A stretch of DNA of 64,000 nucleotides from Streptomonospora alba (GTDB lineage: Bacteria; Actinomycetota; Actinomycetes; Streptosporangiales; Streptosporangiaceae): positions 62,001-126,000 of the forward strand of contig NZ_JROO01000003.1 of the NCBI RefSeq assembly GCF_000826685.1, given 5' to 3'. The translations under genes were made by a program, and so were the position numbers. How positions within the stretch are numbered: the first letter of the stretch is position 1; the number at the start of each line of letters is the position of its first letter. The notes below the pieces were generated by a model. That model was not told the DNA's origin. It searched no databases and saw only the letters and a program-made list of their open reading frames with translations. Positions 1 through 64,000 of the stretch are shown here, one piece after another.

Positions 1-327
1 GTAGGTGGACTTGTAGGCGCCGCCCTTGAACGCGATCCAGTAGGCCACGGGATAGCCGATGGCGACGCACAGCAGGGTGGCCAGGCCGCCGTAGAGCAGG
101 GAGCGCAGGATCTGCTCCCAGTACAGCTCCACGGCCCGGGCGTAGTTGCCGATCTCGAAGGTGAACGTGTAACCCGCGGCGAGGCCGCCGGTCATCAGCG
201 ACATCGAGATCACGCTGGCGATGGGCGCGACGAAGAACAGCGCCAGCCACAGCCAGCCGGGCAGAACCAGGGCGTAGGGCGCGAGCCGAGCGGTGCGCCC
301 GCGTTTGCCCTCTCGCGTGGCCGCCAT
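1..327 (-). CDS. Polyamine-type ABC transporter permease (PotB-like), 3' part outside window
   Basis: This is the N-terminal 109 residues of an inner-membrane permease of the spermidine/putrescine ABC family; the rest lies beyond the window. A short basic N-terminus (MAATREGKRGR) is followed by a first hydrophobic segment at about residues 14-40 and then the soluble loop and second membrane segment typical of PotB/PotH. The ATG lies two bases after the TGA of the PotD-like gene, so the two are translationally linked. It would form the membrane channel with a PotC-type partner presumably located further left. The substrate is inferred from the neighbours. Confidence 0.85.
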   Translation of the reverse strand, partial: MAATREGKRGRTARLAPYALVLPGWLWLALFFVAPIASVISMSLMTGGLAAGYTFTFEIGNYARAVELYWEQILRSLLYGGLATLLCVAIGYPVAYWIAFKGGAYKSTY

Positions 328-329
328 GG

Positions 330-1565
330 TCACGCTTGGGAGACGGCCAGGAAGAGCGGAGCGAACTCTTCCTCGTTTTCACTGGTCACGGGCACGTAAT
401 CGTGCAGCTTGGCGTAGTCCTCCTCGGTGGGGAAGACCAGAGAGCTGTCCGCGACGCGCTCCAGGGTCTCCTTCTCGTCGCCGGAGGCCTCAGCGGCCTT
501 TTCGCGCAGGATGCCGCGGGAGGCGGGGACGGGGGTGATGTAGTTGATGTACTCGGTCAGTCCCGCCGCGATCTCCGGGTCGTAGAGGAAGTCCATCAGC
601 ATCAGCGCGTCCACCGGGTTCTTGGCCGTGGACGGGATCATCATGTTGTCGCTCCACAGCGTGGCGCCCTCCTCGGGGACGACGAACTTCAGGTTGGTCC
701 CCTCCTCGGCGTTCTGCTGGAAGATGTCGCCGGACCAGGCCATGGACATCCAGATGTCGCCGTTGCTCAGCGGCTGGATGTAGTCCTGGGAGTAGTAGCG
801 CCGAACGAGGCCCTTGTCGCGCTGCTCCTGAAGCGCGTCGGCGGCGGCGATCCAGTCGCGCTGATCCGAGTCGGCCGGGTCGACCCCGGTGTAGAACAAC
901 CCGAAGTTGGCCAGCTCCTGGGGATCGGCGAACATGCCGACCTTGTCCTCGAACGCGGTGTCCCACAGGTCCGCGACGCTGGTGATCTCCCTGTCGACGT
1001 ACTCGGGGTTGTAGGCGATGCCGGTGATGCCCGAGGCGTAGGGGATCGTGTAGCGGTTGCCGGAGTCGTAGCTGGTCTTCTTGTAGACGTCGGCGGCGTG
1101 CTCGGCGAAGTTGGGCAGCCGGCTGTGGTCCAGCGGGGCCAGGTAGTTGAGCCCGATGAGCTTGTTCAACTCGATGCCGTTGGTCAGCACCATCAGGTCG
1201 TAGCCGATGGGTTCGGCCTGGGCGAGCATGGGCTGGATCTTGCCGAAGAAGGACGGGTTGTCCTGAATGGCCTCGTCGTAGTCGACCTTGATGCCCGTCT
1301 CCTCGGTGAAGGCCTTGAGCTCGGGCTTGCCGGGGTCCATGTACAGCGGCCAGTTGGCGAAGTTCACCCGGCCGTTGCTCTTCTTGTCGTCCCAGAAGCC
1401 CTTCGAGCTGGTCGACTCGCCGCCTTGGCCCTCGACTCCGCACGCGGAGAGGGCGAATCCGGCGGCGGTCAGTCCCGAGAGTCCGAGCATGCTGCGTCGG
1501 TTGAGTCGTGGCTGGGTGAGCCCGCGCGCGAAGGCGGCCTGCGCGGGGGTGAGGCGTCGGGTCAC
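330..1565 (-). CDS. Polyamine ABC transporter substrate-binding lipoprotein (PotD-like)
   Basis: Extracytoplasmic solute-binding protein of 411 aa, bacterial SBP_bac family 1/PotD type. I start it at GTG 1565 (VTRRLTPAQ) because the open frame upstream is low-complexity Arg/Pro/Ser. The export signal has a twin-arginine RRSMLGL at residues 23-29, a hydrophobic stretch and a lipobox LSAC with Cys42, so it is probably a lipoprotein, possibly Tat-exported. The mature part contains the PotD-like FANWPLYMD and IPYASGITGIAYNP blocks. It would capture putrescine or spermidine and hand it to the permease. It sits between the ATPase and permease genes in one leftward operon. Confidence 0.88.
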   Translation of the reverse strand: MTRRLTPAQAAFARGLTQPRLNRRSMLGLSGLTAAGFALSACGVEGQGGESTSSKGFWDDKKSNGRVNFANWPLYMDPGKPELKAFTEETGIKVDYDEAIQDNPSFFGKIQPMLAQAEPIGYDLMVLTNGIELNKLIGLNYLAPLDHSRLPNFAEHAADVYKKTSYDSGNRYTIPYASGITGIAYNPEYVDREITSVADLWDTAFEDKVGMFADPQELANFGLFYTGVDPADSDQRDWIAAADALQEQRDKGLVRRYYSQDYIQPLSNGDIWMSMAWSGDIFQQNAEEGTNLKFVVPEEGATLWSDNMMIPSTAKNPVDALMLMDFLYDPEIAAGLTEYINYITPVPASRGILREKAAEASGDEKETLERVADSSLVFPTEEDYAKLHDYVPVTSENEEEFAPLFLAVSQA

Positions 1566-1671
1566 GGCTGTCCGCTCTTTTCTGCTGGGGGGTGGGGAGG
1601 GCCGTTCGGATCGGCAGGAGTCCGACGGCGACGGTCCGGCTGCTGCCCGGGGGCGGCACCCGCTCCGGTGC

Positions 1672-2814
1672 CTAGCCCGGAAGGGCGTAGGCGTGCTCCG
1701 GTCGCCACGACACCCAGACGGTTTCGCCGCGCTCGGCGGCACTCGCGGCGTCGGAGGCGTTCTGCCGGAAGACGACGACCTCGCTGCCGTCGCCCAGCCG
1801 GACGGTGTAATGGGTGGCCGAGCCCAGGTAGACGACCTCGGTCACGGTGCCGGCCAGCCGCGCCCGGTCGCCGGCGGGCTCCTCGGCCTCCATCGCGATC
1901 TTCTCCGGGCGCACGGTCAGGTCGACGCGGGCACCGGCGGGCGCGTCGCAGGAGGCCCGGACCTCGCCCGCCCCCTCGATCCGCACCGTGGCGACCTCGC
2001 CGCTGCGGCCGGCGACCGTGCCGCTGAGAAGGTTGGAGGTGCCGATGAATCCGGCGGTGAAGCGGGTGGCGGGCCGCTCGTAGACCTCGGCGGGGGTGCC
2101 GAGCTGTTCGACGCGGCCGCCGTTCATCACAGCGATGCGGTCGGACATGGTCAGCGCCTCGCCCTGATCGTGGGTGACGTAGACGAAGGTGATGCCCACG
2201 TCGCGCTGGATGCGCTTGAGCTCCATCTGCATCGCCTGGCGCAGCTTGAGGTCGAGCGCGCCCAGCGGCTCGTCGAGCAGCAGCGCACTGGGCCGATTGA
2301 CCAGGGCGCGGGCCAGAGCGACCCGCTGCTGCTGGCCGCCGGAGAGCCTTCCGGGCTTGGTGCGCTCGCGTCCGTTCAGCTCCACCAGCTCAAGAGCCTC
2401 GGCGACCTTGCGCCGGATCTCCCCCGAGGCCTCCCGCTTGCGCCGCAGCCCGAAGGCGACGTTGTCGAAGACCGTCATATGGGGGAAGAGCGCATAGCTC
2501 TGGAAGACCATGTTGACGTCGCGCCGGTGGGGCGCGACGCCCGTGACGTCGTCGCCGTGCAGGCGCACCGTCCCCGACGTGGGGGACTCGAACCCGGCGA
2601 CCATGCGCATGGTCGTGGTCTTGCCGCAGCCGGAGGGGCCGAGCAGAGAGAAGAACTCCCCCTGCTCGATGCGCAGGTCGATTCCGCGCACGGCCTGCAC
2701 GTCCTCGCCGCCCGAACGGTAGGCCTTGGAGATCTGCTCCAGGCTGATGGCGGGCGTGCCCGCACGGGCGCCTGCGTCGTGGCGGGTGCGCGGCTCCTCG
2801 GTGGCGGTGGCCAT
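1672..2814 (-). CDS. Polyamine ABC transporter ATP-binding protein (PotA-like)
   Basis: Cytoplasmic ATPase of 380 aa that would energise the adjacent polyamine importer. Walker [10 protein letters not shown] is at residues 59-67, followed by the Q-loop region ([15 protein letters not shown]), signature LSGGQQQR, Walker [13 protein letters not shown] and the H-loop THDQGEA, then a C-terminal TOBE-like regulatory domain. The start at 2814 (MATATEE) has GAGGAG 7 nt upstream; a more distal in-frame start at 2844 would overlap the previous gene. The gene begins 22 bp after the dehydrogenase stop, so both are likely co-transcribed. Confidence 0.9.
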
Positions 2815-2836
2815 GGGGCGACTCCTCGACGATGTG

Positions 2837-4291
2837 CTAGTCACGGCCGATGTAACTCATGACGTGCTTGACGCGGGTGTAGTCCTCCAGGCTGTAGAGC
2901 GAGAGGTCCTTGCCGTAGCCCGAGTGCTTGAACCCGCCGTGCGGCATCTCCGCGATGAGGGGGATGTGGGTGTTGATCCACACGCAGCCGAAGTCCAGGC
3001 GGCGCGAAACGCGCAGCGCGCGCCCGTGGTCGCGGGTCCACACGCTTGAGGCCAGACCATAGCGGACGGAGTTGGCCCATTCCACGGCCGCGTCCTCGTC
3101 GTCGAACCGCTGGACGGTGATGACCGGCCCGAAGATCTCGTCGGTGACCATCTCGTCGCCCTGGCGCAGGTCGGAGACGACGGTGGGCGCGTAGAAGTAG
3201 CCCGTGTCGCCGACGCGCCCGCCTCCCGCCATGATCCGGGCGTGCTCGGGCGCGCGCTCGACGAACCCGCTGACGCGCTCCAGCTGCGCGGCGTTGTTGA
3301 GCGGTCCGTAGGCGGCGTCGGTGTCGTCGGGCCCGGCGGTGGTGGTCTTCGCTGCCTGCTCGGCCAGCGCCGCGGCGAGGTCGTCGTGCACGCCGGGCGC
3401 GGCGAGGACGCGGGTGGCGGCAGTGCAGTCCTGACCGGCGTTGAAGAAGCCGGCCTCGGCGATGCCGGCGGCGGCCTTCTCGACGTCGGCGTCGTCGAAG
3501 ACGATCACCGGCGCCTTGCCGCCCAGTTCCAGGTGCAGCCGCTTGAGGTCCTTGGAGCCCTGCTGGGCGACCTCCAGTCCGGCGCGGGTCGAGCCGGTGA
3601 GCGACACCATCCGGGGGACGGGGTGGTTCACTAGGGCGCGGCCGGTGTCGCGGTCGCCGGTGACGACGTTGAACACGCCGGGCGGCAGGAACTCCGCGGC
3701 GATCTCGGCCAGCAGCAGAGTGGAGACGGGCGTGGTGTCGGAGGGCTTGAGCACCACGGTGTTGCCGGCCGCCAGCGCGGGGCCGATCTTCCAGGAAGCC
3801 ATCGCCATGGGGTAGTTCCACGGCGTGATCTGGCCGACGGGGCCGATGGGCTCGCGGCGGATCCATGAGGTGTGGTCGGCCATGTACTCGCCGGCGGCCT
3901 TGCCCTCCAGGTTGCGCGCGGCGCCAGCGAAGAACCGCAGCGCATCGGTGACCTGCCAGAGCTCCTCGTCCCTGGTGAGCTGGACGGGCTTGCCGCAGTT
4001 GGCCACCTCGGCCGAGACCAGCTCGTCGGCGCGCTCCTCGACCGCGTCGGCGAAGCGGTTGAGGGCGATCTGCCGATCCGCGGGGGTGCTGTCGCGCCAG
4101 CCGCCGTCGAAGGCCTTCTGCGCGGCGCTGAAGGCGGCGTCGACCTCGGCGGGGCCCGACAGGGCCGCCTGCGCGAACACCGCTCCGGTGACCGGGTCGA
4201 CGAGGTCGTAGCTACGCCCGTCCGCCGCGTCGACGTACTCGCCGTTGATGAAGTTGCACAGCCGCCGAGGGCGGCTCGACTGGTCCTGCAC
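2837..4291 (-). CDS. Gamma-aminobutyraldehyde-type aldehyde dehydrogenase
   Basis: NAD(P)-dependent aldehyde dehydrogenase of 484 aa, the usual family length. Catalytic residues are visible: Asn159 in TPWNY, Glu255 in LELGGK and the nucleophile Cys289 in GQDCTA. It most resembles the gamma-aminobutyraldehyde dehydrogenases that oxidise 4-aminobutanal to GABA in putrescine breakdown. The GTG start has an excellent GGGAGGAG 5 nt upstream. It is the first gene of the leftward operon with the polyamine transporter and is divergent from a class III aminotransferase that could supply its aldehyde. Exact substrate choice is inferred from this context. Confidence 0.88.
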   Translation of the reverse strand: MQDQSSRPRRLCNFINGEYVDAADGRSYDLVDPVTGAVFAQAALSGPAEVDAAFSAAQKAFDGGWRDSTPADRQIALNRFADAVEERADELVSAEVANCGKPVQLTRDEELWQVTDALRFFAGAARNLEGKAAGEYMADHTSWIRREPIGPVGQITPWNYPMAMASWKIGPALAAGNTVVLKPSDTTPVSTLLLAEIAAEFLPPGVFNVVTGDRDTGRALVNHPVPRMVSLTGSTRAGLEVAQQGSKDLKRLHLELGGKAPVIVFDDADVEKAAAGIAEAGFFNAGQDCTAATRVLAAPGVHDDLAAALAEQAAKTTTAGPDDTDAAYGPLNNAAQLERVSGFVERAPEHARIMAGGGRVGDTGYFYAPTVVSDLRQGDEMVTDEIFGPVITVQRFDDEDAAVEWANSVRYGLASSVWTRDHGRALRVSRRLDFGCVWINTHIPLIAEMPHGGFKHSGYGKDLSLYSLEDYTRVKHVMSYIGRD

Positions 4292-4492
4292 GGGGGCTCC
4301 TCCCGGTGAATGGGGACGCAGGGGGCTGGTGGCTTCCCCGTACCATGGCAGACCCTGTGACCAGTAACAAGGGATTCCGTTGTAAATATCGAGTGGCGCA
4401 GCGGATACTTGACATAGTTCCGAAGACTGCGACTATTTCACTGGGTTGACCAAACGGTCCCCGCTCATCACGACCCGATCAGGGGGAGCCAA
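4292..4492. promoter_or_regulatory. Divergent promoter region of the polyamine locus
   Basis: The 201 bp between the dehydrogenase and aminotransferase genes must drive both transcription units. On the + strand TTGACA (4409-4414) and ACTATT (4432-4437) are separated by 17 bp, a good vegetative-type promoter for the aminotransferase. The left half is relatively AT-rich around TTGTAAATATC and could hold the leftward promoter or an operator, but I cannot assign one. Confidence 0.5.
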
Positions 4493-5875
4493 GTGACAGC
4501 CCGGCATTACGACACGTCAGGTGCCCTCCAGCAGGCGGCCAAGGACCACCTGTGGATGCACTTCACCGAGATGGCCGCCTACACCGACTCCGACATCCCC
4601 GTCATCACCCGGGGTGAGGGCGCCTACGTCTACGACGACCGCGGACGGCGGCTGCTGGACGGGCTGTCCGGGCTGTTCGTCTCCCAGGCCGGCCACGGGC
4701 GCACGGAGATCGCCGAGGCGATCGCCGACCAGGCCCGCGAGCTGGCCTACTTCCCCATCTGGACCTACGCCCATCCCACCGCTGTGCGCCTGGCCGAGCG
4801 CCTGGCCGACCTGGCGCCCGGCGACCTGGACCGCGTCTTCTTCACCACCAGCGGCTCCGAGGCCGTCGAGAGCGCGTGGAAACTGGCCCGCCAGTACTTC
4901 AAGGCCATCGGTCAGCCGACACGGCACAAGGTGATCAGCCGCGAGACCGCCTACCACGGCACCAGCCTGGGCGCGCTGTCCATCACGGGCGTGCAGGCCC
5001 TGAAGACGCCGTTCGAACCGCTGGTGCCCAGCACGATCCAGGTGCCCAACACCAACATCTACCGGGCGCCCGTCCACCGCGACGACCCCGAGGCGTTCGG
5101 CGCCTGGGCCGCCGACCGGATCGAGCACGCCATCGTGCAGAACGGCCCCGAGACCGTGGCCGCCGTCTACGTCGAGCCCGTGCAGAACTCGGGCGGCTGC
5201 TTCCCTCCGCCGCCCGGCTACATGCAGCGGGTCCGCGAGATCTGCGACCGCTACGGCGTGCTGATGGTCTCCGACGAGGTCATCTGCGCCTTCGGGCGGC
5301 TCGGCGAGTACTTCGGCGCCGAGCGGTTCGGTTACCTGCCCGACATGATCACTTTCGCCAAGGGCGCGACCTCGGGATACGTCCCCCTGGGCGGGGTGAT
5401 CGCGCGCGAGCGGCTGGCGGAGCCGTTCACCGAGCCGGGCGGCATGTTCACCCACGGCATCACCTTCGGCGGCCATCCCGTCGGCGCCGCCGCGGCACTG
5501 GCCAACCTCGACCTCTTCGAGGACGAGAAGCTGCTGGAGAACGTGCGCCGCAACGCACCGGTCTTCCGCGCCACGCTGGAGCGCCTGTACGACCTGCCCA
5601 TCGTCGGCGACGTCCGCGGCGACGGCTACTTCTACGGCATCGAGCTGGTCAAGGACAAGAACACCCGCGAAACCTTCACCGAGGAGGAGGCCTCCCGACT
5701 GCTCAAGGGCTTCCTCTCACCCGCCCTGTTCGAGGCCGGGCTGATCTGCCGCGCCGACGACCGCGGCGATCCCGTCGTCCAGCTCTCCCCGCCGCTGATC
5801 TGCGGCCCCGAGCACTTCGACGAGATCGAGGCGGTGCTTCGCGACGTGCTCACCCGGGCCTGGGCGCAGTTGTAG
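4493..5875 (+). CDS. Class III PLP-dependent aminotransferase, putrescine/omega-amino type
   Basis: Fold-type I class III aminotransferase of 460 aa. Asp261 in VSDEVICAFGR and the PLP lysine Lys290 in TFAKGATSGY are present, as is the phosphate-binding TSGSEAVE block (residues 120-127). In the polyamine context it probably transfers the amino group of putrescine or a related diamine to pyruvate or 2-oxoglutarate, producing the aldehyde for the divergent dehydrogenase. The GTG start at 4493 is preceded by AGGGGGAG. Homologues also act on beta-alanine or taurine, so the substrate is inferred. Confidence 0.85.
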   Translation: MTARHYDTSGALQQAAKDHLWMHFTEMAAYTDSDIPVITRGEGAYVYDDRGRRLLDGLSGLFVSQAGHGRTEIAEAIADQARELAYFPIWTYAHPTAVRLAERLADLAPGDLDRVFFTTSGSEAVESAWKLARQYFKAIGQPTRHKVISRETAYHGTSLGALSITGVQALKTPFEPLVPSTIQVPNTNIYRAPVHRDDPEAFGAWAADRIEHAIVQNGPETVAAVYVEPVQNSGGCFPPPPGYMQRVREICDRYGVLMVSDEVICAFGRLGEYFGAERFGYLPDMITFAKGATSGYVPLGGVIARERLAEPFTEPGGMFTHGITFGGHPVGAAAALANLDLFEDEKLLENVRRNAPVFRATLERLYDLPIVGDVRGDGYFYGIELVKDKNTRETFTEEEASRLLKGFLSPALFEAGLICRADDRGDPVVQLSPPLICGPEHFDEIEAVLRDVLTRAWAQL

Positions 5876-5952
5876 GGATGGAGGCCGCGCCGGGCCGCCG
5901 CCCCTCCACGGCGTGCGGGGGCCGCTGTGGAGCGGCGAGGGCCCGGCCGCGG

Positions 5953-5958
5953 CATAAT
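5953..5958 (+). promoter_or_regulatory. -10 box of a probable leaderless transcript
   Basis: CATAAT ends 6 nt before the ATG at 5965, the spacing expected when transcription begins at the start codon itself. There is no proper Shine-Dalgarno sequence. Confidence 0.5.
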
Positions 5959-5964
5959 CGCAGG

Positions 5965-6534
5965 ATGCACCACGGCCGGATCCACTGGTACGCCCCCGAC
6001 GAGCTCGGCCCCGAGCAGCGGGCGATCTACGACGGCGTGCTGGCCAAGTACGGCAGCGAACCGCCTTTCGCGCTGTTCGACGAGCGCGGCAGGCTGCACG
6101 GCCCCTTCAACGCGATGCTGGCCGCGCCGGGCGTGGGAGCCGCGCTCCAGCGGCTCAGCGCGGCCGTGGGTGCGCACACCTCCCTGCCCGAGCGCGTCCG
6201 CGAGCTGGTGATCTTGACCGTGGCCGCGGCGCGGGACAGCGCGTTCGAATGGTCGGCGCACCGCCGCCTGGCCGCCGGAGCCGGGCTGGCCGAGGACGAG
6301 ATCGCGGCGCTGAGCATAGGCACCGCGCCCGAATCCTTCGGTCCGGCCGATCGCGCGGCCCTCGACTTCGCCCGGGCACTGCTGCACGACCGCGACGCCT
6401 CCGACGCCTGCCATGGGCGGGCCGCGGAGCACTTCGGGGAGGCGGGCGTGGTCGAGCTGGTCACCCTCGTGGGCTACTACGACATGCTGGCCACGCTGAT
6501 GCGCGCACTGCGCGTGCCGCTGCCGCCGGAGTAG
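5965..6534 (+). CDS. Carboxymuconolactone decarboxylase (CMD) family protein
   Basis: Protein of 189 aa with the CMD/AhpD-like all-helical fold: the core LPERVRELVILTVAAARDSAFEWSAHRRLAAGAGL matches the family block, cited here by its ends at about residues 74-110. The CXXC motif of the AhpD peroxidases is absent; the equivalent place has EWSAH, as in gamma-carboxymuconolactone decarboxylases and many uncharacterised relatives. A peroxidase role is therefore unlikely. It stands alone between the aminotransferase and a convergent acyl-CoA gene pair. The physiological substrate cannot be told from the sequence. Confidence 0.8.
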   Translation: MHHGRIHWYAPDELGPEQRAIYDGVLAKYGSEPPFALFDERGRLHGPFNAMLAAPGVGAALQRLSAAVGAHTSLPERVRELVILTVAAARDSAFEWSAHRRLAAGAGLAEDEIAALSIGTAPESFGPADRAALDFARALLHDRDASDACHGRAAEHFGEAGVVELVTLVGYYDMLATLMRALRVPLPPE

Positions 6535-6695
6535 TGCGCCGAGGGCCGGTGGGCGTCCGTTTCGAGCACCCGGCCGCCGAGCGCACGCCGCACTCGGGGA
6601 ACAGGAGTCCCGCTCGGAACCGTCCCCGCCCCAGCGGTGGTGCCGCGCGGCGAGCGGGCACCGCCGCCCGCCGCGCGGACCTGCCTACGCGGGGC

Positions 6696-7460
6696 TCATT
6701 CGCCCTTCCACTGCGGCGCGCGCTTCTCGGCGAAGGCGGCGGCACCCTCCATGGCGTCGTGGCTGACGAACACAGGGCCGGTGATCTCGTCCTGGCGCTG
6801 CCACATCTCGTCGCTCGACCAGTCCTCCGACGCACCGATGACCTGCTTGGAGACCGCGACCGACAGCGGGGCGTTGGCCGCGATGCGCCCCGCGAGCCCG
6901 CGGGCGCCCTCCAGCGCGCCGCCCGATGCCGTCACGCTGTTGACCAGGCCCAGCTCGGCCATGCGCGGCGCCTCGACGAAGTCGCCGGTCAGCGCGAACT
7001 CCATGGCGATGTTGCGCGGGATGCGGTGCTGCAGGCGCAGCAGTCCGCCGCCGCCTGCCACCAGGCCGCGCTTGACCTCGGGAATGCCGAACTTGGCGTC
7101 CTCGGCGGCGATCACCAGGTCGCACGCCAGTACCGCCTCGAACCCGCCGGCCAGCGCGTATCCCTCCACTGCCGCGATCAGCGGCTTGCGGGGCGGCCGC
7201 TGGGCGAACCCGGCGAAGCCGCGCCCCTCGACGGTGGGCACCTCGCCCTGCATGAACGCCTTGAGGTCCATGCCCGCACTGAAGGTCTCCCCCGCCCCGG
7301 TCAGGATGCCCACGACCAGGTCCTTGCGAGAGTCCAGCTCGTCCAGCGCCGCGGCGATGCCCTGGGCCACGGCGGCGTTCACCGCGTTCTTGGCCTTGGG
7401 GCGGTTGATGGTGATGACGGCGACGCCGTCCTCGGCGGTGAAGCTCACCTCGTCGCTCAT
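6696..7460 (-). CDS. Enoyl-CoA hydratase (crotonase family)
   Basis: Crotonase-fold enzyme of 254 aa. The oxyanion-hole segments SAGMDL (61-66) and GGFE (105-108) are present, and both catalytic glutamates of true hydratases are seen, Glu108 in GGFEAVLACD and Glu128 in FGIPEVKRG. It would hydrate trans-2-enoyl-CoA to 3-hydroxyacyl-CoA. It is 76 bp downstream of an SDR of the 3-hydroxyacyl-CoA dehydrogenase type on the same strand, which fits two successive steps of beta-oxidation or branched-chain acyl-CoA degradation. Chain-length preference is unknown. Confidence 0.88.
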   Translation of the reverse strand: MSDEVSFTAEDGVAVITINRPKAKNAVNAAVAQGIAAALDELDSRKDLVVGILTGAGETFSAGMDLKAFMQGEVPTVEGRGFAGFAQRPPRKPLIAAVEGYALAGGFEAVLACDLVIAAEDAKFGIPEVKRGLVAGGGGLLRLQHRIPRNIAMEFALTGDFVEAPRMAELGLVNSVTASGGALEGARGLAGRIAANAPLSVAVSKQVIGASEDWSSDEMWQRQDEITGPVFVSHDAMEGAAAFAEKRAPQWKGE

Positions 7461-7536
7461 CGCGCTCCTTACTCGGTCTGCGTGGCCGGCGGGCGGCCGA
7501 CCGCTGCCTGCGCCGCCCCGCCCGCCGCGGACGGCA

Positions 7537-8310
7537 CTACTTCGGCGGCATCCGCAGGCCGCCGTCGAGCCGGACGGTCTCGGCGTTGATGTAGCCGTTC
7601 TCGACCAGCGCGCGGGCCAGCTTGCCGAACTCGCCGGGCGTGCCCAGGCGCTTGGGGAAGGGCACCGGGGCCGCGAGGCGCTGCTTGAACTCCTCGGACT
7701 CGGGGCCCTGGCCGTAGATCGGGGTGTCCAGGATGCCCGGTGCGATGGTGTTCACGCGGATGCCGGCAGCGGCCAGGTCGCGGGCCGCTGGCACGGTCAT
7801 GCCGATGATCCCGCCCTTGGAGGACGAATAGGCGATCTGGCCGATCTGGCCCTCCAGGCCGGCGACCGATGCCGTGTTGACGATCGCGCCGCGCTCGCCG
7901 TCCTCGGTGGCGGGCTCGGTCTGCGACATCGCTGCCGACGCGAGCCGCAGCACGTTGAACGTGCCGATCAGGTTGACCTCGACGACCTTCTTGTAACTGG
8001 CGAGGTCGTGAGGGATGCCCTCCTTGTTGACGGTACGGGTGGCCCAGCCGATGCCCGCGCACGACACCGCCACGCGCAGCGGCTTTCCGGTGTCGACGGC
8101 CGCCTGCACCGCGGCCTGGACCTGGTCCTCGTCGGAGACGTCGGTGGACACGAACGCTCCACCGACCTCCTTGGCCAGCGCCTCGCCGCGCTCGGCGTTC
8201 AGATCGGCGATGACGACCGTCGCACCCGCCGAGGCGAGTTCCTTGACGGTGGCTTCACCCAGCCCGCTTGCGCCGCCGGAAACCAGGGCGGCAACTCCAT
8301 TCAGCTCCAT
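7537..8310 (-). CDS. SDR oxidoreductase, 3-hydroxyacyl-CoA dehydrogenase-like
   Basis: Classical short-chain dehydrogenase of 257 aa. The NAD-binding SGGASGLG lies at residues 11-18, and the catalytic Ser148, Tyr161 and Lys165 (YSSSK) are present. The conserved LDTPIYGQ and [12 protein letters not shown] segments resemble the HSD17B10/type II 3-hydroxyacyl-CoA dehydrogenases. I chose ATG 8310 (MELNG); a GTG three codons upstream (8319) is possible and neither has a strong ribosome site. With the downstream hydratase it likely oxidises 3-hydroxyacyl-CoA to 3-ketoacyl-CoA. Confidence 0.85.
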
Positions 8311-8534
8311 GTGCGGCACTCTACAGACCCCGGAGGACGCAGACTAGAACGAGGTTCGGTTTGCGGGGACACGGCTGGGCACCGCCGGTCGAAAGGGTGC
8401 GCCGAGAGCCCGAGGAACCCGCCGAGAACGCCGGAGGCGGATCGCCGAAGGGGGCGCGCCCGCTGCGGTGGCGGATCGCGGACGGTTCCCGGGGAGCCCC
8501 CCGCCTGAGCGCGAGCGGCCGGCGCTCGGCGGGA

Positions 8535-9596
8535 CTAGCGCGAGCGACCGCGGATGCGGACCGAGCTGCCGATGCGGCGCTGACGGCGGCCCTGGCGCCA
8601 CCGCGGCAGCGCGTCACGGGCCAGGTCGGCGGCCCCGATCAACCCGGCCTGGTTGCCCAACTCGGCCGCTACGACGCCCGGCTCGGGCCGGTAGCCGCGC
8701 CCGGTCAGGGCGCGCCGGAAGGCCTGTCTGGCCGGCCCCAGCAGCAGCTCCCCGCTCTGCGAAACACCGCCGCCGATGACGAACAGCTCCGGATCGAAGG
8801 CCGCCGCGAGATTGGCCAGACCCACGCCCAGCCAGCTCCCGACCTCCTCCAGCAGCTCCACACAGGCCATGTCGCCCCCGCGCGCCAGCTCGCTCACCAG
8901 CGAACCGGTGATCAGCGAGGGAGTGCCGGACACGGCGCCCAGCAGGCCGCGCGCCACCGGCGAGTCGGCGGCGGCCAGTTCGCGCGCCTCGCGGGTGACC
9001 GCGTTGCCGCTGGCGTACTGCTCCCAGCAGCCGCGGTTGCCGCACTCGCATCGCCGCCCGCCGGGCACCACCGTCATGTGGCCGAACTCCCCGGCCATGC
9101 CGTGGCGGCCGCGGTAGAGCTCGCCGCCGATCACGACGGCGCCGCCGATCCCGGTACCCAGGTTGACCACAATCGTGTCTTCGGCGTCGCGTCCGGCCCC
9201 CACGCGCGCCTCGGCCCACGCCGCGGCGTTGGCGTCGTTCTCGACCACCACCGGAAGCTGCAACCGGGCGCGCAGCGCCTCGCGCAGCGGCTCCTCGCGC
9301 CAGGACAGGTGCGGCGCGAACAGCACGGTGGAGCGCTGCTCGTCGACGAACCCCGCCGCGCCCACGCCCACCGCACGCACCGGAAAGTCGCGCCGCAGCT
9401 CGGCGACGACGTCGGCGATGGTGTCCTCGACGACCTTGGGGCTCTTGCTGCGGTCGGGGGTCTCGGCGCGGGAGCGCGCGAGGATGCTGCCGCCGGGTGT
9501 CACCACACCGGCGGCCACCTTGCTGCCGCCGATGTCGACGCCGATCACCAGCCCGCGGTGATGGATCCGGGCGGCGTTCTCGCGCGAAGAAGCCAT
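8535..9596 (-). CDS. ROK family glucokinase
   Basis: ATP-dependent sugar kinase of 353 aa, ROK family. The phosphate-binding DIGGSK starts at Asp21; the catalytic Asp121 lies in VENDANAA; and a zinc site is formed by His173 and the CECGNRGC cysteines (183, 185, 190), the ROK signature. Actinobacterial proteins of this type are the main glucokinases and take part in carbon catabolite control. A TAGAGT box lies 9 nt before the ATG, so the mRNA leader is very short. The last 25 or so residues are basic (RWRQGRRQRRIG) and unusual. Confidence 0.88.
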   Translation of the reverse strand: MASSRENAARIHHRGLVIGVDIGGSKVAAGVVTPGGSILARSRAETPDRSKSPKVVEDTIADVVAELRRDFPVRAVGVGAAGFVDEQRSTVLFAPHLSWREEPLREALRARLQLPVVVENDANAAAWAEARVGAGRDAEDTIVVNLGTGIGGAVVIGGELYRGRHGMAGEFGHMTVVPGGRRCECGNRGCWEQYASGNAVTREARELAAADSPVARGLLGAVSGTPSLITGSLVSELARGGDMACVELLEEVGSWLGVGLANLAAAFDPELFVIGGGVSQSGELLLGPARQAFRRALTGRGYRPEPGVVAAELGNQAGLIGAADLARDALPRWRQGRRQRRIGSSVRIRGRSR

Positions 9597-9711
9597 CGTC
9601 GGGCCACTCTAGACGACCCTGGGCCGCGCCCTGGCGGACGTCGGCGCGTAGCAGCCGTCACACTCGCCGACCACCGGGCTCCCTACGGCCGAACGCCGTG
9701 CGACCCCTGTT

Positions 9712-10536
9712 TCAGCCCGCTCGGGAAAACGCGGACGGCTCGCCCGACGGCCGACCGGATCCCGGCTCGGCGGGAAGCTCCACGTCGTGGCGCCCGGCGA
9801 TGAGCTCCTGAACACGGATCTTGGCCTTGATCAGCGGACGGCGGATGCGCAGGTCACGGCGGATCGCCTGGGCCAGCTTCGGCGAGCCGGGCGGGTAGCG
9901 CCAGCGCGCCCACGGCGACCCCGGCACCGCCAGGCGCACGGCCGCCACCACCGAGATCGCCGGCAGGAACACTCCGGTCAGCCCGGTCCAGATCTTGCCC
10001 TTGAGCAGGCTGACGACCGAACCGGCCAGGTTGATCAGCGCAAGCGCCAGCAGCCCCGCCTCGACCCAGGTCTGCCAGCCGCCGGGGCCCACGCTGTGCA
10101 GCCAGGTCCAGCCGAAGGGGCGCAACCCCGTCAGCAGCAGACCGGTCAGCGCGACGGCGACGAACACCGCGTCGACCGAGGCGCGGCCCTTCTCGTTCCA
10201 GTAGACGTCGCGCAGATGCAGGATGAGCGCGAACTCGTCGAGTACCAGCGCCGAGCCCAGCCCGAACAGCCCCGCGGCCACGGCGATCGGCACTCCCTGG
10301 CGGTCGGGGACCACCAGCGCCGCCACACCGCCGACCATCATCAGCCCCACACCGAAGACCACGTGGTGGATGTGCAGGCCGCCCGGTCGCAGATTGCCCG
10401 GCCACCAGCGGACCCCCGCGCGGATCATCCGCACGCTCATCCGGATCAGCAGGAAGCCGGCCACGAACGCGACGAAGAAGCAGAAGAGCGGCAGACGGCC
10501 CGTCGACACGACGGTGCTGCCGAACCAGTCGACCAT
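9712..10536 (-). CDS. Multi-pass integral membrane protein, function unknown
   Basis: Membrane protein of 274 aa with about six hydrophobic segments spread through residues 10-215 and a basic cytoplasmic tail. A histidine-rich GLHIHHVVFGVGL motif near residue 53 and an acidic VLDEFALILHLRDVYW segment near residue 100 are conserved in actinobacterial homologues as I remember them. The ATG at 10536 has GAGGAG 5 nt upstream. I know no function; the HIHH cluster could bind a metal. It is separated by 115 bp from the glucokinase on the same strand. Confidence 0.75.
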   Translation of the reverse strand: MVDWFGSTVVSTGRLPLFCFFVAFVAGFLLIRMSVRMIRAGVRWWPGNLRPGGLHIHHVVFGVGLMMVGGVAALVVPDRQGVPIAVAAGLFGLGSALVLDEFALILHLRDVYWNEKGRASVDAVFVAVALTGLLLTGLRPFGWTWLHSVGPGGWQTWVEAGLLALALINLAGSVVSLLKGKIWTGLTGVFLPAISVVAAVRLAVPGSPWARWRYPPGSPKLAQAIRRDLRIRRPLIKAKIRVQELIAGRHDVELPAEPGSGRPSGEPSAFSRAG

Positions 10537-10954
10537 CGGACTCCTCGAGTGCGATACCGGCCTGGGAGCAGAGGGGGTGAGGCCGCGTCCACACTACGTG
10601 GCACCGACCGAGCGGAGCACTTTCGCCACCGTGTACACAGGCCGAAGTCCGCGCGACAACGGGCGGCGGCCCGGACCGGTACACCCCTGAGGCCCCGTCG
10701 CGGCGGCTTGCATCGACTCCGGGTCCGCCAAAAACGCCTTCCACTCGTAAACAGGGAAGGAGATGTGCCCCTGCTCACGGTCCCGAGTGCCTCTGAGGTC
10801 GACTGCCGTGGGTGTTCGGCGCGCCTCGGGCCTCCGGTGCTGCCGCAACCGCCCTTCCGCCGTCCGGCGCGGGCGGCGCGCGGCCGAGCCCGTGCGCTCG
10901 GCCGCGCCCGAATGAACCCGAGTGGATCCCCGCCGGACGTCCGGGAACCGGCCG
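10537..10954. other. Intergenic, no gene supported
   Basis: This 418-bp stretch lies upstream of the membrane protein and downstream of the KamA gene, both leftward. A GGAAGGAG followed by GTG at 10765 opens a rightward frame, but it is Arg/Pro-rich and runs antisense into the KamA gene, so I do not call it. No clear terminator or operator is visible. Confidence 0.5.
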
Positions 10955-12319
10955 TCAGGGGTGGGCGGTGCCGACGAGAGCGGAGGCGTCCTCGCGCGGG
11001 CCCTGCTCATGGGGGAAGCGTGTCGCCCCGAGCGCGGGCTCCAGGTCGGACAGCCAGACGGCCTTCTCGTCATAGCGGGCGAAGAAGGGCTTGCCCACCA
11101 GTTCGGGGTCGCGCGCCTGGATGAAGTGGCACACGAACACCTTCTCGCCGGCGACCTCGGTGACGCCGTCGATGCACACCTTGCCCGGGGTGGCCGACAT
11201 GGAGGGGCCGCGCACGGTGCGGGCCAGGCCGGAGACGTTGGCGAAGGCGCCGCGGAAGATCTCGTAGGCCTCGGCCAGCGGGACGGCGAAGTAGTCCTGC
11301 GGGCCCGTGTCGCGCTCGACGAACATGTAGTAGGGCACCATGCCGTGGCGGACGTGGGTGCGCCACATGCTCTCCCAGACGGCCGAATCGTCGTTGATCG
11401 TGCGGATCAGCGGCGCCTGGGTGCGGATGACGGCCCCCGTGTCGCGGATGCGCCGCACCGCGTCCTGGACGAGGGCGGGCGCCATCTCGTTGGGGTGGGA
11501 GAAGTGCGCCATGAACGCCAGGTTCTTGCCCGAGGCGACGACCTGCTCGAACAGGCGCAGGGTGTCGTCGGCGTCGGGATCGGTGGTGAAGCGCTGCGGC
11601 CAGTAGCCCAGCGCCTTGGTCCCGATGCGGATGGACTCCAGGGTCTCCACGCCCAGCAGCGGCTCGATGTAGCGCCGCAGGACCGAGTCGCCCATGATCA
11701 TCGGGTCGCCGCCGGTGAACAGGACGCTGGTGACCTCGGGGTGGTGGTGCAGATACTCGACCAGGTGGTCGATCTCGCCGGAGGCGAACTTCAGGTCCGG
11801 TTCGCCCACGAACTGCGCCCAGCGGAAGCAGTAGGTGCAGTACGCGTGGCAGGTCTGTCCCTGCTTGGGGAAGAACAGCACGGTCTCGGAGTACTTGTGC
11901 TGCATGCCCTCCAGCGGGTCCGTGCCGTCGGCGGTGGGCACGTTGAGGTCCATCTGCCCGGCCGGATGGGGGTTCAGCCGGCCGCGGATCTCGTTGGCCG
12001 CGGTGTTGATCTCCTTGCGCGAGGCGTCCCGGCGCAGCAGGTCGGCCATCCGCGAGACGTCGGAGGAGGGCAGCATGTCCGCCTGGGGGAAGACCAGCCG
12101 GTAGATGGGGTCGGCCGGCGCGGCGTCCCAGTCGATCAGCTCGTCGACGACGTAGCTGTTGACCCGGAACGGCAGCACTGTGGCGACCGCACGGACCGCG
12201 AGGCGTTCAGCCTCGCCCAGCCCGGCGCGAGCCGTGAGCTCGTCCAGGTGTTTCGTCGTGTAGGCACGAAACCGACGTCCGGCGGACGGGGACGGTGCCG
12301 CGTCGTGCGTCAAGCTCAC
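10955..12319 (-). CDS. KamA-family radical SAM aminomutase-like enzyme, substrate uncertain
   Basis: Radical SAM enzyme of 454 aa related to lysine 2,3-aminomutase. The [4Fe-4S] cysteines 157, 161 and 164 lie in CHAYCTYCF, and a PLP-type lysine, Lys380, sits in ATPGKV. The lysine-recognition Asp of true lysine 2,3-aminomutase lies seven residues before the PLP lysine (in DAPGGGGK); here that position is Ser373 and the GGGG run is missing. It is therefore probably an aminomutase for another amino acid. No beta-lysine acetyltransferase gene is adjacent. The GTG start has AAAGGAG 5 nt upstream. Confidence 0.82.
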   Translation of the reverse strand: MSLTHDAAPSPSAGRRFRAYTTKHLDELTARAGLGEAERLAVRAVATVLPFRVNSYVVDELIDWDAAPADPIYRLVFPQADMLPSSDVSRMADLLRRDASRKEINTAANEIRGRLNPHPAGQMDLNVPTADGTDPLEGMQHKYSETVLFFPKQGQTCHAYCTYCFRWAQFVGEPDLKFASGEIDHLVEYLHHHPEVTSVLFTGGDPMIMGDSVLRRYIEPLLGVETLESIRIGTKALGYWPQRFTTDPDADDTLRLFEQVVASGKNLAFMAHFSHPNEMAPALVQDAVRRIRDTGAVIRTQAPLIRTINDDSAVWESMWRTHVRHGMVPYYMFVERDTGPQDYFAVPLAEAYEIFRGAFANVSGLARTVRGPSMSATPGKVCIDGVTEVAGEKVFVCHFIQARDPELVGKPFFARYDEKAVWLSDLEPALGATRFPHEQGPREDASALVGTAHP

Positions 12320-12710
12320 GTGTCTCCTTTCCTGGGGGCGACGACCCGCCGTGCGGGGGGAGCAGGGCAGGCGGTAGCCGGGGAGCCCGCGGTCGGCGAG
12401 CTTCCCTGGTAATCAGTCAGCGGGTTGTGCCGCCGGTCGGGGCGATCGGCCCGAACCGGGCGGAAAAGAGTCATACCCGAACCTGCGCGGTTCGTACCCG
12501 ATTTCCGGGCATCAACCGCTGATCAGGGCGTTTCGGGCGCGGTCGGCCGGTCCGCCCGCGGCGGCCGGCATCTCGCAGCGTAACGTGGACCGCGTACGGT
12601 CAGGTGCGCCCGTCCGCAGGACCGCCGCCGATCGCGGCCTACGGGCCTGCGCCCGCGGCGTTTCCGGAGGGGATCTGGCCCGTGCTTCCGGCAATCGATG
12701 GAGGGGACGG
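12320..12710. promoter_or_regulatory. Divergent control region of the KamA-like gene and plsX
   Basis: About 390 bp separates the two divergent genes. It contains an inverted repeat CGAACC-TGCGC-GGTTCG at 12478-12494, which could be an operator or a small hairpin. The frame upstream of the plsX start (12585-12710) is open but Arg-rich and is not part of the conserved protein. No other gene is visible. Confidence 0.35.
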
Positions 12711-13817
12711 GTGAGCACACCCCAGACAGGCGTCCGCAGCGTGCACAGCGGACCGGTCATCGCCCTGGACGCCATGGGCGGCGACCACGGTCCGCAGGAG
12801 GCGGTCCGGGGAGCCGTGCGGGCGGTGCGCGAGCACGGGCTGCGTGTGGTGATGGTGGGCAGGCGCCCCGAGCTCGTGCGGCTGCTGGCCGAGGAGGACG
12901 CGGCGGGCGCCATTCCGATCGTGCACGCCGAGGACGCGCTGGCGATGCACGAGGGCGCGCTGGCGAGCTGGCGCCGACCGCGTTCCAGCGTCGCCGTGGC
13001 CTGCAAACTCATCCGGCAGGGTGAGGCCAGCGCGCTGGTGTCGGCGGGATCGACCGGCGGTGTTGTCGCCACCTCGACAGTGCGGCTGCGCACCCAGCAG
13101 GGCATCATGCGCCCGGCCCTGGCCGTGTCGCTGCCCACCCGCCCCGGTCCCACCGTCCTGCTCGACGCCGGCGCCAACGCCGACGCCAAACCCGAGATGC
13201 TGGTGCAGTTCGCCCACCTCGGCGCCGCCTACGCCCGCAGCGCCTTCGGCGTGGAGAACCCCAGGGTGGCGATGCTCACCATCGGCGCGGAGCCGGGCAA
13301 GGGGAACCGCCTGGCCCGCAAGACCGCGGAGCTGCTCACCGCGGCGGCCGCCCAGGCGCCGCAGGCCCAGCGGCTGGACTTCCGCGGCAACGTGGAGGGC
13401 CACGACCTGCTGGCGGGCGAGGTCGACGTCGTGGTCACCGACGGGTTCACCGGCAACGTGGCGCTGAAATCGGTCGAAGGCGCCGTGCGCTTCACCATGG
13501 ACGCCGTCGCCGAGGCGATGACCTCCAGCACCGCGGCCAAGGCCGGCTCGCTCCTGCAGCGCAAGGCCCTGCGGGAACTCCGCGGCCGGCTGGACAGCGA
13601 CACCTACGGCGGCGCCGTGCTGCTGGGCCTCAACGGCAGCGTGGTCATCTCCCACGGCGCCAGCCGCGGGCCGGCCGTCGAGCGGGCCTGCCGACTCGCC
13701 CACGACCTGACCGCAGGGGGCATCGGCGAGGAGGTCCGCAGCCGGGTGCAGTCCGGCGCGCGCTCGGCGCGGCGGCAGCGCCTGGGACCGGGCGGGGAGG
13801 AGCAGCCCGCCGGCTAG
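12711..13817 (+). CDS. plsX: Phosphate acyltransferase PlsX
   Basis: Acyl-ACP:phosphate acyltransferase of 368 aa, which makes acyl-phosphate for phosphatidic acid synthesis at the membrane. Family blocks visible are ALDAMGGDHGP near the N-terminus, SAGSTGGVVA, LDAGAN, NVEGHD and VTDGFTGNVALKS. I start it at GTG 12711 because GGAGGGG lies 4 nt upstream and homology begins just after; the open frame extends 42 codons further but looks non-coding. Its usual partners rpmF and fabH are not adjacent here. The last 20 residues are a low-complexity basic/Gly tail. Confidence 0.9.
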   Translation: MSTPQTGVRSVHSGPVIALDAMGGDHGPQEAVRGAVRAVREHGLRVVMVGRRPELVRLLAEEDAAGAIPIVHAEDALAMHEGALASWRRPRSSVAVACKLIRQGEASALVSAGSTGGVVATSTVRLRTQQGIMRPALAVSLPTRPGPTVLLDAGANADAKPEMLVQFAHLGAAYARSAFGVENPRVAMLTIGAEPGKGNRLARKTAELLTAAAAQAPQAQRLDFRGNVEGHDLLAGEVDVVVTDGFTGNVALKSVEGAVRFTMDAVAEAMTSSTAAKAGSLLQRKALRELRGRLDSDTYGGAVLLGLNGSVVISHGASRGPAVERACRLAHDLTAGGIGEEVRSRVQSGARSARRQRLGPGGEEQPAG

Positions 13818-13874
13818 CGGAGCCTGGGCGCCCGGGCCCGTGGAGAACCGAACACGGGCGGTTTAGCAGCTCGG

Positions 13875-13880
13875 TAGGCT
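13875..13880 (+). promoter_or_regulatory. -10 box of argS, probable leaderless transcript
   Basis: TAGGCT ends 6 nt before the argS ATG at 13887 and no Shine-Dalgarno sequence intervenes, so transcription probably starts at or next to the start codon. Confidence 0.55.
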
Positions 13881-13886
13881 TACACC

Positions 13887-15620
13887 ATGGCCGCCCCGCA
13901 GGAGATCCTCGCAACACGGGTCCAGTCCGCACTCGGCGCCGCGCTCGGCGCCGAATTCGCCGAGACCGACCCCGTCATCCGTCCGTCCCAGTTCGCCGAC
14001 TACCAGGCCAACGCCGCCCTGGCACTGGCCAAGCGCCTCGGCCGGGCACCGCGCGACGTCGCCGCCGACATCGTCGCGCAGCTGGACGTCGATGACATGT
14101 GCCGCCAGGTCGAGATCAGCGGCCCCGGCTTCGTCAACCTGACACTGCGCGAGGACTGGATCGCCGCGCAGGCCCAGGAGCTGCTGAACGACCCGCGAGC
14201 GGGCGTGCCGCAGCAGGAGTCCGAGACCGTCGCGATCGACTACTCGGCGCCCAACGTGGCCAAGGAGATGCACGTCGGCCACCTGCGCACCACCGTCGTG
14301 GGCGACGCCCTGGTGCGCGTGCTGGAGGCCCTGGGCCACGACGTGGTCCGCCAGAACCACATCGGCGACTGGGGCACCCCCTTCGGCATGCTGATCGAGC
14401 ACCTGCTCGACGTCGGCGAGGGCTCGGCCGAGGCCGAGCTCGTCAAAACCGACCCCAACGCCTTCTACCAGGCCGCGCGCGAGCAGTTCGACGGCTCCGC
14501 GGAGTTCGCGGCGCGGGCGCGCAAGCGCGTCGTCGACCTCCAGGCGGGCGACGCCGAGACCCTGCGGCTCTGGCGGGAGCTGGTCGAGCTCTCCACGGTC
14601 TACTTCAACCGCATCTACGACAAGCTCGACGTCACGCTCACCGACGCCGACCTCGCCGGCGAGAGCAAGTACAACGACATGCTGCCCGGCATCTGCGACG
14701 AGCTGGAGCGCGAGGGGATCGCCGAGATCAGCGACGGCGCGCTGTGCGTCTTCCTCGAAGGCTTCACCGGGCGCGAAGGCAAGCCGGTGCCGCTGATCGT
14801 GCGCAAGAGCGACGGCGGCTACGGCTACGGCACCACCGACCTCGCCACGGTCAAGTACCGGGTCGAGCATCTGGGCGCCCGGCGCCTGCTCTACGTCATC
14901 GGCGCCCCGCAGTCCCTGCACCTGCGCATGGTGTGGGAGACCGCGCGCAAGGCGGGCTGGCTGCCCGAGGACGTCGAGCCCGTCCACGTGCAGATCGGCA
15001 ACGTGCTGGGCGCGGACGGCAAGATCCTGCGCACCCGCAGCGGCAAGCCGATCCGGCTCGTCGAGCTGCTGGACGAGGCGATCGAGCGCGCGGCCAAGGT
15101 GGTCGCCGACAACCGCCCGGACCTGGACGAGGACACGCGTGCCGGCATCGCCCGCGAGGTCGGCATCGGCGCCGTGAAGTACGCCGACCTCTCGGTTTCG
15201 CACGACTCCGAGTACGTCTTCGACTTCGACCGGATGCTTGCGCTCAACGGCAACACCGGGCCCTACCTGCAGTACGCGACGGCGCGCATCCGCTCGATCT
15301 TCCGCAAGGGCGGCGTGGACCCGACCGCCGCCGCGGGCCCGGTGGCGGTCACCGAGCCCGCCGAACGCGAACTGGCGCTGGCGCTGCTGGGCTTCGGTCC
15401 GGCTGTGGCCACCGTCGGGGCGACGCTGGAGCCGCACCGGCTGTGCGCCTACCTTTTCGAGCTCGCGCAGGCGTTCACCGGGTTCTTCGAGCACTGCCCG
15501 GTGCTGCAGGCCGAGGACCCGGCGGTGCGCGACTCCCGCTTCGCACTGATCGCGACCACGCTGCGCACCCTGGAGACCGGGCTGAACCTGCTGGGTGTAC
15601 GGGCGCCGGAGCAGATGTAA
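13887..15620 (+). CDS. argS: Arginyl-tRNA synthetase
   Basis: Class I aminoacyl-tRNA synthetase of 577 aa that charges tRNA-Arg. The N-terminal Add1 domain occupies about residues 1-90, the HIGH motif appears as HVGH (129-132) in YSAPNVAKEMHVGHLRTT, the catalytic core follows, and the C-terminal DALR anticodon-binding domain ends with LNLLGVRAPEQM. Length and architecture are normal. It lies 69 bp downstream of plsX with its own TANNNT box and is followed by a strong hairpin terminator. Confidence 0.96.
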   Translation: MAAPQEILATRVQSALGAALGAEFAETDPVIRPSQFADYQANAALALAKRLGRAPRDVAADIVAQLDVDDMCRQVEISGPGFVNLTLREDWIAAQAQELLNDPRAGVPQQESETVAIDYSAPNVAKEMHVGHLRTTVVGDALVRVLEALGHDVVRQNHIGDWGTPFGMLIEHLLDVGEGSAEAELVKTDPNAFYQAAREQFDGSAEFAARARKRVVDLQAGDAETLRLWRELVELSTVYFNRIYDKLDVTLTDADLAGESKYNDMLPGICDELEREGIAEISDGALCVFLEGFTGREGKPVPLIVRKSDGGYGYGTTDLATVKYRVEHLGARRLLYVIGAPQSLHLRMVWETARKAGWLPEDVEPVHVQIGNVLGADGKILRTRSGKPIRLVELLDEAIERAAKVVADNRPDLDEDTRAGIAREVGIGAVKYADLSVSHDSEYVFDFDRMLALNGNTGPYLQYATARIRSIFRKGGVDPTAAAGPVAVTEPAERELALALLGFGPAVATVGATLEPHRLCAYLFELAQAFTGFFEHCPVLQAEDPAVRDSRFALIATTLRTLETGLNLLGVRAPEQM

Positions 15621-15643
15621 GGGCAGCCGGAGGCCGTGGGGAC

Positions 15644-15672
15644 GGGGCGCTCGCGCATTGCGCGGGCGCCCC
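15644..15672 (+). terminator. Rho-independent-like terminator after argS
   Basis: A 13-bp GC-rich stem (one G-T pair) closes a 3-nt ATT loop 23 nt after the argS stop. No long T tract follows, as is common in high-GC actinobacteria. It may also protect against read-through from the convergent CBM2 gene. Confidence 0.7.
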
Positions 15673-15852
15673 TCCGCTTGCCGGGACCGGTCCCCGCCAC
15701 TCCGGCCACGCGCCGCGGTCGGCGCACGCGCATCGCGATGCCGGCATGGCCGCGGCCGCTGCGACGACCGCCCCGGGGACCCGGAGGGGCGCACCCGGCT
15801 CCGGGCCGCGCTTGGGCCGATCGAGCCGCTTCGCGAACCGGCGGGCGCCGCC

Positions 15853-16638
15853 TCAGCTCGCGGAGCAGCTGACCGAGGGCCGGCCGTTGTCGCCGTCGTG
15901 CTTGCCGACGAATCCGAAGCCCGCGCTCTGGCCCGCGGACAGGGAGCCGTTGCGGCCGGCGTCGGTGGCGGTGTAGGTGCCTCCCCCGCCGGAGACGTCG
16001 GCGTTCCACGCTTCCTCGATGGTCTGGCCGTCGGGGAACGCGATGGTCACCGTCCAGCCGCTGATCGACGCGTCGGCCCTCACCGTGACCCTGGCCTGGA
16101 AGCCGGAGGACCACTCGTTGGGGACCGAGTAGCCGGCCTCGCATCCTCCGCCCGAATCCGGCCCGGAGCCGCCCGCGGAGTCCGGGCCGTTTCCGTCGCC
16201 CCTGTCGCCGCCGGGCCCCGCGCCGTCAGGGCCTCCGCGCCCGTCGGGCCCTTCGCTCCCCAGAGCACCGTCCCCGCCGTCGTCGCCGTCTCCCCCGTCG
16301 TCCTGCTGCGATTCCCCGGCTTCCTCCTGGGGCTCCTCGGATTCCTCGTTCTCCGGAGGCGCCGAAGGGGCCTGCGCCTCCGCCGAGGACTCCTGCTCGC
16401 CGTCGGCGACAGGAGCGTCGGCGGGGCCGGAACTCGTCGCGGGTGCGGGAGGAGGCGGGTCGCCCACGCCGACCCGGGTGTCGTCGCCGCTGAGCGCCAT
16501 CCCCGTGATGAGCACGCCGCTGCAGGCCAGAGCGGCGGCCAGGGCGCCGACCGCGAGCACGCGGCGCTTGCGACGCTCCCGCCTGCGCCGAGCGGTCCGC
16601 GTGAGAACGGGGCCGGCGTCGGACGTGTCGCTGCTCAT
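15853..16638 (-). CDS. Membrane-anchored protein with C-terminal cellulose-binding module (CBM2)
   Basis: Protein of 261 aa. A basic cytoplasmic N-terminus (TARRRRERRKRR) is followed by one transmembrane segment (about residues 28-50), an acidic Gly/Asp/Glu/Pro linker (about 55-165) and a C-terminal CBM2. The module shows the family pattern: flanking cysteines, NEWSSGFQARVTV, ISGWTVTIAFPDGQTIEEAWN and LSAGQSAGFGFVG. It would be displayed on the cell surface and could bind cellulose, chitin or another glycan; there is no catalytic domain. Its N-terminal half and upstream leader are shared with the next gene, indicating tandem duplication. Confidence 0.85.
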   Translation of the reverse strand: MSSDTSDAGPVLTRTARRRRERRKRRVLAVGALAAALACSGVLITGMALSGDDTRVGVGDPPPPAPATSSGPADAPVADGEQESSAEAQAPSAPPENEESEEPQEEAGESQQDDGGDGDDGGDGALGSEGPDGRGGPDGAGPGGDRGDGNGPDSAGGSGPDSGGGCEAGYSVPNEWSSGFQARVTVRADASISGWTVTIAFPDGQTIEEAWNADVSGGGGTYTATDAGRNGSLSAGQSAGFGFVGKHDGDNGRPSVSCSAS

Positions 16639-16711
16639 AGGGATCGCTGACCTCTCGAGGGTGGGAGCGCCCGCGCCGGTTACATCGAGTGCTGGGTCAC
16701 GCGGCCACGGG

Positions 16712-16726
16712 CCACATAAGGGTACA
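16712..16726 (-). promoter_or_regulatory. Conserved upstream element, copy 1
   Basis: Read leftward this contains TGTACCCTTATGTGG, starting about 74 nt before the CBM2-protein ATG. A near-identical element occupies the same place before the paralogue, so it is a candidate promoter or operator core. Confidence 0.45.
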
Positions 16727-16836
16727 ACGCAGTCATTTCACACCAAGGCGGACTGCCGTGCCGGATCCGGCCACCGCCACGAAGCGCCGCCGACCGGCAC
16801 CGGCGGGCTCGTCCGGCTCGGGCGGTCGACCGGTGG

Positions 16837-17466
16837 CTAGAAGGGGTAGTCGGCGTACTCGTCCACGTCGGTGCCGTCGGGGGACTCGGGGGTGTTCCAG
16901 GCGTCCCCGTCGCCTTCGTCCCGGTCGTCGTGGTCGGCGCCGCCCTCCTGCCACGGCGGCCGCCCGCGCCCGTCCCGGTCGTACCGGTCATACCGGTCAT
17001 ACCGGTCGTCGTCGGGCCAGTCTCCTCTGCCGGAGGGGCCCGCGCTCCCGTCGTCCTCGTCGCCGTCGTCGTCAGCGCCCTGCTGCCGGCCCTCGCCGCC
17101 ACCGGATGGGGCGCCGCCGCCGGCGCCTCCGCCCGATGAACCGCCGTCGTCCGGTTCGTCCTGGGGCTGCTGCGAGGACGCGGGAGCCGCTGTAGGAGCG
17201 GCCGCCTCCGCCGTGGTCTGCCGCTCGCCCTCCACCACGGGCGAATCCGTCGGGCCGGCGCTCATACCGCCCGGCGGCGGAGGGTCGTCCACGCCCACCT
17301 CGCTGCCCTCGCCGCTCAGCGCCAGGCCCATGGCGAGCACGCCGCCGAAGGCCAGACCGGCCGTGAGCGTGCTCGCCGCGAAGAGGAGGCGCGTGCGGCG
17401 CCGCTCCCGCCTGCGCCGAGCGGTCCGGGTGAGGACGGCCTCGGAGCCGTGAGTGTCGCTGCTCAT
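16837..17466 (-). CDS. Membrane-anchored acidic low-complexity protein, paralogue lacking CBM2
   Basis: Protein of 209 aa starting at ATG 17466 (MSSDTHGSEAVLTRTARRRRERR), which matches the start of the adjacent CBM2 protein. The same basic N-terminus, single transmembrane segment and DDPPPP linker follow, but the C-terminal half is Gly/Asp-rich, with a DRYDRYDRYDR repeat near residue 165, and ends in DEYADYPF. The carbohydrate-binding module is absent. The longer open frame upstream to 17673 is non-coding. It probably arose by duplication with loss or replacement of the C-terminal domain. Function is unknown; a cell-wall role is only suggested by the sister gene. Confidence 0.7.
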   Translation of the reverse strand: MSSDTHGSEAVLTRTARRRRERRRTRLLFAASTLTAGLAFGGVLAMGLALSGEGSEVGVDDPPPPGGMSAGPTDSPVVEGERQTTAEAAAPTAAPASSQQPQDEPDDGGSSGGGAGGGAPSGGGEGRQQGADDDGDEDDGSAGPSGRGDWPDDDRYDRYDRYDRDGRGRPPWQEGGADHDDRDEGDGDAWNTPESPDGTDVDEYADYPF

Positions 17467-17871
17467 ACGGGTCGCTGACTTGTCGGGGATGGGCGCACCG
17501 GCGCCGGTTCCCTCGTGTGCAGGGGGTCCCACGGCGCCCACGCCCCACAAGGGTACAGCGCGGACATCCCCGAGCAATGCGGACCATAGGGCCGGATCAG
17601 GCCGCTCCGCGCCCCGGCCGGATGCGTGGAGCGCCACCGCCCGCATCGCAGCGGCGTGTGAGTAATACGACAACGGCCGAGGTGAAAGACGACCGAAAGC
17701 GGCCTTTCACCACGTGCCGATACCCCTTGACCGTCCCGGACGGGCGGAGGGGAGCCGTGTCTGCACCGCGGATCGCGCACGCGCCACCTGCGGCGCACCC
17801 CCAGGAGCGGTGCCGACCGGCATCGAAACGGGATATTAGCCTGAGAGAGACCAAACGAGGGGAAAGCAGAC
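17467..17871. promoter_or_regulatory. Control region between the acidic membrane protein and yceI
   Basis: This 405-bp divergent region holds the second copy of the conserved element (17544-17560, TGTACCCTTGTGGGG read leftward). It also has an inverted repeat GGTGAAAG (17681-17688) / CTTTCACC (17704-17711), and a TAGCCT -10 candidate at 17837-17842 ahead of the YceI gene, whose ATG follows a GAGGGGAAAG ribosome site. No additional gene is seen. Confidence 0.5.
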
Positions 17872-18489
17872 ATGAACCCACTCCCGCCTGAGGGCTACGA
17901 CTTCGGTCCCGCGCCGGGCCATTGGCACCTGGATCCCATCCATTCGTGCCTCATCTTCGTCGCCCGGTATCTGCGCTTCGGCCGGGTGCAGGGAACGTTC
18001 AGCGACGCCAAGGGCGCCGTCATGGTGGCCGAGGACCCCCTGCAGTCCAAGGTCGACGTCAGCATCCGCGCGGCCTCGGTCAACACCGGTGTGCAAGCCC
18101 GCGACGACCACCTGCGGTCGCCGGACTTCCTGGACGTGGAGACTTACCCCGAGATCCGGTTCACCAGCACCCGGATCGAGGAGCGCTCACTGCAGAAGCG
18201 CACCTTCTACCTGCACGGCGATCTGACGATCCACGGCACCACGCTGCCGGTCACCTTGGAATGCCAGTGGGCGGGCGAGGCTCCCGACTACGCGAACCCG
18301 GAGGACACCTACGGCCACTTCTTCGCCGGCAACACCCAGATCCGGCTGTCCGACTTCGGCATGGGCGACGGCGGCCCCGTGCCCTGGGGCGGGCGCCTGG
18401 TCGGCGACACGATCGACATCGTCCTGGAACTCCGCGTCCAGGACACCGACCCCATCCACTTCCTGCGCTCCATCGGCCACGTCGCCTGA
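17872..18489 (+). CDS. YceI family lipocalin-like protein
   Basis: YceI-domain protein of 205 aa. The family blocks are evident: the opening W-x-L-D-P-IHS (WHLDPIHSCLIF), the central VDVSIRAASVNTGVQARDDHLRSPDFLDVETYPEIRF region and the closing D-x-I-D-I-V-L-E. YceI proteins form a beta-barrel that binds isoprenoid or other amphipathic lipids. There is no signal peptide, so this one is cytoplasmic, as for many actinobacterial members. It stands alone in its transcription unit. Confidence 0.88.
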   Translation: MNPLPPEGYDFGPAPGHWHLDPIHSCLIFVARYLRFGRVQGTFSDAKGAVMVAEDPLQSKVDVSIRAASVNTGVQARDDHLRSPDFLDVETYPEIRFTSTRIEERSLQKRTFYLHGDLTIHGTTLPVTLECQWAGEAPDYANPEDTYGHFFAGNTQIRLSDFGMGDGGPVPWGGRLVGDTIDIVLELRVQDTDPIHFLRSIGHVA

Positions 18490-18721
18490 CGCCGGACACC
18501 GGGCCGTACGGACTCCCCTCGCACGCCGGTTCCCCCGCCGGCGGCGACCGCGGGCCCGGCTCAGCGGACAGGGACGGCGCGGCCCACGGGGGCAGGGCGA
18601 CGAGAAGGCGTCCCCCGGCAGCCGCCGGCAGGACCTCACCCACACCGTGATACGCGCCCGCAGGAACGGCGCCACGGGATCCCGCTTCGCGCGGCGGGCA
18701 GCCCGCATCCGCGCTCGTAGG

Positions 18722-19645
18722 TCAGTCCCGGGCCAGGAGCTCCTCGACCTCGGCGCGCTCGGGCATGGAGGGCGCCGCACCGTGGCGCTGGACGGAGATG
18801 GCGGCGGCCGCCGCCGCGAAGCGCAGGCACTCCTCGGGCGGACGCCCCTCGGCCCGGGCGACTGCGAACGCGCCGCAGAATGTGTCGCCGGCGGCGGTGG
18901 TGTCGACGGGGCGTGTTTTGCGGGCCGGCACGTGGACGGGCTCGCCGCCGCGTGCGCCGTACAGGGAGCCGTCCGCGCCGAGAGTGACGATGACCTCGGG
19001 CACGGTGCGCAACAGCGCGGCAAGCGCGGTGCGCGGATCGCTCTCTCCGGTGAGCCTCGCCGCCTCATGCTGGTTGGGCACCAGCAGGTCGACGTGCTCC
19101 AGTAGCTCCCCTGGCAGATCGCGCGCCGGCGCCGGAGTCAGCACCGTCGGTACACCCGCGGCACGTCCGGCGCGTGCGGCGGCGGCGACGCCGTCCATGG
19201 GCAGTTCGAGCTGCAGCAGCAGGACCGCGCTGCCCTCGATCAGCGCCTGATCGCCCTCCCGCAGACCGGTGACCTCGCCGTTGGCGCCGGGGACGACGAT
19301 GATGGAGTTGGCCCCGTCGGCCTCCACGACGATGTGGGCGGTCCCCGAGGCGCCGCCCAGGGTGCGCAGCCCGGAAACCTCGATGCCGCATTCGACGAGG
19401 TTGGTGCGCAACTGGGTGCCGAACGCGTCCTCGCCGACGGCGCCCAGGAACGCGGTGTCGGCACCGGCGCGGGCCGCCGCGACGGCCTGGTTGGCGCCCT
19501 TGCCGCCGGGAACCTGGCTGAACCGGGTCCCGGTGACCGTCTCACCCCTACCTGGAGCGGAGTCCACGTAGGCGACGAGGTCCATGTTCACGCTGCCGAA
19601 GACCGCGATGCGCGGTCGTACCGAGGGAGTGGTGGTCGAGCTCAC
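18722..19645 (-). CDS. rbsK: Ribokinase
   Basis: PfkB-family carbohydrate kinase of 307 aa that phosphorylates ribose at O5. The N-terminal GSVNMDLV and GGKGANQAVAAARAG (about 47-61) substrate-binding blocks and the C-terminal DTTAAGDTFCGAF block with catalytic Asp254 are typical of ribokinase. It begins at GTG 19645 with a TATGGT box 6 nt upstream and no ribosome site, so it is probably translated from a leaderless mRNA. No ribose transporter or LacI regulator is adjacent. Confidence 0.9.
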   Translation of the reverse strand: MSSTTTPSVRPRIAVFGSVNMDLVAYVDSAPGRGETVTGTRFSQVPGGKGANQAVAAARAGADTAFLGAVGEDAFGTQLRTNLVECGIEVSGLRTLGGASGTAHIVVEADGANSIIVVPGANGEVTGLREGDQALIEGSAVLLLQLELPMDGVAAAARAGRAAGVPTVLTPAPARDLPGELLEHVDLLVPNQHEAARLTGESDPRTALAALLRTVPEVIVTLGADGSLYGARGGEPVHVPARKTRPVDTTAAGDTFCGAFAVARAEGRPPEECLRFAAAAAAISVQRHGAAPSMPERAEVEELLARD

Positions 19646-19651
19646 AGCCCG

Positions 19652-19657
19652 ACCATA
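19652..19657 (-). promoter_or_regulatory. -10 box of rbsK, probable leaderless transcript
   Basis: TATGGT (read leftward) ends 6 nt before the GTG start, with no ribosome-binding sequence between. Confidence 0.45.
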
Positions 19658-19738
19658 TCGGGCCGTCGCCGCTCGGCCGTTATCCCCCGCCCGCGCCCGC
19701 CCAACGAGCGCGGGGCTGTCGCGGTCGGCCGGGGCGGC

Positions 19739-20581
19739 TCAGCCGCCGGCGAGCCCGGTGGCGTCGGCGGCCGCGGACTCGTCCTCGGCGCCGCCGTCGA
19801 GGTCGACCATGACCGGGGCGTGGTCGGAGGCGCCCTTGCCCTTGCGTTCCTCGCGGTCGATGACCGCGCCCGACACGCGCGAGGCGAGTGCGGGCGAGGC
19901 CAGCACGAAGTCGATCCGCATCCCCTTGCGCTTGGGGAAGGAGAGCTGCTTGTAGTCCCAGTAGGTGTAGACCCCGGGGCCGGGGGTGTAGGGGCGCACG
20001 ACCTCGGCGAACCCGGAGTCGACGAGGCTGGTGAAGGCGTCGCGCTCGGGCTTGGTCACGTGCGTCTTGCCCTCGAACTCGGCCATGTCCCACACGTCGT
20101 CGTCCTGGGGGGCCACGTTGAAGTCGCCGCACAGCGCGAGCTGGGCCTGCGGGTTTTCGGCCAGGCACTCGGCGCCGTAGGCGCGCAGCGCCTCCATCCA
20201 GCGCAGCTTGTAGTCGTAGTGGGGATCGTCGACCTCGCGCCCGTTGGGCACGTACAGGCTCCACACCCGCACCCCGCCGCAGGTGGCGCCCAGCGCACGG
20301 GCCTCGGCGGACTCGGTCTCGCCCCAGCCCGGCTGCCCCGGGAAGCCGATCTGCACGTCCTCGATCCCCACACGGGAAAGGACGGCGACGCCGTTCCACT
20401 GCGAGAGCCCGTGGTGGGCGACCTCATAGCCGAGGTCGGTGAAGAGCTCCGCGGGGAACTGGTCGTCGCGGCACTTGGTCTCCTGCACGGCGGCGACGTC
20501 GACGTCGCCGCGCTGCAGCCACGCCGCGATCCGCTCGCCGCGCGCCCGGACACTGTTGACATTCCACGTCGCGATTCGCAC
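19739..20581 (-). CDS. xth: Exodeoxyribonuclease III (AP endonuclease)
   Basis: Xth/ExoA-family nuclease of 280 aa that acts in base-excision repair, cleaving at abasic sites and removing 3'-blocking groups. Visible residues are Asn7 in TWNVNSVRAR, the metal-binding Glu34 in VQETKC, the tyrosine of SLYVPNG, GDFNVAP and the catalytic His in GASDHAPV near the C-terminus. A short acidic tail follows. A TAGCCT box lies 6 nt before the GTG start, again suggesting a leaderless message. It is followed 93 bp later by ribokinase on the same strand. Confidence 0.93.
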   Translation of the reverse strand: MRIATWNVNSVRARGERIAAWLQRGDVDVAAVQETKCRDDQFPAELFTDLGYEVAHHGLSQWNGVAVLSRVGIEDVQIGFPGQPGWGETESAEARALGATCGGVRVWSLYVPNGREVDDPHYDYKLRWMEALRAYGAECLAENPQAQLALCGDFNVAPQDDDVWDMAEFEGKTHVTKPERDAFTSLVDSGFAEVVRPYTPGPGVYTYWDYKQLSFPKRKGMRIDFVLASPALASRVSGAVIDREERKGKGASDHAPVMVDLDGGAEDESAAADATGLAGG

Positions 20582-20587
20582 ACCGCC

Positions 20588-20593
20588 AGGCTA
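20588..20593 (-). promoter_or_regulatory. -10 box of xth, probable leaderless transcript
   Basis: TAGCCT (read leftward) ends 6 nt before the xth GTG start at 20581. Confidence 0.5.
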
Positions 20594-20674
20594 GCGCGCG
20601 GGAGTGACAGTTGCGCTGCACTGGCGGAACACGGGGAGCACGCGGGTTCCGCGATCGAACGGCCGCAGCCGTCA

Positions 20675-20700
20675 GCCGCCCGCGGACGTCTGCGGGCGGC
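20675..20700 (-). terminator. Terminator after the small two-gene operon
   Basis: A perfect 9-bp stem GCCGCCCGC/GCGGGCGGC with an 8-nt loop lies 22 nt past the end of the leftward small gene at 20722 and before xth. Confidence 0.65.
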
Positions 20701-20721
20701 CCTGTGGTCGGAGGGTGTGTA

Positions 20722-21039
20722 CTACTGGTCGTCTCCCTCGTAGCCGCACGTCCAGATGCCGCCGTGGCGCTTGTAGCAGTGCGGGAACACGGTCATCGGG
20801 CTCACCCCGCTATGACCCGAGGGGATTCCGCTGGTCCAGCGCACGGAACGACCGCAGGGGCGGCCGGGCGGCGCGGGGATCGCGTCGACCGTGTAGGCGC
20901 GCAGGTATGTGCCTGCGAGGGTTTCGGCGTGCACGGCGCATGCGAGGAGCACGCGGACCAGCGCGCCGCGGTCGGTCGCCTCCAGCGTCCACACGGCTTC
21001 GCAACCGCAGTCATGGACCGTGCTCAGTTCGACGCTCAC
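20722..21039 (-). CDS. Small cysteine/histidine-containing protein of unknown function
   Basis: Protein of 105 aa beginning at GTG 21039. Its GTGA start overlaps the TGA of the upstream gene by 4 bp, so the two are translationally coupled. It contains HDCGC near residue 9, CAVH in the middle and HCYKRHGGIWTCG near the C-terminus, which could form a zinc site. I do not recognise the family. The open frame extends far upstream to 21513 but that part is the other gene's region in a wrong frame. It belongs to the cassette controlled by the divergent GntR-type gene. Confidence 0.6.
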   Translation of the reverse strand: MSVELSTVHDCGCEAVWTLEATDRGALVRVLLACAVHAETLAGTYLRAYTVDAIPAPPGRPCGRSVRWTSGIPSGHSGVSPMTVFPHCYKRHGGIWTCGYEGDDQ

Positions 21040-21389
21040 CGCGCACCCCCCGCCGCGGCCAGATCGGCGATACCGCACCGGTCGGCTTCTACGCGCTGCG
21101 CTTCGCGCTTCTGCTCCCAGAGTCGGACGTAGGGCCTGACGGGGTCGGGAACATCCGGCCCGCCTGCGGGCAACGCGTCGAAGTCGAGTACGGGGATCGC
21201 GCGGGCATAGCGGCGGACGCGACGCGCCTTGACCCTTCGTGTACGCGGCCGGCCCTTCGTCTCGACGACGCTGTGCGCCGCGGGGACGCCGGGGACGTTC
21301 CCAAGGGGCGCCGCCACGTGGTGGCGCCCGGCCGGCGGGGAGAATAGTACGCCCCACAGTGCCGCGGCCAGGGCTACTAGAGTATGCAT
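21036..21389 (-). CDS. Small protein with N-terminal hydrophobic segment, unknown function
   Basis: Protein of 117 aa starting at ATG 21389. Residues 1-16 (MHTLVALAAALWGVLF) form one hydrophobic stretch that could anchor it in the membrane. The rest is basic (RTRRVKARRVRRYAR) and ends in an alpha-helical charged segment. The ribosome site AAAGGA lies 11 nt upstream, inside the loop of a small hairpin. It overlaps the next gene by 4 bp. Similar small proteins beside short GntR regulators recur in actinomycete genomes to my memory, but no function is known. Confidence 0.6.
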   Translation of the reverse strand: MHTLVALAAALWGVLFSPPAGRHHVAAPLGNVPGVPAAHSVVETKGRPRTRRVKARRVRRYARAIPVLDFDALPAGGPDVPDPVRPYVRLWEQKREAQRVEADRCGIADLAAAGGAR

Positions 21390-21390
21390 C

Positions 21391-21445
21391 GGCAACCGGT
21401 CCTTTCGGTTGTCCGGCCCCCGGAGAGTTACCGCTCTCGCGGGGG
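21391..21445 (-). promoter_or_regulatory. Structured mRNA leader of the small two-gene operon
   Basis: Read leftward, the leader has two candidate hairpins. The first pairs CCCCCG and GAGAG (21417-21427) with CTCTC and CGGGGG (21434-21445). The second is AACCG-AAAGGAC-CGGTT, whose loop holds the Shine-Dalgarno AAAGGA. A ribosome site displayed in a hairpin loop suggests translational control. Confidence 0.4.
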
Positions 21446-21483
21446 CACAGTATTTGGTTGGCAAAAGCACAGCATACATATAG

Positions 21484-21534
21484 CACGCCTAGCATGCCAG
21501 CATTGCTGCGCATCCTAGCCGTGCCTAGCTTGCC
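21484..21534. repeat. CCTAGC-containing direct repeats, candidate GntR operator
   Basis: CCTAGC occurs three times (21488-21493, 21514-21519, 21524-21529). Two copies sit in longer repeats, CACGCCTAGCATGCC at 21484-21498 and CGTGCCTAGCTTGCC at 21520-21534, identical at 12 of 15 positions. They lie immediately before the short GntR gene and in the divergent promoter region. Confidence 0.5.
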
Positions 21535-21537
21535 CGC

Positions 21538-21774
21538 GTGGAATGGCGTGAAGGCATCCCGAGATGGGTCCAGATAGCGGATGAACTGGAAGAGCGCGTC
21601 CGCGACCGGCGCTACCCGAGCGGTACGCGCGTGCCGAGCGTGCTTCAGCTCATGGAAGAGTTCGGGGTCGCGAGCGCTACCGCACAGAAGGCTTTGTCAG
21701 CCCTGCGTGAGCGCGGGTTGACCTATACGGAACCCGGATTGGGCTCGTTCGTGCGCGCGCACCCGCGCGAGTAA
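21538..21774 (+). CDS. Short GntR-type transcriptional regulator (DNA-binding domain only)
   Basis: Protein of 78 aa consisting of one winged helix-turn-helix of the GntR family: PRWVQIADELEERVRDRRYPSGTRVPSV, then the recognition helix in EEFGVASATAQKALSALRERGL and the wing TEPGLGSFV. The effector-binding C-terminal domain of normal GntR proteins is absent and the gene ends naturally, not by frameshift, with a terminator behind it. It is divergent from the small two-gene operon and starts 4 nt after repeated CCTAGC sites, so autoregulation and control of that operon are likely. Confidence 0.82.
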   Translation: MEWREGIPRWVQIADELEERVRDRRYPSGTRVPSVLQLMEEFGVASATAQKALSALRERGLTYTEPGLGSFVRAHPRE

Positions 21775-21873
21775 GCGCCCGCAGCGCACGGGAGCACCGG
21801 AGACTGTTCCCCGTAGCAGCGACCAGGCGAAGTGAGGGCGGGTCGACCGAGGGTAGGACGAATCCACGGAAGT

Positions 21874-21906
21874 GGCCTCGGTGCGGCCGTCCTCCGCACC
21901 GAGGCC
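21874..21906 (+). terminator. Strong hairpin terminator after the GntR-type gene
   Basis: A perfect 13-bp stem, GGCCTCGGTGCGG with its complement, encloses a 7-nt loop and is followed by TCTTCCCTATT. It lies 100 nt after the regulator's stop codon. Confidence 0.8.
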
Positions 21907-22423
21907 TCTTCCCTATTCGTCGGGCTGTGATCGCACGCGACGCCCCACGGGCGGCGGAGCCGATCGTCGCCGTCCAGTGGGACGCCCGGCGCCGCCTTCG
22001 GGTTCGCGCCGATGGAGCGGGAATCGCGGGAATCTCCGACCGCCCCGTGGACCTGCGACGACGCTGGACCCGGTACAGGGCCTCCGTGTACCCGCGCCCG
22101 CAGACGGCCACGGTTATCAGGACATTCCCAGCCTGTGCTCGGCGCTGGCACAGCCCGCTGCGGCATCCTTGCACCGGGCCGCACACCGTGGCCGGCCCGG
22201 CTTCGCCTCCGCGCGCCCCCGAAACGCGCGGACGTGAGGCCACAGCGGGGGCGGCGGGCCCGGCGCTCCCCGCAGGCGCCCCTGCCCCCGGCGCCGACCG
22301 CCTCGGTCGAGCCCCGCCCGCCCCGCGCGTGCGGGGCTCGCGGCGTGTCCTGCTGTCCCCGGCCTGCGGCATCATGGAAGACCAGGCCGGAGGCCGCTCC
22401 GGAACCGCTCAGAGGTGGAATGC
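21907..22423. other. Intergenic region before the two-component system
   Basis: No convincing gene is present; the open frames are shadows rich in Arg and Pro. A 10-bp perfect hairpin CGAGCCCCGC/GCGGGGCTCG with a 13-nt loop lies at 22308-22340, about 85 nt before the response regulator, and may be a leader structure or a terminator. Confidence 0.4.
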
Positions 22424-23149
22424 ATGCGCGAGACCGCGACCCGCTCGCACGTCCTGGTAATCGACGACGAGCCCAACATCCGCGACCTGGTACAGGCGGC
22501 GCTGCGCTTCCACGGTTTCAGCGTGGACACCGCCGAGACCGGTGGCGAATGCCTGGCCAAGGCGCGCGAGCAGCGTCCCGACCTCGTGGTGCTCGACGTG
22601 CTGCTGCCCGACATCAGCGGATTCGAGGTCTGCCGGCAACTGCGCGACTCCGGCGACGAGGTCCCGGTCATATACCTCACGGCGCGCGACACGCCCTCCG
22701 ACACCGTCACCGGACTGTCCCTGGGAGGCGACGACTACGTCACCAAGCCGTTCTCCGTCGAGGCGCTCGTGGCACGCGTGCACGCGCTGCTGCGGCGCGC
22801 GCGCCGCGACGACAGCGGCGGCGACACCGACCGCGACGACGAGGGCGTGCTTCGGGTGGACGACCTCGAACTCAACGAGCGCACCTGGACCGTGCGGCGC
22901 GCCGGCGTGCCCATCGAGCTCTCGCCCACCGAGTTCCGCCTGCTCGCCTACCTGATGAGCAACGCCGGGCAGGTGCTGACCCGGGCGCAGCTGCTGGAGA
23001 ACGTGTGGGGCTGGGACTACGCGGGGCAGTCCCAGATCGTGGAGACCTATGTCAGCTACCTGCGGCGCAAGCTCGACCCGCTCGGGCCCGCGCTCATCCA
23101 CACCCAGCGCGGCGTGGGTTACGCACTGCGCACGCGGGACAGTGCTTAG
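22424..23149 (+). CDS. OmpR-family response regulator
   Basis: Response regulator of 241 aa. The receiver domain (about 8-122) has acidic Asp14/Asp15, phosphoacceptor Asp58 in VVLDVLLPD and the lysine of YVTKPF. The C-terminal winged helix of the OmpR/PhoB type (about 143-240) contains ELSPTEFRLLAYL and VETYVSYLRRKLD. I chose ATG 22424, with AGAGGTGG upstream; a GTG at 22415 is in frame. It abuts the kinase gene with TAGATG. It resembles actinobacterial TcrA/PrrA-like regulators; targets are unknown. Confidence 0.92.
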   Translation: MRETATRSHVLVIDDEPNIRDLVQAALRFHGFSVDTAETGGECLAKAREQRPDLVVLDVLLPDISGFEVCRQLRDSGDEVPVIYLTARDTPSDTVTGLSLGGDDYVTKPFSVEALVARVHALLRRARRDDSGGDTDRDDEGVLRVDDLELNERTWTVRRAGVPIELSPTEFRLLAYLMSNAGQVLTRAQLLENVWGWDYAGQSQIVETYVSYLRRKLDPLGPALIHTQRGVGYALRTRDSA

Positions 23150-24550
23150 ATGACCCACCGCGGAGGACTGCGCCGCCGCCTGCTGGTAGGGCTGCTGGCG
23201 GTCACCGGTGTCGGGCTGCTGGTGACGTGTGTCGTGGGGTTCCTGACCCTGCGCAGCTTCATCACCGAGCGCATCGACGCCCAGCTCCAGCTCACGGCCG
23301 AGCGGGCGATGGTGCGGCTGGACAACGACACCCCTCCCGCGGGCGTGGACGCGCCCAGCCCTTCGCCCTACTTCGTGGTGCTGCTCGACGACGACACCGG
23401 CGCGATCAGCCAGGTCTACGGCGACAGCTACCGCGAGGACGTGGTGCTGGACCGCATCCGCACCATCCCGCGCGGCACATGGCGCGACTACGGCGCGTCG
23501 GGCGAGATCTTCGAACTGGACGGTGTCGACCCCGACGTCGCGCCCTACCGCGCGACGGTGCGGCTGCGCCCCGACACGATCATGGTGGCGGGCGTGCCCA
23601 CGGGCGACCGCGAGCAGTACCCCTGGCGGCTGGTGGTGACCCAGACGATCACCGCGGGCCTGCTGCTGGCAGGGCTGACGCTTGCGGGGCGCTGGCTGAT
23701 CGGGCGGGGCCTGCAGCCGCTCGACGACATGGCCACCACCGCCAACCGCATCAGCGTGGGTTCGGACATGTCGGTGCGGATGCCGGGGTCGGGCGCGCAC
23801 AGCGAGGCCGGACGGCTGGCGGCGGCCATCAACACCATGCTCCAGCGCATCGAGGACTCCTTCGCCGCCCAACGCGCGTCGGAGGAGCGGGTGCGCTCCT
23901 TCGCGGCCGACGCCTCGCACGAGCTGCGCACCCCGCTGACCACCATCCGCGGCTACGCCGAGCTGTACCGGCAGGGCGCCATCCCCGAGGACGAGATGCC
24001 GGGGGCCATGGAGCGCATCGAGAACGAGTCGCAGCGCATGAGCCGGCTGGTCGCCGAACTGCTGGAGTTGGCGCGGCTGGACCGCACCGGGGCGCTGAAG
24101 CGTAGCGAGACCGACCTGACCGTGCTCGCCGGCGAGGTGGTGCGCGACGCGCGTGCGCTGGAGCCCGATCGCGAGATCACGCTGGAGGCGCCCGAGGAGC
24201 TGTGGTGCGACGCCGACGAGGCACGGTTGCGCCAGATCCTGGCCAACCTGCTGGCCAACGTCCGCGAGCACACCTACGAGGACACGCCGACGACGGTCCG
24301 GCTGCGCTCCGAAGGCGACACCGCCGTGCTGGAGGTGGCCGACCAGGGGCCGGGCATGGTGGCGGAGGACCTGGGGCGCGCCTTCGACCGCTTCTACCGC
24401 AGCAACCGCACCCCGGGCAGCGGGAGCGGTCTGGGCCTGTCCATCGTGCACGCCATCGCCGACGCGCACGGCGGCGGCGTCGACCTGGACTCGGTTCCGG
24501 GGGAAGGCACCACGGTGACGGTGCGGATCCCGCTGCACGCCGGGGACTGA
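23150..24550 (+). CDS. Sensor histidine kinase
   Basis: Membrane histidine kinase of 466 aa, partner of the preceding regulator. Transmembrane segments lie at about 10-34 and 160-182, with a sensor loop of about 125 residues between them. A HAMP domain (about 183-240) follows, then the phosphoacceptor His257 in DASHELRTPL, and a HATPase domain with N box LANLLANVREHT, DQGPGM and GSGSGLGLSIV. The usual NALKH/NAxKY of the N box is replaced by NVREH. The start ATG directly follows the regulator's TAG, so expression is coupled. The signal sensed is unknown. Confidence 0.92.
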   Translation: MTHRGGLRRRLLVGLLAVTGVGLLVTCVVGFLTLRSFITERIDAQLQLTAERAMVRLDNDTPPAGVDAPSPSPYFVVLLDDDTGAISQVYGDSYREDVVLDRIRTIPRGTWRDYGASGEIFELDGVDPDVAPYRATVRLRPDTIMVAGVPTGDREQYPWRLVVTQTITAGLLLAGLTLAGRWLIGRGLQPLDDMATTANRISVGSDMSVRMPGSGAHSEAGRLAAAINTMLQRIEDSFAAQRASEERVRSFAADASHELRTPLTTIRGYAELYRQGAIPEDEMPGAMERIENESQRMSRLVAELLELARLDRTGALKRSETDLTVLAGEVVRDARALEPDREITLEAPEELWCDADEARLRQILANLLANVREHTYEDTPTTVRLRSEGDTAVLEVADQGPGMVAEDLGRAFDRFYRSNRTPGSGSGLGLSIVHAIADAHGGGVDLDSVPGEGTTVTVRIPLHAGD

Positions 24551-24622
24551 AGGCGCCGCGACCCCGCCGGACACGCCGAGCCCAGGGGCGCCGCGCCGGG
24601 CCGTTCGCCATGCTTCGCACCC

Positions 24623-24638
24623 CCTACCGGCGGGTAGG
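24623..24638. promoter_or_regulatory. Palindromic candidate operator upstream of acyl-CoA dehydrogenase
   Basis: CCTACC-GGCG-GGTAGG is a perfect inverted repeat 62 bp before the acyl-CoA dehydrogenase ATG. TetR-type regulators of lipid degradation often bind sites of this size; no regulator gene is adjacent, so the assignment is tentative. Confidence 0.4.
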
Positions 24639-24699
24639 AGCGTGAAACAGGCCACAAGCACCGTGGCACCCCGCTGTGCTGGTGAGGTGATCCGAAGAT

Positions 24700-26637
24700 A
24701 TGACCGCGGTGAACCGCGAGACCGCTGCCGAGCACGTAGACGAGCGGCAGGCCCGAGCGGTGGCCGAGGCCGCCCGTGAGACCGAATGGCGCAAGCCCAG
24801 CTTCGGCAAGGAGCTCTACCTCGGCCGGCTGCGGCTGGACCTGGTCCACCCCTACCCCCGCCCCGCAGCCGAATCCGTGCAGGAGGGCGAGGAGTTCCTC
24901 GCCCGGCTGCGCGACTTCTGCTCCACGATCGACGCGCAGCGCATCGAACGCGAGGACCGCATCCCCGACGAGGTCATGCGCGGCCTCAAGGAGCTGGGGG
25001 CGCTGGGCATGAAGATCCCCCGGGCCTACGGCGGGCTCGGGCTCAGCCAGCTCTACTACAACCGGGCGCTCACCCTCGTCGGCTCGGCCTGCCCCGCCAT
25101 CGGGGCCCTGCTGTCGGCGCACCAGTCCATCGGCGTACCGCAGCCGGTGCGGATGTTCGGCACCGAGGAGCAGAAGCGCGCCTTCCTGCCCCGCTGCGCG
25201 ACGACCGACATCAGCGCGTTCCTGCTCACCGAGCCCGACGTCGGCAGCGACCCGGCGCGGCTGCACGCCACCGCCACACCGACCGAGGACGGCTCGGCCT
25301 ACCTGCTGGACGGCGTGAAGCTGTGGACGACCAACGGCGTGGTCGCCGACTTGCTGGTGGTCATGGCACGCGTGCCCGAGAGCGACGGGCACCGCGGGGG
25401 CATCTCGGCCTTCGTCGTGGAGGGCGACTCCGAGGGCATCACCGTCGAGAACCGCAACACGTTCATGGGCTTGCGCGGCCTGGAGAACGGCGTGACCCGG
25501 TTCCACCGGGTGCGCGTGCCCGCCGAGAACCGGATCGGCGAGGAGGGCAAGGGGCTCAAGATCGCACTGTCCACGCTGAACACCGGTCGGCTTTCGCTGC
25601 CGGCGATGTGCGTGGGCGCGGGCAAGTGGTGCACGAAGATCGCCCGCGAGTGGTCGCGCGAGCGGGTCCAGTGGGGACGACCGGTCGGCAAGCACGAGGA
25701 GGTCGCCAAGAAGGTCTCCTTCATCTCGGCCACCACCTACGCCATGACCGCCATGCTGGATCTGGCCAGCCAGTTCGCCGACGACGAGCGCAACGACATC
25801 CGCATCGAGGCCGCCATCGCCAAACTGTGGTGCTCGGAGATGGCCTCGCAGGTGGCCGACGAACTCGTGCAGTTGCGCGGCGGCCGAGGTTACGAGACCG
25901 CCGCGTCCCTGGCAGCCCGCGGCGAACGCGGGATCCCCGCCGAGCAGACGCTGCGCGACCTGCGCATCAACCGGATCTTCGAAGGAAGCACGGAGATCAT
26001 GCACCTGCTCATCGCCCGTGAGGCGGTCGACGCCCACCTGTCGGTGGCAGGCGACATCATCGATCCCGAGGCCGATACCCAGGCCAAGGCCCGGGCGTTC
26101 GCCAAGGCGAGCGGTTTCTACGCCACCTGGCTGCCCACCCTGGTGGTCGGCGAGGGCCAGCGCCCCGGCTCCTTCGGCGAGTTCGGGCCGCTGGCCGGGC
26201 ACCTGCGCTACGCCGAGCGCGCGTCCCGCAAGCTGGCGCGCTCGACCTTCTACGCGATGTCGCGCTGGCAGGGCAAGATGGAGACCAAGCAGGGCTTCCT
26301 GTCGCGTGTGGTCGACATCGGCGCGGAGCTGTTCGCGATGAGCGCCGTAGTGGTGCGCGCCCACAGCGACCGCGAGCAGGCCCCGGAGCGCGGCCAGAGC
26401 GCCTACGAACTCGCCGACGCCTTCTGCCGCCAGTCGCGGCTGCGAATCGACGCGCTGTTCACCGCGCTGTGGGACAACACCGACGACATCGACGGCAAGC
26501 TCAGCCGCCGCGTCATGGACGACCACTACACGTGGCTGGAGGAGGGCGTCGTCGACCCCTCGTCGCCCGGCCCGCTCATCGCCCAGGTCGATTCGGGCCG
26601 CTCGACCAAGGAGGACGTCCACCGCAAGATGGGCTGA
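24700..26637 (+). CDS. Large acyl-CoA dehydrogenase (FadE/VLCAD-like)
   Basis: FAD-dependent acyl-CoA dehydrogenase of 645 aa, longer than the usual 380-400, with an extra N-terminal segment of about 65 residues and a C-terminal helical extension of about 170, as in very-long-chain enzymes. The FAD/substrate block AFLLTEPDVGSDPA, VKLWTTNG and the arginine-rich WGRPVGKHEEV region are present, as is the presumed catalytic Glu of RIFEGSTEIMHLL. It would introduce the trans-2 double bond into long-chain acyl-CoA. GAGGTG precedes the ATG. Confidence 0.88.
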   Translation: MTAVNRETAAEHVDERQARAVAEAARETEWRKPSFGKELYLGRLRLDLVHPYPRPAAESVQEGEEFLARLRDFCSTIDAQRIEREDRIPDEVMRGLKELGALGMKIPRAYGGLGLSQLYYNRALTLVGSACPAIGALLSAHQSIGVPQPVRMFGTEEQKRAFLPRCATTDISAFLLTEPDVGSDPARLHATATPTEDGSAYLLDGVKLWTTNGVVADLLVVMARVPESDGHRGGISAFVVEGDSEGITVENRNTFMGLRGLENGVTRFHRVRVPAENRIGEEGKGLKIALSTLNTGRLSLPAMCVGAGKWCTKIAREWSRERVQWGRPVGKHEEVAKKVSFISATTYAMTAMLDLASQFADDERNDIRIEAAIAKLWCSEMASQVADELVQLRGGRGYETAASLAARGERGIPAEQTLRDLRINRIFEGSTEIMHLLIAREAVDAHLSVAGDIIDPEADTQAKARAFAKASGFYATWLPTLVVGEGQRPGSFGEFGPLAGHLRYAERASRKLARSTFYAMSRWQGKMETKQGFLSRVVDIGAELFAMSAVVVRAHSDREQAPERGQSAYELADAFCRQSRLRIDALFTALWDNTDDIDGKLSRRVMDDHYTWLEEGVVDPSSPGPLIAQVDSGRSTKEDVHRKMG

Positions 26638-26797
26638 GGGACCGGGGCACCGGCCCAGGCCGTGCGGCTGTCGTCGCGGCGCCCTCGGCGCCCTCGGCGC
26701 CGGCGGCGGCCGCACGAGGCCGGATCCTCGCCGGGCCTGAGCGGCCCGGGGTACGCCCCGGCCCCCCTGCTCTCCGCCGATCGTCTCCACCCCCCGC

Positions 26798-26803
26798 TAG
26801 CCT
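26798..26803 (+). promoter_or_regulatory. -10 box of the YcaQ-like gene, probable leaderless transcript
   Basis: TAGCCT ends 8 nt before the ATG at 26812 and no ribosome-binding site is visible. Confidence 0.45.
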
Positions 26804-26811
26804 CAGAACCG

Positions 26812-28020
26812 ATGAACGAATCCGCTCTGCCGCACCCCCGTCGCGACTCCACGCTCTCCGCGGCTCAGGCCCGCCGTGTGGCACTCGCGGCCCAGGGCTT
26901 CGCCGACCCCGCGCCCTCTGGTCCGCCTACCGCCCGCCACCTCCAGCGGGTGATCAACCGGGTCGGAGCCATCCAGATCGACAGCGTGAACGTGCTCGCC
27001 CGCAGCCAGTACCTGCCGGTGTTCGCGCGGCTGGGCCGCTACGACCCCGCGCTGCTGGACCGCGCCGCCACCCGGCGCGGCGGTCGGCTGGTGGAGTACT
27101 GGGCGCACGAGGCCAGCCTGATCCCGCCGTCCACCCACCGGCTGCTGCGCTGGCGCATGGACCGCGCCCACGACGAGGCGTGGGGCGCCATGCGCCGCAC
27201 CGCCGACGAGCATCCCGGCCTCCTCAAGGCGGTGCGCGAGGAGGTCGAGCGCATCGGCCCGGCTACCGCGCGGCGGATCGAGACCGCGCTGGAGCACGGT
27301 TCCGATCGGCCGCGCGAGCACTGGGGATGGAACTGGTCGCTCGTCAAGCGGGCGCTGGAGTTCCTGTTCTGGTCCGGCGAGGTCACCACCGACGGCCGCA
27401 CCGCCCAGTTCGAACGGCGCTACGACCTGACCGAGCGCGTACTCCCGCACGAGGTCCACAACGCCCCCGATCCCGACCCCGCCGACGCCCGGCGCGAACT
27501 CATGGCGATCGCGGCGCGCGCCCACGGCGTGGGCACCGAGCTGTGCCTGCGCGACTACTTCCGGCTCGGCGCCGCCGAGGCCCGCACGGCTCTGGGCGAG
27601 CTGGTCGAGGCCGGCGAGGTCGTGCCTGTCGGCGTCGCCGGCTGGCAGCGGCCCGCCTACCTGCACCGCGACGCACGCGTGCCGCGCAAGGTCGACGCCC
27701 GTGCGCTGCTCAGCCCGTTCGACTCGCTGGTGTGGGAACGCTCGCGGGCCGAGGCTCTGTTCGGCTTCCGCTACAGGCTGGAGATCTACGTCCCCCCGGC
27801 CAAGCGGGTGCACGGCTACTACGTGCTGCCGTTCCTGCTGGGCGAGGACCTGGTGGCGCGTGTCGATCTCAAGGCCGACCGCAGGGCCGGGCGGCTGCTC
27901 GTGCGGTGCACCACGCTGGAGGAGTCCGCTCCGCCCGAGACCGCCGAGGAGCTGCACGCTCAACTGGAGCGCATGGCCGCGTGGCTGGAGCTGAACGAGG
28001 GCGTGCGCTACGAGGAGTGA
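26812..28020 (+). CDS. YcaQ/AlkX-type DNA glycosylase (winged-helix HTH_42 family)
   Basis: Protein of 402 aa of the HTH_42 winged-helix glycosylase family. The catalytic QxD motif is seen as Gln55-Ile-Asp57 in [15 protein letters not shown]; in E. coli YcaQ this motif unhooks interstrand crosslinks, while the AlkZ subfamily has QxQ. Other family blocks are [13 protein letters not shown] and [21 protein letters not shown]. It starts at ATG 26812; the frame upstream is Arg/Pro-rich non-coding sequence. It stands in its own unit, convergent with a GNAT gene. Confidence 0.85.
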
Positions 28021-28027
28021 CGGCGGT

Positions 28028-28044
28028 GCCCGCCGGAAGCGGGC
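28028..28044. terminator. Bidirectional hairpin between convergent genes
   Basis: GCCCGC-CGGAA-GCGGGC sits in the 30-bp gap between the ends of the YcaQ-like and GNAT genes and could terminate both. Confidence 0.5.
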
Positions 28045-28050
28045 CGCGCC

Positions 28051-28596
28051 TCACGTGCCGAGCGGCTTGGCCAGCTCCTCGAAGACCAGGTCGTCGCGCT
28101 TGGGCAGGCCGAACCGCTTGTCGCCGTAGGGAAAGGGCACGGTGCCGCCGGTGCGCCGGTAGCCGCGCCGCCCGTACCAGGCGATCAGGTCCGCACGCTG
28201 GCGGAGCACCCTCATGCGCATGGCCGTGCTGCCCAGCTCCTCGGCCGCGGCGCGTTCCGCCTCGGCGAGCACGCGGCGTCCCAGTCCGCCGCCCTGGGCC
28301 TCGGGCCGCACAGCGAACATGCCGAAGTAGGCGGAGCCGTCTCCGCCGTCCGTGAGTTCGCAGCAGGCCACCGGCCGGCCGCCCTGCTCCGCGAGAAGCA
28401 CGCGGGTCTTGGGCCGGGCGAGGAGGTCGGCGATCTTCCCGGCGTCGACGCGCTGGCCGCCGAGCAGGTCGGCCTCGGTGGTCCAGCCCCGCCGCGAGAC
28501 GTCGCCGCGGTAGGCGGAGTTCACCAGCTCGACCAGCACGGCCACGTCGCCTTCGTCGGCGTCGCGGAAGACGGGCCCGCTGGCCTCGGCGGTCAT
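28051..28596 (-). CDS. GNAT family N-acetyltransferase
   Basis: Acetyl-CoA-dependent acyltransferase of 181 aa. Motif A for CoA binding is visible as RPEAQGGGLGRRVLAEAERAA (residues about 97-117), after a beta-strand SAYFGMFAV, and a motif B-like LIAWYGRRGYRRTG follows. The N-terminal part starts VFRDADEGDVAVLVELVNSAYRGD, common to small actinobacterial GNATs. The acceptor is unknown. It is a single gene, convergent with the DNA glycosylase. Confidence 0.85.
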   Translation of the reverse strand: MTAEASGPVFRDADEGDVAVLVELVNSAYRGDVSRRGWTTEADLLGGQRVDAGKIADLLARPKTRVLLAEQGGRPVACCELTDGGDGSAYFGMFAVRPEAQGGGLGRRVLAEAERAAAEELGSTAMRMRVLRQRADLIAWYGRRGYRRTGGTVPFPYGDKRFGLPKRDDLVFEELAKPLGT

Positions 28597-28710
28597 CCGG
28601 ACTCCTCTCGCTGCAGAACGAGCATCACTCTACTGCCCGAGCTGCCGCGGGTGGGCAGGTGTGGCAGCCGTTCGGCGGCTGCCGGGGCGGAGGCGCCGTC
28701 GCGCCGTCGC

Positions 28711-28742
28711 GGTGCCGCGGTGCCGCGGTGCCGCGGTGCCGC
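28711..28742. repeat. Four tandem copies of the octamer GGTGCCGC
   Basis: GGTGCCGC is repeated four times head to tail in the gap between the GNAT and thiolase genes. It looks like a slippage-prone microsatellite. Confidence 0.7.
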
Positions 28743-28833
28743 GACGCGAACGGCGGTGCGCCGGCGGGACCGGCGCACCGCCTTCGGGTGTGCGCGTGGC
28801 GCGCGGGCGGCGCGCCTCATGCGGGGCGGGGCG

Positions 28834-29976
28834 CTACACCCGCTCGATGATGGTGGTGTTGGCCTGGCCGCCGCCCTCGCACATGGTCTGGAGGCCGTAC
28901 CTGCCGCCCGAGCGCTCGAGTTCGTGCACGAGCTTGGTCATCAGCACGGCGCCGGTGGCGCCCAACGGGTGGCCCAGGGCGATGGCACCGCCGTTGGGGT
29001 TGGTCTTGGCGGGGTCGGCGCCCAATTCGTCCAGCCAGGCCAGCGGGACGGGGGCGAAGGCCTCGTTGATCTCGGTGACGTCGATGTCGTCGATGCCCAG
29101 CCCGGACTTGGCCAGGGCCGCGCGGGTGGCCGGGATGGGGGCGGTGAGCATGTACACCGGGTCGTCACCGACCAGGGACAGCTGGACGACCCGCGCGAGC
29201 GGGGTGAGCCCGTGCTTGTCGACGGCGCGCTCGGAGGCGATCATGAGTGCGCCCGCGCCCACCGAGACCTGGCTGGCTACGGCGGCCGTGAGCGCCCAGC
29301 CCTCGCGCAGCGGGTCCAGCGAGGCCATCTTCTCCAGAGTGGTCTCGGGCCGCACGCCCTCGTCCCGTGCGACGCCGGCCAGCGGGGCGATCTCCTTGTC
29401 GAAGTACCCGGCGTCGCGCGCGGCGGCGGCGCGGCGGTGGCTCTCCAGCGAGTAGCGCTCCAGGTCCTCGCGGCTGTAGCCCCACTTCTCGGCCATCAGC
29501 TGCGCGCCGCGGAACTGGGAGATCTCCTGGTCGCCGTAGCGCTTGTGCCAGCCCTCGCCGAAGATGGCCAGATCGGCGTCGAAGGCGTACTTGGCGTTGG
29601 CGCCCATGGGGACCATGCCCATGTTCTCCACACCCGAGGCCACCACGAGGTCCTGCGTGCCCGACATGACGCCCTGGGCGGCGAAGTGCACGGCCTGCTG
29701 GGAGGAGCCGCACTGGCGGTCGATGGTGACGCCCGCGGTGGTCTCGGGCAGTCCCGCCGACAGCCACGCGGTTCGGGCGAGGTCGAGGGCCTGGGGGCCG
29801 ACCTGGCTCACGCAACCCATGACGACGTCCTCGACCGCCTCCGGGTCGGCCCCGGTGCGGTCGACCAGCTCCCGGAGGACGTGTGCCCCCAAGTCCGCCG
29901 GGTGCACGCCTGCGAGGGCGCCCTTCTTCGTTCCTACCGGGGTCCGGACGGCCCCGACGATGTATGCCTCAGCCAC
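28834..29976 (-). CDS. Acetyl-CoA C-acyltransferase (thiolase)
   Basis: Thiolase of 380 aa with all catalytic residues: nucleophile Cys89 in DRQCGSSQQAV, His336 in ALGHPLGATG and the second Cys366 in MCEGGG. It cleaves 3-ketoacyl-CoA with CoA or runs in reverse. The sequence resembles actinobacterial FadA-type degradative thiolases. Expression is probably tied to the divergent acyl-CoA dehydrogenase at 30439, since both promoters carry the inverted repeat ACCGAA-N5-TTCGGT; this would couple first and last steps of an acyl-CoA degradation pathway. Confidence 0.92.
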   Translation of the reverse strand: MAEAYIVGAVRTPVGTKKGALAGVHPADLGAHVLRELVDRTGADPEAVEDVVMGCVSQVGPQALDLARTAWLSAGLPETTAGVTIDRQCGSSQQAVHFAAQGVMSGTQDLVVASGVENMGMVPMGANAKYAFDADLAIFGEGWHKRYGDQEISQFRGAQLMAEKWGYSREDLERYSLESHRRAAAARDAGYFDKEIAPLAGVARDEGVRPETTLEKMASLDPLREGWALTAAVASQVSVGAGALMIASERAVDKHGLTPLARVVQLSLVGDDPVYMLTAPIPATRAALAKSGLGIDDIDVTEINEAFAPVPLAWLDELGADPAKTNPNGGAIALGHPLGATGAVLMTKLVHELERSGGRYGLQTMCEGGGQANTTIIERV

Positions 29977-30021
29977 TGTGCCCTCCTGGGAGCCTGCTGT
30001 TTCCGCTACGCGTGGATCCTT

Positions 30022-30040
30022 AACCGAACCATATTCGGTT
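30022..30040. promoter_or_regulatory. Inverted-repeat operator upstream of thiolase
   Basis: AACCGAA-CCATA-TTCGGTT is a perfect 7-5-7 inverted repeat located 46 bp before the thiolase start. The same core is found before the divergent acyl-CoA dehydrogenase, so one repressor probably controls both. Confidence 0.65.
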
Positions 30041-30188
30041 TCCGGATGCAGGCAAGGGGACGGGGGCCGCCGGACGGCCGCACGACACGGGGCGAAGCGG
30101 CGGCGCGACGGCGGCCTCAGCTTCTACCGCGATACCGGCTACGGCGGGGTGATTCGCCCGGTTCGCCCCGCTCTATCGCCCGCATCAG

Positions 30189-30251
30189 CGTTGATCTTGT
30201 ACCTACGGGCACATGTGATCGCTCACAGTGACCGTAAGTACAAGATCAACG
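30189..30251. repeat. Long REP/MITE-like hairpin repeat
   Basis: Two 20-bp arms (30189-30208 and 30232-30251), matching except for one base, flank a 23-nt centre that itself contains TGTGA-TCGC-TCACA. It is more AT-rich than its surroundings. The arms start with CGTTGATCTTGTAC, similar in style to GTTGATC-containing palindromic repeats that I recall from other actinomycetes. It lies mid-way in the divergent thiolase/dehydrogenase spacer. Confidence 0.65.
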
Positions 30252-30352
30252 GGGGTCGGCGAGCACACGGACCCAGCTGGACGCGGTGGACAGCGGAGGC
30301 GCCGCTCGGAGCCGGGGCGGACTTCGCCGGAGCTTCCATCCGCCCGCGCCCG

Positions 30353-30369
30353 ACCGAATCGTGTTCGGT
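30353..30369. promoter_or_regulatory. Inverted-repeat operator upstream of acyl-CoA dehydrogenase
   Basis: ACCGAA-TCGTG-TTCGGT, 70 bp before the dehydrogenase ATG, matches the arms and spacing of the site upstream of the thiolase. Confidence 0.65.
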
Positions 30370-30438
30370 TACGGTGGTGATGCGCGCGGGGCGCGGGCGC
30401 GCGGACGGCGGAGCCCGCAACGAGACAAGGAGCCGGCC

Positions 30439-31581
30439 ATGCACAGGGAGCTCTTCGAGACCGACCACGATCTCTTCCGCGAGTCGGCGGCCGAGTTCCT
30501 CAAGCGCGAGGTGGTCCCCTACCACGGGCAGTGGGAGAAGGACGGCATCGTTCCGCGCGAGGTGTGGACCAAGGCAGGCGAGGTCGGCCTGCTCGGACTG
30601 GGCGTGCCCGAGGCCTACGGCGGCTCGGGCAGCGACGATTTCCGGTTCAACGCCGTGGTCTCCGAGGAGATCTGCCGCGCCGGCGCCAGCGGTCTGGGAT
30701 TCACGCTGCAGAACGACGTCATCGCGCCCTACCTGGTGCGGCTGACCACCGAGGAGCAGAAGCGCAGGTGGCTGCCCGGCTTCGCCTCGGGCGAGCTGAT
30801 CACCGCCATCGCCATGACCGAGCCGGGCGCGGGCAGCGACCTGCAGGCCGTCAGCACCACCGCCGTCCGCGACGGCGACGAGTACGTCGTCAACGGGCAG
30901 AAGACGTTCATCACCAACGGCATCAACTCCGACCTGGTGATCGTCGTTGTGCGCACCGACCCCGACGCCGGGGCCCACGGACTCTCCCTGCTGGCGGTCG
31001 AGCGGGGCACGCCCGGTTTCGAGCGCGGCCGCAACCTGGACAAGATCGGGCTGAAGGCACAGGACACCGCCGAGCTGTCGTTCACCGACGTGCGTGTTCC
31101 GGTGGACAACCTCATCGGCGAGGAGAACCAGGGGTTCGTCCACCTGATGGAGAACCTGCCCCAGGAGCGGTTGTCGATCGCCGTGGCCGCAACCGCCGGT
31201 GCCGAGAAGGTGCTGGCCGAGACCATCGAGTACTGCAAGAACCGCGCCGCCTTCGGCCGCCCGATCAGCAAGTTCCAGAACACGCGCTTCACGCTGGCCG
31301 AGCTGGCCACCGAGGCCGATCTCGCCCGCACCTACGTCGACCGCGCGATCACACTGCTCAACCGCGGCGAGTTGACCGTCGAGGACGCCGCCAAGGCCAA
31401 GTGGTGGACCACCGAGTTCGCCAATCGGCTCATCGACCGGTGCCTGCAGCTGCACGGCGGGTATGGATACATGATGGAATACCCCGTGGCGAAGGCGTGG
31501 CAGGACGCCAGGATCCAGTCGATCTTCGGCGGCACGACCGAGATCATGAAGGAGATCGTGGGTCGCTCGCTGGGTCTGTAG
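30439..31581 (+). CDS. Acyl-CoA dehydrogenase (LCAD/IVD-like)
   Basis: FAD-dependent acyl-CoA dehydrogenase of 380 aa, normal length. The ATG at 30439 (MHRELFETDHDLFRE) has AAGGAG 6 nt upstream; the open frame extends further but without homology. FAD-binding AIAMTEPGAGSDLQ and TFITNGINSD are present. The C-terminal position of the SCAD/MCAD catalytic Glu is Gly (IFGGTTEIMKEIVGR), as in long-chain and isovaleryl-CoA dehydrogenases, whose base is in helix G; the corresponding segment here is LMENLPQERLSIA. Substrate is probably long or branched acyl-CoA. Confidence 0.9.
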   Translation: MHRELFETDHDLFRESAAEFLKREVVPYHGQWEKDGIVPREVWTKAGEVGLLGLGVPEAYGGSGSDDFRFNAVVSEEICRAGASGLGFTLQNDVIAPYLVRLTTEEQKRRWLPGFASGELITAIAMTEPGAGSDLQAVSTTAVRDGDEYVVNGQKTFITNGINSDLVIVVVRTDPDAGAHGLSLLAVERGTPGFERGRNLDKIGLKAQDTAELSFTDVRVPVDNLIGEENQGFVHLMENLPQERLSIAVAATAGAEKVLAETIEYCKNRAAFGRPISKFQNTRFTLAELATEADLARTYVDRAITLLNRGELTVEDAAKAKWWTTEFANRLIDRCLQLHGGYGYMMEYPVAKAWQDARIQSIFGGTTEIMKEIVGRSLGL

Positions 31582-31616
31582 CCACCCCCTCGACGGGTTA
31601 CGGCGAAAGGGTCACG

Positions 31617-31784
31617 ATGAGCGGCGCGTGGGACGGCCTGATCGTCCTCGGACTCCTGATCATCCTGCTGGTACTGGGCGTGCGGAGGCTCCGGCCCCGC
31701 ATGCACGTCCCGTGGACCACCGGCGGCATCGTGGTCTGCTTCATCTTCGTCGTACTGCTGCTGTGGGCGTGGTCCAACCGCTGA
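31617..31784 (+). CDS. Small two-segment membrane protein
   Basis: Protein of 55 aa, too short to be assigned a family. It has two hydrophobic segments (about residues 7-22 and 35-52) joined by a basic loop, VRRLRPRMHVPW. AAAGGG lies just upstream of the ATG. It starts 35 bp after the acyl-CoA dehydrogenase stop and is probably co-transcribed. Its last codons fall inside a perfect 52-bp palindrome shared with the end of the convergent phosphatase gene. Confidence 0.6.
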   Translation: MSGAWDGLIVLGLLIILLVLGVRRLRPRMHVPWTTGGIVVCFIFVVLLLWAWSNR

Positions 31785-31829
31785 AGTCGGAGTAGGCGGA
31801 CCGCGGTCCGCCTACTCCGACTTCAGCGG
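31778..31829. terminator. Perfect 52-bp palindrome, bidirectional terminator containing both gene ends
   Basis: Each 26-bp arm is an exact reverse complement of the other, with the centre between 31803 and 31804. The left arm includes the last sense codon and TGA stop of the small membrane gene; the right arm includes the last three codons and TAG stop of the phosphatase gene. It would fold into a loop-poor hairpin on either transcript. Confidence 0.8.
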
Positions 31830-34064
31830 GATCTCGAACCAGACCGCCTTGCCGTCGGGTGTGGGGCGCGAGCCCCAGCGCGCGGCGAGCTGGTCGACGA
31901 GGTAGAGTCCGCGGCCGCCCTCGTCGTCGGCGCCGGCGCTGCGGATGCGCGGCAGCCGCAGGTCGCGGTCGAAGACCTCGACCCACACCGAGGCCGCACC
32001 GCGCCGCAGCCGCAGCAGGAACTCGCTGGGCTGGGCGGACTCGGAGTCGTCCTCGGTCTCCTCCAGCAGGTCCGCCCAGTCCTCGTCGAAGTCCTCGCCC
32101 TCGCCGAAGTCGCCGCCCAGATCCAGGCCCGTGCCGGAGTCGCGCACCCCGTCGGTGGTGAACTCACGGCGCGCTGGGTGGGGCGTGGCGTGGATGACCA
32201 CGTTGGTCACGATCTCCGAGACCAGCAGGCAGGCCAGCTCGGCCTGGTCGCGGTCCATGCCCCAGTTCTTGAACGTGCTGGAGGCCAGGTGGCGGGCGTC
32301 GCCCACGGTGGGCGCCTCGGCGATGAACCAGCCCTCCTCCATGGCGAGCTCGCCGGAGTGGGTACGCACCACCAGCAGCGCGGTGTCGTCGTCGATCTCG
32401 CCGGGGACCGCGTTGACCGCCGTCTGGGCGATCTGCTCCACGTCCTTGTCGGCGACCTCGCGCACGCGCCGACGCAGCTGCTCCAGCGAGCGCCGCACGT
32501 CGACGGTGCCGCCGATGGGGCGCCGGTCGACCAGGCCGTCGGTGTAGAGCAGCAGCGTGGCGCCGGCGGGCAGTTCGAGGTCGGCCTGGTGGTAGACGGC
32601 GTCGTCGTAGGGGGCTCCGCGCAGCTTGACGCCCAGCAGGGTGTCGGAGACCTCCAGCGACAGCTCGTCGACGCCGTCGTCGCAGATCAGCAGCGGTGCC
32701 TGGTGGCCGGCGTTGGCGTAGGAGAGCCGCCGCGACCACGCGTCGTAGACCATGTACAGGCAGCTGACGCTCGGTACCCAGGTGCCGCCGGAGTCGTCGG
32801 GACGACCGAGGCGGCGCACCCATTCGTCCAGTTCGCGCAGGATGTCGGCGGGCTCGCGGTCGGCCTGGGCGAACGCGCGCAGCGCGGCGCGGAGCTGGCC
32901 CATGACGGCCGCGGCGTGGGGACCGCGCCCTTCGACGTCGCCGATGACGATGCCCACGCGCCCGGCCGAAAGCGGGATGACGTCGTAGAAGTCACCGCCG
33001 ACCTGGGTCTGGATGCCGTGGCCGTGCGCCTCCAACGGCTTGGCCGGAACGTAGCGGTGGGCGATGGACAACCCGTCGAACGGAGGGAACGAGCGGGGCA
33101 GGAGGCTGTGCTGGAAGGCCAGCGCGGTACTGCGCTCCTCCTCGAACAGGCGCGCGTTGTCGATGGCCAGGGCTACGCGCGAGGAGAGGGCGCCGACGAG
33201 GTCGCGGTCGAAGGCGCCGTAGCGGGTCTTCTGCCGCGGGGAGATCCGGGACAGAGCGAGCGTGAGCACGCCCAGGAGTTCACCGCGGGCGCGCAGGGGC
33301 GCTGCGATCGCCGAAGTCACCCCCACCTGCTCGGCAACGCGGGCCGAGCGCCTGTCGTCGTGGCCTGCGGCGCCGGCGTAATCGCCGACGAGCACGGTCT
33401 CCATGCGCCGCATCGCGGTGTAGACGAAGTGGCGGTCGGGGTAGGTGACCTCGTCGCCGACGTCGAACCAGGTGCCCGGCGGCGGGGTCCAGCCCTCGGC
33501 GTGCACGGAGATGCGGCGGACGAGCCGGTCGTGGTCGAAGAGGTCGATGAAGCAGTGGTCGGCGAACTGCGGAACGAGGATCTCGGCGACGGCCTTCATC
33601 GTGGAGTCGAACTCCAACGAGCCCGCCAGGCGGCTGCCGACCCGCTCCAGGATGCCGTAGAGGTCCTCGACGCGGCCGCTGCGCAGCGCCTCGCCGGCGA
33701 AGACCATGAACCCCTCGACCGCGCCGGAGTCGTCCTTCATCGGCACGGCGTTGACGCGAACGTGCAGCCAGCCGGCTTCGGGGCGCCTGATGGCGAAGGT
33801 GCCGTCCCAGGTGTCGCCTTGCAGCGCGCGCCGCGAAAGCTGGTTGGCGCGCTCGAGATCGGACTCCTGGATGCCCAGGTCCGCCAGTGTGACACCGCCC
33901 GGTTCGACGTCCTCGGGCAGCCCGAACAGCTCGCGCGCGAAGGGGTTGATGTAACGCAGACGACTGGCGCGGTCGGACACGAGGACGGCGATCTGCGCCT
34001 GCTCGAAGACCGCGTCCCCGGTGAGGGCGTCGTCGTCGTAGAAGGCTTCCCCCCGTCGGTTCAT
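31812..34064 (-). CDS. PAS-GAF-SpoIIE phosphatase with C-terminal anti-sigma kinase-like domain
   Basis: Regulatory protein of 750 aa. A PAS domain lies at about 15-125, GAF at about 135-305, and a SpoIIE-type PP2C phosphatase at about 325-568 with metal-site GGDFYD (356-361), GDVEGRG (375-381), NAGHQAPLL and YTDGLVD. A GHKL/HATPase domain follows at about 575-750, with N box SEIVTNVVIHA (Asn621) and DDEGGRGLYLV. Such proteins phosphorylate and dephosphorylate STAS anti-sigma antagonists to set an alternative sigma factor. An acidic insert of about 40 residues (641-680) separates N and G boxes. No sigma or STAS gene is adjacent. Confidence 0.9.
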   Translation of the reverse strand: MNRRGEAFYDDDALTGDAVFEQAQIAVLVSDRASRLRYINPFARELFGLPEDVEPGGVTLADLGIQESDLERANQLSRRALQGDTWDGTFAIRRPEAGWLHVRVNAVPMKDDSGAVEGFMVFAGEALRSGRVEDLYGILERVGSRLAGSLEFDSTMKAVAEILVPQFADHCFIDLFDHDRLVRRISVHAEGWTPPPGTWFDVGDEVTYPDRHFVYTAMRRMETVLVGDYAGAAGHDDRRSARVAEQVGVTSAIAAPLRARGELLGVLTLALSRISPRQKTRYGAFDRDLVGALSSRVALAIDNARLFEEERSTALAFQHSLLPRSFPPFDGLSIAHRYVPAKPLEAHGHGIQTQVGGDFYDVIPLSAGRVGIVIGDVEGRGPHAAAVMGQLRAALRAFAQADREPADILRELDEWVRRLGRPDDSGGTWVPSVSCLYMVYDAWSRRLSYANAGHQAPLLICDDGVDELSLEVSDTLLGVKLRGAPYDDAVYHQADLELPAGATLLLYTDGLVDRRPIGGTVDVRRSLEQLRRRVREVADKDVEQIAQTAVNAVPGEIDDDTALLVVRTHSGELAMEEGWFIAEAPTVGDARHLASSTFKNWGMDRDQAELACLLVSEIVTNVVIHATPHPARREFTTDGVRDSGTGLDLGGDFGEGEDFDEDWADLLEETEDDSESAQPSEFLLRLRRGAASVWVEVFDRDLRLPRIRSAGADDEGGRGLYLVDQLAARWGSRPTPDGKAVWFEIPLKSE

Positions 34065-34261
34065 TCAGCCGCCACCTTGACCTCGCCGGCCGCGGTCACG
34101 ATGCCGCGCCGTACGGTCCGCTCTGCCCCGGCGCGGTCGATCCGATCGCGCCGGTGACCGCGCGCCATGGGCCGAGCATAGCCCCACTGCCACGGTATCT
34201 GCAGTGCAACGTGACATTTCGGCCCCTGCGCCCACGCGTGCGCGCAGAGTGGGGGGCGTGT

Positions 34262-34972
34262 TCAGGGCTTGGTGACGAAAATATGGCTGGCGATCTGCCG
34301 GGACAGTTCGCTGGGCTCGCCATCCTTGCCGCTACCACCAATCACCTGTACGCCGTTGTCGGTCTCGACGAGGGTAACTTCCTGCTCCGGTTGTACCCCG
34401 GCACGCTTGAGATCGAGCATGATCTCGGTATCGCTCTGCAACTGCTCGCTGATGCGCCGTACCTTCACCCGGGTCTCGGCCCCGTTGGCGACGTCGAGCA
34501 TCGGCACGATGGACTCGCCGGAGAAGGGCTCGGCCGCGTAGTCGGCCAGTCCCAGCTCCTCCAGGGCGGGGATGGGGTTGCCGTGCGGGCACACCGAGGG
34601 GGCGTTGAGCAGCCGCACCAGGCGCTCCTCGACCGCCTCGGAGATGACGTGCTCCCAGCGGCAGGCCTCGACGTGGACGTCCTCCCACGGCAGGCCGATG
34701 ACGTCGACGAGCAGGCGCTCGGCCAGGCGGTGCTTGCGCATCACGAGGGTGGCGAGCCGATTGCCCTCGTCGGTCATCGCGAGGTGGCGATCGTTTTCGA
34801 CGCGCAGCAGGCCGTCGCGCTCCATGCGGGCGACGGTCTGGCTGACCGTGGGACCGCTCTGCTGGAGGCGCTCGGCGATGCGCGCCCGCAGGGGCACGAT
34901 GCCTTCCTCCTCCAGCTCGAAGATCGTGCGGAGGTACATCTCCGTAGTGTCGATAAGCCCGTGTGCGGTCAA
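34262..34972 (-). CDS. DtxR/IdeR-family metal-dependent repressor
   Basis: Iron- or manganese-activated repressor of 236 aa. The N-terminal winged helix (IDTTEMYLRTIFELEEEG to DGLLRV) is followed by the metal-binding dimerisation domain with HRLAERLL, VEACRWEHVIS (Cys, Glu and His ligands) and CPHGNPIP, then an SH3-like C-terminal domain. I place the start at TTG 34972, because GGGGAGGGGAG lies just upstream and homology begins at once (GLIDTTEMYL); the longer frame to 35026 is unlikely. It would control siderophore and iron-uptake genes. It most resembles Streptomyces DmdR/DesR proteins. Confidence 0.9.
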   Translation of the reverse strand: MTAHGLIDTTEMYLRTIFELEEEGIVPLRARIAERLQQSGPTVSQTVARMERDGLLRVENDRHLAMTDEGNRLATLVMRKHRLAERLLVDVIGLPWEDVHVEACRWEHVISEAVEERLVRLLNAPSVCPHGNPIPALEELGLADYAAEPFSGESIVPMLDVANGAETRVKVRRISEQLQSDTEIMLDLKRAGVQPEQEVTLVETDNGVQVIGGSGKDGEPSELSRQIASHIFVTKP

Positions 34973-35287
34973 GGCTCCCCTCCCCTCATGGGCCGTCGAG
35001 AGTCGACGACGGCAGACTCTCAACACAGACCGGCCGCACGGGATTCCGGTTGCCCTCCCGGACCCCTGCCCGGACGGGAAACCGACCGCTGCGCCCTGGC
35101 CGCGGGAGCGGCCACCGATTGCCCACCATCATACCCCGGCAAGAGACAACCCACTTCGCCGCAATGTGCCCAATACCACACACCCGCACGCAGCCGGAAC
35201 GCCGCGGGCACGGAGTCGGCGAGCGGCCGCCGCGCCCGCGGGCACACCCCTGAGGGGCCCGCGCCGGCCTGTGCTCGTCGGGTCAGC
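34973..35287. promoter_or_regulatory. Leader and promoter region of the DtxR-family gene
   Basis: This 315-bp gap lies between two leftward genes. TATGAT, read leftward, at 35128-35133 is a good -10 candidate for the repressor, implying a leader of about 150 nt. No -35 match or other gene is evident. Confidence 0.35.
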
Positions 35288-35953
35288 TTACGGCGCCAAC
35301 CGGTCCAGCTCCCAAACGCCCTCGGCGGGCGTACCGGCGGTCAGCAGGTAGCGGAACCGGTCGTGCATGCGGTCGGCCCGGCCCTGCCAGAACTCGACCT
35401 CCTCGGCCAGAACACGGTAGCCGCCCCAGTAGGAGGGCCGCGGGATCTCCTCGCCGCCCGGCCACACACCGGCGAACTCGGCGTAGAGCGCGTCCAACTC
35501 GGCGCGGTCGGCCACCCGGGTCGACTGGCGCTCGCTGGCCCACGCGCCGAGCTGCGAACCCCGGGGACGGGAGTGGAAGTAGGCGTCGTTCTCGGCGTCG
35601 GTGAGCCGCTCGGCACGGCCCGAGACCTGCACTTGGCGGCGGATCCCGTGCCAGGGGAACACCAGCGCGAGCCGGGACTCCTCGGATAGCGCCCGGCCTT
35701 TGCGGGAACCGTAATTGGTGAAGAAGCGCAGGCCGGAACGGTCGTACCCTTTGAGGAGGACGGTCCGCGCCCGAGGTGCTCCGTTCGGCTCCACCGTGGC
35801 CACGACCATGGCGTTGGGTTCGGCCAGACCGGACGTGTGCGCCTGTGTGAACCACGTGTGAAACTGCTCCATAGGGTGGGGCGCCATATCGGCCCTCCGC
35901 AGCGGCGGACCGTCGTAGGGCTGCCGCAACTCCGCCGGATCGCAGTCGTTCAC
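35288..35953 (-). CDS. pdxH: Pyridoxamine 5'-phosphate oxidase
   Basis: FMN-dependent oxidase of 221 aa that converts pyridoxine/pyridoxamine 5'-phosphate to PLP. Family blocks are AMVVATVEPNGAPRARTVLLKGYD, FFTNYGSRKGRAL, RQVQVSGRAERL, SYWGGYRV and the C-terminal RFRYLL, where pdxH usually ends in RLSP-like residues (here WELDRLAP). The start is GTG 35953 with GAGG upstream. It is divergent from citrate synthase, an arrangement I recall from Streptomyces. Confidence 0.93.
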   Translation of the reverse strand: MNDCDPAELRQPYDGPPLRRADMAPHPMEQFHTWFTQAHTSGLAEPNAMVVATVEPNGAPRARTVLLKGYDRSGLRFFTNYGSRKGRALSEESRLALVFPWHGIRRQVQVSGRAERLTDAENDAYFHSRPRGSQLGAWASERQSTRVADRAELDALYAEFAGVWPGGEEIPRPSYWGGYRVLAEEVEFWQGRADRMHDRFRYLLTAGTPAEGVWELDRLAP

Positions 35954-36100
35954 AGTGGAGCATCCTCACACGTCTTGTGGGGTAGGCGCCAGCTGCACAA
36001 CCGCCCGGCCAATGACACCTCGCGTGCCACCGAGACCTGACCGAACGGCCCGCCGGACGCACGCGCACGAGCGGGTCGCGACAACACGGAGGAAGCCGGT

Positions 36101-37207
36101 ATGTCGGACTTCAAACCCGGGCTCGAAGGAGTCGTGGCGTTCGAGACCGAGATCGCCGAACCCGACAAGGAGGGCGGCGCCCTTCGCTACCGCGGTGTCG
36201 ACATCGAGGACCTGGTGGGCAAGACGGCCTTCGGACGCGTCTGGGGGCTGCTGGTCGACGACAGCTTCTACCCCGGGCTCCCGTTCGCCGAGCCGGTCGC
36301 CCAGGTCGTGCGCAGCGGCGACATCCGCGTCGACGTCCAGAGCTCGCTGGCGTCGCTGGCACCGCTGTGGGACTTCAAGCCGCTTCTGGACATCGACGAC
36401 GACCAGGCCCGCGACGACGTCGCCAGGGCCGCTTCGGCCACGCTGTCGCTCATCGCCCAGTCGGCCCGCGGCGACCTGCCCGAGGTGCCCCGCGCCCGCA
36501 TCGAGGAGGGTTCCTCCGTCGTCGAGCGGTTCATGATCCAGCTGCGCGGCGAACCCGACCCGCGCCACATCAAGGCCGTCGACGCCTACTGGACCTCCGC
36601 CGCCGAGCACGGCATGAACGCCTCGACTTTCACCGCGCGCGTCATCGCCTCCACCGGCGCCGACGTCGCCGCCGCCCTGTCGGGTGCCGTGGGCGCGATG
36701 TCCGGGCCGCTGCACGGCGGCGCGCCGGCGCGCGTACTGCACATGCTCGACGAGACCGAGCGCATCGGCGACGCGCGGACCTATGTCGCCCGTGCTCTGG
36801 ACGAGGGCGAGCGCCTGATGGGCTTCGGCCACCGCGTCTACCGCGCCGAGGACCCCCGCGCCCGGGTGCTGCGCCGAACCGCCAAGGAACTCGACGCGCC
36901 CCGGTACGAGGTCGCCGAGGCCCTGGAGAACGCCGCGCTGGAGGAGCTGCACGCGCGCAAGCCCGACCGGGTTCTGGCCACCAACGTCGAGTACTGGGCC
37001 GCAGTCGTGCTGGACTTCGCCGACATCCCGACCGAGATGTTCACGTCGATGTTCACCTGCGCCCGCACCGCCGGGTGGGCCGCCCACATCCTGGAGCAGA
37101 AGCGCACCGGACGCCTGGTGCGCCCCAGCGCCGAGTACACCGGCCCGACGTCCCGCAGCATCGACGACGTCCCGGGCGCCCAGGACGCGCTGAAACAGGG
37201 CGTGTAG
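36101..37207 (+). CDS. Citrate synthase, type 2 actinobacterial form
   Basis: Citrate synthase-family enzyme of 368 aa that condenses acetyl-CoA with oxaloacetate (or acts on propionyl-CoA in methylcitrate synthase relatives). Active-site histidines lie in SGPLHGGAP and MGFGHRVYR, with the C-terminal helix region DIPTEMFTSMFTCARTAGWAAHILEQ. It is shorter than the hexameric type at the N-terminus (GLEGVVAFETEIAEPD), as in the second citrate synthase of Streptomyces. It is divergent from pdxH across 147 bp. Confidence 0.9.
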   Translation: MSDFKPGLEGVVAFETEIAEPDKEGGALRYRGVDIEDLVGKTAFGRVWGLLVDDSFYPGLPFAEPVAQVVRSGDIRVDVQSSLASLAPLWDFKPLLDIDDDQARDDVARAASATLSLIAQSARGDLPEVPRARIEEGSSVVERFMIQLRGEPDPRHIKAVDAYWTSAAEHGMNASTFTARVIASTGADVAAALSGAVGAMSGPLHGGAPARVLHMLDETERIGDARTYVARALDEGERLMGFGHRVYRAEDPRARVLRRTAKELDAPRYEVAEALENAALEELHARKPDRVLATNVEYWAAVVLDFADIPTEMFTSMFTCARTAGWAAHILEQKRTGRLVRPSAEYTGPTSRSIDDVPGAQDALKQGV

Positions 37208-37252
37208 GCGGGCACACGCCGACAGCCGGGTACCGGTCGCCGCATGGCCGCG

Positions 37253-37267
37253 GGGGCGTCCCGCCCC
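37253..37267. terminator. Short GC hairpin after citrate synthase
   Basis: GGGGCG-TCC-CGCCCC lies in the convergent gap, 45 nt after the citrate synthase stop. It is small but well placed to terminate either gene. Confidence 0.4.
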
Positions 37268-37312
37268 AGCGGCGGCGCCGGGAGACGTCGGCGCAACGCG
37301 CCCCACCGGTGC

Positions 37313-37663
37313 TCACAGCTCAGTGTGGTCGGCCGGCTCGTCCGGCGCGTCGGCGAGTGCGCGGAGGCCGTCGAGGTGCTTCCAGTGCTCGGCGGCGGCG
37401 GCACGACCGGCGCCGGTGAGCTCGACCCAGGTGCGCGCGCGGCGGCCCGCTCCGGTCTTGGTGATCGCGACGTAGCCGGCCTGCTCCAATTTGTTGAGGT
37501 GGCTGGACAGGTTGCCCTTGGTCAGCCCGGAGAGATTCTGCAGAAACACGAAGTCGGCCCCGCTCACCGATTGCAGCACGGTGGTGATCAGCAGGCGCGC
37601 CGGTTCGTGGATGACGCGGTCGAGGCCGTTGGCGGCCTCGTGGGCGCCGGATTCGCTCATCAT
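37313..37663 (-). CDS. Winged-helix transcriptional regulator (MarR/PadR-like, HTH_27)
   Basis: Small DNA-binding protein of 116 aa. The winged helix is in HEPARLLITTVLQSVSGADFVFLQNLSGLTKGNLSSHLNKLEQAGYVAITKT, cited here as residues about 19-69, followed by the wing GRRARTWVELT. It belongs to the group of short regulators that pair with a membrane protein. Its ATG overlaps the stop of the upstream membrane gene (ATGA), so the two are coupled. Candidate operators with GTTTGC and AAGGT arms lie before the operon. Confidence 0.8.
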   Translation of the reverse strand: MMSESGAHEAANGLDRVIHEPARLLITTVLQSVSGADFVFLQNLSGLTKGNLSSHLNKLEQAGYVAITKTGAGRRARTWVELTGAGRAAAAEHWKHLDGLRALADAPDEPADHTEL

Positions 37664-38301
37664 CGCGCCCCTCGGGCGTCACGCATGGTGCGCACCAGGA
37701 GTCGGTGATCCAGCGCCCCGCCCACCAGCAAGGCCGCGCCGAAGGCCCACATGAGGCTGGGCGCGGCGAGGTCGGGGCTGTTCAGCGGATGGCCCCCGCC
37801 GGTCCACAGCCCCACGGGCGCCAGCGCGATCACGGCCACGAGGGCGCAGATCGCGCACCAGTGGCGGACCAGTGCCAGGTCTCGCCAGCGGCCCCGCACC
37901 ACCACCGGGATCCAGCTCATCACCGACATCGTGACCGCCACCTGCAGGCCGGTCAGCCACACCGCGATCTGCCCGCTTTGCGCCAGCACGTACCGCCCTG
38001 CGAGACCCAAGGCGACGAACACCGCCACGGCCACGACGACCACCAGGGTCGTGGCGACCACGTCATCGGTGCGCACCCGGCCGAATTTGCGCTCGTAGTA
38101 GCGGCTGATCGGAATCCCGGCGAGCAGCGCGAGCACCAGGAAGGGCAAGGCGAGCATCGAGCTCTCACCGTCGAGGTTCAGCGCGCCCACGACGAGCAGG
38201 GCGACGCCCATGGGCAGGGGAATCAGGCCGCGCAGGTGGTTGAAGTTGGCGGCCACGGCGGCCGCCCGCTGCATACGGGCCGTTTCGGACTCAGGAGACA
38301 T
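37660..38301 (-). CDS. Integral membrane protein co-expressed with HTH regulator
   Basis: Membrane protein of 213 aa with about five to six hydrophobic segments (GVALLVVGAL, ALPFLVLALLAG, ATTLVVVVAVAVFVAL, IAVWLTGLQVAVTM, ICALVAVIALAPVG, MWAFGAALLVGGAL). I start it at ATG 38301 because GGAGG lies 5 nt upstream; eight codons more are open. Homologous pairs of membrane protein and short HTH regulator are common in actinobacteria, but the role is unknown. Confidence 0.75.
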   Translation of the reverse strand: MSPESETARMQRAAAVAANFNHLRGLIPLPMGVALLVVGALNLDGESSMLALPFLVLALLAGIPISRYYERKFGRVRTDDVVATTLVVVVAVAVFVALGLAGRYVLAQSGQIAVWLTGLQVAVTMSVMSWIPVVVRGRWRDLALVRHWCAICALVAVIALAPVGLWTGGGHPLNSPDLAAPSLMWAFGAALLVGGALDHRLLVRTMRDARGAR

Positions 38302-38317
38302 CAGTCCTCCACTAAAG

Positions 38318-38384
38318 GTTTGCACAGCAAACTCAACACACTCGGAGGCTACGCCGACCTCATAAGGTTTGCAAGACAGACCTT
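38318..38384. promoter_or_regulatory. Two inverted-repeat operator candidates for the HTH/membrane operon
   Basis: GTTTGC-ACA-GCAAAC (38318-38332) is perfect, and AAGGTTTG-CAAGA-CAGACCTT (38364-38384) has one mismatch. Both contain GGTTTGCA in direct orientation and stand out as AT-rich in this GC-rich DNA, directly before the operon start at 38301. Confidence 0.5.
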
Positions 38385-38727
38385 TGTTGCCCGACCGGAG
38401 CCCCGCATCCGACCGTCAGCGCCCACGGAGCCTGCTCGCCCCACGGCGGCACACACGGCTGCACGGCCCTTCGCAGAGGCGCCCGACGGCGCTGCCGCCG
38501 CGCGCGGCTTGCATCCCCCGGGCGGGCGTCTCGGCCGGAGACACGAGAAGAAGCGGAAGCGGGGAATCGGCTGATCTCCCCGAAAACCGCATTCATCGGA
38601 CAGGACCGACTCCGGTCTGATATTTCACGTCAGCCCTTGATTCGCCCTGCCCGAAATCCGGAATCGGGAATCGCGATCCGATCCCGCGATTGCAGACCCT
38701 GCAGCGTAATCCGCTAGCGTCCGCGTC
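38385..38727. other. Spacer upstream of the Rpn-like gene
   Basis: No gene is seen. An inverted repeat AATCGCG (38669-38675) / CGCGATT (38685-38691) and the -10 candidate TAGCGT (38715-38720), 7 nt before the next ATG, suggest a regulated leaderless promoter. Confidence 0.4.
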
Positions 38728-39660
38728 ATGCCCGGAATAGACCACGAATTGCAGGTACTCCTCCTGCAGAACCGGCCGGACACCCCAGCGGAGATTCTCC
38801 GCACGGCGTTCGGAATGGAGATCCCCGCCTACGACCGCGCCGAGACGGGGTGCGCGGACCTCACCTCGTTCTCCCTCAAAGAGACCAAAGCGGATCAGGT
38901 GAGCGTCCTCTTCGGCGCCGACGGCCGGCGCCTCATGGCCATCATCAGCGAGGTCCAGGCGAAGCCGGACGACGAGAAGGCCTACACCTGGCCGCTCTAC
39001 ACCTCGATCGTCCGTGAGAGGCTGCGCTGCCCGGTGCACCTTCTCGCGCTGTGCCCCGACCGGCGGACCGCGGAATGGGCGCGAAAGCCCATCGGCGAGC
39101 GATCAGGAAGCTTGGCATTCCAGGCATCCGGATTGGGGCCGGACAATATGCCGGTAATCGCCGACCCCGCCCGGGCGCAGCAACTGCCCGAGCTATCGGT
39201 ATTGTCGACCGTGCTGCACGTCAATCACGCCGAAAACCCCGCCGTCCTGGATGCGGTCCAGGCGGCACTGGATGTGCTTCCCGAAAAACGCAGGGAAGAC
39301 TACTATGACTACATCTGGTGGAAGCTCAACGAACCCGCTCGGCAACTATGGGAGACGATGATGCAGGCCGAGAAGTACGAGTGGCAGGGTACGTACCGGC
39401 GCAAGATCGAGGAGAACGAAGCCCGAGGATTCGCTCGGGGCGTCGCTCGGGGCGTCGCCCAGGGCATCGCCCAGGGCATCGCCCAAGGCGTCGCCGAGGC
39501 TAAGGCCGAGGACATCCTGCGGCTCCTGGACTCCCACGGCGTCGACCTCAGTGACGGCCAGCGCGAGACCATCAAGACCTGCACCGACATCGACCGGCTC
39601 GACACCTGGTTCGACCGCGCGCTCAAGGCCACCACCGCGCGCGACGTATTCACACCCTGA
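38728..39660 (+). CDS. Rpn/YhgA-like PD-(D/E)XK nuclease family protein
   Basis: Protein of 310 aa with the layout of Rpn/YhgA-like recombination-promoting nucleases. The N-terminal PD-(D/E)XK-like core shows Asp56 (ADQVSVL) and the strand IISEVQ with Glu75 and Gln77, a variant ExQ. After helical segments comes a repeated Gly-Val-Ala-Arg/Gln tract at about residues 232-252 (GVARGVAQGIAQGIAQG), typical of these proteins, and a C-terminal helical domain. Members are found in mobile and accessory DNA. No recombinase or transposase is adjacent. Function in this organism is unproven. Confidence 0.65.
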   Translation: MPGIDHELQVLLLQNRPDTPAEILRTAFGMEIPAYDRAETGCADLTSFSLKETKADQVSVLFGADGRRLMAIISEVQAKPDDEKAYTWPLYTSIVRERLRCPVHLLALCPDRRTAEWARKPIGERSGSLAFQASGLGPDNMPVIADPARAQQLPELSVLSTVLHVNHAENPAVLDAVQAALDVLPEKRREDYYDYIWWKLNEPARQLWETMMQAEKYEWQGTYRRKIEENEARGFARGVARGVAQGIAQGIAQGVAEAKAEDILRLLDSHGVDLSDGQRETIKTCTDIDRLDTWFDRALKATTARDVFTP

Positions 39661-39702
39661 GCGGCGGACCTCCAGGGTTCGGCTCGAGGACCGAGGGGGA
39701 CG

Positions 39703-39798
39703 ATGAACGCCCAGCAGTACGAATGACAGGGCGCCCACCGGCGCAAGATCGATGACGTCCGGGCCGAGGCACAGGCCGGAGCCCGGGCCGGGCCTAGC
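39703..39798 (+). pseudogene. Decayed fragment of a paralogue of the Rpn-like gene
   Basis: Forty-three bases after the Rpn-like stop the DNA reads MNAQQYE, then TGA, then QGAHRRKIDDVRAEAQAGARAG. This aligns with MMQAEKYEWQGTYRRKIEENEARGFARG of the intact gene, with the TGA in place of the Trp codon (TGG). It is a remnant of a second copy or a duplicated 3' end that has lost function. Confidence 0.7.
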
Positions 39799-39874
39799 GG
39801 GCAACCCATAGCGGGCGACCTCACCGCGCCCCGGCGAGCCCCGACCGCCGCTCTCGCTGCGGAAACACCGCTAA

Positions 39875-41047
<1,173 letters not shown>

Positions 41048-41141
41048 GGACCCCGCCCCGGCCCCCGCCGATCCCTGCTCGCGCCCGTCGGGCGGCGAGG
41101 TGACCGGTTCGCGCGGCCGGGCGCGGCACGGTACACATGAT

Positions 41142-41172
41142 GGCCTGCACGGACACGCTGTCCGGGCAGGCC
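41142..41172 (+). terminator. Strong terminator after serC
   Basis: A 14-bp stem with a single mismatch and a CGC loop (GGCCTGCACGGACA and its partner) lies 95 nt after the serC stop. It also covers an in-frame ATG at 41137 that might otherwise be taken as the glpQ start. Confidence 0.75.
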
Positions 41173-41229
41173 ATCACTTGCGAGCGGGTGTCCCGCGCCG
41201 ATGCGGGCATCCAGGGACGGAAAGCGGCT

Positions 41230-42225
41230 GTGCGCAGAAACAAGCAGGAGCCCGAACTCAAGATCGTCTCCCACCGGGGCGCGTCGGGGCACCGCCCCGA
41301 GCACACGCTGGCCTCGTATGAGCTGGGGGCGCGTTTCGGCGGCGACTTCATGGAGATCGACCTGGTCGCTACGGCCGACGGGACGCTGGTGGCCCGCCAC
41401 GAGCCCGAGATCGGCGATACGACGGATGTGGCCGAGCGTCCGGAGTTCGCCGACCGACACGCCACCCGCACGATCGACGGGCGCGAGTACACGGGGTGGT
41501 TCGTCCACGACTTCACGTTGGACGAGATCAAGACGCTGCGCGCCACCGAGCGCATCCCCGACGTCCGCCCCGACAACGCCTCCCACGACGGCGACTACGA
41601 GATCCCCACGCTGCAGGAGATCGTCGACCTTGCGGGGCGGATGACCAAGGAGCTGGGCCGGCGCGTGGGGATCTACCCCGAGACCAAGCACCCCGCATAC
41701 CACACCGGCCTGGGCCTGGACCTGGAGCCGCCGCTGCTGGCGGCGCTGCTGGACAACGGGCTCACCGGGCCCGAGCCCGAGCTGCCGGTGTTCCTGCAGT
41801 CCTTCGAGAGCGAGAGTCTGCGCAGGCTCGTGGACGCGGGGCTGCCGCGCGTGTTCCTGATGGGCACGGAGGAGCACTGGAAGCCGTATCTGACCCCCGA
41901 AGGGCTGGCCGGGGTCGCGGAGTTCGCCGAGGCCGTCGGGCCGGCGAAGGACCTGGTGATCCCGCGCGACGAGGACGACACCCTGAGCGAGCCCACCTCG
42001 CTGGTCGAGGACGCGCACGCGGCGGGCCTGGTCGTGCACCCCTGGACGTTCCGCAGCGAGAACCGCTTCCTGCCCGCGGACCTGCGCAGCGGCGGCGCCC
42101 CCGACGACTTCGGCGGGTTCGCGGCCGAGTACGAGGCCTTCTTCGCCGCCGGAGTCGACGGTGTGTTCACCGACCACTCGCGGCACGCGTTCCTGGCCCG
42201 GGAAATCTACCTGGAAGGCGAGTGA
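41230..42225 (+). CDS. Glycerophosphodiester phosphodiesterase
   Basis: GDPD-family TIM-barrel enzyme of 331 aa that hydrolyses glycerophosphodiesters to sn-glycerol-3-phosphate and an alcohol. The metal and catalytic residues are in SHRGASGHRPEHTLASYELG and GDFMEIDLVATADGTLVARHEP, with the C-terminal GVDGVFTDHSRHA. No signal peptide is seen, so it is cytoplasmic. I prefer GTG 41230 (VRRNKQEPELKIVSHRG); an ATG at 41137 lies in a terminator hairpin. The stop overlaps the next gene's start (GTGA). Confidence 0.85.
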   Translation: MRRNKQEPELKIVSHRGASGHRPEHTLASYELGARFGGDFMEIDLVATADGTLVARHEPEIGDTTDVAERPEFADRHATRTIDGREYTGWFVHDFTLDEIKTLRATERIPDVRPDNASHDGDYEIPTLQEIVDLAGRMTKELGRRVGIYPETKHPAYHTGLGLDLEPPLLAALLDNGLTGPEPELPVFLQSFESESLRRLVDAGLPRVFLMGTEEHWKPYLTPEGLAGVAEFAEAVGPAKDLVIPRDEDDTLSEPTSLVEDAHAAGLVVHPWTFRSENRFLPADLRSGGAPDDFGGFAAEYEAFFAAGVDGVFTDHSRHAFLAREIYLEGE

Positions 42226-43172
42226 GCACGGTTTCGGAGAAGACCGCGGCTCCCGCGCCGCTGCCCAGGAGCGTTGCGCGCAACGTCGATGCCCTGGACG
42301 GCGGCAGGGAGTGGCTGGAGTCGCTGCCGGGCACGCTCGCCGACTTGCAGGACGGCTGGGACCTGCACCTGGGACGCACGTTCACGGGCGGAACCTGCTC
42401 GTGGGTCGGTGCGGCCCGTACCGCGGACGACGAGCACGCCGTGCTCAAAGTGTCCTTCCCGCACCGCGAGGCCCGAGGCGAGGCGGAGGCGCTGCGCTTC
42501 TGGGACGGTGCGGGCGCGATCCGGCTGCTGCGCTCCAACGCTGACGGCTTCGGGCTGCTGCTGGAGGCCTGCGAACCCGGCGCCGCGCTGCGGGACGCGG
42601 CGGGTGAGCCCGAGGACCTGCTCACCGCAGGGCTGGAGGTGCTCGCGCAGCTGTGGAGCAAGCGGCCGGACCCCGGCCTGGGACTGGAGCCGCTCCAGAC
42701 GGTCGCCGACGACTGGGCCGGACTGGTGGCCGAACGCTGGCCCCGCCTGCGCCCCGAAGCCGACCCGCACCTGGTGCGCACCGCGATCGGCCTCCTGGAG
42801 TCGCTGCCCCGCACAGCCGAGCGCAGCGTGGTCCTGCACGGCGACATCAACCCGGGCAACATCCTCGCCGCCCAGCGCTCCCCGTGGCTGGCCATCGACC
42901 CCAAGCCCATGGTGGGCGACCCCGGCTACGACCTGTGGCCGCTGATCATGCAGCTCGACTCCCCGATGCGCCTGATCGAGCCGGGCCCGACACTGCGCCG
43001 CCGCTTCGGACTGGCCGCCGACATCCTCAGCGAGCCCGCCGACCGCCTCATGGCCTGGTCGACGGCCCGCGCGGTCGAATCGGCCTTCGACCGCTACAAC
43101 ATCGGCGCGTACAAGGCAGGCGACGCGGAACTCGCCCAGGCGACGGCGCTGGCGGACGCGGCCGGGTTGTAA
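42222..43172 (+). CDS. Aminoglycoside/hydroxyurea phosphotransferase family kinase (APH(6)-like)
   Basis: Phosphotransferase of 316 aa with the APH fold: Brenner motif HGDINPGNIL, the metal-binding IDPKPMVGDPGYDLWPL and the N-lobe GGTCSWVGAARTADDEHAVLKV. It belongs to the streptomycin 6-kinase/hydroxyurea phosphotransferase group (Fructosamine_kin/APH_6_hur). The start is GTG 42222, overlapping the phosphodiesterase stop by 4 bp. Many chromosomal members are not resistance genes, and the operon with GlpQ suggests a small metabolite substrate. Resistance cannot be inferred. Confidence 0.82.
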   Translation: MSTVSEKTAAPAPLPRSVARNVDALDGGREWLESLPGTLADLQDGWDLHLGRTFTGGTCSWVGAARTADDEHAVLKVSFPHREARGEAEALRFWDGAGAIRLLRSNADGFGLLLEACEPGAALRDAAGEPEDLLTAGLEVLAQLWSKRPDPGLGLEPLQTVADDWAGLVAERWPRLRPEADPHLVRTAIGLLESLPRTAERSVVLHGDINPGNILAAQRSPWLAIDPKPMVGDPGYDLWPLIMQLDSPMRLIEPGPTLRRRFGLAADILSEPADRLMAWSTARAVESAFDRYNIGAYKAGDAELAQATALADAAGL

Positions 43173-43636
43173 CGGCGGAAGCGCCCCCCGAGGGCAGGCG
43201 AGGGGCCGGGAGACGGCGCCCCGGGCCGAAGGGCGGGGCGGAGGGCCGAGTGCGGACAGCCGTGTGGAGCGCCGCAGCCGCTTGTGGGTTTCGGATCATG
43301 AGACAGGCTGAATCCGGCATTCCATGCACGATTTCCACACAAGCGACATAGCTGTTGAGCTGCGCAAACATACCCCAGAACATAGTTATCCACAGGATTC
43401 GCGAAAACCTGTGGACAATACCGCCAGGGCCTGTGGACAACGCGCGGCGCCGGAGGGCCGGAAACGCGGGCATCAGGCCCCGGAAGACGGTTGCGGCGAG
43501 ACGATCACCGTTGCCGCGAGCAGACGGCTGAGCGCCCGGCGGCCGGCGGCCGACGACGGATTCCGCCGAGCGTATCCGCAGAGGCACTCGCGCCGCGGCG
43601 ATCCCGCACTGCTCGCCCTTCTCCCCTCGGCTCTGC
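43173..43636. other. Convergent intergenic region with DnaA boxes, no gene
   Basis: The 464 bp between the kinase gene and the leftward secreted-protein gene contains an AT-richer core (about 43290-43440) with the DnaA-box cluster. No coding frame has support. Confidence 0.55.
43386..43440. promoter_or_regulatory. Cluster of three DnaA boxes
   Basis: TTATCCACA (43386-43394) and two copies of TGTGGACAA (43410-43418 and 43432-43440, i.e. TTGTCCACA on the other strand) lie within 55 bp. The first is the E. coli consensus and the others the actinobacterial consensus. A weaker ATTTCCACA lies about 55 bp upstream. No dnaA, dnaN or gyrase gene is nearby, so this is unlikely to be oriC. Confidence 0.75.
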
Positions 43637-44713
43637 TCAGCCGCGGCGGGCCAAGAGGGTGATGGCGGCGATCAGTACCGCGGCCAGGCCCGCGCCGGTC
43701 CAGATCAAGGTGGCGGCTCCGGTGCCCGCGGGATCGTCCTCGTCGGAGCCCGAGGCCGCGCCTCCGCCGTCCTCGGCGTCCCCTCCGGCCTCCTCGGAGG
43801 CGTCCTGCCCGTCCTCCCCGTCCGCACCGGGAACGTCCAGCGGCACGCTCCACACCGGGCTGCCCGGTCCTTCGGTCCCCGCGAGGAGAGCGCTCCCGTC
43901 GTGGGAGAAGGCCAGCGACTCTCCCTGGTCGGACTCCGGCAGGGACACGCGGTCGACGACGCGGCCGCGCACGCCTTCCGAGGCGTCGTAGACGCTCGCC
44001 GACCAGTAGGTGCGCACGGCGTAGTGGGCCCCGTCCGGGGAGAAGGCGGCGTCGGTGGCATACAGCGGGGCGGAGTCCACCCGTGTGAGGGTGTTGGCGC
44101 CCTCCGCGTCCAGCCGCTCCGGCGCCGCGTAGACGCCCCCGGCCACCTCCTTGCTGATGACGTAGAGGCGGCCGCTATCGGGGTCGACCATCATCGCCTC
44201 GGAGTCGCGCCCGCCGTCCTCGTAAGTGAAGGTGAACGTGGTCGCCCGGATCGTCTGGTCGGTGAGGTCGCGCGGTTCGGGCAGGCGGTAGACGCGGATG
44301 TTCGGCCAACCGCCCTGGAAATTGTCGCCGATGTCGCCGACGTAGACCGCGGGCTCGCCGTCCTCGCCGGGGCCGACCGAGATCGCCTCCCAGTCGCGGA
44401 CCTCGACCCCCTCGCCGACCAGACTCACCGTCGCCAGGGTGCGGCCCTGATCGTCGACGGCGTAGATCTCGGGGCCGTAGCCGCCGCTGTCGTTGTGCGT
44501 CCAGTAGACGCCGTCGTGCCGACTGGAGGCGGCAAGGCCGCTGGACTCCTGGATCCGCTCATCGGTGATCCGGAACAGCGGGTCGGCGGCCTCGGGGGCG
44601 CCGCCGCTCTGCGAGGGCGCTGGGGCCGGGCCGTCGGCTGCGGCCGGCACCGCCGGTGTCGCGTGCAGCGCCGCGAGCGCGAGCGAGACCGCGAGCACGG
44701 CGCTTCTCCTCAT
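43637..44713 (-). CDS. Secreted, membrane-anchored propeller-like protein
   Basis: Protein of 358 aa starting at ATG 44713, with a signal peptide (MRRSAVLAVSLALAALHATPAVPAAA), a large extracellular domain and a C-terminal transmembrane segment (LIWTGAGLAAVLIAAITLLARRG) after an acidic Gly/Glu linker. The domain has repeating propeller-like strands such as GVYWTHNDSGGYGPEIYAVD, RDWEAISVGPGEDGEPAVYVGDIGDN and DSEAMMVDPDSGRLYVISKE, similar to esterase-like phytase/SdiA-regulated type beta-propellers. Substrate and activity are unknown. The longer frame upstream to 45049 is antisense to the next gene. Confidence 0.75.
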   Translation of the reverse strand: MRRSAVLAVSLALAALHATPAVPAAADGPAPAPSQSGGAPEAADPLFRITDERIQESSGLAASSRHDGVYWTHNDSGGYGPEIYAVDDQGRTLATVSLVGEGVEVRDWEAISVGPGEDGEPAVYVGDIGDNFQGGWPNIRVYRLPEPRDLTDQTIRATTFTFTYEDGGRDSEAMMVDPDSGRLYVISKEVAGGVYAAPERLDAEGANTLTRVDSAPLYATDAAFSPDGAHYAVRTYWSASVYDASEGVRGRVVDRVSLPESDQGESLAFSHDGSALLAGTEGPGSPVWSVPLDVPGADGEDGQDASEEAGGDAEDGGGAASGSDEDDPAGTGAATLIWTGAGLAAVLIAAITLLARRG

Positions 44714-44813
44714 GACGGCAATCCTGTCATTCTCAGCGTGCCCGCGTGGCTTGCGACCCTCGCCTTCTGGGCATGCTCCGCATACAGACGCGCTTGAGCG
44801 GAAGGATGACCGT

Positions 44814-45539
44814 ATGCGGATCGTCGCCTGCCTCAACGGGGACCGGCGCCCCGGGGCGCATCCCGCGCTGCCCGTTTCACACGAGCAGGTCGTCGCCGAC
44901 GCACGTGCGGCGGTGGACGCCGGAGCCGACGAGATACACGTGCATCCGCGCGACGGTGCGGGCGCGGAGTCGCTGGAGCCGCAGGCGGTCGCGCCGCTGC
45001 TGAAGCTGCTGCGCGCCGAGCTGCCCGACGTGCCCGTCAGCGTCACCACCGCGCTGTCGGCCGAACCCGATCCCGTGCGGCGCTACGACCTGGTGCAGCG
45101 TTGGAGCGCCCTGCCCGACGCGGCGACGGTGAACCTGCACGAGCCCGGATCGATCGAGGTCGCCCGCCTGCTGATCGACCGCAGGGTCGGCGTCGAGGCC
45201 GGAGTGTGGACGGTTGAGGCCGCGCGCATCCTGGTCGCCTCCGGTCTGGCGGAGGACTTCGTCCGAGTGCTGGTGGAGCCGATGCAGGCCGCCACCGAGG
45301 AAGCGCTGGCCAACGCCTCGTCCATCGACGCCGTCCTCGACCGGGCCGGGATGGAGCTGCCGCGGCTTCTGCACGGCCGCGACCGTACCGCCTGGCCGGT
45401 GCTGGAGACGGCCGTGGCCGCGGGCCGCGACGTGCGCATCGGCCTGGAGGACACGCTGCGCGACCCGGACGAGAACGCGGCCGAGGGCAACGCCGCATTG
45501 GTGCAACTGGCCACCACACGCACCTCGGCGGCCGCCTAG
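44814..45539 (+). CDS. Beta-keto acid cleavage enzyme family protein (BKACE, DUF849), short form
   Basis: TIM-barrel protein of 241 aa. The zinc-binding HxH is seen as His42 and His44 in DEIHVHPRDGAG, and the later GVWTVEAARILVAS and VRIGLEDTLRDPDE blocks match the family. BKACE enzymes condense or cleave beta-keto acids with acetyl-CoA. At 241 aa this copy is shorter than the typical 270-310. GGAAGG lies just before the ATG. The substrate cannot be predicted, and it is divergent from the propeller protein. Confidence 0.8.
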   Translation: MRIVACLNGDRRPGAHPALPVSHEQVVADARAAVDAGADEIHVHPRDGAGAESLEPQAVAPLLKLLRAELPDVPVSVTTALSAEPDPVRRYDLVQRWSALPDAATVNLHEPGSIEVARLLIDRRVGVEAGVWTVEAARILVASGLAEDFVRVLVEPMQAATEEALANASSIDAVLDRAGMELPRLLHGRDRTAWPVLETAVAAGRDVRIGLEDTLRDPDENAAEGNAALVQLATTRTSAAA

Positions 45540-45572
45540 CTCCGTCGGGCGCGCGCTGCGGCGACACCGGCC

Positions 45573-45671
45573 TCAGCTGAGCAGCGCGCCGATGACGACG
45601 ATCAGCACGATGGCCCCGAGCACCGTCGGCAGCAGCCAGCGCTGCTTCCGGTTGTTGGTGAGCATGCTCAT
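45573..45671 (-). CDS. 32-aa single-pass membrane peptide
   Basis: A short leftward frame encodes MSMLTNNRKQRWLLPTVLGA followed by a hydrophobic stretch ending in GALLS. It has a basic N-terminus and one transmembrane helix of about 18 residues. AAGG precedes the ATG. Its amphipathic, membrane-protein-like composition and clean start and stop suggest a real small protein, but nothing is known of its role. It is convergent with the BKACE gene. Confidence 0.5.
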   Translation of the reverse strand: MSMLTNNRKQRWLLPTVLGAIVLIVVIGALLS

Positions 45672-45832
45672 GGTCGTCCGGCCTTACTCGCGTCCTGCGG
45701 GCGCGGGGTCGCCGCGTCCGGATGTGGGTGTGCCGTGCTCCCGGCCTCCGCCGCGGACGGCGCCGCCCGGTGCCCGCGGCCCTTCGCACTCCGGCGCACG
45801 GCTTTCGGGCGGTTCGGGCGCTCGGGGCGGTT

Positions 45833-46456
45833 TCAGCCTAATGCCCAGGTGGCCAGGGTCTCGTACCGGGGCCGCCGCGGGTGGTGGCTGCGGACCAGGT
45901 GGATCTGTCCGATGGTCCAAAAGGGCGTGGCCAGGGCGCTGAGGCCGTACCGCAGCGCCGTCATGTCGGTGGGCGGCCGACTGGCGGCCAGGGTCAGATG
46001 CGGCACGAACGCGCGCCGGTCGCCCTTGATACCGGATTTCCGGGCGACTTTGCGCAGCCCGTCGGCCAGCAGTGTCACGCCGTCGACGTCGCCCTCCAGC
46101 CCGGCCCACAGCACGGTCGCGTGCTCGGTGTCGCCCGGGAAGGTGCCGCCGCCGCGCACGGCCACCTCAGGGCGCTCGTGCCGGGCGGCCTCGGCGGCGA
46201 GCCTGCGTTCCACCTGCGGCACGTCGTCCTCGGGCACCTCGCCCAGGAACAGCAGCGTGAAGTGCCATTCCTCGGGATCGCGCCAGCGCAGCCCCTGCCC
46301 CAGGCGCGGCCGCGCACCGGGATCGGCGGCCCGGTCGGCCGTGTCGAGCGCGCGGCCGGCGACGTAGAGCCGGTCGGCCGCGCTGAGCGCGCTCGCCACG
46401 CGCCCCACCTCGTCCAGGACCTCCTGCGGCGGGTATACCGCGACGAACAGCCTCAT
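45833..46456 (-). CDS. thpR: RNA 2',3'-cyclic phosphodiesterase (ThpR/LigT)
   Basis: 2H phosphoesterase of 207 aa. Both catalytic HxTL motifs are visible, HFTLLFLGEV near residue 76 and PHLTLAAS near 160, and the N-terminus MRLFVAVYPP is typical. The family opens 2',3'-cyclic phosphates on RNA and reverses 2'-5' ligation in vitro. A loop of about 20 residues (LDTADRAADPGARPRLGQGL) before the first motif is longer than in E. coli. The start at 46456 has GGGGTGG upstream; the open frame further up is not conserved. Confidence 0.88.
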   Translation of the reverse strand: MRLFVAVYPPQEVLDEVGRVASALSAADRLYVAGRALDTADRAADPGARPRLGQGLRWRDPEEWHFTLLFLGEVPEDDVPQVERRLAAEAARHERPEVAVRGGGTFPGDTEHATVLWAGLEGDVDGVTLLADGLRKVARKSGIKGDRRAFVPHLTLAASRPPTDMTALRYGLSALATPFWTIGQIHLVRSHHPRRPRYETLATWALG

Positions 46457-46598
46457 ACACCACCCCGCATCGTCGTCCTCCCGATGATCGCGAGCCGCAG
46501 CATGCCAGCGGGCGCAGCCGCGCGGTAGGGGCTTTCGCGCACGAACACCGCCGCCGCCCGCACGTACGCCCGCCCGCGGGAGCCGGGCGGCGCCGCGG

Positions 46599-48026
46599 TC
46601 ACCCGCTTCCGCCGGTTCCGCCGGCGCGCGCAGGCAAGGCCGAAACCCGCACGAACGGGCGCCGCGGCGAGGGCCGCACCCGCACCCGCAGACTGCGCGC
46701 CAGCAGGACGGACACCACGGCGACCACAAGCACGCTCACCGCACCGCCCACTCCCAGACTGGCACGCGGACCGAACGCGTCGGCCAGGAATCCGACGATC
46801 GGGGCGCCGATCGGGGATACGCCGAGGAAGACGAGCATGTAGATGCTCATCACCCGCCCGCGCATCTGCGGCTCCACGCTGAGCTGGAACGTGGCGTTCA
46901 GCGAGGTGGTGAAGGTCATGAACGCCACGCCCATGACCACCAGGGCGGCCACGAACCAGCCGTAGCTCGGCGCCGCCGCCGAGACGCCTTGCAGCACGCC
47001 GAACGCCAGCGCACCGCTGAGTACAAGGCGCAATCGGGGCCGCTCCCGGCGCGCGGCGATCAGCGCCCCGGCGAGCGCGCCCACGGCCAGCGCGGCGGCG
47101 GCCGTGCCGAATGCGGCGGCGCCCGTCTCGAAGACGTTGTTGGCCATCAGCGCGATCTGGTTCTGCACGTTGGCGCCGAACATCTGCACGAAGATCGTCA
47201 TCACCAGCAGCAGCACCAGATCGGGGCGGGACAGCACGTAGCGCACGCCCTCCATGGTCTGGCCCTTGGTGCGCGGCGCCCGCTCGGTGACGTCGAGTTC
47301 GCCGGGCCGCATCAGCCACAGGCCGCCCAGCACGGCCAGGAAGGACGCGGCGTTGATCAGGAAGACGGGGCCGCTGCCGATGGCCGCGATCAACAGTCCG
47401 GCGATAGCGGGGCCGGCGACCCTGCCGAACTGGAAGCTGGCGCTGTTCAGCGCGACGGCGTTGGGCAGGTCGCGGTCGCCGACCATCTCCACGACGAAGG
47501 TCTGGCGCGCGGGGTTGTCGACCACGGTCACCAGACCCAGCGCGAAGGCGAAGACATAGACGTGCCACACCTGGGCGGCCCCGAGGGTCGCGAGCACGCC
47601 CAGCCCCGCGGCGAGGACGCCCATGGCGGCCTGGGTGGCGATCAGCAGGCCGCGCTTGGGGAGCCGGTCGACCAGCGTGCCGCCCCACAGCCCGAACAGC
47701 AGCATGGGCAGGAACTGCAGCGCGGTGGCCAGGCCCAGCGCGACACCGCTGCCGCCGCTGAGCTGGAGCACAAGCCAGTCCTGGGCGACGCGCTGCATCC
47801 AGGTGCCGCTGTTGGAGACCACCTGCCCGGCGGCGAAGAGCCGGTAGTTGCGGATGGCCAGCGAGCGGAACATCGCGCTGCCGGGCGGGGACCGCCGCCG
47901 CGGCGGCTCGGCCCGGTCCCCGCCGCCGTCCGCGGAGCCTTCCCCAGGCCCTCCGGCGGAGCCGCCGGGCGCGGGCTCCGCTTCCTCCTCGGAGCCGGAC
48001 GCGGCCGGTCGATCGGACTCGCTCAT
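46599..48026 (-). CDS. MFS efflux transporter (EntS/MFS_3 type)
   Basis: Major facilitator superfamily exporter of 475 aa with about 12 transmembrane segments. The N-terminal domain has FRSLAIRNYRLFAAGQVVSNSGTWMQRVAQDWLV and the loop GGTLVDRLPKRGLLI, typical of the MFS_3/EntS group that includes siderophore and drug exporters. A poorly conserved acidic tail of about 45 residues precedes the first segment, starting at ATG 48026. It lies 86 bp downstream of a MarR regulator on the same strand, the usual arrangement for inducible efflux. Confidence 0.87.
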   Translation of the reverse strand: MSESDRPAASGSEEEAEPAPGGSAGGPGEGSADGGGDRAEPPRRRSPPGSAMFRSLAIRNYRLFAAGQVVSNSGTWMQRVAQDWLVLQLSGGSGVALGLATALQFLPMLLFGLWGGTLVDRLPKRGLLIATQAAMGVLAAGLGVLATLGAAQVWHVYVFAFALGLVTVVDNPARQTFVVEMVGDRDLPNAVALNSASFQFGRVAGPAIAGLLIAAIGSGPVFLINAASFLAVLGGLWLMRPGELDVTERAPRTKGQTMEGVRYVLSRPDLVLLLVMTIFVQMFGANVQNQIALMANNVFETGAAAFGTAAAALAVGALAGALIAARRERPRLRLVLSGALAFGVLQGVSAAAPSYGWFVAALVVMGVAFMTFTTSLNATFQLSVEPQMRGRVMSIYMLVFLGVSPIGAPIVGFLADAFGPRASLGVGGAVSVLVVAVVSVLLARSLRVRVRPSPRRPFVRVSALPARAGGTGGSG

Positions 48027-48112
48027 GTCCTGTCGCGGCGCGCAGCCGGTGTCGCCCGCGTCGCTCCCCCATCGGTCCTCGGTGCGGCCGTGCGCCGCCG
48101 GATCGGGCGGTC

Positions 48113-48562
48113 CTAGGACTCGGCCAGCCGGTCCAGGATCTCCGCCGCGCGGCGCAGCGTGTCCTTCTCCTCGGGTGTCAGCTCCTTGAGGCGCTGCGCC
48201 AGCCACGCCTCGCGGCGGCGCTGATCGGCCCGCACCAGGTTCCGGCCCTCCTCGGTGATGCTCACCAGCTGCCGGCGCTGGTCCTCCGGGTGCTTGATGC
48301 GCCGCACCAGCCCCCGTTCCTCCAGCGTCGCCACGATCCGGGTCATCGACGGCGGCTGCACCTTCTCGCGCTCCGCGAGCTCCCCCGGTGTCATCTCCCC
48401 GTGGCGGGCCAGGGTGAAAAGCGCCGCCCCCTGGCCGAGCGACACCGACGCGTCGGGCCGCTGCGCCCGCAGCCTCCGGGCCAACCTGCCCACGGTTACA
48501 CGCAGCACCGACGCCAGCCCGGCGTCGGTCCTGATCTGACGCGACAGCGGAGACTTCTCCAT
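48113..48562 (-). CDS. MarR-family transcriptional regulator
   Basis: Dimeric winged-helix regulator of 149 aa. The MarR core is seen in LGQGAALFTLARHGEMTPGELAEREKVQPPSMTRIVATLEERGLVRR, cited by its ends at residues about 42-88, with the wing KHPEDQRRQLVSIT. It probably represses itself and the downstream MFS exporter until a ligand binds. An AT-rich palindrome lies just upstream of its start. Confidence 0.9.
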   Translation of the reverse strand: MEKSPLSRQIRTDAGLASVLRVTVGRLARRLRAQRPDASVSLGQGAALFTLARHGEMTPGELAEREKVQPPSMTRIVATLEERGLVRRIKHPEDQRRQLVSITEEGRNLVRADQRRREAWLAQRLKELTPEEKDTLRRAAEILDRLAES

Positions 48563-48578
48563 TAGCGGAACTCATTAC

Positions 48579-48592
48579 TTTTGCTAACAAAA
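48579..48592. promoter_or_regulatory. Candidate MarR operator
   Basis: TTTTG-CTAA-CAAAA is a perfect inverted repeat 17 bp before the MarR start and forms an AT-rich island, typical of MarR autoregulatory sites. A wider TTAGC (48562-48566) / GCTAA (48583-48587) pair overlaps it. Confidence 0.5.
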
Positions 48593-48732
48593 TCGAGCCT
48601 CGGGGTGATTCCCCGGACATCCGGGAAACCGCACCCGACCGGTCCGCGGGCGCAGCCGCGAACGCGATCCGGCGGATGCGCCGGCGGCGGCTGCGGCCCC
48701 CGGTGCCCGCAGCCTAGCCGGACGTCAGCGGG

Positions 48733-50232
48733 TCACAGACCCAGCAGCTGCTCGATCGGGCCCAGTGCGAAGTACACCGCGAAGGCGACGGCGACGACCC
48801 ACAGCAGAGGGTGGATCTCGCGGATGCGACCCTGGACGATCTTGATGATCGTGTAGCTGATGAACCCGACACCGATCCCGTTGGCGATCGAGTAGGTGAA
48901 CGGCATCATCACGATGGTCAGGAAGGCCGGGATCCCGATCGCGTAGTCGGAGAAGGGGATCTTGGTTACCTGGGTGACCATCATGAAGCCGACGATGATC
49001 AGTACCGGCGTGGCCGCCTCGAACGGCACCAGCTGCACCAGCGGCGAGAACAGCGTCGCCACCAGGAACAGCGCGCCGGTGACCACGGGCGCGATGCCGG
49101 TGCGCGCACCCTCGCCCACACCCGCCGCGGACTCGGCGAAGACCGTGTTGACCGAGGCGGGAGCGAGACCGCCGCCGATGGTGCCCAGCGAGTCGACGAT
49201 CAGGACCTCGCGGGCGCGCGGCACGTTGCCCTTCTCGTCCAGCAGGCCCGCCTGCCCGGCGACGCCCACCATGGTCCCCATCGTGTCGAAGAAGTCGGCC
49301 AGCAGCAGCGTGAAGATCAGCAGGATGACCGTGATCGTCCCGGCGTTGGCGAAGCTGCCGAACAGATTGAACTGCCCGATCAGGCTGAAGTCGGGCAGGG
49401 AGACGACGTCGCCGAACGAGGTGGGCAGCGACGGAACCGTCAGCGACCAGCCCTCGGGGTTCACCTTGCCCTCGCCGTCGTCCATGGGCCCGATGCGCGC
49501 GAACGTCTCGATGACGATCGCCACGACGGTGGCCACGATGATCCCCAACAGCATCGCGCCGCGCACGTGGTTCACGATCAGCGCGATGGTCAGGACCAGG
49601 CCGATGACGAACACCAGGACGGGCCAGCCCGACAGCGACCCGCCGTCACCCAACTGCACCGGGACCGTGGAGTCGGCGGCATCGGGGACGCGGCGGACGA
49701 AGCCCGCGTTGACGAATCCCACCAGCGCCAGGAACATGCCCACGCCCACCGCGATGGCGCTCTTCAGCTCGGGCGGGATGGCCCGGAACACCGCAGTGCG
49801 GAACCCCGTCAGCACGAGCACCAGCAGGATGACGCCTTCGAGGATGAGCACACCCATCGCGTCGGCCCAGGTCATCTGCGGTGCCAAGGAGTAGGCGACG
49901 AGGACGTTGAGCCCCATGCCCGCCGCCAGCGCGAACGGGTAGCGGCTGACGACGCCCATCAGGATGGTGATGACGCCGCCGACGAGCGCCGTGGTGGCCG
50001 CCACCTGGGTGGTGCCGAGAGTCTCGCCGTTCATGTCTTCGGCGGTGCCGATGATGAGCGGGTTGAGAACGATGATGTAGGCCATGGCGAAGAACGTGGC
50101 CAGGCCGCCGCGGATCTCCCGGGGGAACGTGGACCCGCGCTCGCGGACGTGGAAGTAGCGGTCGAGGCGGGCGGCTAGGCCGCTCTGGCGCTCGGCGTGC
50201 CGGTCCTCATCGGGCTGTGGCGTTGCATTCAC
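48733..50232 (-). CDS. NCS2-family nucleobase permease (AzgA-like)
   Basis: Purine or pyrimidine base:proton symporter of 499 aa with about 12-14 membrane segments. The N-terminus has the family block YFHVRERGSTFPREIRGGLATFFAMAYIIVLNP, with further AzgA-type motifs AAGMGLNVLVAY, LLLADFFDTMGTMVGVAGQAGLLDE and VNTVFAESAAGVGEGARTG. AzgA-type members carry guanine, hypoxanthine or adenine. The start is GTG 50232. It is a single gene divergent from DUF2530. Confidence 0.9.
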   Translation of the reverse strand: MNATPQPDEDRHAERQSGLAARLDRYFHVRERGSTFPREIRGGLATFFAMAYIIVLNPLIIGTAEDMNGETLGTTQVAATTALVGGVITILMGVVSRYPFALAAGMGLNVLVAYSLAPQMTWADAMGVLILEGVILLVLVLTGFRTAVFRAIPPELKSAIAVGVGMFLALVGFVNAGFVRRVPDAADSTVPVQLGDGGSLSGWPVLVFVIGLVLTIALIVNHVRGAMLLGIIVATVVAIVIETFARIGPMDDGEGKVNPEGWSLTVPSLPTSFGDVVSLPDFSLIGQFNLFGSFANAGTITVILLIFTLLLADFFDTMGTMVGVAGQAGLLDEKGNVPRAREVLIVDSLGTIGGGLAPASVNTVFAESAAGVGEGARTGIAPVVTGALFLVATLFSPLVQLVPFEAATPVLIIVGFMMVTQVTKIPFSDYAIGIPAFLTIVMMPFTYSIANGIGVGFISYTIIKIVQGRIREIHPLLWVVAVAFAVYFALGPIEQLLGL

Positions 50233-50413
50233 TCGTTTGACCTTGGCAGACGGGGATTAAGGGACGAGGTCAGACTAATTGCAGCTTCACACGAATCGAC
50301 AAGCGGCCGTGCACCCCGCGCTGGTGGGATCCTACGAACGGCCGCAGGCGGCCCCGCGCTGCGGGCCCGTGGCACGTCAGAGCGCGCCGAAGGGCGGCCG
50401 GACACCCATCGAC

Positions 50414-50419
50414 TAACCT
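50414..50419 (+). promoter_or_regulatory. -10 box of the DUF2530 gene, probable leaderless transcript
   Basis: TAACCT ends 6 nt before the GTG at 50426, with no ribosome-binding site. Confidence 0.5.
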
Positions 50420-50425
50420 GAAACC

Positions 50426-50857
50426 GTGCGCCGTCCCCGCAAGCCCGACCCCGAGGTCATGGAGAGCGACTACCGCGTCCCCACGGCCCTGGGCACGGCT
50501 GCCTGGACCGCGGCCCTGATCGCACTCGTCGCCATGGGTGACGGCCTCGCCGAACAGGACCGCTGGTGGCGCTGGGTGTGCCTGACCGGAGCCGCCCTGG
50601 GCGCGTTCGGCTTCCTCTACATCCCCCGCCACCTGCGCAGGAATCCCGAGTCCGAGGCGCGCCGGGCCGCCGACGCGCCGGGCGCGATCGCTCCCCGCGA
50701 CACCCGGCGCCAGGAGACCGCCGCGGCCGAAGAGGGCCGCGACGACGCGGGCGGGAAGCCTGCCGGTGAGGCGTCCGCCGCCCGCGCGCCGGACGGCCGG
50801 CCGGGCGGCGGACCCGACGGCGATCCGGGCGGCGATCCGGGCGGCGACCGCCGGTGA
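50426..50857 (+). CDS. DUF2530 membrane protein
   Basis: Protein of 143 aa with two transmembrane segments (about residues 20-39 and 49-66) flanked by basic residues (YIPRHLRR), matching the actinobacterial DUF2530 pattern. The C-terminal half is a low-complexity acidic/Gly tail with a GGDPGGDPGGDRR repeat and is not conserved. Function is unknown. DUF2530 genes are, to my memory, often next to NCS2 permeases and MarR genes in Streptomyces, as here. Confidence 0.75.
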   Translation: MRRPRKPDPEVMESDYRVPTALGTAAWTAALIALVAMGDGLAEQDRWWRWVCLTGAALGAFGFLYIPRHLRRNPESEARRAADAPGAIAPRDTRRQETAAAEEGRDDAGGKPAGEASAARAPDGRPGGGPDGDPGGDPGGDRR

Positions 50858-51013
50858 CCCGCAGCCCTGCGGTCCGCCGGCGCCGGGGCGGGCGCCCGGC
50901 CGAAGCCCTCGGCGCAGGTGCGGCGCGGCGACCACGGCCGCCGCACCTGCACGATCACCGCATCAGGGCGCGCCCCGCTGCCGCGAACGCACATGTCACG
51001 GGCAGCGCTCCCC

Positions 51014-51019
51014 GATAAT
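51014..51019 (+). promoter_or_regulatory. -10 box of the methyltransferase gene, probable leaderless transcript
   Basis: GATAAT ends 6 nt before the GTG at 51026, with no ribosome-binding site. Confidence 0.5.
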
Positions 51020-51025
51020 GGGCGC

Positions 51026-52510
51026 GTGTCTGATTCGTTTCGCCCTTTTCCGCACGCGCTCGCCGACCGGCTCCGCAAGACGCTGCTCGACGCCGACTAC
51101 ACCGTCTCCGGCGTGCGCGACCGGCTCGGCGACATGGCTTCGCGTGCGCTGGCCCGCGAGCAGCTGACCCCCGCCCTGCGCGCCACGGGCGGCGAGGAGC
51201 GGCTCGGGGTGCTGCTGCGCCTGTGGTGGCTGCAGGAGCCGATCGCCGAGGGTGCCGCACGCGCCGTGCTGCCGATCGACGACCTCGCCGACGCCGGCCT
51301 GGTCTCCGTCGGCGAGGGCAGCGTCCGCGCGCGGGTGCATCTGGCGCCCTGGGAAATGGAGGAGGGCCGCCCGGGCTTCGTCGTCTCCGACCCCACTGTG
51401 CGCCCCGGGCAGGGCACGCCGCGCCCCGACCACGTCGTCGGCGCGGGCGGGGCGTCGGCGAGCCTGTCCCAGCTGCTGGTCCGCGGCCCCTTCGAACGCG
51501 CCCTCGACGTCGGCACCGGCTGCGGTGTGCAGGGGCTGCACCTGGCCTCGCGGGCCGCGGAGGTGGTGGCCACCGACGTCAATCCGCGAGCACTGCACCT
51601 GGCCGAGATCACTTGGGCGCTGTCGGACGTGCCCCACGTGCGGCCCCGGCAGGGGTCGCTCTACGAGCCGGTCGCCGACGAGCGCTACGACCTGATCGCG
51701 TGCAACCCGCCGTTCGTGATCACTCCCGACGCCCGCTACACCTACCGGGAGTCCGGCCTGGCCGGAGACGCCGTCTGCGCCGAACTGGTCCGGCGGGCGC
51801 CGGGCCACCTCACCGACGGCGGCTGGTGCCAGATCCTGGCCAACTGGCTGCACGTGGAGGGTGAGGACTGGCGCGACCGCGTCGGCGAGTGGGTTGCGGG
51901 CACCGGCTGCTCCGGGTGGGTGGTCCAGCGTGACGTGCAGGACCCCGCCGAGTACGTCGAGCTGTGGCTGCGTGATTCCTGCGAGGTGGGAAGCCCCGAG
52001 TACACCCGGCGCTACGACGCGTGGCTGGACTACTTCGAGCGGGAAGCCGTCCAGGGCATCGGATTCGGGTGGATCAGCCTGCGCAACGACGTCGCCCAGG
52101 ACGCGGCGGTGCGCGTCGAGGAGTTCCGCCACGAGATCGAGCAGCCGGTGGGGCGCTACCTGCCGGAGATCGTCGACGGTGCCATGACCGCCAACCGGCT
52201 GACCGACGCGGCGCTGCTGTCGGCGCACGTGGCGCTGGCGCCCGAGGTGGTCGAGGAGCGCATCGCGGTGCCCGGCGCTCCCGACCCCGAGCGCATCCTG
52301 CTGCGCCAGCGCAGCGGCCTGCGGCGGGTCTCCCAGGTCGGCACGATCGAGGCCGCGTTGGCCAGTGTGTGCGACGGAACCATGCCGGTGGGTCCGCTGC
52401 TGGACGCGATCGCCGAGCTCACCGACCGCGACCCCGGCGAGATCCGCGCCCGCACCCCCGACGTGCTGCGCTCCCTGATCGCCGAGGGCTTCTTCCGGGT
52501 GGCGCGGTAG
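51026..52510 (+). CDS. SAM-dependent methyltransferase (N5-Gln/rRNA MTase-like)
   Basis: Methyltransferase of 494 aa. SAM-binding motif I is ALDVGTGCGVQGLHLA at about 160-175, motif II region VVATDVNPRALHLAE, and the catalytic NPPF is in YDLIACNPPFVITPD, the signature of enzymes that methylate nitrogen on Gln, rRNA guanine or adenine. An N-terminal helical domain (about 1-110) and a C-terminal wing-like domain (about 380-494) flank the core. It is widespread in actinobacteria but its substrate is unknown. Confidence 0.85.
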   Translation: MSDSFRPFPHALADRLRKTLLDADYTVSGVRDRLGDMASRALAREQLTPALRATGGEERLGVLLRLWWLQEPIAEGAARAVLPIDDLADAGLVSVGEGSVRARVHLAPWEMEEGRPGFVVSDPTVRPGQGTPRPDHVVGAGGASASLSQLLVRGPFERALDVGTGCGVQGLHLASRAAEVVATDVNPRALHLAEITWALSDVPHVRPRQGSLYEPVADERYDLIACNPPFVITPDARYTYRESGLAGDAVCAELVRRAPGHLTDGGWCQILANWLHVEGEDWRDRVGEWVAGTGCSGWVVQRDVQDPAEYVELWLRDSCEVGSPEYTRRYDAWLDYFEREAVQGIGFGWISLRNDVAQDAAVRVEEFRHEIEQPVGRYLPEIVDGAMTANRLTDAALLSAHVALAPEVVEERIAVPGAPDPERILLRQRSGLRRVSQVGTIEAALASVCDGTMPVGPLLDAIAELTDRDPGEIRARTPDVLRSLIAEGFFRVAR

Positions 52511-52626
52511 CCGTATCGAGGTCCCGGGCGGCCCGCCGGGGCGTTCGCGCGGAATCCGGTGCTCCAGGGGTGCCCGGCTCCCGGTCGAGGCGGGCGGACC
52601 GGTCGCCGCCGGCCCGCCCCCCGTGC

Positions 52627-55600
52627 TCAGTCCAGGTCGGCCTCGGCCAGCAGGACCGGCAGGGCCTTGGGGTCGCGCAGGACCGCGGCGATCAGGTGGC
52701 GGGACTCCCAGCGGTCGGCGAGCCAGCACAGCGTGCGGGCCAGGCCGTCGGTGGTCGAGGCGTGGCCGGTCTGGCCGTCGCAGAACCACTCCACGGCGGT
52801 GCCGTCCACGATCAACTCCTCGTGGTGGACGTAGGTGAGCAGCGCGCCGGGCAGGAACGCGGCGACCTCGTCGGGCACCGGCAGCACCTCGCCCGTGGAC
52901 TGGACCTCCCCCTCGATCTCCTCGCCGGCCAGCGCCAGGTCCAGCACGTCGGCCAGTGCGGCCGCCGAGTGCGCCGGGGCCAGCACGGCCGGGTGCCCGC
53001 CCAGCAGCGGCAGCAGGTCGGGACTGTCGACCACGACCGCGTCCTCGGGATCGGCCAGCACGATCGCGCCGCCGTGGACGGCGCGGACCCGTTCGGGCGG
53101 GGCGACGCGATCGGCGTCGACCTCGGCCAGCGCGATCCACAGTTCGCGCAGCGCCCGGCGGTCGACGTGGCGCCGCGAATCGGCCATGCGCTCCAGCAGA
53201 TCGTCGGGGCCGTCGGTCTCGGCCAGCAGGTCGGCCAGGCGGGAGCGTACCCCCAGCGCGGCCGCCAGCGCGTCGTCGAGCCCGCCCGGCGCGGGGTCGT
53301 AGAGTCCGGCCAGCACGGCGTCGGCGTCGGCGGTGCGCAGGTCGGTGGGGCGCCGCCCGTCGAGGACGGCGCCGGTGCGCAGCCACCAGGCGGTGTAGGA
53401 GGGCACGTCGACGACCTGCCCGCGCTCGCCCAGCACGCGCGCCGGCGCGGTGACGGTCTCGCGCAGCCGCTGCCCCGACAGCAGCTCCAAGGCTCGGGGC
53501 CAGCGGTCCTCGCGGACGAACTCGAGGTCGGCGACCGCGGTGAACTCGGTGACGACGGGCGGCAGGTCGGGGTCGCCCATCCGCTCGGCGACCTCCTCGG
53601 CCCATTCGTCCAGGCCGTCGAGCCCTTCCAGCCGGGTTCCGCTGCGCGCCTCCTCCAGGGCGGCGCCCAGGGTGAGGTCGGTGGTACGCACCAGCGTGAA
53701 CGAGTCGAGCACGCCGACCGCGGCGAGGGCGGGCTCGCCGTAGCGCTCGACGAGGTCGGCGGCGACGACTCCGAACGGGGCGTCGTCGACGAAGATCTCG
53801 CGCAGCGGGCTGGTGGGCAGGAGCAGCTCTCCGGCCACGGAGTAGCCGCCCTCGTCGTCGCGCAGCGCCAGCTCGGCCAGCCACGGCGCGTCGTCCACCG
53901 TGGTCTCCGCCAGGGTCACCAGGTCCAGGACCGGGCCCGAGACGGTCTCGGGGGCGTCGGCGTCCAGCGAGTTCTCCACCGCCGCGCGGGTCTGGGCGTC
54001 GGCCAGGACCGCAGAAGACCCTGCCTCGACGGCGCCCAGCCGCTCCAGCAGCGGGTCGGCGGCCTCGGGGTGCACGATGCGCAGTCCCAGCGGGGCCAGC
54101 TGAGCGGCCTCGGCGGCGCCGAAGCTGTCAGCGGCGGGCAGGAGCAGCCCCCGCGGGCCGCGCACCAGTCGGCCGTCGGCCAGCGGCACCGGCAGCGCGC
54201 CGAGTTCACCGAGGTCGACGCCGTTCTGCCCGGCCGCGCGCAGGGCGGCGTAGAGCCGCGTCCACCAGGCGGGCTCGCGGTCGAGATCGCCGAGCAGGTC
54301 GGCCAGCTCGGCCAGGCCCAGCCGGCGCACCCGCAGCTGGGCCAGCGCCGGGTGGTAGGGGTTCAGATCGCCCGGCAAAGCCGTGGCGACCACCTCGGAG
54401 AGCACGGAGACGACCTCGGGCCCGCCGTCGAGCACGACCGCGTCGCGCGGGCGCACCGGGTCGCCGCCGAAGGTGCGCAGGAACGGGGTGTCCGGCAGCG
54501 TCTTGGCGGTGGCGGAGCGGAAGCGGCCGTCGAACTCGCCGCTGCCCATCGGCGACTGGGGCACGAGTTCCAGTGCGGCGCGGGCGTCGAGGCGGCAGAG
54601 CAGGTCGCAGTAGGCCTCGGCGGCCTCGGCGACGAGCGCCTCGGCTGCCGGGCCGGCGGCGACGCGGCGGCGGTCGGGGCCCAGCGGAAAGGCGCCGATG
54701 AGCAGTGCCGGCAGCGCGAGGGTGTCGTCGGTGGGGGTGGGCGCGTGCACCACCGCGGCGACGTCTTCGGGCAGCCGCGCGACGCCGCCCTCGGGGGTGA
54801 CGGGCACGGCCCAGGTCAGCGTCCAGTCCAGGCGGCCGCGCTCCTCGCTGGGCCGGTCGGCCAGCACGGCGGGGTCGAATCTGCCGGTGCGTGAGACGGT
54901 GCGCCAGCGCACCGTGTGGGCGTCGGAGGCGCGGTCCTCGGGGGCCTCCTGCGCGGCCTCTCCGGCCGCATGCGGCGCCCGGTGCTCGACACGGGTGAGG
55001 ACGTCCCCGCCGGGGCCGGGCTCTCGGGTGAGGATCCGCTCACCGGCGTCGGTGCACACCCGGATCTCGGCGAGGTCCTCAAGCGCCAGCAGCAGGGCCG
55101 GGGTGGTGGCCTCCAGCAGCTCCCGGAGCCGGTCGGCCGCCTCGGCGTCGCGCAGCACGAGGCCGACTTCGGTGTCGTAGCCCGCCGCGGGCTCGGCGTC
55201 GGCGGCGAACGGCAACCGCAGCAGCGGCAGGTGGCCGCCGCGCCGCGCCGACTCCTCGGCGAGCCCGGGGGCGCGCCCGTCGGCGGTCGCCGCCTCAAGC
55301 TCGGAGCGGGCGAGGTCGCGGCTCCAGCGCACTGCGCCCGTCGCGGAAGCCGCGGTGATGTCGTCGCTGAAGGCGGCTACGGCGGAGAAGCCCACGCCGA
55401 AGCGGCCCGTGGATCCGGGGGCGCCCTCGTCGCGTTTGGCCGAGGCGCGCAGAGTGGACAGCGATTCCACCCCCGCGGCCGTCAGGGGCGCTCCGGTGTT
55501 GGCTGCGCTGAAGCTGCGGCCGCGCAGTTCCAGGCGCAGCCGCCCGGGTGTGCCCGCGCGCCGCGCCGCGTCGGCGGCGTTCTGCGCCAGTTCGACGACG

Positions 55601-55743
55601 GCGCGGTCGCGGTAGGCGCCGAGCGCGTAGTCCTCCTCGGCGTTGGCGTCCTCGCGGAACCGGGCGGGGGCGTCGGCCCAGCCGTCGAGGACACGCCGCC
55701 GCTGCTCGGCGGTGCCGAACGGGTCGGTGTGTGACAGGGCCAT
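52627..55743 (-). CDS. Large sacsin/Hsp90-like GHKL ATPase domain protein
   Basis: Protein of 1038 aa. The N-terminal domain carries an Hsp90-type Bergerat fold: N box RAVVELAQNAADAAR with Glu51 and Asn55, SAANTGAP (79-86) for the adenine-site DxGxG, and GRFGVGFSAV (113-122) for the G box. This matches sacsin-type ATPase repeats and the 'molecular chaperone Hsp90' genes of Streptomyces. The remaining 800 residues are helical/beta, Leu-Ala-Asp rich, with no domain I recognise. The ATG has GGAGGAG upstream. It is not full Hsp90, lacking the middle and dimerisation motifs. Partners and role are unknown. Confidence 0.82.
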   Translation of the reverse strand: MALSHTDPFGTAEQRRRVLDGWADAPARFREDANAEEDYALGAYRDRAVVELAQNAADAARRAGTPGRLRLELRGRSFSAANTGAPLTAAGVESLSTLRASAKRDEGAPGSTGRFGVGFSAVAAFSDDITAASATGAVRWSRDLARSELEAATADGRAPGLAEESARRGGHLPLLRLPFAADAEPAAGYDTEVGLVLRDAEAADRLRELLEATTPALLLALEDLAEIRVCTDAGERILTREPGPGGDVLTRVEHRAPHAAGEAAQEAPEDRASDAHTVRWRTVSRTGRFDPAVLADRPSEERGRLDWTLTWAVPVTPEGGVARLPEDVAAVVHAPTPTDDTLALPALLIGAFPLGPDRRRVAAGPAAEALVAEAAEAYCDLLCRLDARAALELVPQSPMGSGEFDGRFRSATAKTLPDTPFLRTFGGDPVRPRDAVVLDGGPEVVSVLSEVVATALPGDLNPYHPALAQLRVRRLGLAELADLLGDLDREPAWWTRLYAALRAAGQNGVDLGELGALPVPLADGRLVRGPRGLLLPAADSFGAAEAAQLAPLGLRIVHPEAADPLLERLGAVEAGSSAVLADAQTRAAVENSLDADAPETVSGPVLDLVTLAETTVDDAPWLAELALRDDEGGYSVAGELLLPTSPLREIFVDDAPFGVVAADLVERYGEPALAAVGVLDSFTLVRTTDLTLGAALEEARSGTRLEGLDGLDEWAEEVAERMGDPDLPPVVTEFTAVADLEFVREDRWPRALELLSGQRLRETVTAPARVLGERGQVVDVPSYTAWWLRTGAVLDGRRPTDLRTADADAVLAGLYDPAPGGLDDALAAALGVRSRLADLLAETDGPDDLLERMADSRRHVDRRALRELWIALAEVDADRVAPPERVRAVHGGAIVLADPEDAVVVDSPDLLPLLGGHPAVLAPAHSAAALADVLDLALAGEEIEGEVQSTGEVLPVPDEVAAFLPGALLTYVHHEELIVDGTAVEWFCDGQTGHASTTDGLARTLCWLADRWESRHLIAAVLRDPKALPVLLAEADLD

Positions 55744-55947
55744 GGGAGCTCCTCCCGCATCGGTGCTGAACTACCGTACGCGAACCGCGGCACGATTCTC
55801 AGCCGGACAGCGCCGGGGCCGCGCCGGGCCCGGGCGGAGGCGCCGGGCCGCGGATAGCGCATGATCGCGGTCCGTCTACCCGCGGGGAAGAGGACGAAAG
55901 CCCCGGAGCGCCGATGGGGCCCCGCCGGGACGGCTCTGTGGTCGGAA

Positions 55948-56607
55948 CTACTGGGAGGGCGCGGGCGGGGCGCCCTCGGAGGCCTGGACGAGCACGAATC
56001 CCCGGCCTTCGAATGCGAGCTGGAAGGCTTCGCCGCTGCCGCGCCCGATCAGCGCGCCGGCCTTGGCGGTGCGGCGGACGCCGGTCTTCAGGCTGGAGGC
56101 CCAGGCCACGGCGGACTGGGTGTCGACGAAGGTGGGCTGGTCGACGTTGAGCAGCACCGGCGTGCCGTGGCAGGTGACGGCGATGCGCCCGTGGCCGGTG
56201 AACACGGTGTTGAACAGGCCTCCGGCGGCCAGCCCGGCACCCTCCACGGCCTTGACATCCCAGTCCAGGCCCGATTCGAAGGCCAGCACGTTCTCGCCGT
56301 TGACGGTGAGGGAGTCGCCTTCGAGATCGACGATGTGGACGTCCCAGGCCTCGCGGGCGAAGAACACGTCGCCCCGGCCCGAGACGGTCATCAGCGGCAC
56401 GCCCTCACCGGTTACGGCTTTCTTGAAGAACTTGCCGATCCCGCCCGAGCCCTTGTAGGCGAAGTCGATCTCGCCCTGGTAGGCCACCATCGACCCTTGG
56501 CGCGCGTAGACGTCGCCGTCGAGTCCGACCTTGAGCATCTTGGGATTCTGCAGCGCCATTCCGCCGTGCGGGGACTCCTGGACCTGTTCGAACAGCTGGC
56601 TGCGCAT
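55948..56607 (-). CDS. AIM24 family protein
   Basis: Beta-helical AIM24/DUF124 protein of 219 aa, starting at ATG 56607 (MRSQLFEQ) with AAAGGGG upstream. Family blocks are KVGLDGDVYARQGSMVAYQGEIDF, GEGVPLMTVSGRGDVFFA, LEGDSLTVNGENVLAFESGL and VTCHGTPVLLNVDQ. Bacterial members are of unknown function; the yeast relative is a mitochondrial inner-membrane protein. It stands in a line of leftward single genes with DUF3027 upstream. Confidence 0.87.
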   Translation of the reverse strand: MRSQLFEQVQESPHGGMALQNPKMLKVGLDGDVYARQGSMVAYQGEIDFAYKGSGGIGKFFKKAVTGEGVPLMTVSGRGDVFFAREAWDVHIVDLEGDSLTVNGENVLAFESGLDWDVKAVEGAGLAAGGLFNTVFTGHGRIAVTCHGTPVLLNVDQPTFVDTQSAVAWASSLKTGVRRTAKAGALIGRGSGEAFQLAFEGRGFVLVQASEGAPPAPSQ

Positions 56608-56763
56608 GGCGGCCCCTTTCACGTTCCGGTTCAGGCCGGGCTCTACCCGGCCCGGCTGTGCGACGCGACGATTTCGGCGCGGCGGCGGCCGTTCAGCCGC
56701 ACTACTGGGACGCCGCCGCGCCGCACACGGTTCCGGCCGCGGATACCGGGTCGGCTGTCGGCG

Positions 56764-57573
56764 TCAGCCGTCGGCGGAGACCAACTCCAGTTCGCTGGTG
56801 TCGTCGAAGACGATGTGGTCGTACCCCAGTTCGTCGACGACGGGGCGCAGCGGGGCCTCGGCGGGGGCCGCCCGCTGAGAGGCCTCGGAGTGCGCGCCGC
56901 ACCCGTGGTCGAGGGAGACGACTCGGCCGTCGTCGGGGGCGTACTCGTTCGCGCAGACACCGAACATCTGGCGGAACTCCCCGGCCAGCGGGGTCAGGAA
57001 TCCGCAGGTGGCGCACGGGGCCGGCGCCGCGGAGGCGATGGCGCTGCGCGGGCCGGACTCGCCGTCGTACCAGCGCTGGGCGGCGGACTCGCGCCCGGCT
57101 TCGGAGAGCACCCGCGGGCGGCCGAGGCCGAGTTCCCAGACCATCTGCCGGTCGAGGCCCTCCTCCTCCAGCTCGTCGTCGGGAACCTGGGCGTAGCCGG
57201 GCTTGAGCCGATCGTCGTCGTCGGCGCTGGGCAGCAGGTCGCCCACGCCGAGGTCGCCGGGGCGCAGGCGCTCCTTCCAGGGCACCCACTCCGGCGCCAG
57301 CAGCGCGTCGGATCCGGGCAGTAGGACGGCCTCGTTGACCGTCACCTTCTTGGCACGCGCGGCGCGGACCACGGTGACGGCGTAGCGCCACCCCGAGTAA
57401 GCGGGGTCGAGGCATGCGAACAGGTGGGTGACGACGCGGTCACCCTCGACATAGGCGGAGAGGTGTTCACCGACCCACTCCGGGCGGCCGATCTCGACGG
57501 CCCCGGAGCGGGCGACGTCGACCGCTTCGATGCATGCCTTGTCTGGTGCGGGAGAACGGCGGCTAGGGCTCAC
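56764..57573 (-). CDS. DUF3027 domain protein
   Basis: Actinobacterial DUF3027 protein of 269 aa, starting at GTG 57573 (VSPSRRSPAPDKACIEAVDVAR). Conserved blocks include EHLSAYVEGDRVVTHLFACLDPAYSGWRYAVTVVRA, LLPGSDALLAPEWVPWKERLRPGDLGVGDLLP and a C-terminal Cys cluster CATCGFLTPL with VCANEYAP and DHGCGAHSEA, a likely zinc site. The function is unknown. It is usually found next to the cold-shock gene, as here. Confidence 0.87.
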   Translation of the reverse strand: MSPSRRSPAPDKACIEAVDVARSGAVEIGRPEWVGEHLSAYVEGDRVVTHLFACLDPAYSGWRYAVTVVRAARAKKVTVNEAVLLPGSDALLAPEWVPWKERLRPGDLGVGDLLPSADDDDRLKPGYAQVPDDELEEEGLDRQMVWELGLGRPRVLSEAGRESAAQRWYDGESGPRSAIASAAPAPCATCGFLTPLAGEFRQMFGVCANEYAPDDGRVVSLDHGCGAHSEASQRAAPAEAPLRPVVDELGYDHIVFDDTSELELVSADG

Positions 57574-57777
57574 ATTTCCATTTTCGCTGATAACGGGCAC
57601 CAACACGACCACGATACCGATCGATAGTCGACCGTTACGCCGGATGGGGCCCGGTCGGGCGCGCACCGCCCGCGAATGTGGCGGGGGTCACGCCGCTCCG
57701 TGCGCCCGCCACCGCGTCGGCCTAGGGGGGCAGGCGGAGACCGGCGAGGGCGGTCCGCGCTCCGCGGCGGCCGGCGG

Positions 57778-58161
57778 TCAGGCCTCCAGGTCGTCGGCGA
57801 CCTTGCGCAGCACCTGCGCGATCTTGCCGGCCTCGCGGCGCTCGGGATGTTTGCCTCGGCGATAGGTTTCGGACACTCCGTCGAGGAGTTTGATGAGGTC
57901 CTCAACGATGACGACCATCTCGTCCGGCCTCTTGCGCTGGGCCTTCACCACCGACGGGGGCGTGTCCAGCAGCTTGACCTGGAGCGCCTGTGCACCCTTG
58001 CGCCCTTCGACGACGCCGAACTCGACGCGCTGCCCTGAACGCAGCGACTCCGTTCCGCTGGGCAGCGCCGAGGAATGCACGAAGACCTCACCGCCGTCGT
58101 CGCGGGTGAGAAAGCCGAAACCTTTTTCGCTGTCGTACCACTTGACCTTGCCGGTGGGCAC
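57778..58161 (-). CDS. Cold-shock domain protein with C-terminal helical extension
   Basis: Protein of 127 aa. Residues 1-65 form a cold-shock domain with RNP1 KGFGFL and RNP2 VFVHSSAL, so it should bind single-stranded nucleic acids. A helical extension of about 60 residues follows (RKRPDEMVVIVEDLIKLLDG to VLRKVADDLEA) that standard 67-aa CspA proteins lack. I chose GTG 58161 (VPTGKVKWYD) because GAGG lies 6 nt upstream and this is the usual Csp start. The gap behind it holds 116 bp before the start of DUF3027. Confidence 0.88.
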   Translation of the reverse strand: MPTGKVKWYDSEKGFGFLTRDDGGEVFVHSSALPSGTESLRSGQRVEFGVVEGRKGAQALQVKLLDTPPSVVKAQRKRPDEMVVIVEDLIKLLDGVSETYRRGKHPERREAGKIAQVLRKVADDLEA

Positions 58162-58726
58162 GTGTGACCTCACGCTCTCGCCGTCGAAGTTCGTCGAAGG
58201 CACAGGGAGCCGCCGTCCGGCGCCTCCCGACCTTCCTCGGGGCCCTTTCAGGCTAGTGCTCTGCTTCGCCGCCCGTCGCCCTCCACCGCTCCCGCAGAGG
58301 AGAGCTTCGCATCGTCACTTTTCCCAGTAACCCGGCGGCTTACCGCACGAAAGGCCGAAACGCCCGTTTCGAGTGCAGAGCGGCCGACCGTAACCGGCCA
58401 GTACGCACCGTCGGCATGGAAGAGGGGCCCGGATGCGGCTCTCCGGGCCCCTCTGTCGGAGGCGCTCGCCGATGCCGCTGGTTGCGGAGTTGTGGGACGG
58501 GACCCGGCGGCACCGGATACACACCACCGACCTGTGACGGCGCAATGCCGCTCAGTGTCCCTCGGCCGCACGCGACCGAGTTCGGACACACCTGCATTTT
58601 CACCCGCCGCTCCGATCTCGACGCGCCGGAAAACGCAGGTCAACGCGGAAATTCCGGAGACTTGGCATGCAGCTGACCCCAGGGGGCCGCCGCTTGCCCG
58701 GGATTGGCGCGGCCGGCCGACGGGGA
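58162..58726. other. Long intergenic region upstream of the cold-shock gene
   Basis: This 565-bp stretch between two leftward genes contains no convincing coding frame. It has an inverted repeat CGAAACG-CC-CGTTTCG at 58356-58371 and a strong hairpin at 58421-58454. A long leader for the cold-shock mRNA or a small RNA is possible. Confidence 0.45.
58421..58454 (-). terminator. Strong hairpin, terminator or small RNA 3' end
   Basis: A perfect 13-bp stem, AGAGGGGCCCGGA with its complement, encloses 8 nt. It lies 270 nt downstream of the HAAS membrane-protein gene and 260 nt upstream of the cold-shock start, so it may terminate a long 3' UTR or an unannotated small RNA. Confidence 0.6.
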
Positions 58727-59533
58727 TCACAGCCTGGTCAGTCGCAGCGCCAGGAACAGCCCGGTTCCCAGACCGGCCAAGCGCAGGCCCACCACTCCGG
58801 TGTCCGTCAGCGACTCCCAGATGATCTGGTCGACGTGGATGTGCTCGACACCGCTCTCCCACAGCGCCATGCCCACGAGCGTGGCCAGGATCGGCGCACC
58901 GAGGCCGATCGCCTTGTCCAGCCCCGTCCACACCCGGCTCAGCGCGACGACCGCCGCGCCGATCAGCCAGGCCCCGGCCAGCACGCCGAACGCGCCCGCG
59001 GCCAGGTAGAGCCCGACGCCGAGGGCCTCACCGGGGTGTCGCCGCAGCGCCGCCGGAAGGGCGGACAGCGTGTCGCCGCGCGGAGACCGCCCTGCGGCGC
59101 CGGCGGCCGGACGGCTGCGCGTGCGAGCGCCGCCGTTGGAGCCGGAGCGCCAGGGCGGAGGTTCGCGAACCGGGCGGTTGTCCGGGGTGGAGACGACGCG
59201 CTCGCGCTCTTCGGCGGCGCCCTGCGCGGTCCCGTCCTCGGTATCGCCTGACGCGAGAGGGGCGACGTCGGGGTCGGGGTCGACTCCGTCGGATCTGTCG
59301 TTGATTTCGGCTGCGAGTTCGTGAGCCACCAGGTCGGCCGGACGCCCGAAACCACGCAGGATTCGGCGCACGTCTTCGGGGGTCTCCGCGCCTCCCGTGG
59401 CGCATGCGCGCTCGACCCGCGAGCGCACGTCGGCGAGGTAGGCGGCGCGGCGCCGGGCGGGCACGGCCCCGTACGCGGCGTCGGCGACTCGCGACAGGTA
59501 GTGCAGTACCAGCTGGGCGGCCTGCTCGGTCAT
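58727..59533 (-). CDS. HAAS-domain membrane protein
   Basis: Protein of 268 aa. The N-terminal helical domain (about 1-72), with HYLSRVADAAYGAVPARRRAAYLADVRSRVERA and TPEDVRRILRGFGRPADLVAHE, matches HAAS signalling domains that accompany PadR regulators. A disordered linker of about 90 residues follows, then three to four C-terminal transmembrane segments from about residue 165. The ATG is preceded by a CAGTAT box 7 nt upstream, so the mRNA may be leaderless. No PadR gene is adjacent. Function is unknown. Confidence 0.72.
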   Translation of the reverse strand: MTEQAAQLVLHYLSRVADAAYGAVPARRRAAYLADVRSRVERACATGGAETPEDVRRILRGFGRPADLVAHELAAEINDRSDGVDPDPDVAPLASGDTEDGTAQGAAEERERVVSTPDNRPVREPPPWRSGSNGGARTRSRPAAGAAGRSPRGDTLSALPAALRRHPGEALGVGLYLAAGAFGVLAGAWLIGAAVVALSRVWTGLDKAIGLGAPILATLVGMALWESGVEHIHVDQIIWESLTDTGVVGLRLAGLGTGLFLALRLTRL

Positions 59534-59760
59534 AACACCAATACTGCCGCAAGATCACCGGCAGCCCCACGGGATTTCAGCTGCCACCGACCGGGCGCGC
59601 TGAATTGCGGACCACAGGGAAATCCGAAAACCGCTACCGAAAGTGCCGACGTTATCACTCTTCGGCATGTATGAATGAGGGCACCCCGGTGTTCCCCGCA
59701 CTACACGACCGGTGCCGAGCGACATCCGACCGGCTACCCGACCGAAATACAGGAGGCAGC

Positions 59761-60111
59761 ATGCCCACCCGCATTCTCGCCCTGGCCGGCGCCGCCTTGG
59801 CCGCGGCCGCCCTCGCCTCGCCCGCCCCCGCCGCCGCGCAGCCGACCGCCACGGCCCCCGGCGCGGACGCCGGCCGACTGGAGGTCTACGCCGCCCCCGG
59901 CGTCGGCTACCACGAGATGCGCGTCGCCGACGGCTGCCACACCTACGAGCGCAGCCGCTCGATCACCTTCGCCGACGCCGAGCCCATCGCCACCTACCAC
60001 TTCTACTCCGGTCCCGACTGCACCGGCCACGTGGTCGGCGCCGGGCGTGACGACAGCCAGTGGATGCCCGCGCTCGACGGCGTCGAGTCCGTGCGTATCG
60101 ACTTCGATTGA
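59761..60111 (+). CDS. Small secreted protein with one cysteine pair
   Basis: Protein of 116 aa with a clear Sec signal peptide (MPTRILALAGAALAAAALAS, cleavage probably near AAAQ at 23-26). The mature domain of about 85 residues contains two cysteines (DGCHTYERS and GPDCTGHVVG), likely a disulfide, and aromatic-rich strands (HEMRVAD, ATYHFYSG), in a compact beta-sandwich-like layout. An AGGAGG ribosome site is near optimal, suggesting high expression. I do not recognise the family; protease-inhibitor or crystallin-like folds are possible but unsupported. Confidence 0.7.
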   Translation: MPTRILALAGAALAAAALASPAPAAAQPTATAPGADAGRLEVYAAPGVGYHEMRVADGCHTYERSRSITFADAEPIATYHFYSGPDCTGHVVGAGRDDSQWMPALDGVESVRIDFD

Positions 60112-60157
60112 CAGCGGCCCCCGGGTCGGGGACCGCCATCGCATAGCGTTGAAAGCG

Positions 60158-62620
60158 ATGATCGACGACGCGGATGCGGGGCGCGACACGGGCGGGCGTC
60201 CTCCCACTTTCACCGCATGGCTGCGGAACAGGACCGACGCGCAACTCGCTGCGCTCTTCGCGCTGCGGCCCGACCTGGTCACCCCCGTCCCCGCCGACAT
60301 CGCCGCCCTGGCCTCGCGCGCCACAGCGCGCCCTGCGGTCCTGCGTGTGCTGGACCGGCTGGACCGGTTCGGGCTGCAGGTGCTGGAGGGCCTGGTCGCC
60401 CTGGGCGACGAGCGCCTCGGCGGTGCCGCCGGGGTCGAACGCGGCCGACTCGCCGCGGCTCTGGGGGCCGGAACCGACAGACTCGACGAAGCGGTCTCGG
60501 GCCTGCTGGCCGGCGCGCTGGTGTGGGAGGACGGCCCCCGGCTGCGGCCGGTGAGCATCCTCGGCGACATCCTGCGCACTCCGGCCGGGCTGGGGCAGCC
60601 GCTACGGGCCGTGCTGGCCGAGCGCCCCGCCGATGCCCTCGATCGCGTCGCCGGGGCGCTCGGGCTGGGCACCGGCCGCTCCGCCGGCGGCGGCCCGGCC
60701 GAGTCCATCGCCGCCGCCCTGGGGGATGCCGCAGGAGTGGACAAGGCGCTCGACCTGGCCGGTCCGGAGGCGCGGCCGGTGCTCGACCGGCTGATGTGGG
60801 GTCCGCCGCAGGGCACGGTCCAGGGCGCCTCCGACCGCGGCGGCGCCCTGAGCGCGGCCGCCTCGCCCATCGACCGGCTGCTGTCGCTGGGCCTGCTCGT
60901 GCCCACCGCCGCCGACACCGTCGTGCTGCCGCGCGAGATCGCCCTGCATCTGCGCGGCGGTGCGCTGTTCCAGCAGGTGGAGGCCGATCCGCCGCGGCTC
61001 ACCGGTGCGCAGCCCAGCGCCGGGACCGTGGTCCGTACGGCCGCCGGGCAGGCCTTCACGGCCATGCGCTCGGTCGCCGAGCTGCTGGAGCGCTGGGCCG
61101 AGGAACCGCCCGGGGTGCTGCGCAGCGGCGGCCTTGGCGCACGGGACCTGCGGCGCACGGCCCGCGAACTGGACACCGACGAGACGACCGCGGCGCTGTT
61201 CGTCGAAACCGCCCGCGCCGCGGGCCTGCTGGCCGCCGACGACGAGGTCGGCGGCGAGTGGCTGCCCACCCCCGAGTTCGATCTGTGGCGGGAGGCCCCG
61301 GGCGAGCGCCGGTGGCTGCGGCTGGTCGAGGCGTGGCTGCGCTCGCCTCGCGTGGCTTCCCTCTGCGGCACCAAGGACTCGCGCGGCCGCTCCCGCCCGG
61401 TGCTGGGCGAGGGTCTCGACCGGCGCTCGGCGCCGGAGGTGCGTCTGGACGTGCTGGGGGTGCTGGCCGGCGCGCCCGAGGACCTCGCGCCAGACGAGGA
61501 GTCGGTGGCGGCCCGGCTCGCCTGGCTGCGCCCGCGCCGTCAGGGCCCGGCCTATGCCGAGCTGGTCTCCGCCGCGCTGAACGAGGCCGCGCTGCTGGGC
61601 CTGACCGGACGCGGCGCGCCTGCCCCGCACACCCGCGCCCTGGTCGAAGAGCTGGACGCCGAGGACGTCCCGCTGGCCGAGCGCGACACGACCTCCGCCG
61701 GCGAGCGGCTCGCGGCCGAACTGCCCGAACCGCTGGAGACGGTCCTGGTGCAGGGCGACCTCACCGCCGTGGCACCCGGTCCGCTGGTGCCGCAGCTGGC
61801 CCGTGAGCTGGCGCTGGCCGCCGACGTGGAGTCGACCGGCGGCGCGACCGTCTACCGCTTCACCGAGTCCTCGATCCGGCGGGCCCTGGACGCCGGGCGC
61901 GGGGCCGACGACCTGATCGCGCTGCTTGAACGGCACTCCTCGACCGAGCTGCCCCAGCCGCTGCGCTACCTCGTCAACGACGTCGCGCGCCGGCACGGGC
62001 GACTGCGCATCGGCACCGCCTCCTGCTACCTGCGCTGCGACGAGCCGACCGTGCTGGACGAGCTGTCCGGCGACCGGCGCGCGGCCGACCTCCAGCTGTT
62101 CCGGCTGGCGCCCACCGTGGTCGCCAGCCGCTCCACGCGGCCGGTGCTCATGGGCCGCCTGGAGGAGCTGGGCTACCACCCGGTGGCCGAGTCCGCCGAC
62201 GGCACGGTGCAGCTCACCGGCACTGCCGCACGACGCGCGGCGCCCGCCTCCGCCGCCTCGGCCAGTCGCGACCTCGACGAGCCCACGGCCCCGAACGCGC
62301 AACTGCGCCTGGCCGCGGTGCGGGCGGTGCGGGCGGGCGACGAAGCCGCCACCACCGCGCGCCGCCCCGTCGACGCCCCCGACGGCGCTCCGCCGCGCTC
62401 GCCGACCAACGCGACTCTGACCGCGCTGTCGGAGGCCGCCACCCAGGGCCGACGCGTGTGGATCGGCTACCTCGACCCCGAGGGCCGCGCCAGCAGCCGC
62501 ATCGTCGAGCCCGCCAGGGTGGAGGGCGGCTTCCTGACCGCCTACGACGCCACCCGCGCCGCCGTCCACCGCTTCGCCGTGCACCGCATCACCGGTATAG
62601 CGGATCTGGACGCGTCCTGA
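60158..62620 (+). CDS. Helicase-associated/XPB C-terminal-type protein
   Basis: Protein of 820 aa of the 'helicase-associated domain' family found in actinobacteria. Its helical N-terminal region begins FTAWLRNRTDAQLAALFALRPDLV, a family hallmark. Later segments such as VLVQGDLTAVAPGPL, GATVYRFTESSIRRALDAGR and LRYLVNDVARRHGRLRIG belong to the conserved XPB-C-like core. A WYL-like segment closes the protein (RRVWIGYLDPEGRASSRIVEP). Homologues usually sit beside an XPB-type DNA helicase; none follows here. A role in DNA repair is inferred. Confidence 0.8.
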   Translation: MIDDADAGRDTGGRPPTFTAWLRNRTDAQLAALFALRPDLVTPVPADIAALASRATARPAVLRVLDRLDRFGLQVLEGLVALGDERLGGAAGVERGRLAAALGAGTDRLDEAVSGLLAGALVWEDGPRLRPVSILGDILRTPAGLGQPLRAVLAERPADALDRVAGALGLGTGRSAGGGPAESIAAALGDAAGVDKALDLAGPEARPVLDRLMWGPPQGTVQGASDRGGALSAAASPIDRLLSLGLLVPTAADTVVLPREIALHLRGGALFQQVEADPPRLTGAQPSAGTVVRTAAGQAFTAMRSVAELLERWAEEPPGVLRSGGLGARDLRRTARELDTDETTAALFVETARAAGLLAADDEVGGEWLPTPEFDLWREAPGERRWLRLVEAWLRSPRVASLCGTKDSRGRSRPVLGEGLDRRSAPEVRLDVLGVLAGAPEDLAPDEESVAARLAWLRPRRQGPAYAELVSAALNEAALLGLTGRGAPAPHTRALVEELDAEDVPLAERDTTSAGERLAAELPEPLETVLVQGDLTAVAPGPLVPQLARELALAADVESTGGATVYRFTESSIRRALDAGRGADDLIALLERHSSTELPQPLRYLVNDVARRHGRLRIGTASCYLRCDEPTVLDELSGDRRAADLQLFRLAPTVVASRSTRPVLMGRLEELGYHPVAESADGTVQLTGTAARRAAPASAASASRDLDEPTAPNAQLRLAAVRAVRAGDEAATTARRPVDAPDGAPPRSPTNATLTALSEAATQGRRVWIGYLDPEGRASSRIVEPARVEGGFLTAYDATRAAVHRFAVHRITGIADLDAS

Positions 62621-62778
62621 TGGGGATCGCGGCGCCCGCGGTCCGGGCCACGGACCCGCGCACCGCACTATCGTTCTGCTAGGGCGGCCGCCGCGATCGC
62701 GGACGGGCCGGCGGCGGCCCCGACAGCTGTCGGCCCGCGGACCCGGCCGGCGTCGGCCAGAGGAGGATGTCTACCCCC

Positions 62779-63228
62779 ATGAGCAACCAGTCGCTGCCGC
62801 CCGGCGCGTCCTCACCGAGCGACGAGCCGCCCCGGAAACGCGATGCCCTCCCCCGCGAGCGCGTCCGGGAGGAGGCCGCGCCGGAGTCGGCGCCCGAACG
62901 CGACGGCATCGATCGGGCCGACGGACCGGACCGCGGCGGGCCTGCTCCGCCCCCGGGAGCCAGCAGCCCCACGATGGCGCTGATCCTGCACGCCATGACG
63001 TTCGTGTGCTGCTTCAACTGGATCTTCGGGGTGATCGGCATCGTCTTCGCCGTGCGCGCCGGCCACAAGCGCGACCAGGGCAGGTACGTCGAAGCCGAGA
63101 CACTGACCCGCTACTCGTGGTACTGCCTGGGCGCGGCCGCGGTGATGTTCCTCGTCATGCTCGTGTCGACGCTGTGGCTGTTCACCCAGGCGGGATCGCT
63201 GGTCGAAGGCGTGGTTCCCCAGTACTAG
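62779..63228 (+). CDS. Small CD225/DUF4190-like membrane protein
   Basis: Protein of 149 aa with a disordered Pro/Glu/Arg N-terminus (about 1-65) and two transmembrane helices, the first containing TFVCCFNWIFGVIGIVFAVRAGHKRDQGRY, a CC-x-loop pattern like that of CD225/dispanin proteins, the second near residues 110-135. I favour ATG 62779, since AGGAGG abuts the earlier ATG 62767 too closely. It is 158 bp downstream of the helicase-associated gene. Function is unknown. Confidence 0.65.
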   Translation: MSNQSLPPGASSPSDEPPRKRDALPRERVREEAAPESAPERDGIDRADGPDRGGPAPPPGASSPTMALILHAMTFVCCFNWIFGVIGIVFAVRAGHKRDQGRYVEAETLTRYSWYCLGAAAVMFLVMLVSTLWLFTQAGSLVEGVVPQY

Positions 63229-63414
63229 GTCGGCGGCCCCGGCGAGGGCGCGGGCCGCGGCCGTCCACAGGGGGCCGCTGGTCCTTGGCGCGGGGCCGAC
63301 TACCCGCATTAGGCTGGTGAGCAGGAGCGGGCCGCGCCCCGACCGCCCCGCGGGAACCGGCCGGCCGACGGGTAGGGGCGTCCTCGCCGGGCCGAGCACG
63401 AAAGGCGCAAGCCG

Positions 63415-63936
63415 ATGAGCGACTTCTGGGCCGACCGGACCGACTCCTTCTGGGACGCCGAGCCGGCCGCTCTCGGCCCCGCCGACCCGCACCGCACACG
63501 CCAGGGCGGCCACGCCGCACAGGACCCGTTCGCACCGGCTCCGCCGCCCGTCTCGTGGCACCACGACGGCGGCACGGGCCGGGCGGGTCCCGACGGCCAG
63601 GCACCGTCGGGCCCCGGCGCCCAAGCCGCCCCCGGGCCGCGCTTCCCGCCGCCCTCGGAGCCGCCCGCCCGCGTCGGCAGCGCCGTCGCCGCTCTGGTGT
63701 GCGCGCTGCTCACGCTGCTGTGCCCGCTGCTGTTCTTCGTCCTGGGCTTTCCGGTCCTGACCCTGCTGATCAACGTGCCCGCCATCGCCTTCGGCATCGT
63801 GGCCCTCACCCGCCTGCACGAACCCATGGAGGTCGAGCGCTACATCCGCTACACCTGGGCGTGCATCCTCGTCTACCTGGCGCTGATGGTGGTGATCCTG
63901 ACCGCGGCGATCATGGTCGTCCTCTCCTTCTACTAG
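63415..63936 (+). CDS. Small Pro-rich membrane protein, DUF4190-like
   Basis: Protein of 173 aa. A long Pro/Gly/Ala-rich cytoplasmic region (about 1-85) is followed by two to three hydrophobic segments: SAVAALVCALLTLLCPLLFFVLGF, VLTLLINVPAIAFGIVAL and CILVYLALMVVILTAAIMVVL. The HEPMEVERYIRYTWAC linker resembles the RYVEAETLTRYSWYCL linker of the preceding gene, so the two are distant paralogues. AAAGG precedes the ATG. The window ends 64 bp later. Confidence 0.65.
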   Translation: MSDFWADRTDSFWDAEPAALGPADPHRTRQGGHAAQDPFAPAPPPVSWHHDGGTGRAGPDGQAPSGPGAQAAPGPRFPPPSEPPARVGSAVAALVCALLTLLCPLLFFVLGFPVLTLLINVPAIAFGIVALTRLHEPMEVERYIRYTWACILVYLALMVVILTAAIMVVLSFY

Positions 63937-64000
63937 CGCTCCGCCGACCCGCCTCGACCGCCGCGCTCCGGGATCGGGAATGCCGTCCGCGGGCTCCGAC

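Follow-up and report, generated by a model that had tools for sequence, protein, structure and literature searches.

An arginine-pocket branch of KamA-type radical SAM proteins, with a candidate glutamate 2,3-aminomutase in Streptomonospora alba

The locus

The window analysed here, a 64,000-nucleotide stretch of Streptomonospora alba DNA (contig NZ_JROO01000003.1, positions 62,001 to 126,000), carries a gene for a KamA-like radical SAM protein (Table 1). An earlier sequence-only reading had given the limits of the gene correctly without its strand, which is minus. The GTG start is kept in all 11 aligned upstream sequences, with the GGAGA site ahead of it, and the 5.9 Mb genome contains a single match to the protein at E 0.001.

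Table 1. Positions in the window of the KamA-like gene and its landmarks
Feature	Position	Strand	Evidence
KamA-like radical SAM gene, 454 aa	10955..12319	-	GTG start at 12319; model matches 2a5h
GGAGA ribosome-binding site	12323..12327	-	found in 11/11 aligned upstream sequences
CxxxCxxC cluster motif, codons 157-164 (CHAYCTYC)	11828..11851	-	C157, C161 and C164 in 110/110 relatives
Codon of R336, at the D293 place of lysine 2,3-aminomutase	11312..11314	-	2a5h alignment; relatives
Codons 367-370 (RTVR), two invariant arginines preceding the PLP lysine	11210..11221	-	109/109 relatives
Codon of S373, at the D330 place; Ser or Val in relatives	11201..11203	-	alignment
Codon of K380, PLP lysine (K337 of 2a5h)	11180..11182	-	alignment

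Downstream on the same strand lie genes for a protein without a Pfam match and then for ROK, SDR and enoyl-CoA hydratase proteins; across 80 loci, the genes downstream of the kamA-like gene vary between groups. In 68 of the 80 loci, a divergent plsX homologue lies upstream at a distance of no more than five gene calls, and in 34 it adjoins kamA; the neighbour calls, both here and in the cassette comparisons below, are rough ones from a simple codon-position gene caller. A functional link between kamA and plsX was considered and set aside, because plsX is the only match of its kind in the genome and the order therefore looks inherited.

Since passages of PMC9337991 report Na+ riboswitches beside ablA and eam, riboswitch control was looked for; an Rfam search of seven loci gave no match reaching its gathering score, and the one match within window positions 9500-13200 lies far below its own. 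Further along the window, two neighbouring minus-strand frames (15853-16638 and 16837-17673) have different ends and a similar N-terminal half, which comprises a basic stretch, a membrane segment and a proline-rich linker.

Family membership and fold

An NCBIfam search with the protein returned six KamA-type families (E 1e-25 to 4.5e-38), each below its curated cut-off: TIGR00238 for the KamA family (131.1 vs 199.2 bits), AblA_like_2 (118.5 vs 396.25), TIGR03820 for lysine 2,3-aminomutase (116.5 vs 525.4), TIGR04368 for glutamate 2,3-aminomutase (97.1 vs 650), TIGR03821 for EpmB (95.6 vs 369.3) and TIGR04468 for arginine 2,3-aminomutase (90.5 vs 600). Sequence searches led to a single solved relative, the lysine 2,3-aminomutase 2a5h. 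A model built with AlphaFold2 from 28 sequences (mean pLDDT 87.5, pTM 0.87) matched this entry in VIA-align with Z 33.6 and an rmsd of 4.4 over 350 residues at 22% identity, the next entry reaching Z 15.0, and Foldseek TM-scores of the model to 2a5h were modest (0.59 and 0.65-0.66, rmsd about 9). The CxxxCxxC cysteines (Cys157, Cys161 and Cys164), the PLP lysine (Lys380) and the VIA-align score together place the protein, as modelled, in the KamA fold.

Residues of the substrate pocket and PLP site

In lysine 2,3-aminomutase, Asp293 and Asp330 are taken here to hold the lysine side chain, the 2a5h numbering of these residues and of Lys337 being that of the HMMER output. The sequence-only reading had named Lys380 as the PLP lysine and Ser373 as the equivalent of Asp330. 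Both assignments are confirmed by the spacing, as the stretch that runs from the SG serine to the PLP Lys counts 17 residues in both proteins, and by a 28-sequence profile that aligns this stretch to 2a5h without a gap. Asp293 falls on Arg336, gapless between PYY and F, so that Arg and Ser occupy the positions where a lysine 2,3-aminomutase has two aspartates. The earlier suggestion that Asp293 was either replaced by Arg or shifted by one residue stands as to the replacement; the shift is not needed, because the neighbouring lineages keep the Arg (10/10) but the following Asp in none of the eight shown. The reduced glycine run that had also been described is likewise seen, with TPGK against PGGGGK, and resembles the EPSK of the EpmB row.

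A basic residue also replaces Asp293 in the glutamate-type rows of our comparison, which carry Lys where the S. alba protein has Arg336. The two sites of the clostridial glutamate enzyme are presumably Lys and Asn.

These positions were followed through 110 relatives that share 45% identity or more across 350 residues or more; the S. alba copy itself and a truncated fragment of that copy are counted among them. Arg336, Arg166 and the three cluster cysteines are present in all 110 and Lys380 in 109 (one gap), and site 373 is Ser in 98, Val in 11 and a gap in one. Arg336 rather than Ser373 is the telling mark, because site 373 varies between Ser and Val while Arg336 is invariant. Within the aligned relatives Arg336 is thus the branch-wide and informative change, and the emphasis previously laid on Ser373 was misplaced, as relatives found in one and the same type of cassette have either Ser or Val there.

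Two features had escaped the earlier reading: Thr146, which stands at the place of Arg116 of 2a5h and is invariant in 110/110 relatives, and Arg367 and Arg370 shortly ahead of the PLP lysine, which are invariant in all 109 relatives reaching that region. We take Arg112 and Arg116 of 2a5h to bind the PLP phosphate and Arg134 to bind the carboxylate. As aligned, the PLP site of the S. alba protein differs from that of 2a5h, with Arg116 replaced by Thr. The substitutions in the substrate pocket are confirmed.

Pocket types and phylogeny

The Asp293 and Asp330 sites were compared across a 63-row set, in which labels came from a profile scan of ten proteins and the remaining rows were grouped by the tree. 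Two rows exceed the lysine cut-off (L093, 570.1; L120, 549.8) and one the EpmB cut-off (L119), and these three retain acids at both sites; the glutamate-type label is anchored by L097, which scores 636.9 on the glutamate profile, slightly below 650, and 422.9 on its next profile. The sites are Asp/Asp in all five lysine-type and all five myxobacterial KamA rows, Asp/Glu in the single EpmB row and Lys/Ser in all four glutamate-type rows. Of six other rows, five have Asp and one has Glu at the first site, and five have Asp and one has a gap at the second. In the S. alba clade (32 rows), Arg is combined with Ser in 23 and with Val in 9, and ten rows from neighbouring lineages have Arg throughout, mostly with Ile (6/10).

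The tree came from a quick search with one support type and a midpoint root; EpmB lies on a long branch flagged by the tool, and a stop codon in row L070 was treated as a gap. The 32 rows, which include the S. alba protein and four cassette members, form one branch with support 100, nested in a 42-row branch (support 99) with the ten neighbouring Arg rows, which do not themselves form one group. The four glutamate-type rows group with the lysine type (branch support 89) away from the S. alba branch, and the basic residue at the Asp293 site would therefore be convergent. Two Myxococcus copies (L036 and L042) group with a Nocardiopsis copy (L012; support 99), a placement suggesting that they were acquired from actinomycetes.

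A genome scan with the protein found at least 580 encoding stretches, the best 80 of which are 71-93% identical and come mostly from Streptosporangiales and kin, with five Myxococcus loci. Some match is present in 44 of 60 genomes including that of S. alba, and in 32 of these it is a long match of at least 61%; in a sample of 197 genomes from the class, 75 contain some match, and in 22, its own included, there is a long one of at least 55%. The closest among the matches listed are a contig labelled Nocardiopsis prasina (L002, 93%) and Streptomonospora sp. PA3 (90%). The other Nocardiopsis loci among the matches listed are about 80-85% identical, and the N. prasina contig is possibly mislabelled or foreign.

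Relatives in antibiotic gene clusters

In Streptomyces sp. NBC_00334 (L169), the gene for a member of the branch 55% identical to the S. alba protein has a proline iminopeptidase-type hydrolase gene on one side and a PLP enzyme gene on the other. The locus also encodes type I polyketide synthases, two AMP ligases, a carrier protein and an acyltransferase; ligases, carrier protein, acyltransferase and hydrolase are of the macrolactam starter kind. The PDB entries closest to the adjacent ligase are 5jjq (618.7 bits), 7dq5 (579.7) and 5jjp (571.8); a review table gives 5JJQ as IdnL1 with 3-aminobutyrate and 5JJP as CmiS6 (PMC11253843). Those closest to the PLP enzyme are aspartate aminotransferases. 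Comparison of 15 further loci with this cassette revealed the PLP enzyme at 65-68% in four (L179, L180, L181 and L183) and the ligase at 57-61% in three of the four, where L180 ends at a contig edge and L180 and L181 come from close relatives.

The kamA-like product at L153/L183 is 72% identical to the S. alba protein and has the same Ser373. Polyketide synthase modules lie 15-37 kb upstream of the gene at L183, and about 100 kb of sequence showed no gene resembling VinJ, VinK, VinL or VinM. Arg336, Arg367, Arg370 and Lys380 are identical in stand-alone and cassette members, and the S. alba protein falls in a branch that has members in 3-aminobutyrate-type cassettes. A search of 41 relatives' genomes, including that of S. 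alba, without a positive control gave no IdnL1-like ligase at E 1e-60. The S. alba genome encodes a PLP enzyme (G000:C68) that shares 50% identity with the NBC_00334 one and was considered as a decarboxylase partner, but this idea was set aside: homologues also occur in relatives without the kamA-like gene (G007, G010, G037, G038 and G039), and genes of this type adjoin what by eye is a LysR-like regulator gene in 3/5 loci viewed.

Excerpts of the literature on macrolactams describe similar arrangements. The incednine enzyme IdnL4 was assigned to glutamate by gene deletion, in vitro activity not having been seen (PMC11284099), and was used as a glutamate 2,3-aminomutase in a genome-mining study (PMC10662134). 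Pretilactam PlmK, a 450-residue l-lysine 2,3-aminomutase homologue with the predicted function of a glutamate 2,3-aminomutase, adjoins PlmJ, a PLP-dependent aminotransferase of 419 residues (PMC6631532), and such aminomutase/PLP-enzyme gene pairs are named in several macrolactam producers (PMC9230918). The cassettes of the relatives appear to fit those of IdnL4 and PlmK in gene make-up and size, a likeness judged by gene order, annotation and the ligase. PMC10513789, which in the part consulted deals with an anthranilate compound, was set aside as irrelevant to the enzyme.

Other members adjoin NRPS genes (L105, L178 and L108), a type III PKS (L106), acyl-CoA genes (L107) or a cupin and a MetRS-like gene (L109 and L110). 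Since the neighbourhoods differ in this way, the relatives need not all share one substrate. At L109:3023-16710 (a Rhodococcus plasmid) and L110:7944-17293 (Burkholderia arboris), ATP-grasp genes are also present, and L109 additionally has SidA-type and luciferase-like monooxygenases; we take these gene sets to resemble a nitrogen-nitrogen bond (hydrazine-type) cluster.

More distant proteins are found elsewhere. Relatives at 33-37% identity on rhizobial plasmids (L111, L172 and L173) have Arg at the Arg336 site and adjoin ectB-type aminotransferase and ATP-grasp genes (L111 and L172) or gamma-glutamyltransferase, 7TM and ATP-grasp genes (L173). Tandem KamA-like genes occur at L100:1372-2586 and L100:2837-3922 (G166), and a second such gene at L102:1495-2583 (G155). 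One gene of the L100 tandem has the cysteine motif; the other is without two of the three cysteines and keeps the PLP lysine, and the two gene products are possibly partners of which only one is catalytic. KamA-like proteins, annotated as hypothetical, are also encoded by nine Pseudomonas phages of about 200 kb; they align to 61% of the Rhodococcus member at 29-30% identity.

Beta-glutamate in Nocardiopsis

Parts of the literature report beta-glutamate from Nocardiopsis halophila, one of few bacteria in which it has been detected (PMC1224877), and list it among Nocardiopsis solutes (PMC5884947). The sections of the beta-glutamate review consulted give no route for Nocardiopsis; for methanogens, they relate that early NMR work excluded a glutamate aminomutase and describe a non-aminomutase route (PMC1224877). 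The only TIGR00238 match in the N. halophila genome is the orthologue of the window's gene, which is 85% identical over the aligned columns and the same at all eight residues checked; a single match was likewise found in Thermobifida fusca and in N. kunsanensis, and three in a Myxococcus genome. We infer that the gene may be the source of the N. halophila beta-glutamate, and a limited literature search found no paper making this connection. Against it speak the methanogen finding and the many carriers that belong to genera not known as halophiles. Perhaps beta-glutamate serves as an osmolyte in the window's host and its kin, a suggestion that goes back to one reported species.

Proposed reaction and alternatives

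On balance, we think it probable that the S. alba protein is a radical SAM, PLP-dependent glutamate 2,3-aminomutase of the IdnL4 kind that makes beta-glutamate. For the clade as a whole, the basic pocket residue and the likeness of the relatives' cassettes to the IdnL4/PlmK clusters make glutamate the best guess at a substrate. A mechanism is proposed in which L-glutamate would form a Schiff base with PLP at Lys380, the 5'-deoxyadenosyl radical would abstract the beta hydrogen, and the amino group would shift from C2 to C3 to give beta-glutamate, with Arg336, perhaps together with Arg367 and Arg370, holding the gamma-carboxylate. In the antibiotic-cluster relatives, beta-glutamate would then be decarboxylated to 3-aminobutyrate and loaded on the polyketide synthase; in the window's host and kin, where the gene stands alone beside plsX, beta-glutamate itself may be the product, for example as an osmolyte. 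The earlier expectation of a beta-amino acid from a substrate other than lysine gains support from the branch-wide substitutions, the profile scores below cut-off and the gene company of the relatives, all of which are read from sequence.

The very different gene clusters of clade members could instead point to a 2,3-aminomutase whose substrate is a different amino acid of acidic or polar character, such as aspartate, glutamine, 2-aminoadipate or some modified amino acid, with glutamate used only in the macrolactam members. Such a division would suit the slight differences at site 373 and its flanks (Ser in 17/17 stand-alone rows, Val in 3/4 macrolactam rows) and the other gene company of the neighbouring lineages that have Arg at the Arg336 site. 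We regard it as unlikely, however, given the four residues common to stand-alone and cassette members and a cassette member as close as L153, Ser373 included. More doubtful still is a departure from aminomutase chemistry altogether, in which a KamA-fold enzyme with an altered cofactor site (Thr146 for Arg116, RxxR before the lysine) would catalyse another reaction. The invariance of Thr146 and of the new arginines, and the failure of all KamA-type profiles, TIGR00238 included, to reach their cut-offs could be read in this way, but the cysteines, Arg166 and the PLP lysine are equally invariant, the modelled fold matches 2a5h over its whole length, and relatives lie in the kind of cassette for which the IdnL4 reaction was assigned, according to passages of PMC11284099.

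Members of the branch are annotated as lysine 2,3-aminomutase in many plasmid records among the matches listed, and the closest solved relative is such an enzyme; it is nevertheless highly improbable that the protein is a genuine lysine enzyme whose pocket was rebuilt, as it gains less than a quarter of the bits demanded by the lysine profile and the branch has Arg and Ser or Val where the rows above the lysine cut-off have Asp and Asp. By no test made here is the protein predicted to be a lysine enzyme, and the label that the branch bears in many public records is very probably wrong. The short loop ahead of the PLP lysine recalls EpmB, the enzyme of EF-P beta-lysylation, but this identity is scarcely credible: the EpmB profile score is likewise far below its cut-off, the two pocket sites are Asp and Glu in the EpmB row, and the genome gives no match above cut-off to the partner GenX/EpmA (best 207.5 vs 286.9).

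If the protein is a glutamate 2,3-aminomutase, a wider picture can be sketched, one that we hold tentatively and with more doubt than confidence. A second kind of glutamate 2,3-aminomutase would have an origin separate from that of the clostridial enzyme and an arginine pocket, with the PLP phosphate clamp relocated from Arg116 to the RxxR beside the PLP lysine; the stand-alone chromosomal gene of Nocardiopsis and kin would supply beta-glutamate as an actinomycete compatible solute, and antibiotic clusters would employ the same enzyme for starter units. The branch is widespread in actinomycetes and commonly goes by the lysine 2,3-aminomutase name, and beta-glutamate is both a salt protectant and an antibiotic building block. 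Were beta-glutamate the product, the origin of that of N. halophila would become genetically testable, and many natural variants would be at hand for the in vitro reaction that, according to passages of PMC11284099, was not seen with IdnL4.

Comparison with known systems

The S. alba protein shares the fold, the cysteines and the PLP lysine with the lysine enzyme of 2a5h and TIGR03820, at 22% identity over the 350 aligned residues, but it is without both substrate-binding aspartates and its glycine run is reduced. It resembles EpmB (TIGR03821) in the short loop ahead of the PLP lysine, whereas EpmB retains Asp and Glu in the pocket and ends shortly past that lysine. It agrees with the glutamate enzyme of TIGR04368 in having a basic residue in place of Asp293 and a small polar residue in place of Asp330 (Lys and Ser in 4/4 rows); in contrast to that enzyme, it has Arg rather than Lys, has lost the Arg112/Arg116 pair (Lys142 and Thr146) and lies elsewhere in the tree. 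The window's gene differs from the IdnL4-type clusters in standing without a PLP enzyme/ligase cassette and is like them in being a KamA-type radical SAM gene, relatives of which, 55-72% identical, adjoin a PLP enzyme and an IdnL1-related ligase. The size of PlmK, described in part of PMC6631532 as a lysine 2,3-aminomutase homologue of 450 residues, is near the 454 residues of the S. alba protein.
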